35,398 nt of DNA from Arenimonas sp. (GTDB lineage Bacteria; Pseudomonadota; Gammaproteobacteria; Xanthomonadales; Xanthomonadaceae): positions 1 to 35,398 of the forward strand of contig NZ_JALHQI010000034.1 of NCBI RefSeq assembly GCF_022842045.1. The letters are read 5' to 3'. Made by a program: the position numbers and the translations under genes. Under the pieces are notes generated by a model. The model was given only the letters and a program-made list of their open reading frames with translations. It was not told the DNA's origin and ran no database searches. Within the stretch, counting starts at the first letter, position 1. The number at the start of each line of letters is the position of its first letter. This document shows positions 1 through 35,398 of the stretch, piece after piece.

Positions 1-1130
1 CGATCGCGCTGTCGCAGTCGCAGGGCGGCGGCGCGCGCGCCAGCGGCGGCGGCAGCCAGGCCGGCGACGCCACCGCGGCCGCCATCACCGGCGCCGCGGC
101 CCTGATGCAGCAGCGCCAGATCGACTACACCCGCTCGAACGAGTCCGAGGCCGACCGCGTCGGCATCCAGACCCTCGCCCGCGCGGGCTATTCACCCGGC
201 GGCATGGCCGATTTCTTCGAGCGCATGCAGCGCGCCAGCCGCGGCAACCGCGGCGGCTACCAGCTGCCCGAGTACCTGCGCAGCCACCCGGTCACCACCA
301 CCCGCATCAGCGAAACCCGCCAGCGCGCCGAACAGCTGGCCGCGCAGCCCGGCCACGGCCCGATCCGCGCCCCCGTGGCCACCTCGCTGCTGCTGCCGGG
401 CGAGTTCAGCCTGGGCGACAGCGGCCTGCGCGGCGGCAGCGAGGCCTTCCCCTGGGCGCGGGAGCGGCTGCGCGTGCTCAGCGCCGACAATGCGGCGGCG
501 GCGTTGCGCGAATACCGCGCCCTGGCGAACGCGCCGGGCGCCCAAGTCAGCGACGCCCAGCGCTACGGGCTGGCCCTGGCCCAGATGCGCGGCGGCTACC
601 CGGCCGAGGCCGAGGCCACGCTGGCCGACCTGCTCCGGCGCCATCCGGGCCAGCTGTGGCTGGAGCTGGCCCAGGCCGAGGCCGCCGGGATCGGTGGCCG
701 CCACGCCGTCTCGCGCGAACGCTTCGAGGCCCTGGTTACCCGCCATCCCGACAACCGCGCCGTCCGCCTGGCCTACGCCGAAGGCCTGGGCAAGCAGGCC
801 ACGCCCGAGGCCGGCCGTCGCGCCCAGGCCGTGCTGCGCCCGCTTCTGGCCACCGGCGGCGACGACCCGGTGTTCCAGCGCAGCTTCGCCCGCGCCAGCG
901 AGCTGGCCGGCGACCTCGTCCGCGCCGGCGAGGCCTACGCCGAGACCGCCTACCTCAACGGCCGCGCCGTGGACGCCCTGAACCAGCTCGACGCGCTCAA
1001 GCGCCGGGACGACCTGGACTACTACCAGCGCGCCCGCATCGAGGCTCGCATGGCCGCGATCACCCCCGTGGTGCTGGAGATGGAGCGCCAGGGCATCCGT
1101 CCGGAACAGCAGCGCCCAGACCGCCAGTAA
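1..1130 (+). CDS. bepA: BepA-type M48 metalloprotease with TPR tail, 3' part
   Basis: This gene is open at the window edge; the frame runs from base 3 without a stop and gives 375 residues of its C-terminal part. After an Ala/Gly-rich stretch comes the NESEADRVG segment, whose second Glu is the third zinc ligand in the BepA/YfgC branch of family M48, then the conserved RAGYSPGGMADFFERM and LRSHPVTTTRISE blocks. The remainder is an alpha-helical TPR-like tail (roughly residues 120-340 of the visible part). The HExxH zinc motif and the signal peptide would lie upstream of the window. Known BepA proteins work in the periplasm on outer-membrane assembly, degrading stalled LptD or BamA clients. 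Only 81 bp separate its stop from the phoB start, and those carry a Pho-box-like promoter, so it is probably transcribed apart from phoBR. Family assignment is secure; the symbol is by family resemblance. Confidence 0.85.
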   Translation, partial: IALSQSQGGGARASGGGSQAGDATAAAITGAAALMQQRQIDYTRSNESEADRVGIQTLARAGYSPGGMADFFERMQRASRGNRGGYQLPEYLRSHPVTTTRISETRQRAEQLAAQPGHGPIRAPVATSLLLPGEFSLGDSGLRGGSEAFPWARERLRVLSADNAAAALREYRALANAPGAQVSDAQRYGLALAQMRGGYPAEAEATLADLLRRHPGQLWLELAQAEAAGIGGRHAVSRERFEALVTRHPDNRAVRLAYAEGLGKQATPEAGRRAQAVLRPLLATGGDDPVFQRSFARASELAGDLVRAGEAYAETAYLNGRAVDALNQLDALKRRDDLDYYQRARIEARMAAITPVVLEMERQGIRPEQQRPDRQ

Positions 1131-1142
1131 GCCCCGCCGACC

Positions 1143-1174
1143 CTGTCACCCGCCGGTCACAAAAGTTTTATCTA
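1143..1174 (+). promoter_or_regulatory. Pho-box-like promoter of phoB
   Basis: Two 7-bp direct repeats, CTGTCAC (1143-1149) and CGGTCAC (1154-1160), are separated by 4 bp. This is the 11-bp register of the PhoB-binding Pho box (consensus CTGTCAT-N4-CTGTCAT). An A/T-rich patch follows, with a possible -10 TATCTA at 1169-1174, eight bases after the second repeat, which is near the normal geometry for PhoB-activated promoters. It lies 51 bp before the phoB GTG. Inference: phoBR is autoregulated by phosphate starvation. Confidence 0.65.
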
Positions 1175-1211
1175 CTTGCACCACGGCCCACCCGGTGACA
1201 CGGTACCCCTC

Positions 1212-1904
1212 GTGCAAAAACGCATCCTGATCGTCGACGATGAACCCGCCATCCGCGAGATGGTGGCCTATGCCCTGCGCAAGGGCGACTACGACCCGGT
1301 CCACGCCGGCGACGCCCGCGAGGCCCAGCACGCCATCGCGGAAAAGGTGCCCGACCTCATCCTGCTCGACTGGATGCTGCCCGGCGCCAGCGGCCTGGAG
1401 CTGGCCCGGCGCTGGCGCAAGGACGAGCTGACCCGCGACGTGCCGATCATCATGCTCACCGCCCGCGGCGAGGAGAACGACCGCGTCAGCGGCCTGGAAT
1501 CGGGCGTGGACGACTACGTGGTCAAGCCCTTCTCGGCCCGCGAGCTGCTGGCCCGGATCCGGGCCGTGATGCGCCGCTCGCGCGAGGACGAAGATGACGG
1601 TTCGGTGACAGTCGGCGGCCTGCGCATCGATGGCGCCGCCCACCGCGTCTACGCCGGCGATCAGCCGGTGCACGTCGGCCCGACCGAGTACCGCCTGCTG
1701 CACTTCTTCATGACCCACGCCGAGCGCGTGTATTCGCGCACCCAGCTGCTGGACCACGTCTGGGGCGGCAACGTCTACGTCGAGGAGCGAACCGTGGACG
1801 TGCACATCCGCCGCCTGCGCAAGGCGCTCGAGCCCTACCGCCTGGACGACATGGTGCAGACCGTGCGCGGCTCCGGCTACCGCTTCTCCGCCGCGGCGGC
1901 CTGA
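1212..1904 (+). CDS. phoB: Phosphate regulon response regulator PhoB
   Basis: This is an OmpR/PhoB-family response regulator of 230 residues, almost the length of E. coli PhoB. The N-terminal receiver has the acidic pair D9-D10, phospho-acceptor D53 in the LLDWMLP strand, switch residue T83 and K105 in VVKPF. The C-terminal winged-helix domain (about 130-228) contains the [15 protein letters not shown]-like recognition region and ends with [10 protein letters not shown] chose the GTG at 1212 because the product then begins [12 protein letters not shown], aligning with the family start; a TTG at 1176 in the same frame would add 12 unlikely residues. No clear Shine-Dalgarno precedes the GTG. 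When phosphorylated by PhoR it binds Pho boxes and activates phosphate-starvation genes. phoR follows after 19 bp. Confidence 0.93.
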
Positions 1905-1923
1905 GGATGGGCGACCGCCGGAC

Positions 1924-3252
1924 ATGAGCGTATCGATGCTGCTTCGGCTGGCCTGGCGCCAGTCCCTGATCCGGATGCTGCTGTTTTATGCCTTCGCGCT
2001 CGGCATCGGGCTGGCGCTGGGCGAACCCTGGTGGGCCCTGGGCCTGGCCACCGCGGTGCTGGCGGCGCGCGCCTACTGGCGCCTGTACCGGGTGCTGCGC
2101 TTCCTGGACTGGCGCAAGCAGCTGCGCACCGTGGACGGGCAGGGCCTGTGGGCCGCGCTGGAAACCCTGATCCACCGCCGCCAGACCGAGAACCGCAGCC
2201 GCGGCCGGCGCTTGGTGCGCCTGCTGCGGGCCTATCGCCAGGCAGCGACCGCGATGCCCGACGGCGCCCTGGTGATCCAGCGCCGCGATGGCCGCCTGGT
2301 CTGGTTCAACAAGACCGCGCGCCGCCTGCTGGGCCTGCACTACCCGCAGAGCCTGGAGACGCCCCTGCTCGACTGCTTCCCCGAGCAGCCGCGCGTGCGC
2401 GAGTGGCTGGCCGCCGGCCAGACCGACGAGCCGCTGCTCGACCTGGCCAGCCCGGCGGACCCGATGGTGCGCATCAGCCTGCGCCTGATCCCCTACTCCG
2501 CCACCCAGTGGATGGTGGTGGTGCGCGACGTCACCAAGCTGATGCGGCTCGAACAGGTGCGCCGCGACTTCGTAGCCAACGTCTCGCACGAGCTGCGCAC
2601 GCCGCTGACCGTGGTGCACGGCTACCTCGACATGATCGAGCCCGAGGAACACCCCGAGCTGGCGGTGATGGTGGAGGAGATGCGCCGGCAGTCGCAGCGC
2701 ATGACCCAGCTGGTCGAGGACCTGCTGACGCTGTCGCGGCTCGAGGCCCAGGAGCACCTTCCCGAGGAGCCGCTGGCGATGGCGCCGATGCTGGTCACCC
2801 TGCGGCGCGAGGCCGAGGCGCTGAGCCAGGGTCGCCACAAGATCGTCGTCGAGGACGCCGCCGGCTGCGACCTGGTCGGCTCGGTGAAGGAGCTGCACAG
2901 TGCCTTCTCGAACCTTGTCAGCAATGCCGTGCGCTACACGCCCACCGACGGCCGCATCGTCATCCGCTTCGAGCGCACCGCCGACCGCGGCGCCCGCCTC
3001 GCGGTGCAGGACAGCGGCCAGGGCATCCCGGCCCAGCACCTGCCGCGCATCACCGAGCGCTTCTACCGGGTCTCCACCAGCCGCTCGCGCGAATCGGGCG
3101 GCACCGGCCTCGGCCTGTCCATCGTCAAGCACGTGCTGAGCCTGCACCAGGCCTGGCTGGAGATCGACAGCGAAGTGGGCCGCGGCAGCACCTTCGCCTG
3201 CGTCTTCGGCCCGGCCCGGGTGCGGCCGCGCGACGCCGCCGGCGAGGCCTGA
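1924..3252 (+). CDS. phoR: Phosphate regulon sensor histidine kinase PhoR
   Basis: This is a 442-residue membrane-bound histidine kinase. Two closely spaced N-terminal hydrophobic helices (about 15-32 and 37-50) leave almost no periplasmic loop, as in PhoR, which senses phosphate through the Pst-PhoU complex rather than directly. A PAS domain (about 98-205) follows, then the HisKA helix with H222 in FVANVSHELRTPL, and a HATPase_c domain with the N box (N330-N334), the DSGQGI G1 box (363-368) and the GGTGLGLSI G2 box (392-400). All catalytic motifs are intact. It phosphorylates PhoB under phosphate limitation. It lies 19 bp after phoB, almost certainly in the same transcript. No pst or phoU genes are visible in the window. 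Confidence 0.93.
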   Translation: MSVSMLLRLAWRQSLIRMLLFYAFALGIGLALGEPWWALGLATAVLAARAYWRLYRVLRFLDWRKQLRTVDGQGLWAALETLIHRRQTENRSRGRRLVRLLRAYRQAATAMPDGALVIQRRDGRLVWFNKTARRLLGLHYPQSLETPLLDCFPEQPRVREWLAAGQTDEPLLDLASPADPMVRISLRLIPYSATQWMVVVRDVTKLMRLEQVRRDFVANVSHELRTPLTVVHGYLDMIEPEEHPELAVMVEEMRRQSQRMTQLVEDLLTLSRLEAQEHLPEEPLAMAPMLVTLRREAEALSQGRHKIVVEDAAGCDLVGSVKELHSAFSNLVSNAVRYTPTDGRIVIRFERTADRGARLAVQDSGQGIPAQHLPRITERFYRVSTSRSRESGGTGLGLSIVKHVLSLHQAWLEIDSEVGRGSTFACVFGPARVRPRDAAGEA

Positions 3253-3320
3253 CGCCTCCGCATCGCCCGCCCGGCGTAAGCTAGGGCACCCCACCGGCGC
3301 CATCGCCCCACGAACCGACC

Positions 3321-5399
3321 ATGAGCCCAGACTTGCCCGAAGCCCTCGACCTGCACGCCCCGGGGCTCTACCTCAACCGCGAGCTGTCCCAGCTGGAGTT
3401 CAACTTCCGCGTGCTGGCGCAGGCCCAGGACCCTTCGGTGCCGCTGCTCGAGCGCCTGAAGTACCTGTGCATCAGCTGCACCAACCTCGACGAGTTCTTC
3501 GAGATCCGCGCGGCCACCGTGCGCACCGCCCAGCAGTTCGGCGGCCCGCTGCCGCCCGACGGCATCCCGCCGACCCAGGCGCTGGAGCTCATCCACGACA
3601 AGGCCGCCAGCCTGGTCGAAGAGCAGTACCGCTACTGGAACGAAACCCTGCGGCCCGAGCTCAACGCCGCCGGCATCCGCATCCTCGCGCACTCGTCCTG
3701 GAACGCGCGCCAGAAGAAGTGGCTGCACAAGTACTTCCAGGACGAACTGCTGCCGGTGCTGTCGCCGCTGGGCCTGGACCCGGTGCATCCGTTCCCGCGC
3801 ATCCTCAACAAGTCGCTGAACGTGGTGGTGGTGCTCGAGGGCAAGGACGCGTTCGGCCGCAGCGGCGGCATGGCGATCGTGCGCGCGCCGCGCTCGCTGC
3901 CGCGCATCATCCAGCTGCCGCCGGAAGTCTCGGGCGGCCAGCATGATTTCGTGCTGCTTTCGGCCGTGCTCACCGCCTTCGTGGATGATCTTTTCACGGG
4001 CATGAAGGTCAAGGGCGCCTACCAGTTCCGCGTCACCCGCAACTCCGAGCTGTTCGTGGACGAGGAGGAAGTGGAGAACCTGGCCAGCGCGCTCAAGGAC
4101 GAACTCGCCAGCCGCGGCTTCCGCCCCGCGGTGCGGCTGGAGATCGCCGAGCACTGCCCCAAGCCGATCGTCGCCATCCTGCTGCAGAACTTCGGCCTGA
4201 CCGAGAACGCGGTGTACCGCATCAACGGCCCGGTCAACCTCAACCGCGTCACCCAGGTCTACGACCTGGTGAACCGGCCCGAGCTCAAGTTCCGCCCGTT
4301 CCGGCAGCGGCCCGCCGACCTCGACGAGGATTCGCCCTTCACCACGCTGCGCCAGGGCGACGTGCTGCTGCACCACCCCTACCAGAGCTTCCAGTCGGTG
4401 CTCGACCTGCTGCAGCACGCCGCCAACGACCCGGACGTGCTGGCGATCAAGCAGACGCTCTACCGCACCGGCAAGGACAGCAAGATCATCGAGCACCTGA
4501 TCACGGCCGCCCGCAACGGCAAGGACGTGACCGTGGTGGTCGAGCTGCGCGCGCGCTTCGACGAGGAGGCCAACATCCGCTTGGCCGACCAGCTGCAGGA
4601 GGCCGGCGTGCAGGTGATGTACGGCGTGGTGGGCTACAAGACCCACGCCAAGATGATGCTGATCGTGCGCCGCGAGGGGAAGAAGCTGCAGCGCTACGTG
4701 CACCTGGGCACCGGCAACTACCACGCCGGCACCGCCCGCGTGTACACCGACATCGGCCTGATGACCGCCGACCCGGACATCGCCGCCGACGTGCACGACA
4801 TCTTCCACCAGCTCTCGGGCCTGGCGCCGAAGATCAAGCTGCGCCGGCTGCTGCAGTCGCCCTTCACCCTGCACGCGGCGCTGCTCAAGAAGATCGCCCG
4901 CGAGGCCGAGCTGGCCCGCGCCGGCAAGGGTGGCCGCATCATCGCCAAGATGAACGCACTCAACGAGCCCGGCGTGATCCGCGCGCTGTACGAGGCCTCG
5001 CAGGCGGGCGCGAAGATCGACCTGATCGTGCGCGGCGCCTGCTGCCTGCGGCCGGGCGTGCCGGGCGTGTCGGAGAACATCCGGGTGCGCTCGGTGATCG
5101 GCCGCTTCCTAGAGCACAGCCGCGTTTACTGGTTCGGCAACGGCGGCAAGCCCGAGATCTTCTGCTCCAGCGCCGACTGGATGGAGCGCAACCTGATGCG
5201 CCGGGTGGAGACCTGCTTCCCCATCCTCGACCCGAAGCTGGCCGAGCGCGTCTACGACGAGGAGCTGGCCAACTACCTGGCCGACAACCTCAACGCCTGG
5301 GTGCTGCACGAGGACGGCCACTACGCGCGGGTCTCGCCGCCGGAGGGCGAGATGCCTTATTCTGCGCAGGGCGCGCTACTCGCCCGTCTTTGCGGATGA
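3321..5399 (+). CDS. ppk1: Polyphosphate kinase 1
   Basis: This enzyme reversibly polymerises the gamma phosphate of ATP into inorganic polyphosphate. It is 692 residues, matching the roughly 690 of E. coli PPK. The N domain starts with the family pattern LYLNRELSQLEFNFRVL and CISCTNLDEFFEIRAA. The catalytic C1/C2 domains have the phospholipase-D-like fold. The phosphohistidine equivalent of E. coli H435 is H442 in KTHAKMMLI, and the second catalytic His is H599 in FLEHSRVYWFGNGG. The HLGTGNYH and SSADWMERNLMRRVE blocks are also present. The ATG at 3321 fits the family start, although no Shine-Dalgarno is obvious; a TAAGCT -10 candidate lies at 3277-3282. ppx begins 6 bp downstream, so synthesis and breakdown of polyphosphate are co-transcribed. 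Confidence 0.95.
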   Translation: MSPDLPEALDLHAPGLYLNRELSQLEFNFRVLAQAQDPSVPLLERLKYLCISCTNLDEFFEIRAATVRTAQQFGGPLPPDGIPPTQALELIHDKAASLVEEQYRYWNETLRPELNAAGIRILAHSSWNARQKKWLHKYFQDELLPVLSPLGLDPVHPFPRILNKSLNVVVVLEGKDAFGRSGGMAIVRAPRSLPRIIQLPPEVSGGQHDFVLLSAVLTAFVDDLFTGMKVKGAYQFRVTRNSELFVDEEEVENLASALKDELASRGFRPAVRLEIAEHCPKPIVAILLQNFGLTENAVYRINGPVNLNRVTQVYDLVNRPELKFRPFRQRPADLDEDSPFTTLRQGDVLLHHPYQSFQSVLDLLQHAANDPDVLAIKQTLYRTGKDSKIIEHLITAARNGKDVTVVVELRARFDEEANIRLADQLQEAGVQVMYGVVGYKTHAKMMLIVRREGKKLQRYVHLGTGNYHAGTARVYTDIGLMTADPDIAADVHDIFHQLSGLAPKIKLRRLLQSPFTLHAALLKKIAREAELARAGKGGRIIAKMNALNEPGVIRALYEASQAGAKIDLIVRGACCLRPGVPGVSENIRVRSVIGRFLEHSRVYWFGNGGKPEIFCSSADWMERNLMRRVETCFPILDPKLAERVYDEELANYLADNLNAWVLHEDGHYARVSPPEGEMPYSAQGALLARLCG

Positions 5400-5405
5400 C
5401 ACCGG

Positions 5406-6926
5406 ATGCCGACTGAAGCCGAGCAGCCACTGAAAGATGGTGACCTGCTGGCCGCGGTCGACCTGGGCTCCAACAGTTTCCACATGGTCGTGGCCCGCTA
5501 CGTGCTGGGCCAGCTGCGCATCGTCGACCGCATCAAGGAAACCGTGCGCCTGGCCGAGGGCCTGGACGGCGAAGGCGGCCTCAACCCCGACGTGATGCCG
5601 CGCGCGCTCGACTGCCTGGCCCGCTTCGGCCAGCGGCTCGACACCATCCCGGCGCACCGCGTGCGCGCCATCGCCACCAACACCGTGCGTGCGCTGCGCA
5701 ACCCGCAGGGCTTCCTGATGCCGGCCGAAACCGCGCTAGGGCACGGCATCGAGATCGTCGCCGGCCGCGAGGAGGCGCGCCTGATCTACCTGGGCGTGGC
5801 GCACGGCAGCCCGCCGGCCGAAGGCAAACGCCGGCTGGTGATGGACATCGGCGGCGGCAGCACCGAGTTCATCATCGGCGAGGGCTTCGAGGCGGTGGAG
5901 CGCGAGAGCCTGCAGATGGGCTGCATCGCCACCACCCGCCGGTTCTTCGGCGACGGCAAGCTCTCGCGCAAGCGCTGGAAGGAGGCCCGCACCGAGATCA
6001 CCGCCGAGTTCCAGCAGTTCACCAGCGCCTACCGCCGCCGTGGCTGGCACGATGCCATGGGCTCGTCGGGCACCATCAAGGCGATCTGCGACATCTCGAT
6101 CGCACTCAAGATCACCAAGGCCTCGATCACCGCGCAGAGCCTGGACGCGATCCGCGAGAAGCTGCTCGAGTTCGACAAGCTCGAGGACATCCGGCTGCCG
6201 GGCCTGTCGTCCGAGCGCAGGCCGATCATCGCCGGTGGCCTGCTGGTGCTCGACGCCGCCTTCTCCGAGCTCGGCATCGAGCGCATGTACGTCAGCGACC
6301 ATGCGATGCGCGAGGGCGTGCTGTACGACCTGGTCGGCCGCGCCAGCGAAACCGACCCCCGCGAGGCGTCCATCGTCGCGCTGAGCAACCGCTATGGCGT
6401 CGATCCCGCGCAGTCGGCGCGGGTCGAGGCCACCGCGCTGCGGCTGTTCGACCAGGTCGAGGCGGCCTGGGGCCTGGACGGCGACAACCGCCGGCTGCTG
6501 GCCTGGGCCGCGCGCATCCACGAGCTGGGGCTGGCGATCGCCCACAGCCAGTACCACCAGCACGGCGCCTACGTGGTCGAGCACTCCGACATCGCCGGCT
6601 TCTCGCGCACCGAGCAGCAGATCCTGGCCGCACTGGTGCGCAACCAGCGCCGCGGCGTCCACCTGGGCAGCATCGAGAAGCTGCCCGACCGCCTGATCCC
6701 CAACACCCTGCGCTGCGCCCTGCTTCTGCGCCTGGCGGTGCTGCTGCACCGCAGCCACGAGCGCGACCCGCTGCCGCTGGCCGAAGCCACCGCCGACGGC
6801 GACACGCTGTCGATCAAGCTGTCCAAGCGTTGGCTCGAAGGCCACCCGCTGACCCGCCTGGACCTCGAGACCGAGCGGGAGCACCTCCAGGAAATCGGCC
6901 GCAAGCTGGTCATCAAGGCCGCCTGA
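5406..6926 (+). CDS. ppx: Exopolyphosphatase (Ppx/GppA family)
   Basis: The 506-residue product hydrolyses terminal phosphate from polyphosphate; E. coli PPX has 513 residues. The ASKHA-type N-terminal half has the first phosphate loop DLGSNSFHMVVAR (from residue 19), the catalytic-Glu region GREEARLIYLGV, and the second loop MDIGGGSTEFIIGEGF (about 145-160). The C-terminal half is HD-like, with RIHELGLAIAHSQYHQHGAYVVEHSDIAGF. The long C-terminal domain makes PPX more likely than the related pppGpp phosphatase GppA, though sequence alone does not exclude that activity. The ATG is 6 bp after ppk1. The stop codon overlaps the first unit of a Pho-box-like array that precedes the next gene. Confidence 0.92.
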   Translation: MPTEAEQPLKDGDLLAAVDLGSNSFHMVVARYVLGQLRIVDRIKETVRLAEGLDGEGGLNPDVMPRALDCLARFGQRLDTIPAHRVRAIATNTVRALRNPQGFLMPAETALGHGIEIVAGREEARLIYLGVAHGSPPAEGKRRLVMDIGGGSTEFIIGEGFEAVERESLQMGCIATTRRFFGDGKLSRKRWKEARTEITAEFQQFTSAYRRRGWHDAMGSSGTIKAICDISIALKITKASITAQSLDAIREKLLEFDKLEDIRLPGLSSERRPIIAGGLLVLDAAFSELGIERMYVSDHAMREGVLYDLVGRASETDPREASIVALSNRYGVDPAQSARVEATALRLFDQVEAAWGLDGDNRRLLAWAARIHELGLAIAHSQYHQHGAYVVEHSDIAGFSRTEQQILAALVRNQRRGVHLGSIEKLPDRLIPNTLRCALLLRLAVLLHRSHERDPLPLAEATADGDTLSIKLSKRWLEGHPLTRLDLETEREHLQEIGRKLVIKAA

Positions 6927-6964
6927 GTCACGGCGCTGCAACCCGGCGGTCACGGCACTGGCAC
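6925..6964 (+). promoter_or_regulatory. Double Pho-box-like array before the glycosyltransferase
   Basis: Four 7-bp units start exactly 11 bp apart: GAGTCAC (6925), CTGCAAC (6936), CGGTCAC (6947) and CTGGCAC (6958). The last two are each 6/7 to CTGTCAC and have the 4-bp spacer of a Pho box; the first two are each 5/7. Two tandem Pho boxes of this kind are known at strong PhoB-activated promoters. The array ends 22 bp before the ATG at 6987. I see no convincing -10 in that G/C-rich interval, so the promoter itself is unproven. The in-register periodicity is direct observation; PhoB binding is inference. Confidence 0.5.
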
Positions 6965-6986
6965 GGGCGCACGGCAGCCTGTCGCC

Positions 6987-8126
6987 ATGGACAGACTCCT
7001 GCACATCGAACTGGTCACCGAGACCTACCCGCCGGACGTCAACGGCGTCGCCCTCACCGTGCAGTCGCTCGAGCACGGGCTGCGCCAGCAGGGCCACACG
7101 GTCGGCATCGTCCGCCCGCAGCGCGACGACGAGAGCCCGCGGCCCGACCCCGGCCTGCTGCTGGTGGAAGGCGCGCCGATCCCCCGCTACCCCGGCCTGC
7201 GCTTCGGCCTGCCCGCCGGCAAGCGGCTGGCGGCGCGCTGGATGGCGCAGCGGCCCGACGCGGTCTACATCGCCACCGAAGGCCCGCTGGGCTGGTCCGC
7301 GCTGCGCGCCTGCCGCCGGCTGGGCATCCCGGTGGCCACCGGCTTCCACACCCGCTTCGACGACTACGTCGGCCGCTACGGCGCCGGCTTCCTGAGCCCC
7401 TGGGTGTTCTCGTGGCTGCGGCGCTTCCACAACAAGGCCGACGCCACCCTGGTGCCGACCCGCGAGCTCGAGGACGACCTGCGCCAGCAGGGCTTCCGCC
7501 ACGTGCGCCGGCTGGGCCGCGCGGTGGACACCCGGCAGTTCCATCCCGGCTGGCGCGACGAAACGCTGCGGGCGCAGTGGTCGCCGGATGGCGCGCCGAT
7601 CGTGCTGCACGTCGGCCGCATCGCGCCCGAGAAGAACCTGCCGCTGGCGGTGCGCAGCTTCCGCGCGCTGCAGGCGGAGCGGCCGGGCGCGCGCTTCGTG
7701 TGGGTTGGCGACGGCCCGGCACGCGCGGAGCTGCAGGCGGCCAACCCCGACTTCATCTTCGCCGGCGTGCAGCGCGGCGATGCACTGGCGCGGCACTTCG
7801 CCAGCGCCGACCTGTTCTGCTTCCCCAGCCTGTCGGAAACCTTCGGCAACGTGACGCTCGAAGCCATGGCCAGCGGCCTGGCCACGGTCGCGTTCGACTA
7901 CGGTGCGGCGCGCGAGCATCTGTGCAACGGGGCGCACGGCGCCACGGCGGCCTTCGGCGACGAGGCAGGCTTCGTGGACGCGTTCGTGCGGACCGGGCTG
8001 CGCCCGGATCTCGCGACGCTCGGCAGCGCGGCCCGGCAAGCGGTGCTGCACCTCGAGCCGGGCCAGGTGGCCGCGGACTTCGCCGCCCTGCTCGGGGCGC
8101 TCAGCCACTGGCGGGAAGCCGCGTGA
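6987..8126 (+). CDS. GT4-family glycosyltransferase, probable glycolipid synthase
   Basis: This is a 379-residue GT-B-fold glycosyltransferase of family 4. The N-terminal acceptor domain begins LHIELVTETYPPDVNGVALTV and has TGFHTRFDDYVGRYG. The C-terminal donor domain has VGRIAPEKNLPLAVRSF and the retaining-enzyme EX7E motif, E284 to E292, in SETFGNVTLEAMASG. There is no signal peptide or membrane helix, so it acts at the cytoplasmic face. Proteins of this type include mannosyl- and glucosyl-transferases that glycosylate diacylglycerol or phosphatidylinositol. Its stop codon overlaps the start of a PAP2 phosphatase (GTGA), implying translational coupling, and a Pho-box-like array precedes it. 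Inference: it makes a phosphate-free glycolipid from diacylglycerol under phosphate starvation. The sugar donor and acceptor cannot be read from sequence. Confidence 0.82.
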   Translation: MDRLLHIELVTETYPPDVNGVALTVQSLEHGLRQQGHTVGIVRPQRDDESPRPDPGLLLVEGAPIPRYPGLRFGLPAGKRLAARWMAQRPDAVYIATEGPLGWSALRACRRLGIPVATGFHTRFDDYVGRYGAGFLSPWVFSWLRRFHNKADATLVPTRELEDDLRQQGFRHVRRLGRAVDTRQFHPGWRDETLRAQWSPDGAPIVLHVGRIAPEKNLPLAVRSFRALQAERPGARFVWVGDGPARAELQAANPDFIFAGVQRGDALARHFASADLFCFPSLSETFGNVTLEAMASGLATVAFDYGAAREHLCNGAHGATAAFGDEAGFVDAFVRTGLRPDLATLGSAARQAVLHLEPGQVAADFAALLGALSHWREAA

Positions 8127-8659
8127 GCCCGCGCACCCGCCGGCTCGTCCTTCGCGAGCACGGTTGGTGCCTGGCCGCCAATCGCCTGGGCGCGCGCGCC
8201 TGGGTGCGACTCTACTTCCGCGCCGTCAGCCGGCTTGGTGACGGGGCTTTCTGGTACGCGCTGATGGCGGCGCTGGTGCTGTTCGACGGCTGGCGCGGCC
8301 TCGCGGTGTCGGCGCAGCTGGCCGCCACCGGCCTGGTCGCGCTGACGATGTACCGCAAGCTCAAGCGCTGGACCCGACGCCCGCGCCCCTTCGCGGCCGA
8401 TGGCCGCATCCGCGCCTGGGAAGCGCCGCTCGACGAGTTCTCGTTCCCCTCCGGGCACACGCTGCACGCGGTGTCCTTCACCCTGGTCGCGCTCGCGCAC
8501 TACCCGATGCTGGCCTGGCTGCTGGTGCCCTTCACCGCCAGCGTCGCCGCGTCGCGCGTGGTCCTGGGCCTGCACTACCCCAGCGACGTGCTGGCGGCGT
8601 CGGGCATCGCCTCGGCACTGGCGGCGCTGTCGGTCTGGGCCTTCCAAGCGATGCTCTGA
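8123..8659 (+). CDS. PAP2-family membrane lipid phosphatase
   Basis: This 178-residue integral membrane phosphatase carries all three PAP2 signatures: K81-X6-R88-P89, P109-S110-G111-H112 and S144-R145-X5-H151 with D155 in HYPSD. Hydrophobic helices lie near 40-60, 62-76, 113-125, 127-143 and 157-175. Family members dephosphorylate phosphatidic acid, phosphatidylglycerophosphate or undecaprenyl pyrophosphate. The GTG at 8123 overlaps the TGA of the upstream glycosyltransferase by two bases and puts the start directly at SPRTRRLVLREHGW; no start further upstream is needed. The pairing suggests phosphatidate-to-diacylglycerol conversion supplying the glycosyltransferase, which is inference. A REP pair follows its stop. 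Confidence 0.85.
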   Translation: MSPRTRRLVLREHGWCLAANRLGARAWVRLYFRAVSRLGDGAFWYALMAALVLFDGWRGLAVSAQLAATGLVALTMYRKLKRWTRRPRPFAADGRIRAWEAPLDEFSFPSGHTLHAVSFTLVALAHYPMLAWLLVPFTASVAASRVVLGLHYPSDVLAASGIASALAALSVWAFQAML

Positions 8660-8665
8660 CATCCG

Positions 8666-8730
8666 TGTGGGAGGGACTTCAGTCCCGACGCCCTTCGCCA
8701 GGAAGCATCGGGACGGAAGTCCCTCCCACA
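8666..8730. repeat. Inverted pair of xanthomonad REP elements
   Basis: Two 26-bp copies in opposite orientation, 8666-8691 and 8705-8730, are separated by 13 bp. They differ at only two positions. Each copy contains its own small hairpin (GGGAC stem with a 4-base loop), and the pair can fold into one long stem. The core TGTGGGAGGGACTTC resembles the REP family common in Xanthomonas, Stenotrophomonas and Lysobacter intergenic regions. It lies between the convergent stops of the PAP2 gene and a GNAT gene, so it could terminate or insulate transcription in both directions. Confidence 0.85.
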
Positions 8731-8734
8731 GTGT

Positions 8735-9328
8735 TCAGATCGGGCGCAGCCAGAAGGTGAGCGGCTTCTCCGTGGGCTTGTCCTCGCCGATTTCCTGCCA
8801 GGCCAGCCGCACTGTCATGCCCGGCTGGCGCACGTAGCCACGGCCGGCCCAGAAGCTTTCGTTGCCGCGATATCCCGCGGGGCGCCGCGGGTCGTCGTCG
8901 GCACGATCTACCGCACAGAAGCCCGTGGTCGAAAAGCGGCCAAGCGCGCGCGCATGCGCTTCGCGCTCGTCGAAGAACCGGCGGCCGATACCGCGGCCCC
9001 GATAGGCAGGCAGCAGCACGGATTCCCCGAAGTAAAACACCTCGCCCACGTCGCGACCGGCATCCAGGAAAGGCTGCTGGAACTCGGCGGTGTCGTCGGC
9101 CAGCGGCAGGCCGGTGGACGCCCCCACCACCGCGTCGCCGTCGAACGCGAGCACGAACACGCTGTCGGGCGAGCGCGAGTAGGCCCGCAGGTAGTCCTGC
9201 TCGTAGCCGAAATCGCCCGCATACAGGTAGGGCCAGTCGCGGAACACGGCGATGCGCAGCCGCGCCACGGCATCCAGCCACGGACCGATGGCAGCGCCGG
9301 CCAGGCGCCGCACCGCGAGCTCGCTCAC
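8735..9328 (-). CDS. GNAT-family N-acetyltransferase
   Basis: This is a 197-residue single-domain protein with the GNAT fold. The acetyl-CoA pyrophosphate-binding motif is LPAYRGRGIGRRFFDE (residues about 109-124), preceded by the FYFGESVLL beta strand and followed by SFWAGRGYVRQPG near the C terminus. The substrate cannot be inferred. The start is a GTG at 9328 whose last two bases are shared with the TGA of the upstream DUF885 peptidase gene (GTGA overlap), so translation is probably coupled. The stop codon lies five bases from the REP pair. It belongs to a two-gene minus-strand unit with the peptidase. Confidence 0.8.
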   Translation of the reverse strand: MSELAVRRLAGAAIGPWLDAVARLRIAVFRDWPYLYAGDFGYEQDYLRAYSRSPDSVFVLAFDGDAVVGASTGLPLADDTAEFQQPFLDAGRDVGEVFYFGESVLLPAYRGRGIGRRFFDEREAHARALGRFSTTGFCAVDRADDDPRRPAGYRGNESFWAGRGYVRQPGMTVRLAWQEIGEDKPTEKPLTFWLRPI

Positions 9329-11145
9329 TTCGCCGCCTGCTCGCCGATCCAGGCGTCCACGCGCCGCTCCAGCAGCGCCATCGGCATCGAGCCGCCGCCC
9401 AGCACCAGGTCGTGGAAGGCGCGTGCGTCGAACTTCGGACCCAGCGCCGAGCGCGCCTTCTCGCGCATCGCCAGAATGCGGTTCATGCCGACCTTGTAGG
9501 CCAGCGCCTGCCCCGGCATCACCAGGTAGCGCTCGATCTCGGCCACCACGTCGGTCTCGGGCATGCCGGTCTTGTCGCGCATGTAGGCGATGGCCTGCTC
9601 GCGGGTCCAGCGCTGGTCGTGCATGCCGGTGTCGACCACCAGGCGCACGGCGCGGAACATCTCGGCCTGCAGCCGACCCAGGTTGTCGAGTGGCTTCGAC
9701 TGGAAGCCCTCTTCCCAGGCCAGCCGCTCGGCGTACAGCGCCCAGCCTTCCGAGAACGCGGTGAACGGCAGGATCTTCCGGAACATCGGCACACCGGTCA
9801 TTTCCTGCTGCAGCGCGATCTGGAAGTGATGCCCCGGGATCGCCTCGTGGTAGGCCAGCGTGCGCATGCCGAAGCGCGCCACTTCCGCGGTGTTGCGCAG
9901 GTTGAGGTAGAACACGCCGGGCCGCGAACCATCGAACGCGGGCGCGTTGTAGTAGGCGCCGGCCGACGTCTGCTCGCGGAACACGGGGATGCGCTCGACC
10001 CTGACGCCCGCCGAAGGCCGCACGTTGAACAGGCCGCCGATGCCGGCGTCGATCTCGCGGATGATCGCGTCGAAGTCGGCCAGGATCGCGGCGCGGCCTT
10101 CGTCAGTGTCCGGGTAAAGCTGGTCGGGGCGGGCCGCGATCTGCTGCACGCGCTCGCCGATGCTGCCCTCCACCAGGCCTTCGGCGACCAGGATCGCGTC
10201 CATCTCCGCCTCGATTCGCGCCACTTCGGACAGGCCCATCGCGTGGATCTCGGCCGGCGTCATGTCGGTGGTGGTGTTCTGCTTCACCTGCCAGGCGTAG
10301 AACGCGGCGCCGTCGGGCAGCGCCCAGACGCCGTGGTTGCCCGTGGTCCTGGGCAGCAGCGCCTCGTAGTGGGCGATGTAGCGGCGGTAGGCGGGCTGCA
10401 CGGCCTCGACGATGGCCGTCTGCGCTTCGGCCAGCAGGGCCTCGCGGGTGGTCGCGTCCATGTCGCCCTCGGGCACCTTCGCCAGCTTCTCCTGGAACGA
10501 GGTGTAGAGGATGTTCTCCGCGGCCGGCGCGTCCGCAAACAGGCGCATCTCGGCCAGCACCTTCTGGACCACGAAGGTCGGCGGCAGGATGCCCGCGGCC
10601 TCGCGGGCCTCCAGCCCTTCCATCACCTGGCCGCTGGCGACCGGGAACTTACGCAGGCGCGCCAGGTAGTCGCGGGCCTCGCCCTCGGAGGCCACCGGGT
10701 GCTGGGTGGCCAGGAAGGTCGGCAGCTGGCTCTGCACGCCGAACATCTGGTTGAGCGGGTAATCGTGCAGCGCGAAGCGCTCGCCCTCGGCCTGGGTGGC
10801 CAGGAAGTACTCAAGCATGTCGTAAGACAGCTTGCGGCCTTCGTCCAGGGACTGGCGGTCGTACTCGCGCAACGTGGCCAGGTCGTCGCGCAGCTTCTGC
10901 TGCAGTTCGCGCTGGCGGGCCGGCGAGCGGTCGGTCAGGTCGTCGCTGAACCAGTCGGCCCAGGGCGGCAGCATCCGCATCGAGCTGAGCAACTCGGGGT
11001 CGTCCACCGCGTACTCGATGAAGACGCGCTCGAAGAACCAGTCGATCTTCAGTGGCCGGGCATAAACGGTGTGCAGCACCAGCGCGGCGAGGGCCAGCAG
11101 GCTGGCCAGCAGCAGCCAGGTGGTCCAGCGGATCAGGGTTCTCAT
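9325..11145 (-). CDS. DUF885-family membrane-anchored metallopeptidase
   Basis: This 606-residue protein has an N-terminal uncleaved signal or anchor helix (about 8-27, WTTWLLLASLLALAALVL) and then a long helical DUF885 domain. The zinc signature HEAIPGHH (433-440) is the DUF885 form of a gluzincin-like HExxH motif, with a downstream ALYAERL segment expected to give further ligands. Such proteins are predicted metallopeptidases exposed to the periplasm; substrates are mostly unknown. The ATG at 11145 is chosen because AAGGAG sits seven bases upstream and the anchor helix follows directly. A possible -10, TATGGT (minus strand of 11171-11176), lies 25 bp upstream. It is divergent from rlmJ and coupled to the downstream GNAT gene. 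Confidence 0.85.
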   Translation of the reverse strand: MRTLIRWTTWLLLASLLALAALVLHTVYARPLKIDWFFERVFIEYAVDDPELLSSMRMLPPWADWFSDDLTDRSPARQRELQQKLRDDLATLREYDRQSLDEGRKLSYDMLEYFLATQAEGERFALHDYPLNQMFGVQSQLPTFLATQHPVASEGEARDYLARLRKFPVASGQVMEGLEAREAAGILPPTFVVQKVLAEMRLFADAPAAENILYTSFQEKLAKVPEGDMDATTREALLAEAQTAIVEAVQPAYRRYIAHYEALLPRTTGNHGVWALPDGAAFYAWQVKQNTTTDMTPAEIHAMGLSEVARIEAEMDAILVAEGLVEGSIGERVQQIAARPDQLYPDTDEGRAAILADFDAIIREIDAGIGGLFNVRPSAGVRVERIPVFREQTSAGAYYNAPAFDGSRPGVFYLNLRNTAEVARFGMRTLAYHEAIPGHHFQIALQQEMTGVPMFRKILPFTAFSEGWALYAERLAWEEGFQSKPLDNLGRLQAEMFRAVRLVVDTGMHDQRWTREQAIAYMRDKTGMPETDVVAEIERYLVMPGQALAYKVGMNRILAMREKARSALGPKFDARAFHDLVLGGGSMPMALLERRVDAWIGEQAAK

Positions 11146-11231
11146 CGGTTCACTCCTTGGCCAGGCCGGGACCATACCAGAGCCGGCCCGGCGGCCGCCC
11201 GTGCGCCGGGCCGGGGCGGTAGACTGGCGCC

Positions 11232-12101
11232 ATGAACTATCGCCACGGATTCCACGCCGGCAACCACGCGGACGTGCTCAAGCACCTGGTCCTGGTGTCG
11301 CTGCTCGACGCGCTCAAGAAAAAGGAAGCCCCCTTCTTCGTGGTCGACACCCATGCCGGCCGCGGTCGCTACGACCTGGCCGGCCTGCAGGCCAGCCGCA
11401 CCGGCGAAGCGAAGGCCGGCATCCGCAAGCTGTGGACCCTCGCCGCGTCCATGCCGAGCCCGCCGCCTGCCCTCGCCCGCTATCTGGCGGCCGTAGCCGA
11501 CGCCCACGCCGGCGCGCCCGACACCTATCCCGGCTCGCCGCTGATCGTGTCCCAGGCCCTGCGCCCGCAGGACCGGCTGGCCGCCTGCGAGCTGCTGCCC
11601 GACGAAGCCAACGCGCTCAAGGGCGTCCTGGCCCACGACCCGCACAGCCACGTCCACGCCCGCGATGGCTACGCGGCGCTCAAGGCCCTGCTACCCCCGC
11701 GCGATGGCGCCACCAGGTTCGCGCGCGCGCTCGTGCTCGTCGACCCGCCCTACGAGGCACAGGACGAGGAGTACCCGCTGATCACCGGCGCCTTGGCCGA
11801 CGCCCTGCAGCGCTTCCCGCAGGGCATCTTCGCCATCTGGTACCCGATCAAGCAGCGGCCCAGCCTGCATCCGTTCTTCCGCAAGGTCGCCACCCTGCCG
11901 GTGAAGTCGGCGCTGGCGATCGAACTGCTGGTTCGCCCCGACGACTCCCCGCTGCGCATGAACGGCAGCGGCATGCTGCTGCTCAATCCGCCCTGGCAGA
12001 TCGAGAAGGACATCGAGCCCGCCCTCAAACCCCTCGCCCAGGCCATGGGCGAAGCCGGCGCCTCCTGGCGCCTCACGTGGTTGAAGCAAGACAAGGCCTG
12101 A
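11232..12101 (+). CDS. rlmJ: 23S rRNA (adenine(2030)-N6)-methyltransferase RlmJ
   Basis: The 289-residue SAM-dependent enzyme methylates A2030 of 23S rRNA; E. coli RlmJ has 280 residues. The characteristic N terminus NYRHGFHAGNHADVLKH is present, followed by the SAM-binding strand FFVVDTHAGRGRYDL and the catalytic DPPYE motif (from residue 171) typical of N6-adenine methyltransferases. The C-terminal NGSGMLLLNPPW block is also conserved. A TAGACT -10 candidate at 11220-11225 lies only six bases before the ATG and no Shine-Dalgarno is visible, so the mRNA may be leaderless. An oxidoreductase gene begins three bases after its stop, probably in the same operon. Confidence 0.93.
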   Translation: MNYRHGFHAGNHADVLKHLVLVSLLDALKKKEAPFFVVDTHAGRGRYDLAGLQASRTGEAKAGIRKLWTLAASMPSPPPALARYLAAVADAHAGAPDTYPGSPLIVSQALRPQDRLAACELLPDEANALKGVLAHDPHSHVHARDGYAALKALLPPRDGATRFARALVLVDPPYEAQDEEYPLITGALADALQRFPQGIFAIWYPIKQRPSLHPFFRKVATLPVKSALAIELLVRPDDSPLRMNGSGMLLLNPPWQIEKDIEPALKPLAQAMGEAGASWRLTWLKQDKA

Positions 12102-12104
12102 GCC

Positions 12105-13115
12105 ATGAAAGCGAAGAAAGCGCAGTACAGCCAGCGCGGCCCGGTGCCGCAGGACGTGATAGGTGCGGTCGAGTTCGAACTGCCCGCGTTGGCGCCGGGG
12201 CAGGTGCGCGTAGCCGTGCTGGCCTCGCCCATCAATCCCTCCGACGTGCTCACCCTGACCGGCGAGTACGGCCTGCTGCCGCCGCTGCCCGCCACCGGCG
12301 GCAACGAGGGCGTGGGCCGCGTCATCGAATGCGGCGAAGGCGTGTCGGCCCCGGCCGTGGGCAGCCTGGTGCTGCTGCCGGTGGGCTGCGGCACCTGGAC
12401 CACGCATCTGGACCTGCCGGCCAAGCACCTGGTCGAGCTGCCGCACGACGTCGACCCGGTGCAGCTGTCGATGCTGACGGTGAACCCGCCGACGGCGCTG
12501 CTGATGCTCACCGAGTTCGTGGACCTGCAGCCCGGCGACTGGGTGATCCAGAACGCGGCCAATTCGGCCGTCGGCGGCTACCTGATCCAGCTGGCCAAGC
12601 TGCGGGGCCTCAACACCATCAACGTGGTGCGACGCGCGTCCGCCATCGAGGCGGTGAAGGCGAGCGGCGCCGAGCACGTGGTCGTGGACGCCGAGGACCT
12701 GCCCAAGCGGGTGCGCGAGGCCACCGGCGGGGCGCATGTCAAGCTGGCGATCGACTGCGTCGGCGGCGTCAGCACCGAGAACCTGGCGCGCTGCCTCGAC
12801 GAGGGCGGCACGCTGGTGAACTACGGGGCGATGAGCGGCGAGCGCTGCATGATCTCGCCGCGCTACTTCGTGTTCCGCGACATCACGCTGCGGGGGTTCT
12901 GGCTGTCGCAGTGGTTCAAGCAGGCGACGCCGCAGAAGCGCGCCGAGGTCTTCGGCCACATCGCGGGCCTGATCGCGGAAGGCAAGCTGCAGGCGCGGGT
13001 GCAGGCCACCTACGACCTGGACCACATCAAGCAGGCGGTGCAGGCCGCCGCCAGCGGCGCCCGCGACGGCAAGATCGTCGTCGAACCGAACGGGCCTCCG
13101 CGGGCTGCCATCTGA
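12105..13115 (+). CDS. MECR/ETR-like 2-enoyl thioester reductase (MDR superfamily)
   Basis: This is a 336-residue zinc-free medium-chain dehydrogenase/reductase. The segment SPINPSDVLTLTGEYGLLPPLPATGGNEGVG (42-71) closely resembles mitochondrial trans-2-enoyl-CoA reductase, including the active-site Tyr (Y55), and the Rossmann region NAANSAVGGYLIQLAKLRG starts near 152. No Cys/His zinc-ligand pattern of true alcohol dehydrogenases is present. Family members reduce 2-enoyl-CoA or -ACP with NADPH in fatty-acid metabolism; quinone-type or other acceptors are possible. It starts three bases after rlmJ and ends 29 bp from the convergent permease gene. The N-terminal ATG is the only reasonable start. 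Confidence 0.8.
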   Translation: MKAKKAQYSQRGPVPQDVIGAVEFELPALAPGQVRVAVLASPINPSDVLTLTGEYGLLPPLPATGGNEGVGRVIECGEGVSAPAVGSLVLLPVGCGTWTTHLDLPAKHLVELPHDVDPVQLSMLTVNPPTALLMLTEFVDLQPGDWVIQNAANSAVGGYLIQLAKLRGLNTINVVRRASAIEAVKASGAEHVVVDAEDLPKRVREATGGAHVKLAIDCVGGVSTENLARCLDEGGTLVNYGAMSGERCMISPRYFVFRDITLRGFWLSQWFKQATPQKRAEVFGHIAGLIAEGKLQARVQATYDLDHIKQAVQAAASGARDGKIVVEPNGPPRAAI

Positions 13116-13144
13116 AGTTCTGGCGCCGGCCACCAGGTAGCGAA

Positions 13145-14361
13145 TCACTCGTAACGAAGCGCTTCGATGGGGTCGAGGCTCGCGGCCTTGGAGGCGGGCA
13201 TGATCCCGAAGATCATGCCGACCAGGGCCGAGAAGCCCGCCGCGGCGAAGATGACCCAGAGCGGGACCGACGCGTCGGGGAAGCCCGGGATCAGGCTGGC
13301 CACGCCGACGCCGATGCCGATGCCCAGCAAGATCCCGATCAGGCCGCCCAGCAACGCCAGCAGCGCCGCCTCGAGCAGGAACTGCACCAGGATGTCGCGG
13401 CGCGTCGCGCCTAGCGCTTTGAGGATGCCGATCTCGCGCGTCCGCTCCGTCACCGACACCAGCATGATGTTCATGATGCCGATGCCGCCGACCAGCAGCG
13501 AGATGCTGACCACGCCGGCCAGCACCGCCGTCACCGTGCCGGTGATCTGCTCGAACTGCTTGACGAAGGAATCGGCCGCCTGGATGCGGAAATCGTCCTC
13601 CTGGTCGGGCTTGAGCCGGTGCGAGATACGGATCGCCCGCTTGGCGCGCTCGCGCAGCGCCTCCACGTCCTCCAGGCTCTCGGCGGTGAAGGAGATTGAC
13701 ATGCGCGTGTTGACGTTGTTGCCCGTCATCGCCCGGCCCACGTCGAAGGGAATCAGCACCAGGTTGTCCTGGCTGAAGCCCAGCAGCTCGCCGCGCTTCT
13801 CCATCACGCCCACCACCTTGAACCACTCGGTACCGAGCCGGATGAACTCCCCGATCGGATCCTCCGGCAGGTCCAGGTCCTCGATGACCTTGTAGCCGAC
13901 GACGGCGACCCGGCGACGCCCGACGTCGTCGCTGGCGACGATGAAGCGGCCCCGCTCGGGATAGATGCCCCGCACGGCGGTGAAATCCGCCGTGGTGCCG
14001 ATGACCTGCGGGCTGCTGAGGCGGCCGCGGAATCCGACGGCGGTCGGCACCAGCATGGTCGGCACCACCTGGGCCACGCCGGGCACCCGGTAGCGCAGGG
14101 TGTCCACGTCGTTGAAGCTGAGGAAATTCTCCTTGCCCACCGAGGCGTCGGCGAAGGGCGTGTAGGGCTGCAGGGTCAGCGCGCTGCCGCCGAGGTCGGC
14201 GAACTGGTCCGAGACCGACTTGGAGAAGCCTTGCACCAGCGACACCACGGCGATCACCGACGCGGTGCCGATCAGGATGCCGAGCGTGGTCAGGAAGCTG
14301 CGCATCCGGTGCGCCATCAGGCTGGTCAGCGCGGCGCGGAAGGCTTCGAGGAAGGCGTACA

Positions 14362-14362
<1 letters not shown>
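13145..14362 (-). CDS. MacB/YknZ-type ABC transporter permease
   Basis: The 405-residue permease has the FtsX/MacB architecture: an N-terminal helix (about 22-45), a large periplasmic MacB_PCD domain (about 48-265), then three helices near 275-302, 325-355 and 365-390. It ends with the typical ASKAASLDPIEALRYE tail. Unlike E. coli MacB it lacks a fused ATPase, which is encoded separately upstream with an ATGA overlap at 14360-14364. MacB-type transporters are mechanotransmitters that drive periplasmic substrates outward rather than classic channels. It is the last gene of a four-gene minus-strand operon. The exported substrate is unknown. Confidence 0.9.
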
Positions 14363-15050
<688 letters not shown>

Positions 15051-15054
<4 letters not shown>

Positions 15055-16289
15055 TCGGAGGCGGCCTCTTCGTCCGACTCTTCGCCCGCCTCGTCGTCCG
15101 CGCCCGCCTTGGCCTTGTCCGCCGCCTTGTCCTCGGCCTCGCGGATGCGCTCGCCTTCGATCAGGCCGCGCAGCAGCTTGGCCGGGCCACGGATCACGCG
15201 GTCGCCCGCCGACAGGCCGGAGGTGATCTCCTCCCACTTGTCGTCCGACAGGCCCACTTCGACGACCACTTTGGTGGCGCGACCGTCGCGGTCCACCCAC
15301 ACGTGGCGGGTGACCTTCTTGTCCTCGTCCACCTCGGTGCCCACCGCCTCGACCGGCACCGCCAGCTTGGTGCCACCGTCGCCGAGGAAGATGTCGGCGC
15401 GGGCGCTCATGCCCGACCGCAGCGCCAGGCCCTCCGGCGGCGACAGCTCGGCGGTGACCAGGTAGGAACGGCCCTGGTTCTCCAGCGTGGGCGCCAGCGC
15501 CACTTGCTCGACTTTGCCCGCGATGGCGGTGTCCGGGAACGCGGCGGCGTAGACCTCCACTTCCTGGCCCAGCGCGATCTTGGCCACGTCGGCCTCGTCC
15601 ACCTTCAGGTCGGCCTGGATCGACGAGGTGTCGGCGATCTTCATCAGCTGCGCGCCGGCGAAGGCGTTGGTCGAGGCAATCGCGGTCTCGCCGACCTTGA
15701 TCGGCAGGGCCACGATGACGCCGCCGATCGGGGCGCGGATGTCGGTCTTCGACAGCTGCTCGCGGGCCTCGCCCAGGATGGCGTCGGCGCGGCGCAGCGC
15801 TTCCTGGCTGCTGTCGAGCTCGACCTTGGCCAGGTCGCGCGCGTTGCGCAGGTCATCGAACTCGCTCTGGCCGATCATCTTCTGCGCCACCAGCTGCTCG
15901 CCGCGAGCCAGCCGCTTCTCGGCCAGCGCCAGCGCCAGGCGCTGGCGCTCGATGCTGATCACGGCCTGGCGGCGCGTGGCCTGCTCGCGGTCGATGGCGT
16001 TGCGGTAGGTCTCGGGGTCCAGCCGCAGCAGCAGCTGGCCCTTCTCCACCGTGTCGCCCTCCTCGACCAGGATCTCGCGCACCTTGGCCACCAGCTCCGA
16101 GGTCAGGTCGACCTCGTTGCGGTAGGCCAGCACGCCGGAGGCGAGGATGGTCGGCCGGATTTCCTGCTCGGCGGCGATGGCGATCTCGACTTCCTTGCTC
16201 GACTCGCCGCGGGTCATCTTCACCAGCAGCGGGATGGCGATCACGGCCACGATCGCCGCGAGGGCGATGTACTTCTTGTTGGGTTTCAT
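15051..16289 (-). CDS. MacA/YknX-type periplasmic membrane-fusion protein
   Basis: The 412-residue HlyD/MacA-family adaptor has an N-terminal anchor helix (about 8-25, [18 protein letters not shown]). Next come a barrel-sandwich half ([30 protein letters not shown]), an alpha-helical hairpin (about 95-160), the returning lipoyl half ([18 protein letters not shown]) and a beta-barrel with membrane-proximal domain. The last 28 residues are a charged Glu/Asp/Ala-rich tail, unusual for MacA. The ATG at 16289 is preceded by GGAAGAG; a GTG one codon earlier is also possible. It lies 25 bp after the Yip1 gene and overlaps the ATPase start by four bases. No outer-membrane TolC-like partner is encoded in the window. 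Confidence 0.9.
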
Positions 16290-16314
16290 CACTCTCTTCC
16301 GTAAGCGAAGTCGG

Positions 16315-16995
16315 TCAGAACGCGGCGAAGGCCGCCATGACGCCGTAGATCACCACGTAGGGCAGCAGCACCACGAACAGGGCCTGGCCCCAGCCGGTGC
16401 GGTACCAGGTCTTCCAGCCAAGCGCGGCCAGGAACCAGACCCAGAGGTTGAGCAGGCTGAAGCTGCGGGCGAGCATTGCCCAGGGGTGACCGGTCTCGAG
16501 CTGCACGAACAGCGGGTCGACGTTCAGCAGCTGCATCGATTCCATGCTCGACTGCGGCGAGCTGGTGTAGATGCCGACGATCGAAATCACCGCGCCCAGC
16601 ACCATCGGCATCGACGACCAGGCGCTCAGGGCCAGGCCATGGCGGAACCCGGTCGGGTTGCCGCTGATCTTGCCGGCCAGCATGTAGTACAGCGCCGCCA
16701 GGCTGAAGATGATGGCGAAAAAGATCGGCGTGGTGACGAGGGTGATGTATCCCATCATGCGGGCGCCGGGCATGAACTGCTTGGCCTGCTCGAGCTCGGC
16801 TTTGCTCATTTCCTGGGCCGCGGCCTGGAGCTGGTAGTTGGTGAACCACTCCGGGTCGACGTTGAAGAAATACAGGACGGCCGAAGCGGTCGTGGCCAGC
16901 AGGACAATGAGGGCCGGCACCAGGAAACTCGGCTTGTCCTTGAGCCCGGCGAAGACCTTGCCCGGCTCCAGGAAGATATCGATCAGCTGCGACAT
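16315..16995 (-). CDS. Yip1-domain membrane protein (YknW-like)
   Basis: This 226-residue polytopic protein opens MSQLIDIFLEPGKVFAGLKDKPSF, a signature start for bacterial Yip1 (DUF1282-type) proteins, and has about five membrane helices (roughly 24-45, 78-105, 118-142, 170-190, 200-225). In Bacillus subtilis the Yip1 protein YknW assists assembly of the YknXYZ exporter. Here the gene heads an operon with the same order: Yip1, membrane-fusion protein, ATPase, permease. The ATG at 16995 is chosen because GGGGA lies upstream and the family start aligns; the frame is open further upstream but without a plausible signal. A dyad at 17082-17101 lies about 90 bp upstream. Confidence 0.85.
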   Translation of the reverse strand: MSQLIDIFLEPGKVFAGLKDKPSFLVPALIVLLATTASAVLYFFNVDPEWFTNYQLQAAAQEMSKAELEQAKQFMPGARMMGYITLVTTPIFFAIIFSLAALYYMLAGKISGNPTGFRHGLALSAWSSMPMVLGAVISIVGIYTSSPQSSMESMQLLNVDPLFVQLETGHPWAMLARSFSLLNLWVWFLAALGWKTWYRTGWGQALFVVLLPYVVIYGVMAAFAAF

Positions 16996-17081
16996 GGTGT
17001 TTTCCCCGAAGAAATGAGTGGTTGGAGCAGCGATTCCCCGAACCGCCGGCGAATGGTAGGTGAAGACGGTGGCGCCGTCCC

Positions 17082-17101
17082 ATGACAAGTGTCCTAGTCA
17101 T
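17082..17101 (-). promoter_or_regulatory. Imperfect 20-bp dyad upstream of the exporter operon
   Basis: A dyad with 5-bp outer arms, ATGAC (17082-17086) and GTCAT (17097-17101), has a 10-bp centre. A second, shorter dyad GACA-N2-TGTC overlaps it (17084-17093). It sits in the 216-bp divergent space between the exporter operon and the dienelactone hydrolase gene, on an A/T-richer patch. It could be an operator for either side. No recognised regulator consensus fits well and no good -35/-10 pair could be assigned. Confidence 0.3.
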
Positions 17102-17211
17102 CCACGCTTACCCAGACGGGCGCACCGGGCGAAACGTGACAGGTTGCCTTCACGCCGCCTGACGCCGGGCTTGGAATGATCGCGGCTTACCGCCCGCCCA
17201 GGACTGCCACC

Positions 17212-18111
17212 ATGCCCCGACCGCCGCGCCAGACCGCCCGCGACTTCGACCCGCGCGTGATGCAGCTGTTCGACCAGTACGTGCACGGGCTGATCGACCG
17301 GCGTGGCTTCCTGCAGGGCGCCTCGGCCCTGGCCTTCAGCGCCAGCGCGGCGGTGGGCCTGCTGGCCTCGCTCAGCCCTCGCTTCGCCGAAGCCCGGCAG
17401 GTGGCCACCGACGACCCGCGGATCGACGCCCGCCACGTCGAGTTCGATTCGCCGAACGGTTACGGCAAGGGCCGCGGCTATCTCGTGCGCCCCGCCCGGG
17501 CCGAGGGCCCGCTGCCCACCGTGATCGTGGTCCACGAGAACCGCGGCCTGAACCCGCACATCGAGGATGTCACGCGCCGCCTGGCGCTCGAGGGCTACCT
17601 GGCCTTCGCGCCCGACGCGCTGTCCCCGCTGGGCGGCTACCCCGGCGACGAGGATGCGGCGCGCGCCCTGTTCCAGCAGCTCGACCAGGCCAAGACCCGC
17701 GAGGACATGCTCGCCGCGGCCGCGTACCTGGCCTCGGTTGAAGGCGGCAACGGGCGCATGGGCGCGATCGGCTTCTGCTATGGCGGCGCCATCGCCAACT
17801 TCCTGGCGACCCGCCTGCCCGACCTGCGCGCGGCGATTCCCTTCTACGGCAGCGGCGCGCCGCTGGCCGACGTGCCGGCCATCCACGCCGAACTGCTGGT
17901 GGTGCTGGCTTCGGACGACGAGCGCGTCAACGCCGGCTGGCCCGCCTACGAGGCCGCGCTCAAGGCCGCGGGCAAGACCTACACGCTGCTGCAGCCTGCC
18001 GACACGCTGCATGGCTTCCACAACGACACCACGCCGCGCTATGCCCCCGAGGCCGCGAAGCAGGCCTGGGAAGCCTCGCTGGCCTTGTTCGCGCGGACAC
18101 TGAAGGGCTGA
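17212..18111 (+). CDS. Tat-exported dienelactone hydrolase family protein
   Basis: This 299-residue alpha/beta hydrolase has an N-terminal twin-arginine signal, DRRGFLQGASALAFSASAAVGLLASL (about 28-53), so it is predicted to be exported folded. The catalytic Cys nucleophile is C189 in AIGFCYGGA, and H267 in DTLHGFHND is the catalytic His. The expected acid is in LVVLASDDERVN. The ENRGLNPHIEDVTRRLA block is typical of the DLH family. The ATG at 17212 has AGGA about nine bases upstream; an in-frame ATG at 17176 would add 12 residues and cannot be excluded. Substrates of exported DLH proteins are unknown; classical DLH opens dienelactone in chlorocatechol breakdown, but no such pathway is visible here. 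Confidence 0.85.
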   Translation: MPRPPRQTARDFDPRVMQLFDQYVHGLIDRRGFLQGASALAFSASAAVGLLASLSPRFAEARQVATDDPRIDARHVEFDSPNGYGKGRGYLVRPARAEGPLPTVIVVHENRGLNPHIEDVTRRLALEGYLAFAPDALSPLGGYPGDEDAARALFQQLDQAKTREDMLAAAAYLASVEGGNGRMGAIGFCYGGAIANFLATRLPDLRAAIPFYGSGAPLADVPAIHAELLVVLASDDERVNAGWPAYEAALKAAGKTYTLLQPADTLHGFHNDTTPRYAPEAAKQAWEASLALFARTLKG

Positions 18112-18123
18112 GGGGCGGCACGC

Positions 18124-18151
18124 GCTATCGTTCTCTTGATGGAACGATAGC
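18124..18151. promoter_or_regulatory. Perfect 10-bp-arm dyad, probable LysR-type operator
   Basis: Arms GCTATCGTTC (18124-18133) and GAACGATAGC (18142-18151) are perfect complements around an 8-bp A/T-rich centre. It is not followed by a T-tract, so it is not a terminator for the upstream hydrolase gene. A weak promoter, TTGCTG (18168-18173), 17-bp spacer, CATAGT (18191-18196), lies downstream, which would put the dyad centre near -65. That is where LysR-type activators usually bind, and the dyad contains T-N11-A pairs. No lysR gene lies in the window. It most likely controls the mini-gene and pirin that follow. Confidence 0.6.
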
Positions 18152-18268
18152 TTGTCGAAAAAGCGGATTGCTGTCCTTTTTGTTGGCTCGCATAGTAGCG
18201 ACCACGCCAGGACCTCCGTCCACCGGCGGCATCCCGCCGCCCCGGAGCGCCCGACAACGGAGCCGCCC

Positions 18269-18363
18269 ATGAACGCCTTCGCCACCCTGCCCGGCCGTGT
18301 CGGCCTCGGCCTGTTCTTCGTCCTGTTCGGCCTGCTGGTGCAGAACGCCGAAGGCGGTGCGCG

Positions 18364-18367
<4 letters not shown>
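18269..18367 (+). CDS. 32-residue single-helix membrane mini-protein
   Basis: A short frame beginning ATG at 18269 has GGAG with the same 10-base start geometry used by other genes here. Its stop overlaps the pirin start as ATGA (18364-18367). The product is NAFATLPGRVGLGLFFVLFGLL followed by VQNAEGGAR, one hydrophobic helix (about 10-24) flanked by Arg and a polar tail. The GRVGLGLFFVLFGL part resembles the first helix of DoxX-family proteins, which are often encoded beside pirins, so it could be a decayed doxX remnant kept as a leader gene for coupled pirin translation. It could also be a functional small membrane protein. Function is not known. Confidence 0.5.
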
Positions 18368-19071
<704 letters not shown>

Positions 19072-19173
19072 TCGACGGCGGGATGCAAGGGCGCCGCCCG
19101 CGCATCCTGCGGCGGGCACAGCGGCTGCGGCGGGCAAGGGCATAATCGGGCGACGACCCCACCGGAGCCCGCC

Positions 19174-20769
19174 GTGTCCCTGCCCGCTTTTCGCTTATGC
19201 CTGCCGCTGCTGCTCGCACTGCCGCCCGCGGCCTTCGCCGACACGGCGACCGCTGCCGCCGCGGCGCCGGATGTCGCCACCATCGCGGACGCGACGCGCC
19301 GGACCTTCGAGGTGCCCGGCATCGCCGTGGCGATCATCAAGGACGGCGAGGTGGTGCTGGCCGAAGGCTTCGGCCAGCGCGAGGCCGGCAAGCCGGCCCC
19401 GGTGACGGCCGATACGCGCTTCGCCATCGCTTCGCTGACCAAGGCCTACACCTCGGCGGCGCTGTCGATCCTGGCCGACGAGGGCAAGCTGTCGCTGGAC
19501 GACCGGGTGGTCGACCACCTGCCCTGGTTCCAGATGTCGGACCCGTACGTCACCCGCGAGATGCGCCTGCGCGACCTGCTCACCCACCGCAGCGGCCTGG
19601 CGCTGGGTGCCGGCGACCTGCTGTTCTGGCCCACCACCACCCACGACACCCGCGAGATCGTCCGCCGCCTGCGGCACGTGCCGCTGGAAACCAGCTTCCG
19701 GGCCAATTACGCCTACGACAACGTGCTGTACGCGGTGGCGCAGCTGGTGATCGAGGACGCGTCGGGACTGTCCTACGGCGAGTTCCTGCACCAGCGCATC
19801 TTCCAGCCGCTGGGCATGGGCGACACCGTGGTCAACGCCGACCACCTGCCGGCGGGTGCCGACGTCGCCACCGGCCACGCCAAGTTCGACTTCACCGACC
19901 TGCGCCCGGTGCCGCCGATGACCTGGAGCAACAACCAGGCCGCGGGCGGCATCTACTCCAGCGTCAACGACCTGGCGAAGTGGATGCGCGTGCAGCTCGA
20001 CGGCGGCGTGATCGGCAGCGGCGCCGACGGTACCGAGCGCCGCCTGTTCAGCGCCGACCGCCATCGCGCGATGTGGGAAGTGGTGACGCCAATCCGCGTG
20101 CCCTCGCAGCCCGCGGTGCCGGCGCTGGCGCCCGCGCTGCCGCAGTTCGCCGGCTACGGCGAGGGCTGGTCGATCACCGAATACCGCGGGCATAAGCTGG
20201 TTTCGCACACCGGTGGCTGGCCCGGCATGGTCTCGCGCCTGACCCTGGTGCCGGGCCTCGACCTGGGCGTGGTCGTGCTGACCAACCAGGAAGTCGGCGC
20301 GGCCTTCAACGCCGTGACCATGGAAGTGCTGGACCATTACCTGCAGGCGCCAGACACCGACTGGGTCGCGGCCTATGCCGAGGCCGTGGCGAAGTCGCGC
20401 GATGCCGCCGACGAGAAGTGGGAGGGCCACCAGCGCGCCCGCGACCGCAGCAGCCAACCCTCGCTGCCGCTGTCTCGCTACGCGGCGACCTACCGTGATC
20501 CGTGGTACGGCGACGTGGTCATCGCGCTGGAGGGAAAGCGGCTGGTGATGCGCTTCGCGCACACGGCGCAGCTGGTCGGCGAGCTGGAGCACTGGCAGCA
20601 CGACACCTTCATCGTGCGCTGGAAGGATCGCGCGCTGAACGCCGATGCGTTCGCCAGCTTCGACCTCACGCCCGATGCCACGGTGCGCGAACTGCGCATG
20701 GAAGCGGTGTCGTCGCTCACCGACTTCAGCTTCGACTTCCACCACCTGCGGCTGGTGCCGGTGAAGTAG
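19174..20769 (+). CDS. Secreted beta-lactamase-fold serine hydrolase
   Basis: The 531-residue product has a Sec signal peptide (about 1-22, cut after AFA) and a class-C-beta-lactamase/DD-peptidase-like domain. The active site is S87-L-T-K90, Y181-D-N183 and H345-T-G347. A C-terminal DUF3471-like beta domain (about 430-530) follows. Such proteins include esterases, D-aminopeptidases and PBP4*-like enzymes, and a resistance role should not be assumed. The GTG at 19174 is supported by GGAG seven bases upstream and by the signal peptide starting directly. A CATAAT -10 candidate at 19141-19146 would give a leader of about 20 bases. It is a single gene ending 87 bp before a convergent minus-strand gene. 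Confidence 0.88.
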   Translation: MSLPAFRLCLPLLLALPPAAFADTATAAAAAPDVATIADATRRTFEVPGIAVAIIKDGEVVLAEGFGQREAGKPAPVTADTRFAIASLTKAYTSAALSILADEGKLSLDDRVVDHLPWFQMSDPYVTREMRLRDLLTHRSGLALGAGDLLFWPTTTHDTREIVRRLRHVPLETSFRANYAYDNVLYAVAQLVIEDASGLSYGEFLHQRIFQPLGMGDTVVNADHLPAGADVATGHAKFDFTDLRPVPPMTWSNNQAAGGIYSSVNDLAKWMRVQLDGGVIGSGADGTERRLFSADRHRAMWEVVTPIRVPSQPAVPALAPALPQFAGYGEGWSITEYRGHKLVSHTGGWPGMVSRLTLVPGLDLGVVVLTNQEVGAAFNAVTMEVLDHYLQAPDTDWVAAYAEAVAKSRDAADEKWEGHQRARDRSSQPSLPLSRYAATYRDPWYGDVVIALEGKRLVMRFAHTAQLVGELEHWQHDTFIVRWKDRALNADAFASFDLTPDATVRELRMEAVSSLTDFSFDFHHLRLVPVK

Positions 20770-20805
20770 GCGGTGGAACTCCGGCGCCAGCCTTGGCGCG
20801 GCGCC

Positions 20806-20844
20806 AAATAAAAAGGGGATGCCGCCCTCCGTGGCGGCACCCCC
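20806..20844 (-). terminator. Intrinsic terminator of the 78-residue protein gene
   Basis: On the minus strand a stem of GGGG plus TGCCGCC paired with GGCGGCA plus CCCC, with one bulged base (20815-20843), is followed directly by TTTTTATTT (complement of 20806-20814). This is a textbook rho-independent terminator placed 12 bp after the stop of the minus-strand gene at 20856-21092. It also lies after the convergent serine hydrolase gene, but lacks a T-tract in that direction. Confidence 0.85.
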
Positions 20845-20855
20845 TCCGGGGAGAC

Positions 20856-21092
20856 TCAGCAGACGCGGATCAGGCCGTCGGTGCGGGCGGCGGTGTAGGA
20901 GCTGTCGCGGCCGTAACCACTGCTGCGGCCGTAACCGGTGCCGAAATCGCGCTGGCGGTAACGGCTGGCGATGCGAACCGGGGACGGGGCGGCAGCGGCT
21001 TCAAGCGCCGGTGCCACGGCGGCGGCGGCGGGCTGGTCGGCCAGCACCGGGGCGTTCGGGAAGAGGCGGTAGAAGTCGTTCAGGGTCTTCAT
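20856..21092 (-). CDS. Small hypothetical protein, Ala-rich then Gly/Tyr/Ser-rich
   Basis: This is a 78-residue protein that I do not recognise. It begins MKTLNDFYRLFPNAPVLAD, continues through an Ala/Pro-rich linker (about 20-37), then a basic Arg/Tyr/Gly/Ser-rich tail (SRYRQRDFGTGYGRSSGYGRD) and ends TDGLIRVC with a C-terminal Cys. There is no signal peptide or membrane helix. Reality as a gene is supported by a strong terminator just downstream, an A/T-rich promoter region upstream, a stem-loop in the leader, and no competing gene on the other strand. AGG lies about 10 bases before the ATG. Possibilities are a stress or nucleic-acid-binding small protein, or a peptide precursor; none is established. 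Confidence 0.7.
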   Translation of the reverse strand: MKTLNDFYRLFPNAPVLADQPAAAAVAPALEAAAAPSPVRIASRYRQRDFGTGYGRSSGYGRDSSYTAARTDGLIRVC

Positions 21093-21107
21093 GGCGGCGG
21101 CCTGTGA

Positions 21108-21137
21108 GTTGGTGTGCTGGTAATCTACAACACCAAC
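21108..21137 (-). promoter_or_regulatory. Stem-loop in the leader of the 78-residue protein gene
   Basis: Perfect 8-bp arms GTTGGTGT (21108-21115) and ACACCAAC (21130-21137) flank a 14-base loop. The proximal arm lies 15 bases before the ATG at 21092, next to the probable ribosome-binding site. As RNA it could mask or present the start; as DNA it could be an operator. It does not have a T-tract and so is not a terminator. Confidence 0.5.
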
Positions 21138-21162
21138 GCAATGCCGCCATGGGCCGGAAGTC

Positions 21163-21200
21163 AGGGGGCCGCAAAATATTTACACCCCCTTTCCAATCAA
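21163..21200 (-). promoter_or_regulatory. Candidate promoter with surrounding dyad, 78-residue protein gene
   Basis: On the minus strand TTGATT (complement of 21195-21200) and TATTTT (complement of 21173-21178) are 16 bp apart in one of the most A/T-rich patches of the window. Arms AGGGGG (21163-21168) and CCCCCT (21185-21190) flank the -10 region as a dyad. The predicted leader would be about 75 bases and include the stem-loop at 21108-21137. Confidence 0.45.
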
Positions 21201-21222
21201 TGTCTTGAAGCGCCCCTGGCGC

Positions 21223-22500
21223 TCAGGACGGTCCCCGGGAGATAGCGCTCAGGCGGCCGACCCGTGCCAGCAGGTCCGTCAGCGGGGTCTCGAGGGCATG
21301 GCCGCGGACCTTGTAGCTCATCAGGCGCAGGCGCTGCTCGGCCTCGGCTTCCCGGCCCAGCCGGTCCGCCATCAGCTCGCTGGCGGTCATCACCACCTGG
21401 GGGGCCTGCGGGTGGTCAGGGAATCGGGTTTCGAAGCCCTCGGCCAGCGCCACGGCCAACTGCGCCTGGCCGGTGCGGGCCGCTTGCGCGAACAGGCGCG
21501 CGACGTCGTCCGGCAAGGCGTGGCGGTAGGACGCATCCAGCGCGCGCTGCTCGGTGAGTACGGCGAGGGCGCGCTTGTCCTGGTTCGTGGCCAGCAGCCG
21601 GCTGATGTACTCGCGCCCGTGGTCGAGCAGGCCCGCGTTGTCACCCGCTTGCTTCAGGTACTGCCGGTAGCGGTCATGCAGGGCATCGGAGGCGCCGCGG
21701 CCGCGGAACATCTCCTGCAGCCGCCGCGCGGCGCCGGCCAGGTCGCCCGCTTCCGCCAGCGCCTCGGCTTCGGCGACGGCATCGTCTTCCATCGGGTTGG
21801 CGAAGCGGGCGCGCGGCACCGCAGGCGCCACGTCCAGGCCCAGCGCCGCGTGGTTGGCGTGGATCACGTAGCCCAGCAGGTGGTAGCCCGCGACCAGCAG
21901 GTACAGGCTGACGAAGCTTCCCGGCAGCTGCGCCATCGTGCCCGGCAGCGCCATCAGCAGGAGCACCTGCAGCACGATCGATGCGACCACCATCGCCGCC
22001 AGCAGCCCGACCGCGCCGAAGTACACGCCGCCCAGCCGCCCGATCAGCGGGAACCAGGCCAGCGGGTTGAGCGCCCGCGGCAGGCTGTCGTCCACCGCCA
22101 GCAGCATCACCGCCGCCGGCAGGAACAGCACCGCGAACGCCAACAGCCACAGCGCCAGCACCGGGCTGCCCCAGAGCGCGATGGCCTGGATCGGCAGGAA
22201 CACGACCAGCATCAGCAGGATCTGGTTCACGGCCTCGCCGTCGGTGGCCATCATGTCCTCGGCGCCCATCGGCTCGAAGCGGCCGTGCACGGTGTTCACC
22301 AGCGCCTCGACCGCCAGCTTGAAGCCCATCACCCAGAACGCCAGTTCGAACACCCAGCCAAGCAGGCTGGGCAGGTGGTTGAGCAAACGCAGCACACACA
22401 GCGCCGCGATCATCCACAGCATGGCCTTGTGCGCCGGATAGGCAAAGATCGCCGGAAGGCGTTCGGAGACGGAGGGGATCGGCGTGGCGTTCGCGGGCAT
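21223..22500 (-). CDS. Polytopic membrane protein with cytoplasmic TPR-like domain
   Basis: This is a 425-residue protein of unknown function. The first half has about six hydrophobic helices (MLWMIAALCVLRLL, LLGWVFELAFWVMGFKLAVE, ILLMLVVFLPIQAIALW, LALWLLAFAVLFLPAAVML, VYFGAVGLLAAMVVASIVLQVLL, FVSLYLLVAGYHLLGYVI) resembling DUF4013-type proteins. From about residue 240 it becomes a helical repeat region with TPR-like periodicity (AEALAEAGDLAGAARRLQEMF). The ATG at 22500 is chosen because the family-like TPIPSVSERLPAIFAYP follows at once; a GTG at 22584 would add 28 residues. Neither start has a clear Shine-Dalgarno. A short hairpin (AGCGCC/GGCGCT, 21209-21223) overlaps the stop. Confidence 0.75.
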   Translation of the reverse strand: MPANATPIPSVSERLPAIFAYPAHKAMLWMIAALCVLRLLNHLPSLLGWVFELAFWVMGFKLAVEALVNTVHGRFEPMGAEDMMATDGEAVNQILLMLVVFLPIQAIALWGSPVLALWLLAFAVLFLPAAVMLLAVDDSLPRALNPLAWFPLIGRLGGVYFGAVGLLAAMVVASIVLQVLLLMALPGTMAQLPGSFVSLYLLVAGYHLLGYVIHANHAALGLDVAPAVPRARFANPMEDDAVAEAEALAEAGDLAGAARRLQEMFRGRGASDALHDRYRQYLKQAGDNAGLLDHGREYISRLLATNQDKRALAVLTEQRALDASYRHALPDDVARLFAQAARTGQAQLAVALAEGFETRFPDHPQAPQVVMTASELMADRLGREAEAEQRLRLMSYKVRGHALETPLTDLLARVGRLSAISRGPS

Positions 22501-22617
22501 GGCGCGGGCGTTCGGTGGGAAGTCGAGCGCCGAGGCTAGTGGTTCGCGCGAACCCGCGTCAAAGGCTTCCAGCGTCGGCGCCACTGTAGATCGTGTAGCG
22601 TGCCCGGCGCCGTGGCC

Positions 22618-23331
22618 TTAGTTCGCCTTGGCGCGCGGCGACCAGACGATGTTGACCGAGGTCAGCGTGTCGGTGCGCTCGACGCCGTCCGGCGCCTCGG
22701 TGTTGTGGCGGGCCTGGAAGCCCGCCTTCAGCGCCAGCGTCTTGTTGATGCTGACCGCGATGCCGATGTCGTTCTGGGCGAAGGTGTTGTCGGGCGTGGC
22801 CTCGACCAGCAGCGTGTTGTAGAACTGCGTCGATTCGGTGATCTGGTGCTGGTAGTCGGCGTAGCCGCGCAGCAGCGCGTCGGTTTCCGAGCCGCCGCCG
22901 TCGGCCAGCCGCGCGTGGCGCAGGCCGGGGCCGCCCTCGAGCTGGAAGGTGTGGCCTTCTTCCTTGAGCAGCCAGGCGCCGTAGTTCACGGCCAGGGTGG
23001 ACTGGTGCTCGTAGGCCGAGAAATCGTCGCGCTCGTGGCGCGCCGCGCTGCCCAGGTACTGGCGCTCGCCCAGCCGGCGCGCGGTCTTGGCGCCCAGCTC
23101 GAAGCGATTGGCCGTGGCCTCGTCGTCGGCCTCGGCGCGCAATGCGGCCAGGAAGTACTCGTGGGTCCAGAGTTCGTCTTCACCCTTGAGCGCGAACTTG
23201 CCGTTGGCGCTGGTGGTGTCGGAGTTGCCGGTGGTGTTGACCAGGCCGAGTTCGGCCTTCGGGGTCCATTCGGCGGCGGCGGCGGGGCCGGCAAGGGCCA
23301 GCAGCGCCAGCGGCAGCAGGATTCGGATCAT
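22618..23331 (-). CDS. DUF481 (YdiY-like) outer-membrane protein
   Basis: The 237-residue product has a clear Sec signal peptide (MIRILLPLALLALAGPAAAA, cut before EWTPKAEL), then a DUF481 beta-barrel-like domain. Alternating strands such as KAELGLVNTTGNSDTTSANGKFAL and the C-terminal LTSVNIVWSP are typical. E. coli YdiY is the best known relative and its function is unclear. The ATG at 23331 is chosen because the signal peptide begins there; upstream in-frame sequence reads as non-coding. It is followed after 117 bp by the start of the TPR membrane protein gene on the same strand and preceded by a diguanylate cyclase gene ending 86 bp away. Confidence 0.85.
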   Translation of the reverse strand: MIRILLPLALLALAGPAAAAEWTPKAELGLVNTTGNSDTTSANGKFALKGEDELWTHEYFLAALRAEADDEATANRFELGAKTARRLGERQYLGSAARHERDDFSAYEHQSTLAVNYGAWLLKEEGHTFQLEGGPGLRHARLADGGGSETDALLRGYADYQHQITESTQFYNTLLVEATPDNTFAQNDIGIAVSINKTLALKAGFQARHNTEAPDGVERTDTLTSVNIVWSPRAKAN

Positions 23332-23417
23332 GGGGCGGGTCGCCTTCGTGCGGACAAGGCCTGCCATTAGACCCGCCCACGCATGAATCCTCGCCGAAGC
23401 CGGCGCCCGGCGCGCCC

Positions 23418-26021
23418 TCAATCGAGCTCGCGCAGCTTCCAGTTGCCGCGGCCGGCGGCCTTGGCGGCGTAGAGGGCCTGGTCTGCCGCCAGCATCAGCG
23501 CCTTCGCATCCGCCTCGCCGCGGCTATAGGCAATGCCAATGCTGGTGCCGACCAGCCGCGCCTGCCCCTCTACCGTGATCGGGGTCCGCATCCGGTTCAG
23601 CAGCTTGTCCGCGAAGCCGGTGGCGCTATCGAGCGAACCCACGCCTTCGACCAGCACCGCGAACTCATCGCCACCCACGCGCGCCACCAGGTCGCCGGCG
23701 CGCACGCAGGCGGCCAGCCGGCGCCCGAACTCGCGCAGCACTTCGTCGCCGGCCGCATGGCCTAGGCCATCGTTGATGCCCTTGAAGTGGTCGATGTCCA
23801 TTGTCAGCAGCGCCAGCGGAGCGTGCTGGCGGGCGCTGCGGGCCAGCGCCGCTCCCAGCCGCTCGTCGAAGTAGCGGCGGTTGGCCAGCCCGGTCAGGGC
23901 GTCCTTTCGGGCCAGGGTCTCCAGTGCCTGCTCGGCCTGCTTGAGCTGGGTGATGTCATAGGTGAACGAGAAGAAGCCCTGCTGCACGCCGTCCGGCCGG
24001 ACGTCGGGCACGTAAGTAGTCTGGTAGTGGTAGTGGCGGCCGCGGACCTCGGTTTCGCCGGAATAGGTCACCCGCTCGCCGGCCAGCACCCGGGCGATCT
24101 GCGGCTTGATCTCGCTGTAGATGACCTCGCCGCGGATCTCGCGCACGGTCTTGCCCACCAGCCCGCCCTCGACGTGGCCGAACAGCCGCTCGCCGACGGC
24201 GTTGGCGAAGGTGTAGCGCTCCTGCAGGTCGACGTGGGCGATCATCGCCGGGATGTTGTCGGTGACCGCGCGCAGCCGCGACTGCGCGGCCTCGAGCGCC
24301 TGCTCGGCGCGCACGCGGGTGCTGATGTCGCGGCCGGCGTACACCAGTTCCTGGCCGCCATCGGCACCACGCACCCGGCGGACCACGGCCTCGAGCCAGA
24401 CGCAGTGGCCCGCGGCATGGCGGGCGCGGTAACGCAAGGTCTCGGTGCCGCCGTCGCGCAGCACCCGGGACAGCAGGCTCGCCAGGGCTTCGCGATCCTC
24501 GGGATGCAGCAGGTCGGGGCGCGGCGAGCGCAGGTCGTCCGGCTCGACGCCAAGGATGTCGCGCACCGACGGCGACACGTAGCGCCGTTCGCCGTCGGCG
24601 CCGATCCTCAGCACCAGGTCGCTGGCGTTGTCTGCCAGGGTCCGGTACTCCTGCTCGCGATCGCGCAGCCGCGCCATGGCGTCGGCCAGCCTGCGGTGGC
24701 CCTGCCGCTGCACCCAGAACAGCGCCGCCAGCGCCACCAGCGCGACCAAGCCCAGCACCATCAGCAGGTTGCCCAGGCGGTTTGCCTGCGCCAGCGCCTC
24801 GCTGCGCTCGCGCGCCAGGGCACTCTCGCCCTCGAGGCGAAGGATCTCGTTCTCGCGCTCGGCGTACTTCAGGCGGGCATCGAAGTCGTCCGCGGCCTGC
24901 GCGCGTTCGGACTGGGCGATGGCATTGTCGAGTGCCAGGAAGCGCTGGAACAGGGGCGCCAATTCCGGACTCCCGGGATCGTAGCGCAGCAGCACCCGCA
25001 CCAGCTCGCGCAGCACGCGCAGCTCGTCGGACTGCAGCTCCAGCAGCCGGAACGAGCGCTGCGCCGCCAGCAGTTCGCGGGTGGCGGCGGCGCCGTCGCC
25101 GGCGTCGGCCGCGGCCAGGCCCAACACTTCATGGCCCAGGCCGCGCAGCTGGGAGTTGCGCAGCTGTTCGGCCATCGCCAGCACGCGGGTGCCATTGCGC
25201 CGCTGCGTCTCGATGTCGCCGCCGATGCGGGCGACGCGCGCGCCCTCGAGGTAGAGCTCGGCCTCGAGCTTGGGGTCTTCGAGCTGCTGCGAAACGCGGG
25301 TGGCGGCGACCAGGGATTCGCGCGCCGGCTGCACTTCGCCCAGCTGGGCCTGGGCCCGCGCCAGGTTGCGCAGCAGGCGCGCCTGCATGGCCAGCCCCTC
25401 GCCCTCGCCCAGCACCTGCAGGCCGCGGCGCGCGTAGTCGGCGGCCAGCGCGTGCTTGCCGATGGTGTAGCTCAGCGAGGAATAGGCCAGCAGCACGTCG
25501 GCCAGCAGCTCCGGCTGCGGGTCCTGCTTGAGCAGCAGTTCGGCCTCGGCCAGCAGCCGTTCGCCGCGGGTGTAGTCCTGCATGGCGATGCGGGCGCGGC
25601 TCTCGGCGATCAGGCCGCGGATGGCCAGGTGCGGCAGCCCGGCTTCCTGGGCGGCGCGGCGGGCCTCGATGCCGGCTTCGCGCTGGCAATCCCAGTCGGC
25701 GACGACGCGGCAGGCGTTGGCGCGCGCCAGCTCGAGCCTCGCCACCTCGCGGGGGTCGCTGGCCAGCCGCGCGCTGATGAGCGCGGGCCCAAGCTCGCCC
25801 AGCACGGCCTCGGGCTCGACCAGCGCGCGGATTTCCAGCGGATGGCGCTCGAGGGTGTCGCTGCGGTCGGCGGACGCGGTCGGCGCCGCGGGCATCGACC
25901 CGACCGGGGGCGCAGGCGCTGCCTGGACCAGTCCGGCAAGCAGGCCAAGGGCAAGGATCCCGCCCGCCCAAGGGGCCGGCCAGGGGGAACGCTTGTCTGC
26001 CGGGTCGCGGTAGGGGGGCAT
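23418..26021 (-). CDS. TPR-PAS-PAS-GGDEF diguanylate cyclase
   Basis: This is an 867-residue sensory diguanylate cyclase. After an N-terminal signal-like helix (about 17-35) comes a periplasmic TPR-like region (about 95-380), a coiled coil, and a membrane helix (about 412-430, LLMVLGLVALVALAALFW). Two cytoplasmic PAS domains follow (about 455-570 and 580-695), then a GGDEF domain (about 705-860). The active-site GGDEF is at 783-787 and an I-site RAGD lies exactly five residues before it, so the enzyme should be active and product-inhibited by c-di-GMP. No EAL domain is present. The ATG at 26021 sits just after a candidate promoter; an in-frame ATG at 26072 cannot be excluded. Confidence 0.88.
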   Translation of the reverse strand: MPPYRDPADKRSPWPAPWAGGILALGLLAGLVQAAPAPPVGSMPAAPTASADRSDTLERHPLEIRALVEPEAVLGELGPALISARLASDPREVARLELARANACRVVADWDCQREAGIEARRAAQEAGLPHLAIRGLIAESRARIAMQDYTRGERLLAEAELLLKQDPQPELLADVLLAYSSLSYTIGKHALAADYARRGLQVLGEGEGLAMQARLLRNLARAQAQLGEVQPARESLVAATRVSQQLEDPKLEAELYLEGARVARIGGDIETQRRNGTRVLAMAEQLRNSQLRGLGHEVLGLAAADAGDGAAATRELLAAQRSFRLLELQSDELRVLRELVRVLLRYDPGSPELAPLFQRFLALDNAIAQSERAQAADDFDARLKYAERENEILRLEGESALARERSEALAQANRLGNLLMVLGLVALVALAALFWVQRQGHRRLADAMARLRDREQEYRTLADNASDLVLRIGADGERRYVSPSVRDILGVEPDDLRSPRPDLLHPEDREALASLLSRVLRDGGTETLRYRARHAAGHCVWLEAVVRRVRGADGGQELVYAGRDISTRVRAEQALEAAQSRLRAVTDNIPAMIAHVDLQERYTFANAVGERLFGHVEGGLVGKTVREIRGEVIYSEIKPQIARVLAGERVTYSGETEVRGRHYHYQTTYVPDVRPDGVQQGFFSFTYDITQLKQAEQALETLARKDALTGLANRRYFDERLGAALARSARQHAPLALLTMDIDHFKGINDGLGHAAGDEVLREFGRRLAACVRAGDLVARVGGDEFAVLVEGVGSLDSATGFADKLLNRMRTPITVEGQARLVGTSIGIAYSRGEADAKALMLAADQALYAAKAAGRGNWKLRELD

Positions 26022-26028
26022 ACCGACG

Positions 26029-26056
26029 CAGCGTACGCTGGCCGCTTGCCCGTCAA
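26029..26056 (-). promoter_or_regulatory. Candidate promoter of the diguanylate cyclase gene, with 12-bp palindrome
   Basis: On the minus strand TTGACG (complement of 26051-26056) is followed after 15 bp by TACGCT (complement of 26030-26035). The -10 is embedded in a perfect 12-bp palindrome, CAGCGTACGCTG (26029-26040). Predicted transcription would begin within a few bases of the ATG at 26021, giving a very short leader or none. The palindrome could be an operator. The spacer is shorter than optimal. Confidence 0.4.
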
Positions 26057-26131
26057 CAACCCGCCGTAGCATGAACCAGGAACGGGGTGTTTAGAGCAAG
26101 CCCCCAGCCCGCCCCTGAGACCCTTTGCGCC

Positions 26132-26713
26132 ATGACCCCGACCCGCCGCCGCAAGCCCCGGCCCTCGATGCGCCCTGAGCGCACCGAAGTGCTGCGCCTG
26201 GCCGATGGCCGCGAGCTCTGGGTACGCCCGGTGCAGCCCGCCGACGCCGCCCCGATCGCCGGCGCCTTCGAACTGTTGGGCGAAGAAGAAGTACGAAGCC
26301 GCTACCTGCATCCGGTGAAGGCCCTCAGCGAGGACTACCTGCGCCAACTCGTCGCTCCGGCGCCGGGCGAGGGCTTCGCCATCTGCGCGGCCGAGCCGCT
26401 GCCGCCGGGCGAGGCCCTGGTCGGCGCGGTCGCGCGGCTGACCCGCGACCCGGGCGGCGACAGCGCCGAGTTCGCGATCCTGGTCTCGCACTTCGTGTCC
26501 GGCCAGGGCCTGGGCCAACTCCTCATGCTTCGCCTGTTCGAGTGGGCGCGCGCGCACGGCATCCGCCGGATATGGGGTGACGTGCTGGACGAGAACACCG
26601 CGATGATCGCGCTGGCGCAGTCGCTGGGCTTCGAGCGCCACGCCAGTCCCGACGACCCGGGCCTGGTGCGGGTGTCGCTGGCGCTGGACACTCCGGCCAA
26701 GCGCCGGCGTTGA
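26132..26713 (+). CDS. GNAT acetyltransferase resembling the PatZ C-terminal domain
   Basis: This 193-residue protein consists of a basic N-terminal tail (TPTRRRKPRPSMRPERTE) and one GNAT domain. The acetyl-CoA motif is VSGQGLGQLLMLRLFEWARAHG (about 123-144), and the pattern LWVRPVQPADA...RSRYLHPVKALSEDYL and WGDVLDENTAMIALAQSLGFE matches the GNAT domain fused to the PatZ/YfiQ lysine acetyltransferases, here stand-alone. The substrate may be a protein lysine but is unproven. The ATG at 26132 is preferred over an in-frame GTG at 26087, which would add 15 unconserved residues. It is divergent from the diguanylate cyclase gene and ends 40 bp before mfd. Confidence 0.8.
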   Translation: MTPTRRRKPRPSMRPERTEVLRLADGRELWVRPVQPADAAPIAGAFELLGEEEVRSRYLHPVKALSEDYLRQLVAPAPGEGFAICAAEPLPPGEALVGAVARLTRDPGGDSAEFAILVSHFVSGQGLGQLLMLRLFEWARAHGIRRIWGDVLDENTAMIALAQSLGFERHASPDDPGLVRVSLALDTPAKRRR

Positions 26714-26753
26714 CCCGCCCGCGACCGCCGGCTGCGGTAAACTCCGCGGCCCC

Positions 26754-29700
26754 ATGACCCGTCCCCTCCTTCCTTCCGCGCCGCGTCCCAAGGCGGGCCA
26801 GCAGCGCGCGCTCTGGCGCGCGCCGGCGAGCGCCAGCGCCATGGCCCTGGGCCTGGCCGAGGCCGCGCGTGCGCACGACGGCCTGGTGCTGGCCGTCACC
26901 CGCGACAGCCACGCCGCCCAGTCGCTCGAGCACGACCTGAAGGTGCTGGCCGGCGACCTGCCGGTGCTGCACTTCGCCGACTGGGAAACCCTGCCCTACG
27001 ACCTCTTCAGCCCGCACCCGGACATCGTGTCCCAGCGCGTGGCCGCGCTTTACCGGCTGCCAACGGCGCGCAAGGGCGTGCTGGTGGTGCCGGTGGCCTC
27101 GCTGATGCAGCGGCTGCCGCCGCCGAGCTGGATCGCCGGCAATACGCTGGACCTGCGCAAAGGCCAGAAGCTCGACTTCGACGCCGAGAAACGCCGGCTG
27201 GAAGCCGCGGGCTACCGCAACGTCCCGCAGGTGCTGGACCCGGGCGACTTCGCGGTGCGCGGCGCCCTGCTCGACCTCTACCCGATGGGCGCCGACCTGC
27301 CCTACCGCATCGAGCTGTTCGACGACGAGATCGACTCGCTGCGCACCTTCGACCCGGATACCCAGCGCTCCGACCATGCCGTGGACAGCGTGCGCCTGCT
27401 GCCGGCGCGCGAGTTCCCGCTCGACGAGGCCAGCACCAAGCGCGTGCGCGAGGCGCTGCGCGAACGCTTCGACTTCGACCCGCGCCGCTGCCCGCTGTAC
27501 CAGGACCTGAAGGAAGGCGGCGCACCGGCCGGCATCGAGTATTACCTGCCGCTGTTCTTCGACCAAACCGCCAGCCTGTTCGACCATCTGGGCAAGGACA
27601 CGCTGGTCGTGCTCGGCGACGGCGCGCCCGAGGCGGCGGTGGCGTTCTGGGCGCAGACCAGCGACCGCTGGGAACAGCGCCGCCACGACCTGGAGCGCCC
27701 GATATTGGCGCCGGCCGACCTGTTCCTGCCGCCGGAAGAACTGCGCACGCGCCTGAACCAGGTCGCGCGCATCGAGGTCTGCGGCGAGGCCCACCCTCAG
27801 CGCGACAAGGCCGTCGCGATGGCGGAGCAGCCGGCGCCCTCGCTGGCCTGGAGCCAGAAGGGCGGCGACCCCGGCAGCGCGCTGCACGGCTTCCTGCGCG
27901 CATATCCGGGCCGCACCCTGCTGGCCGCGGATTCCGCCGGGCGGCGCGAGGCGCTGATTGAAATGCTGGCCTCCGCCGACCTGAAGCCGGCGGTGGTGTC
28001 GGGTTGGGATGCGTTCCTTGCCGGCGACGAGAAGTTCGCCGTCACCGTGGCCGGGCTGGAAGATGGCTTCGCTTTGGTCGAGCCGCCGCTGGCGGTGCTG
28101 ACCGAGCGCCAACTCTTCCCCGAGCGTGCCGAGCAGAGCCGCCGCCGCAAGCGCGCCACCCGCGACCCGGATACGGTGCTGCGCGACCTGAGCCAGATCA
28201 CGATGGGCTCGCCGATCGTGCACGAGGACCACGGCGTCGGCCGCTACCAGGGCCTGGTGACGCTCGACAGCGGCGGCGTCACCGGCGAGTTCCTGCAGAT
28301 CGAGTACGCCAAGGGCGACAAGCTCTACGTGCCGGTGGCGCAGCTGCAGCTGGTCAGCCGCTACTCCGGCGCCTCGCCCGAACTGGCGCCGCTGCATTCG
28401 CTGGGCGGCGAGCAGTGGGAGAAAGCCAAGCGCAAGGCGGCCGAGAAGGTCCGCGACGTCGCCGCCGAACTGCTGGAGATCCAGGCGCGCCGGCACGCGC
28501 GGCAGGGCCTCGCGCTCGGCGTCGACCGCGCGATGTACGAGCCCTTCGCCGCGACCTTCCCGTTCGAAGAAACACCCGACCAATTAGCGGCTATCGAAGC
28601 CGTGATCTCCGACTTGGGTCATCCCCAACCTATGGACAGGGTGGTCTGCGGCGACGTCGGCTTCGGCAAGACCGAGGTCGCGGTGCGCGCCGCCTTCGTC
28701 GCCGCCACCGCCGGCAAGCAGGTCGCGGTGCTGGTGCCCACCACGCTGCTGGCCGAGCAGCACTACCGTAATTTCCGCGACCGCTACGCCGACTGGCCGC
28801 TGAAGGTCGAGGTGCTCAGCCGCTTCAAGTCGGCCAAGGAAGTGAAGGCGGCGCTGGCGCAGCTGGCGGAGGGCAAGATCGACGTGATCGTCGGCACCCA
28901 CCGCCTGCTGCAGGCCGACGTCAAGTTCCATGACCTCGGCCTGGTGATCGTGGACGAAGAGCAGCGCTTCGGCGTGCGCCAAAAGGAGGCGCTCAAGGCC
29001 CTGCGCGCCGAGGTGCACCTGCTCACGCTGACGGCCACGCCGATCCCGCGCACGCTCAACATGGCCATGAGCGGCCTGCGCGAACTCTCGATCATCGCCA
29101 CCCCGCCCGCGCACCGCCTCGCGGTGCAGACGGTGGTGACGGCCTGGGATCCGGCGCTGTTGCGCGAGGCCTTCCAGCGCGAGCTGGCGCGCGGCGGCCA
29201 GGTCTATTTCCTGCACAACGAGGTCGACACCATCGAGAAGATGGCGCGCGACCTGGCCGAGCTGGTGCCCGGCGCCCGCATCCGCGTCGCCCACGGCCAG
29301 ATGCCCGAGCGCGAGCTCGAGCAGGCCATGCTCGACTTCCACCGCCAGCGCTTCAACGTCCTGGTGTGCACCACCATCATCGAGTCGGGCATCGACATCC
29401 CGAGCGCCAACACCATCATCATCCACCGCGCCGACCGCTTCGGCCTGGCCCAGCTGCACCAGCTGCGCGGCCGCGTCGGCCGCTCGCACCACCGCGCCTA
29501 CGCTTACCTGGTGGTGCCGGACAAGAAGGCGATGACCGGCGACGCCGAGAAGCGGCTCGAGGCGCTGGCGTCGCTCGAGGAACTGGGCGCCGGCTTCACC
29601 CTGGCCACGCACGACCTCGAGATCCGCGGCGCCGGCGAGCTGCTGGGCGAGGACCAGAGCGGCCAGATGGCCGAGATCGGCTTCTCGCTCTACACCGAAC

Positions 29701-30206
29701 TGCTCGAGCGCGCGGTGAAGTCGATCAAGTCCGGCAAGATCCCCGACTTCGACCCGGCTACCCGCCACGGCGCCGACGTGGAGCTGCACATCCCGGCCCT
29801 GATCCCCGAGGACTACCTGCCCGACGTGCACGCGCGCCTGACGCTCTACAAGCGCATCGCCGGCGCCCGCGACGAAGACCAGCTCAAGGAACTGCAGGTG
29901 GAGATGGTGGACCGCTTCGGCGTGCTGCCGGACCCGGCCAAGCAGTTGTTCGCGGTGGCTGAACTCAAGCTCGCCGCGACCCCGCTCGGCATCCGCAAGC
30001 TCGAACTCGGCCCCACCGGCGGCCGCCTCTCGTTCCTGCCGCAGCCGACCATCGACCCGATGTCGGTGATCCGCATGATCCAGTCGCAGCCGCGCGTCTA
30101 TTCGATGGAAGGGCCGGAGAAACTCCGGATCCGCCTGGAGATGCCGGACGCCACCTCGCGCCTGCGCACGGCCAAGGGATTGCTGGCGGTGCTGGCCAAG
30201 GGCTGA
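26754..30206 (+). CDS. mfd: Transcription-repair coupling factor Mfd
   Basis: The 1150-residue ATPase (E. coli Mfd has 1148) displaces RNA polymerase stalled at DNA lesions and recruits UvrA. The N-terminal UvrB-homology module includes HFADWETLPYDLFSPHPDIVSQR. The RNA-polymerase-interacting domain is near 480-560 (GSPIVHEDHGVGRYQGL, EYAKGDKLYVPV). The RecG-like motor has Walker A GDVGFGKTE (from about 632), Walker B VIVDEEQRFG (DEEQ from 734), TATPIPRTL, and ESGIDIPSANTIIIHRADRFGLAQLHQLRGRVGRS. The C-terminal TRCF domain follows. A TAAACT -10 candidate at 26738-26743 lies ten bases from the ATG and no Shine-Dalgarno is visible, so the transcript is likely nearly leaderless. Confidence 0.97.
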   Translation: MTRPLLPSAPRPKAGQQRALWRAPASASAMALGLAEAARAHDGLVLAVTRDSHAAQSLEHDLKVLAGDLPVLHFADWETLPYDLFSPHPDIVSQRVAALYRLPTARKGVLVVPVASLMQRLPPPSWIAGNTLDLRKGQKLDFDAEKRRLEAAGYRNVPQVLDPGDFAVRGALLDLYPMGADLPYRIELFDDEIDSLRTFDPDTQRSDHAVDSVRLLPAREFPLDEASTKRVREALRERFDFDPRRCPLYQDLKEGGAPAGIEYYLPLFFDQTASLFDHLGKDTLVVLGDGAPEAAVAFWAQTSDRWEQRRHDLERPILAPADLFLPPEELRTRLNQVARIEVCGEAHPQRDKAVAMAEQPAPSLAWSQKGGDPGSALHGFLRAYPGRTLLAADSAGRREALIEMLASADLKPAVVSGWDAFLAGDEKFAVTVAGLEDGFALVEPPLAVLTERQLFPERAEQSRRRKRATRDPDTVLRDLSQITMGSPIVHEDHGVGRYQGLVTLDSGGVTGEFLQIEYAKGDKLYVPVAQLQLVSRYSGASPELAPLHSLGGEQWEKAKRKAAEKVRDVAAELLEIQARRHARQGLALGVDRAMYEPFAATFPFEETPDQLAAIEAVISDLGHPQPMDRVVCGDVGFGKTEVAVRAAFVAATAGKQVAVLVPTTLLAEQHYRNFRDRYADWPLKVEVLSRFKSAKEVKAALAQLAEGKIDVIVGTHRLLQADVKFHDLGLVIVDEEQRFGVRQKEALKALRAEVHLLTLTATPIPRTLNMAMSGLRELSIIATPPAHRLAVQTVVTAWDPALLREAFQRELARGGQVYFLHNEVDTIEKMARDLAELVPGARIRVAHGQMPERELEQAMLDFHRQRFNVLVCTTIIESGIDIPSANTIIIHRADRFGLAQLHQLRGRVGRSHHRAYAYLVVPDKKAMTGDAEKRLEALASLEELGAGFTLATHDLEIRGAGELLGEDQSGQMAEIGFSLYTELLERAVKSIKSGKIPDFDPATRHGADVELHIPALIPEDYLPDVHARLTLYKRIAGARDEDQLKELQVEMVDRFGVLPDPAKQLFAVAELKLAATPLGIRKLELGPTGGRLSFLPQPTIDPMSVIRMIQSQPRVYSMEGPEKLRIRLEMPDATSRLRTAKGLLAVLAKG

Positions 30207-30268
30207 CGACCGCTTGGCGCGGCCCCGTCCCGGGGCCAGAATGGGGCTTCATCATCCGGGGCCCGACG

Positions 30269-30544
30269 ATGGACGACCGCATCCGCAACAACGCACCGGT
30301 GATGGCCGGCTGGATCACGCTGGGCATCACCTGGCTGCTGTTCCTGATTCCGTTCCCGGGCCTGGGCATCCTGGGCTGGGTCGGCAACCTGGTGGCGCTG
30401 GTGCTGTCGATCGTGGTGCTGGCCAAGGGCGAGACCGGGCACGGCGTCGCACAGCTGGTCTGCAGCCTGCTGATATCCCCCTTCGTGTACTTCATCGGCC
30501 TGGTGCTGTTCGTCGGCGCCCTGGGCGCACTGGACTCGATGTGA
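30269..30544 (+). CDS. Two- to three-helix small membrane protein
   Basis: This is a 91-residue hydrophobic protein. Helices lie near 12-28 (AGWITLGITWLLFLIPF), 30-51 (LGILGWVGNLVALVLSIVVLAK) and 60-84 (AQLVCSLLISPFVYFIGLVLFVG). I do not recognise a named family; small xanthomonad membrane proteins of this shape are annotated as hypothetical. The ATG at 30269 is the only suitable start. It lies 62 bp after mfd, separated by a G/C hairpin without a T-tract, and its stop overlaps the GTG of the histidine phosphatase gene, so the two are probably translated together. Confidence 0.75.
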   Translation: MDDRIRNNAPVMAGWITLGITWLLFLIPFPGLGILGWVGNLVALVLSIVVLAKGETGHGVAQLVCSLLISPFVYFIGLVLFVGALGALDSM

Positions 30545-31053
30545 GCCGGGCGCTGCTGGCGTTCGCGCTCGCGATCATGGCCTGCCTGCCCGCCCTCGCC
30601 GACGCCGACGTGCTGGTGGTCGTGGTGCGCCACGCCGAGAAGGCCACCAACGACCCGCGCGACCCGGACCTCGACGCCGCTGGCCAGGCCCGCGCCCGCG
30701 CGCTGGCGGCGGCGCTGGCCGGCAGCCGGCTCGATGCCGTCCACGCCACGCAGTTCAAGCGCACGCGGCAGACGGCCGCGCCGGCCGCCGAAGCGGCCGG
30801 CGTGGACGTCACGGTTCGGCCGATCGATGGCAACAACGCAACGACCTACGCCGCCGACCTCGCCCGCGACCTGCGTGCCCTGCCCGCCGGCAGCGTGGTG
30901 CTGGTCGTGGGCCACAGCAACACCGTGCCCGGCATCGTCGCCGCGCTCGACGGCAGGCCGGAGCGCGCGATGCCCGAGACCGAGTACGACCGGTTCACGA
31001 CAGTAAGGCTGCGCGCGGAGGGTGGCGCCGACACCGTCGTGTCGAGGTACTGA
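30541..31053 (+). CDS. Exported histidine phosphatase family protein
   Basis: This 170-residue protein has an N-terminal Sec signal peptide (SRALLAFALAIMACLPALADA) and a phosphoglycerate-mutase-like domain. R30-H31 in VVVRHAEK carries the phospho-accepting His, and TQFKRTRQTAAPAAE and VVGHSNTVPGIV supply the remaining conserved basic pocket and second His. Most SixA/PhoE-type relatives are cytoplasmic, so the signal peptide points to a periplasmic phosphatase of unknown substrate. The GTG at 30541 overlaps the upstream TGA (GTGA) and puts the start directly before the signal peptide. No Pho box was found upstream of this two-gene unit. Confidence 0.85.
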   Translation: MSRALLAFALAIMACLPALADADVLVVVVRHAEKATNDPRDPDLDAAGQARARALAAALAGSRLDAVHATQFKRTRQTAAPAAEAAGVDVTVRPIDGNNATTYAADLARDLRALPAGSVVLVVGHSNTVPGIVAALDGRPERAMPETEYDRFTTVRLRAEGGADTVVSRY

Positions 31054-31196
31054 GACAGCGCGGGCAATCCCCCTCCCAGCCGCAGGTCCGCATCGCGGGC
31101 CCGTTCCCCCTCGCTGCAACATCCCGTTCCGCATCTGCGGTGGTGGCCGCCCCGCGATCGCGGCATGCTGGCGCCACCCGTGCGCCGGAGCCCGCC

Positions 31197-32063
31197 ATGA
31201 CCCTCTCGATCCCCCCGCGCGTGCACGACCTCGGCGGTGGCTTCACCGTCAAGCGCCTGCTGCCACACGCCAAGGCCCGCACCGTCGGTCCCTTCGTGTT
31301 CTTCGACCACATCGGCCCGGCGGAACTGGGACCGGACCAGGGCCTCGACGTCCGCCCGCACCCGCACATCGGCCTGGCCACGGTCACGTACCTGTGGGAA
31401 GGCGCGATCATGCATCGCGACAGCGTCGGCTCGGTGCAGGAGATCAATCCGGGCGACGTCAACTGGATGACCGCCGGCCGCGGCATCGTCCACTCCGAAC
31501 GCACGCCCGACCGGCTGCGCGGCCAGCCCCAGCGCATGCACGGCCTGCAGACCTGGGTGGCGCTGCCGCAGGCGCACGAGGAAGACGCGCCGTCGTTCGC
31601 TCACCACCCCAAGGCCACGCTGCCGGTGGTCGAACTGCCCGGCGCCACCCTCACCATCGTCGCCGGCCACGCCTTCGGCGCGCGCGCGCCGGTGGCGGTG
31701 CTGATGGACACGCTCTACGTCTCGATCGACCTTGAACCCGGCTGTGCGCTGGCGATCCCGGCGGAACACGCCGAGCGCGCGCTCTACCCGGTGTCCGGCG
31801 AACCCACGCTCGACGGCGAACCGCTGCCGCTCGAACACCTCGCCGTGCTCGACGCGGGCACCGAGCCGCTGCTGCGCGCCGGCGACACCGCGGCGCGGGT
31901 CATGCTGCTGGGCGGTGCGCCGCTCGACGGCCACCGCCACGTCTGGTGGAACTTCGTTTCCAGCTCGCGCGACCGCATCGAGCAGGCCAAGCAGGACTGG
32001 CGTGACGGCCGCCTCGGCCAGGTGCCGGGCGAAACCGAGTCGATTCCGCTGCCCGAGCGCTGA
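31197..32063 (+). CDS. Pirin family protein
   Basis: This is a 288-residue bicupin pirin. The N-terminal cupin has H55 and H57 in RPHPHIGLATVTYLWEG, and H99 and E101 in AGRGIVHSERTP, the full 3-His/1-Glu metal site. The C-terminal part (about 170-288) is the Pirin_C cupin, ending WWNFVSSSRDRIEQAKQDWRDGRLGQVPGE, a typical full-length pirin tail. Metal-dependent roles in the family range from quercetinase activity to regulation of metabolism. The ATG at 31197 is preceded by GGAG in the same GGAGCCCGCC arrangement as two other genes here, and a CATGCT -10 candidate lies at 31164-31169. It is convergent with the OsmC gene, with six bases between stops. Confidence 0.93.
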   Translation: MTLSIPPRVHDLGGGFTVKRLLPHAKARTVGPFVFFDHIGPAELGPDQGLDVRPHPHIGLATVTYLWEGAIMHRDSVGSVQEINPGDVNWMTAGRGIVHSERTPDRLRGQPQRMHGLQTWVALPQAHEEDAPSFAHHPKATLPVVELPGATLTIVAGHAFGARAPVAVLMDTLYVSIDLEPGCALAIPAEHAERALYPVSGEPTLDGEPLPLEHLAVLDAGTEPLLRAGDTAARVMLLGGAPLDGHRHVWWNFVSSSRDRIEQAKQDWRDGRLGQVPGETESIPLPER

Positions 32064-32069
32064 AGGTCC

Positions 32070-32471
32070 TCAGCCGAGCGTGGTCGGCACTTCGACCTCG
32101 CCGGTAAGGAGGCGGTGCACCGGGCAGGCGTTGGCGACCTGCAGCAGCCGTTCGCGCTGCGCGTCATCCAGCGGGCCCACCAGGTGCACGGTGCGCTCGA
32201 TGACCGTCCTGGCCTTGTCGCGCGACGCGAAGTCGAGCTTCACCTCGACGCTTTCCAGCGGCCACTGCTTGCGCTGCGCGAACATGCGCAGCGTGATCGC
32301 GGTGCAGGCGCCGAGCGCGGCCAGCACGAGTTCGTCGGGCGCCGGGCCGGTGTCGCCGCCGCCGAGGTCCACCGGTTCGTCGGCCACCAGGTGGTGGTGC
32401 CCGACCACCAGCTGGGTGGCGTAGGACGGATAGGTGTTGCCGATCTTGGCGCGGGTGTGGCGGGCGGACAT
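32070..32471 (-). CDS. OsmC/Ohr family peroxide-defence protein
   Basis: The 133-residue protein belongs to the OsmC-like thiol peroxidase superfamily. The two redox cysteines are C56 in LAALGACTAITLRMFA and C116 in VANACPVHRLL. The DEPVDLGGGDTGPAPDELVLAALG segment matches the YhfA/OsmC-like subgroup rather than Ohr. It would reduce organic hydroperoxides using lipoylated or thiol reductants, though some subgroup members have other roles. The ATG at 32471 has AGGAG eight bases upstream. It follows a pirin gene by 37 bp on the same strand, so the two likely form an operon. Confidence 0.88.
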   Translation of the reverse strand: MSARHTRAKIGNTYPSYATQLVVGHHHLVADEPVDLGGGDTGPAPDELVLAALGACTAITLRMFAQRKQWPLESVEVKLDFASRDKARTVIERTVHLVGPLDDAQRERLLQVANACPVHRLLTGEVEVPTTLG

Positions 32472-32508
32472 CGCGTGCTCCTGGGTAAGTGGGTCGCGGC
32501 GCGCGGAC

Positions 32509-33354
32509 TCAGAAGCGTCCGGCCTGGAAATCCTCGAAGGCCTGGCGCAGCTCGGCCTGCGTGTTCATCACGAACGGACCATAGCGAGCGACCGGCTCGC
32601 GCAGCGGACGGCCCGCGACCAGGATCAGGCGGGTGCCGGCGGCGCGGCCGGTAAGCCGCACTGCGTCGCCGGGGCCCAGCACCGCGAGCTCGCCGGCCGA
32701 CACCGATACCGCATCGGCGCCCTCGCCCACCGCGACCGCGCCTTCATAGACATAGGCGAAGGCGGAATGGCCGGCGGGCAAGGCATGCGTGAATACCGCG
32801 CCCTCGTCGAGCCCGAGGTCGAAATAGTTCGGATCGGTGGCGGGCTGGCGGATCGCGCCCTCGCGGTCGCCGAGGCGGCCCGCGATCAGCTTCGCGCGCA
32901 CGCCGGGCGCCACGTCCACTTCCGGGAAACGATCCGGGCCGTATTCCTGGTAACGCGGCGCGGTCATTTTCTCCGCGGCCGGCAGGTTCACCCACAGCTG
33001 GAAGCCGCGCATGCGGCCCTCCTCCTGCTCGGGCATCTCGGAATGGACGATGCCGCGGCCGGCGGTCATCCACTGCACCGCGCCCGGCACCAGCACGCCC
33101 TCGTTGCCGCGGTTGTCCTTGTGGCGCATGCGGCCGTCGAGCATGTAGGTCACCGTCTCGAAGCCGCGGTGCGGATGCGAGGGGAAGCCGGCGAGGTAGT
33201 CCTCGGGCCGGTCGGTGCCGAACTCATCGAGCATCAGGAAGGGATCGAGGTCGGGCAGCTGCGGCGTGCCGATCACGCGGCGCAGCTTGACGCCGGCGCC
33301 GTCGGAAGCGGGCATGCCGCGCAGCTTGCGAAGGACGGGGCGAAGCAGTGTCAT
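32509..33354 (-). CDS. Pirin family protein, canonical HPHRGFET type
   Basis: This 281-residue bicupin has the classical pirin motif: H60 and H62 in FPSHPHRGFETVTYMLDG and H104 and E106 in TAGRGIVHSEMPE. The Pirin_C cupin occupies about 165-265. It differs clearly from the other two pirins in the window, so these are not recent duplicates. The ATG at 33354 is supported by GGAG six bases upstream; the frame is open far upstream but that overlaps the next gene. The downstream OsmC gene is 37 bp away, suggesting a shared oxidative-stress role, which is inference. No regulator gene is adjacent. Confidence 0.93.
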   Translation of the reverse strand: MTLLRPVLRKLRGMPASDGAGVKLRRVIGTPQLPDLDPFLMLDEFGTDRPEDYLAGFPSHPHRGFETVTYMLDGRMRHKDNRGNEGVLVPGAVQWMTAGRGIVHSEMPEQEEGRMRGFQLWVNLPAAEKMTAPRYQEYGPDRFPEVDVAPGVRAKLIAGRLGDREGAIRQPATDPNYFDLGLDEGAVFTHALPAGHSAFAYVYEGAVAVGEGADAVSVSAGELAVLGPGDAVRLTGRAAGTRLILVAGRPLREPVARYGPFVMNTQAELRQAFEDFQAGRF

Positions 33355-33588
33355 GGGGGTCTCCGGTGGCGGCGTCGATGCGCCCTGACCGCAACATAGG
33401 GCCCGTGACCGGCCTTCACATCCCCGCGGCCCGCAACGCAGGGTTGCATGGTCCCCGCCCACGCGCCAGTCTTGCGTCCTGCGGCGCGCGCGAATTGCGT
33501 TGTACCCCCTAGCGCCCCGTTGCTCCAACGCCCCCCGCCCATGGCACTGAACCCGATGCCGATCTCCCGACGTGCGAGGACCGCCCCG
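33355..33588. other. Divergent intergenic region, pirin and GNAT promoters
   Basis: These 234 bp separate the pirin (minus) and the RimJ-like GNAT (plus). A TATGTT (minus strand, complementary to 33394-33399) could be a -10 for the pirin gene, with no good -35. An A/T-richer patch at about 33489-33503 may belong to the GNAT promoter. No RNA gene, repeat or terminator was found. Confidence 0.35.
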
Positions 33589-34164
33589 ATGCCGCCTGCC
33601 GCGGCCGTCGACGCGGACCGCCTGCCGACGCTGGTCGCGCCCCGGCTCCAACTGCGCTGGATCGAGCCGGGTGACCTCGAGGACCTCTACGGCGTCTTCT
33701 CCGACCCGGACGTCACCCGCTACTGGAGCCAACCGCCCTGGAGCAGCCCGGACGAGGCCACGATCTACCTCGAGGCCATCCACCAGGGCTTCCAGCAGGG
33801 CAACCTGTTCCAATGGGGCATCGCGCTCCGGGGCGACGACCGCATCATCGGCACCACGACGCTGTACGACATCGACCACGCCCAGGGCCGCGCCGAGCTG
33901 GGTTTCGCCCTGGCCCGGGACCACTGGGGCCGGCGCTACGCCCGCGAAGCGCTCACGGTGCTGATGGGCCACGCCTTCGGTGCGATGGCCATGCGACGCA
34001 TCGAGGCCGACGTGGACCCGCGCAACCTGCCCTCGCTACGCACGCTCGAGGCACTGGGCTTCCGGCGCGAAGGCTACCTGCGCCAGCGCTGGCAAGTCGG
34101 CGGCGAGTTGCAGGACAGCGTGCTGATGGGATTGCTGGCCAGCGACTGGCCGTCGGCGGGTTGA
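33589..34164 (+). CDS. RimJ/RimL-type GNAT acetyltransferase
   Basis: The 191-residue single GNAT domain is of the Acetyltransf_3 (RimJ/RimL) type: LVAPRLQLRWIEPGDLEDLYGVFSDPDVTRYW at the N terminus, the central IGTTTLYDIDHAQGRAELGFALARDHWGRRYAREAL with the acetyl-CoA site, and IEADVDPRNLPSLRTLEALGFRREGYLRQRW. It may acetylate N termini of ribosomal proteins, other proteins or small molecules. The start is uncertain. An ATG at 33541 would add 16 residues, but that stretch uses CGA, CGT and AGG, codons avoided in this genome, so I prefer 33589, which has GAGG upstream. It ends 85 bp before the PotF-like gene. Confidence 0.8.
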   Translation: MPPAAAVDADRLPTLVAPRLQLRWIEPGDLEDLYGVFSDPDVTRYWSQPPWSSPDEATIYLEAIHQGFQQGNLFQWGIALRGDDRIIGTTTLYDIDHAQGRAELGFALARDHWGRRYAREALTVLMGHAFGAMAMRRIEADVDPRNLPSLRTLEALGFRREGYLRQRWQVGGELQDSVLMGLLASDWPSAG

Positions 34165-34170
34165 GCAGCG

Positions 34171-34218
34171 CCCGGGCACGGGGCCCGCGTTGACACCCCC
34201 GGGCACGGCGTCGAACAT
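34171..34218 (+). promoter_or_regulatory. Candidate promoter with direct repeat, PotF-like gene
   Basis: A consensus -35 TTGACA (34190-34195) is followed after 17 bp by GAACAT (34213-34218), a weak -10. An 11-bp direct repeat, CCCGGGCACGG, occurs at 34171-34181 and 34198-34208, a 27-bp period that brackets the -35. The repeat could be a binding site for a regulator. The start codon is 31 bases further on. Confidence 0.4.
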
Positions 34219-34249
34219 GAGCCTCCGTTTCCTCCGCCTGGAGCCCGCC

Positions 34250-35398
34250 ATGTCCCCGTCCCTGCGCCTGAGCCTGATCGCCTCGGCCCTGCTGCTCGCC
34301 GCCTGCGGCCGCGGCACGGATTCCGCCGACCCCGCGGAAACCCCCGCCGCCAAGCCGGCGCCGACCGGCCAGGAAGTCGTGTACGTCTACAACTGGTCCG
34401 ACTACATCGCCGACGACACGCTGGCCAACTTCGAGCGCGACACCGGCATCCGCGTGGTCTACGACAACTACGACAGCAACGAGATGCTCGAGACCAAGCT
34501 TCTGGCCGGCGCCTCGGGCTATGACCTGGTGTTCCCGTCGGCGCGCCCGTTCGCGCAGCGGCACGTGCAGGCCGGCATCTATGCGCCGATCGACAAGTCG
34601 AAGCTCTCGAACTACGGCAACCTCGACCCGGCCATCCTCGCCGGCCTCGTCGACGTGGACCCGGGCAATACCCACACCGTGCCCTACATGTGGGGCACCA
34701 CGGGCCTGGGCATCAATGTCACCAAGGTAAAGGAGATCCTGGGCGAAGATGCACCGCTGGACTCCTGGGCGCTGCTGTTCGACCCGGCCAACGCCGCCAG
34801 GCTGGCCGAATGCGGCATCAGCGTGCTCGACGACGAGCAGGAGGCCTTCGCCGCCGCGCTGATCTACCGCGGCCGCGACGCCAACGCTCTCACCGGCGAC
34901 GAAACCCAGGTGGTCACCGACACCTATGCCGGCGTGCGCGAGCACATCCGCTACTTCAATTCCTCCAAGTACATCGACGACCTGGCCAACGGCGACCTGT
35001 GCCTGGCCATGGGCTATTCCGGCGACATCTTCCTGGCCGGCGACCGCGCCGAGGAAGCCGAGAACGGCATCGAGATCGCGTACATCATCCCGAAGGAGGG
35101 CGCGGTGCGCTGGGTCGACCTGATGGCGATCCCGAAGGACGCGCCGCACGCGGCCAATGCCCACGCGCTGATCGACTACCTGCTAAAGCCCGAGGTTTCG
35201 GCCGGCATCACCAACTACGTCGCTTACGCCAGCCCGAACACGGCGGCCACGGCGCTGGTCGACCCGGAAATCACCGGCGACCCGGCGATCTACCCGCCGG
35301 CCGAGGTGCTGGCCAAGCTGGTCGACCCGGTCACCTTCGACCCGGAAGTCACCCGCGAGCGCGTCCGCGCCTGGACCACCATCAAGACCGGCCGCTGA
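34250..35398 (+). CDS. PotF/SpuD-like polyamine-binding lipoprotein
   Basis: The 382-residue substrate-binding protein of a polyamine ABC importer has a lipoprotein signal with lipobox LAAC (lipidated C19). A low-complexity linker and the mature domain VVYVYNWSDYIADDTLANFERDTGIRVVYDNYDSNEMLETKLLAG follow, the hallmark of PotD/PotF/SpuD proteins; VPYMWGTTGLGINV and NGDLCLAMGYSGDIFLA contribute to the ligand site. Putrescine or spermidine is the likely ligand; the choice cannot be read here. The ATG at 34250 has GGAG seven bases upstream in the GGAGCCCGCC arrangement. The stop codon is the last codon of the window, so any partner potGHI genes would lie just beyond it. Confidence 0.92.
   Translation: MSPSLRLSLIASALLLAACGRGTDSADPAETPAAKPAPTGQEVVYVYNWSDYIADDTLANFERDTGIRVVYDNYDSNEMLETKLLAGASGYDLVFPSARPFAQRHVQAGIYAPIDKSKLSNYGNLDPAILAGLVDVDPGNTHTVPYMWGTTGLGINVTKVKEILGEDAPLDSWALLFDPANAARLAECGISVLDDEQEAFAAALIYRGRDANALTGDETQVVTDTYAGVREHIRYFNSSKYIDDLANGDLCLAMGYSGDIFLAGDRAEEAENGIEIAYIIPKEGAVRWVDLMAIPKDAPHAANAHALIDYLLKPEVSAGITNYVAYASPNTAATALVDPEITGDPAIYPPAEVLAKLVDPVTFDPEVTRERVRAWTTIKTGR

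Follow-up and report, generated by a model that had tools for sequence, protein, structure and literature searches.

A candidate PhoB-activated operon pairing an Agt2-type glycosyltransferase with a PAP2 phosphatase in Arenimonas sp.

Described glycolipid pathways and the Arenimonas locus

Bacterial lipid remodelling in phosphate starvation is mostly attributed to PlcP, which degrades existing phospholipid. In Pseudomonas aeruginosa, PlcP is encoded in a Pho-box operon and supplies the diacylglycerol used in lipid renovation by Agt1 and Agt2 (PMC8528852). Agt2, encoded by PA0842, is a Pi-induced glucuronosyl-diacylglycerol synthase that converts diacylglycerol and UDP-GlcA to GADG, has its own Pho box and is 4-fold up in low Pi, and a plcP mutant still makes glycolipid (PMC8528852). 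The plcP-agt operons of Agrobacterium, SAR11 and other marine bacteria (PMC4796936) share with the locus described here a Pho box, an Agt-type glycosyltransferase, a diacylglycerol acceptor (predicted in our case) and a neighbour that makes, or is here proposed to make, diacylglycerol; their diacylglycerol-making neighbour is PlcP, and PAP2 is not mentioned in the text of the section on plcP gene contexts.

The window, meaning the whole 35,398-nucleotide stretch of Arenimonas sp. DNA analysed, carries a GT4 gene and a PAP2 gene between ppx and a GNAT gene (Table 1), and both Pfam domains exceed their cut-offs. The reading frames overlap by 4 nt (8123-8126), in agreement with the translational coupling claimed in the preliminary description. 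Whereas PA0842 lies between plcR and a DegV-family gene, the window GT4 is coupled to PAP2 beside phoBR-ppk-ppx and, in contrast to the P. aeruginosa pathway, has no PlcP among its neighbours. A Pho-controlled PlcP accompanied by an Agt, the hallmark of the PlcP-Agt pathway, was found neither at this locus nor at the PlcP-family gene of the same genome.

We propose that positions 6925-8659 probably form a PhoB-activated glycolipid operon of an Agt2-type enzyme and a PAP2 that converts phosphatidic acid to diacylglycerol. The promoter and glycosyltransferase parts of this proposal are well supported by the comparisons below, and we infer the PAP2 step, including its substrate and membrane side. 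In low phosphate, two tandem dimers of phosphorylated PhoB would occupy the four direct repeats, bringing RNA polymerase to the -10 element at 6975-6980. The Agt2-type GT4 would then use a UDP-sugar to attach a single glucuronic acid or glucose residue to diacylglycerol, giving an anionic or neutral phosphorus-free glycolipid, and the coupled PAP2 would strip phosphate from phosphatidic acid to provide the diacylglycerol. With such a reaction, glycerolipid would be directed to glycolipid ahead of the phospholipid stage and phosphate would be regained. The operon most likely substitutes sugar lipids for phosphorus-containing membrane lipids, and its PAP2 partner may represent a second diacylglycerol supply route next to the known phospholipase PlcP.

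Because a conserved Pho-type promoter, a coupled GT4-PAP2 pair and membership of the Agt2 clade coincide here, the locus is best read as a Pho-controlled glycolipid cassette. This core of the preliminary description stands, but its separation of the GT4 from Agt and its picture of a route lacking PlcP had to be revised, given the clade and the genome's PlcP-family protein. The tie to phoBR-ppk-ppx that it had drawn proved common in the family yet not universal, with ppx at most 5 kb upstream in 42/60 family loci and within 350 nt upstream of GT4 in 24. PAP2 adjoins GT4 on its downstream side in all 60 family loci; among the 26 class loci it directly follows GT4 in 18, and among the 80 named loci in 63. 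The pair is kept throughout the Xanthomonas-Stenotrophomonas-Lysobacter family, is present also in Dyella and Rhodanobacter, and recurs in Acinetobacter (including A. baumannii) and in a number of genomes from betaproteobacteria and sulfur oxidisers, some of them metagenome bins. Arenimonas donghaensis DSM 18148 (L154) has its genes in the order seen here. This distribution predicts lipid remodelling in genera for which no report was found.

Table 1. Features of the phoB to PAP2 region; Pho-box units are compared with CTGTCAY.
Feature	Position	Strand	Basis
Second period-11 array before phoB, probable own Pho box	1121..1182	+	19, 19 and 20 of 28 at 1121, 1132 and 1143; pattern search
phoB	1218..1904	+	TIGR02154, 371.7 bits (cut-off 296.2)
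phoR	1924..3252	+	TIGR02966, 389 bits (cut-off 334.2)
ppk1	3321..5399	+	TIGR03705, 933.5 bits (cut-off 465.85)
ppx/gppA phosphatase	5406..6926	+	PF02541; TIGR03706, 321.9 bits (cut-off 307)
Pho-box unit 1, GAGTCAC	6925..6931	+	Read directly, 5/7; overlaps ppx stop codon
Pho-box unit 2, CTGCAAC	6936..6942	+	Read directly, 5/7
Pho-box unit 3, CGGTCAC	6947..6953	+	Read directly, 6/7
Pho-box unit 4, CTGGCAC	6958..6964	+	Read directly, 6/7
Predicted -10 element, CAGCCT	6975..6980	+	10 nt past last Pho-box unit
GT4 glycosyltransferase, Agt2 (PA0842) clade, probable diacylglycerol glycosyltransferase	6987..8126	+	Pfam, tree, identity
PAP2 membrane phosphatase, GTG start overlapping GT4 stop	8123..8659	+	Pfam, motifs, model

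The PAP2 partner and the source of diacylglycerol

PAP2 proteins include the phosphatidic acid phosphatases of plastids and cyanobacteria, which are lipid phosphate phosphatases, but members of the superfamily also work on PGP and undecaprenyl-PP, usually with a periplasmic active site. In the window protein, the motifs KX6RP, PSGH and SRX5HX3D are intact, with residues invariant in alignment A2, and all three were present together with an SRLGDG-like landmark in 80 of 82 PAP2 proteins. The structural model (pLDDT 95.6) matched LpxE, PgpB and YodM, lipid phosphate phosphatases that share its fold and catalytic motifs but differ from it in lacking a Pho promoter and a coupled glycosyltransferase. 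Since the model draws residues 26-83 as one helix, the orientation was read from loop charges only. Mean K+R counts (80/82 proteins) were 8.1 on the N-terminal side and 6.6 in the active-site loop, against 0.5 and 0.01 in the opposite loops; the corresponding opposite loops hold 4, 2 and 3 in LpxE (two) and PgpB (one), so that the charges of these PAP2 proteins are reversed relative to the LpxE and PgpB segments. The genome's second PAP2, a 679-codon open frame with PSAS instead of PSGH, was unsuitable as a topology control. A fuller scheme, in which a PhoB-induced PAP2 with a cytoplasmic active site takes phosphatidic acid from de novo synthesis and passes diacylglycerol to the coupled Agt2, independently of PlcP and widely in Gammaproteobacteria, is offered only tentatively; by using phosphatidic acid directly, it would let glycolipids be made without a phospholipid stage.

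As the preliminary description had noted, PlcP is missing from the window, but this did not extend to the genome, where one PlcP-family protein, encoded at an unlinked site (G000:C4:4414-5145; 279 bits), is 44% identical to an Agt-linked PlcP and rules out a PlcP-free genome. A competing account, less probable than the proposed operon although to be taken seriously, keeps the Pho-controlled Agt2-type GT4 but draws its diacylglycerol from this unlinked enzyme or other lipid turnover, leaving PAP2 to act on undecaprenyl-PP or PGP or to salvage phosphate from other lipid phosphates. The nearest NCBIfam models of PAP2, PgpB and SepP, would suit such roles, with both matches far under cut-off. PAP2 also stands beside PlcP in GT4-PlcP-PAP2 gene rows (L141, L144, L146 and L210), and three further loci have a GT4-PlcP row (L221, L224 and L230); with PlcP in the GT4 row at seven loci, four of them including PAP2, PAP2 is no simple substitute for PlcP. 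Moreover, GT4 has no PAP2 neighbour in 10 of 11 Pseudomonas loci and so can work without one.

Against this account, the PlcP-like gene has no Pho array upstream (14/28, p = 0.85) and its product scores below most Agt-linked PlcPs, GT4 is followed by PAP2 in every family locus, and no PlcP match at E <= 1e-30 was found in 20 of the 60 family genomes carrying the pair. On the last count, PAP2 is a plausible alternative to PlcP as diacylglycerol source. Among the 26 class loci, PAP2 flanks 4/4 PlcP-negative and 17/22 PlcP-positive ones, which is the expected direction but in numbers too small to claim that the two are complementary; of the five PlcP-positive loci without flanking PAP2, one, L148, runs into a contig end. 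Another PF00149 match (L121; 26% to PlcP) may be an LpxH. Genome G562, where a search at E <= 1e-40 gave no PlcP match, has an Agt of the other clan with an array of 23/28 and a divergent PAP2-motif neighbour. The conserved pair suggests that diacylglycerol has a second source besides PlcP, and where to seek the PlcP-independent diacylglycerol behind the glycolipid of the P. aeruginosa plcP mutant (PMC8528852).

Identity of the glycosyltransferase

The preliminary description had presented the pair as an alternative to the route via PlcP and Agt. In the tree, however, the GT4 belongs to the Agt2 branch: a 62-row clan (100/100) contains the window protein together with 11 Pseudomonas proteins, those of the Agt2 group. 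The 18 Agts of PlcP-linked type, to which the described plcP-agt operons correspond, form a separate clan (100/100), whose best member is 37% identical to the window GT4. A P. aeruginosa relative, whose sequence was taken from a plasmid collection, is 53% identical over residues 1-332 and was equated with PA0842 because plcR is its neighbour; cysZ lies upstream in 10 of the 11 Pseudomonas members. PA0842 itself, absent from the tree, was placed by bit scores, with 294-558 bits against the window clan and 152-196 against PlcP-type Agts. The EX7E motif is present, with E284 in at least 90% of rows and E292 in all (alignment A1), and GT4 structures rank top among the matches of the model (pLDDT 90.7). 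Taken together, these data make the GT4 a probable diacylglycerol glycosyltransferase of Agt2 type, whose sugar and acceptor we infer from its relatives. Two NDP-sugar dehydrogenase-family genes above the curated cut-off make a supply of UDP-glucuronate plausible in this genome.

The top NCBIfam match of the GT4 is nevertheless NF053787 (GlcNAc-PG synthase; 126.7 bits), a model matched by 18/18 aligned members, which raises the improbable alternative that the enzyme acts on an intact phospholipid such as phosphatidylglycerol, as the related GT4 GpgS does in the glucosaminyl-PG pathway GpgSDF (PMC12713373), with PAP2 yielding phosphatidylglycerol from its phosphate. However, the cut-off of this model is 480 bits, far above the score of the GT4, and NF053787 is also the best match of two PlcP-linked Agts, at 72 and 87 bits, and of two Pseudomonas orthologues, at 140 and 144 bits. 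P. aeruginosa PA0842 uses diacylglycerol (PMC8528852), gpgS is another gene (PA14_56030; PA0846 is PA14_53330), and the flanks at the window locus (ppx, PAP2 and GNAT) include no gpgD- or gpgF-like neighbour. The cut-off and the neighbours rule out GpgS membership, and a phospholipid product would not spare phosphate.

The Pho-box array and its conservation

The four 7-bp units in 11-bp register (6925, 6936, 6947 and 6958) given in the preliminary description were confirmed, with a total of 22/28 matches to CTGTCAY. Scanning both strands, we found this to be the highest-scoring four-unit, 11-bp site of the window, a score reached by 0/200 dinucleotide shuffles of the whole window; the runner-up (20/28 at 1143) lies ahead of phoB. 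The scan was extended to related genomes, as had been proposed, and detected a period-11 array upstream of the orthologous GT4 in 60/60 family loci, the best one beginning 51-107 nt ahead of the start and reaching p <= 0.03 in every locus (200 dinucleotide shuffles each). At period 11, scores of at least 21 were obtained at 30/60 and of at least 19 at 56/60 GT4 upstreams, whereas periods 8, 9, 10, 12, 13 and 14 each gave 0/60 at the former threshold, and the best of these six attained 19 at 2/60 GT4 and 2/28 GNAT upstreams. In the same scan, control upstreams never scored 19 or more (ppk 0/27, ppx 0/33, PAP2 0/60 and GNAT 0/28; 0/148 pooled).

Pho-box promoters have their -10 element about 10 nt downstream of the last unit. 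This distance is exactly 10 nt in 56/60 family loci (A at position 2 and T at position 6 of the -10 element), and TGTAAT occupies the identical offset at a pstS-like gene of this genome, matching this promoter geometry. Although single units match only 5-6 of 7 positions and the spacers are G+C-rich, a chance run in GC-rich DNA is ruled out at the sequence level by the shuffles, the period control, the control upstreams and the -10 geometry, and a relic is scarcely credible with the array kept in all 60 family loci and the -10 fixed in 56. The 6925-6964 array is thus well supported as a conserved Pho-type promoter, at which PhoB would be expected to bind. As the GT4 start codon lies 6 nt past the predicted -10, its mRNA is predicted to be leaderless.

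The P. aeruginosa PA0842 promoter (CCGTCAC GCGTCAC ACTTCAC GCTACAC; 18/28, p = 0.005), followed after 10 nt by GACACT, shares with the window GT4 both this array-to-(-10) geometry and the 6 nt to the start codon. The array is absent at 9/26 class loci, and p exceeds 0.01 in 24 of 79 named loci. For the array before phoB, upstream sequence was long enough in only 2 loci of relatives, one of which scores at least 19. The A. baumannii GT4-PAP2 pair is preceded by an array of 22/28 (p = 0.001) and has the same promoter architecture as the window GT4.

A Pho-type array before the glycosyltransferase gene

The preliminary description had placed four 7-bp units in strict 11-bp register before a glycosyltransferase gene (GT4), and this register was borne out by scoring. 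The units follow one another at exact 11-bp steps, span the 3' end of ppx and the 60 nt 5' of GT4, and match CTGTCAY at 22 of 28 positions, making this the top such site of the 35 kb on either strand; when the window was shuffled 200 times with dinucleotides preserved, no sequence reached that score. The second-best array, before phoB, is likely an autoregulatory Pho box. Arenimonas metalli was the nearest named relative found, with a GT4 identity of 96%.

Features of the window and of related sites in the same genome
Feature	Location	Strand	Remarks
phoB-phoR-ppk1-ppx-GT4-PAP2 gene order	window (contig C34 of the 3.08-Mb draft genome)	+	
Period-11 GTCA array, second-best of the window	window, 1121-1182		before phoB
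Array units before GT4	window, 6925, 6936, 6947, 6958	+	
Predicted -10 element, CAGCCT	window, 6975-6980	+	ends 6 nt 5' of the GT4 ATG
GT4	window, 6987-8126	+	glycosyltransferase
PAP2	window, 8123-8659	+	membrane phosphatase
Inverted repeat of GTGGGAGGGACTTCAGTCCC	window, 8667-8729		3' of PAP2
Gene of PlcP-family protein	C4:4414-5145		
Promoter of pstS-like gene	L105, 1401-1640 (contig C23, ~35.1 kb)		CTGTCAT CTGTCAT GAGCAAC TTGTCAC (23/28); 10 nt; TGTAAT
Period-11 array, L102	C23:26590-26627	-	near ArsR-family regulator gene, then glyceraldehyde-3-phosphate dehydrogenase gene

Of 198 genomes sampled from the Xanthomonas-Stenotrophomonas-Lysobacter family, 165 have a GT4 orthologue (E <= 1e-30), and 60 of these loci were read over at most 11 kb each, covering 42 of the 54 sampled genera and including seven loci from the genus Arenimonas. 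The scan proposed for related genomes found the array in every one of them: the best period-11 array begins 51-107 nt 5' of the GT4 start in 60/60 loci, with p no higher than 0.03 for any locus against 200 dinucleotide-shuffled sequences. Scores of at least 21 were obtained at period 11 in 30 loci and at each of six other periods in none. Furthermore, a score of at least 19 was found in 56/60 GT4 upstreams versus 0/148 control upstreams (ppk, ppx, PAP2 and the flanking GNAT gene of the same loci), and the best of the six other periods reached 19 in 2/60 GT4 and 2/28 GNAT upstreams. Across 10 aligned loci, the GTCA cores are kept and the spacers vary between arrays.

Array register was set by score alone. 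Exactly 10 nt past the last unit, a hexamer whose second base is A and whose sixth is T was present in 56 of the 60 family loci (28/28, 18/19 and 10/13 by spacing class, the last counted from the listed rows). Because the predicted -10 element of the window ends so close to the ATG, its GT4 mRNA is probably leaderless. The corresponding gap is 6-7 nt in 15 of the 60 loci and in P. aeruginosa PA0842 (see below), and leaderless translation of the GT4 gene may therefore be common; in the spacing class with the most loci, the leader is longer and contains a purine-rich site.

Elsewhere in the genome, the 23/28 array on C23 precedes a gene whose product carries a periplasmic binding-protein domain (Pfam PF12849), and which we take to be pstS from its sequence and array. 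The ArsR and glyceraldehyde-3-phosphate dehydrogenase genes near the L102 array may form a phosphate-controlled unit for handling arsenate. The inverted repeat 3' of PAP2 consists of two arms (chance expectation 0.00), and a similar palindrome lies between ppx and GT4 in the closest relative (L006), just 5' of an undamaged array; these palindromes look like a mobile REP-type element.

Pairing with PAP2 and distribution

PAP2 is the next gene after GT4 in 60/60 family loci, and its start, picked by script, falls -170 to +10 nt from the GT4 stop (-4 in 23 loci, -23 in 15). A same-strand ppx lies upstream within 5 kb in 42 of these loci and within 350 nt in 24, so the pair is kept independently of the pho locus. 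The fusion to phoBR-ppk-ppx originally proposed holds for the gene order of the window and is common, but not universal, in the family.

In a gammaproteobacterial sample of 369 genomes, 78 had a GT4 match at E <= 1e-45, and the best-scoring 26 loci from outside the family were read. PAP2 was in the flank in 21 of these and directly downstream in 18. By mononucleotide shuffles, arrays reached the shuffle floor (p = 0.005) in 13 of the 26 and p values of 0.010-0.015 in four, and no array was found in nine. Among 80 named loci, partly shared with the family sample, the gene directly downstream is PAP2 in 63, and 55 of the 79 with sufficient upstream sequence had an array at p <= 0.01. The pair occurs in named Xanthomonas, Stenotrophomonas, Lysobacter, Luteimonas, Dyella and Rhodanobacter loci, and also in bins named Thioalkalivibrio, Thiobacillus and Gallionella. 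A. baumannii has a GT4 of 40% identity whose gene is succeeded by one annotated as a PAP2 phosphatase; the array before this GT4 scores 22/28, and TAATCT lies 10 nt past it. One genome of the window's genus (G128, 100% complete) gave neither a GT4 nor a PlcP match at E <= 1e-30. A scaffold filed under the cyanobacterium Tolypothrix campylonemoides (L162) carries the Lysobacteraceae phoB-phoR-ppk-ppx-GT4-PAP2 order and is probably a contaminant.

PAP2 and PlcP as candidate sources of diacylglycerol

The PAP2 protein has its catalytic residues, a model pLDDT of 95.6, and fold matches to LpxE, PgpB and YodM; the genome (95% complete) holds two PF01569 matches, namely PAP2 and one frame without the PSGH motif. 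Among the PAP2 proteins that show every landmark (80 of 82), positive charges averaged 8.1 on the N-terminal side and 6.6 in the active-site loop, and 0.53 and 0.01 in the opposite loops, which by the positive-inside rule would turn the active site toward the cytoplasm, on the same side as GT4. The LpxE and PgpB segments used for comparison carry positive charge in the equivalents of these opposite loops. We treat this orientation as a lead only, since the catalytic arginines and lysines skew the charge test and the control loops number just three in all.

The phospholipase PlcP, described as missing from the window, is indeed absent there, but the genome encodes a PlcP-family protein on C4 (44% identical to a PlcP linked to Agt, a diacylglycerol glycosyltransferase), with no Pho array before its gene (14/28, p = 0.85). 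Of the 198 family genomes, 109 have a PlcP match (E <= 1e-30); hand comparison at this threshold found none in 20 of the 60 genomes whose pair was read, 18 of them at least 92% complete. A hand comparison of the 42 genomes of the class sample with GT4 at E <= 2e-74 gave PlcP (E <= 1e-40) in 32 and none in 10. Besides GT4-PAP2, the gene rows included GT4-PlcP-PAP2 (L141, L144, L146, L210), GT4-PlcP (L221, L224, L230) and PlcP divergent from GT4-PAP2 (L134). The simplest account is that of two diacylglycerol sources, PlcP drawing on old phospholipid and PAP2, in a presumed step, on phosphatidic acid.

Since PlcP-Agt remodelling is already known, the GT4-PAP2 operon is a variation on it, alike in the kind of promoter and of glycosyltransferase; what differs is the enzyme coupled to the latter, PAP2. 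Among the matches listed from the open-licence PMC literature (subscription journals lie mostly outside it), titles and abstract starts mentioned neither a Pho-controlled GT4-PAP2 operon nor lipid remodelling in the Xanthomonas-Lysobacter family.

Relation of GT4 to Agt2

Weaker class matches (35-39% identity to the window GT4) were examined as 20 stretches, and in 17 of them the glycosyltransferase has as its neighbour an open frame of 261-404 aa with a GNHD motif, the layout reported for plcP-agt in marine bacteria (PMC4796936). In an 80-protein tree, 18 Agts of the PlcP-linked type and 62 proteins of the window's group formed two clans with 100/100 support, and all 11 Pseudomonas rows fell inside the window's group, 10 of them in one clade. 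An Agt of the other clan in G562 has a 23/28 array and a divergent PAP2-motif frame, and this genome gave no PlcP match at E <= 1e-40.

Upstream of GT4, cysZ is present in those 10 of the 11 Pseudomonas loci whose proteins form the one clade, and is immediately adjacent in four (L217, L220, L222, L228). The P. aeruginosa genes PA0843 and PA0846 are plcR and cysZ, respectively, and one figure legend handles PA0842-PA0847 as a single stretch (PMC5150637 and PMC10687435). A P. aeruginosa record has the gene of this glycosyltransferase directly 3' of plcR, and from this position we take it for PA0842. Its product shares 53% identity with the window GT4 across 332 residues, and its promoter (array of 18/28, p = 0.005; 10 nt; GACACT; 6 nt; ATG) shares the form of that of the window. 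According to PMC8528852, PA0842 is Agt2, with a Pho box and a 4-fold rise in low phosphate, and yields glucuronosyl-diacylglycerol in E. coli and in vitro, UDP-glucose giving weaker activity.

Two genes of the window's genome score above the cut-off as NDP-sugar dehydrogenases, an assignment to family and not to substrate. The top NCBIfam model of GT4, GlcNAc-PG synthase, was rejected as far under its cut-off (126.7 of the required 480 bits); it is also top for two PlcP-linked Agts and two Pseudomonas orthologues, and thus cannot decide the acceptor. The plcR-PA0842 region, which is chromosomal in the P. aeruginosa reference strain, is carried in L275 (NZ_CP131792.1) by a sequence of 847 kb classed as a conjugative plasmid of this species.
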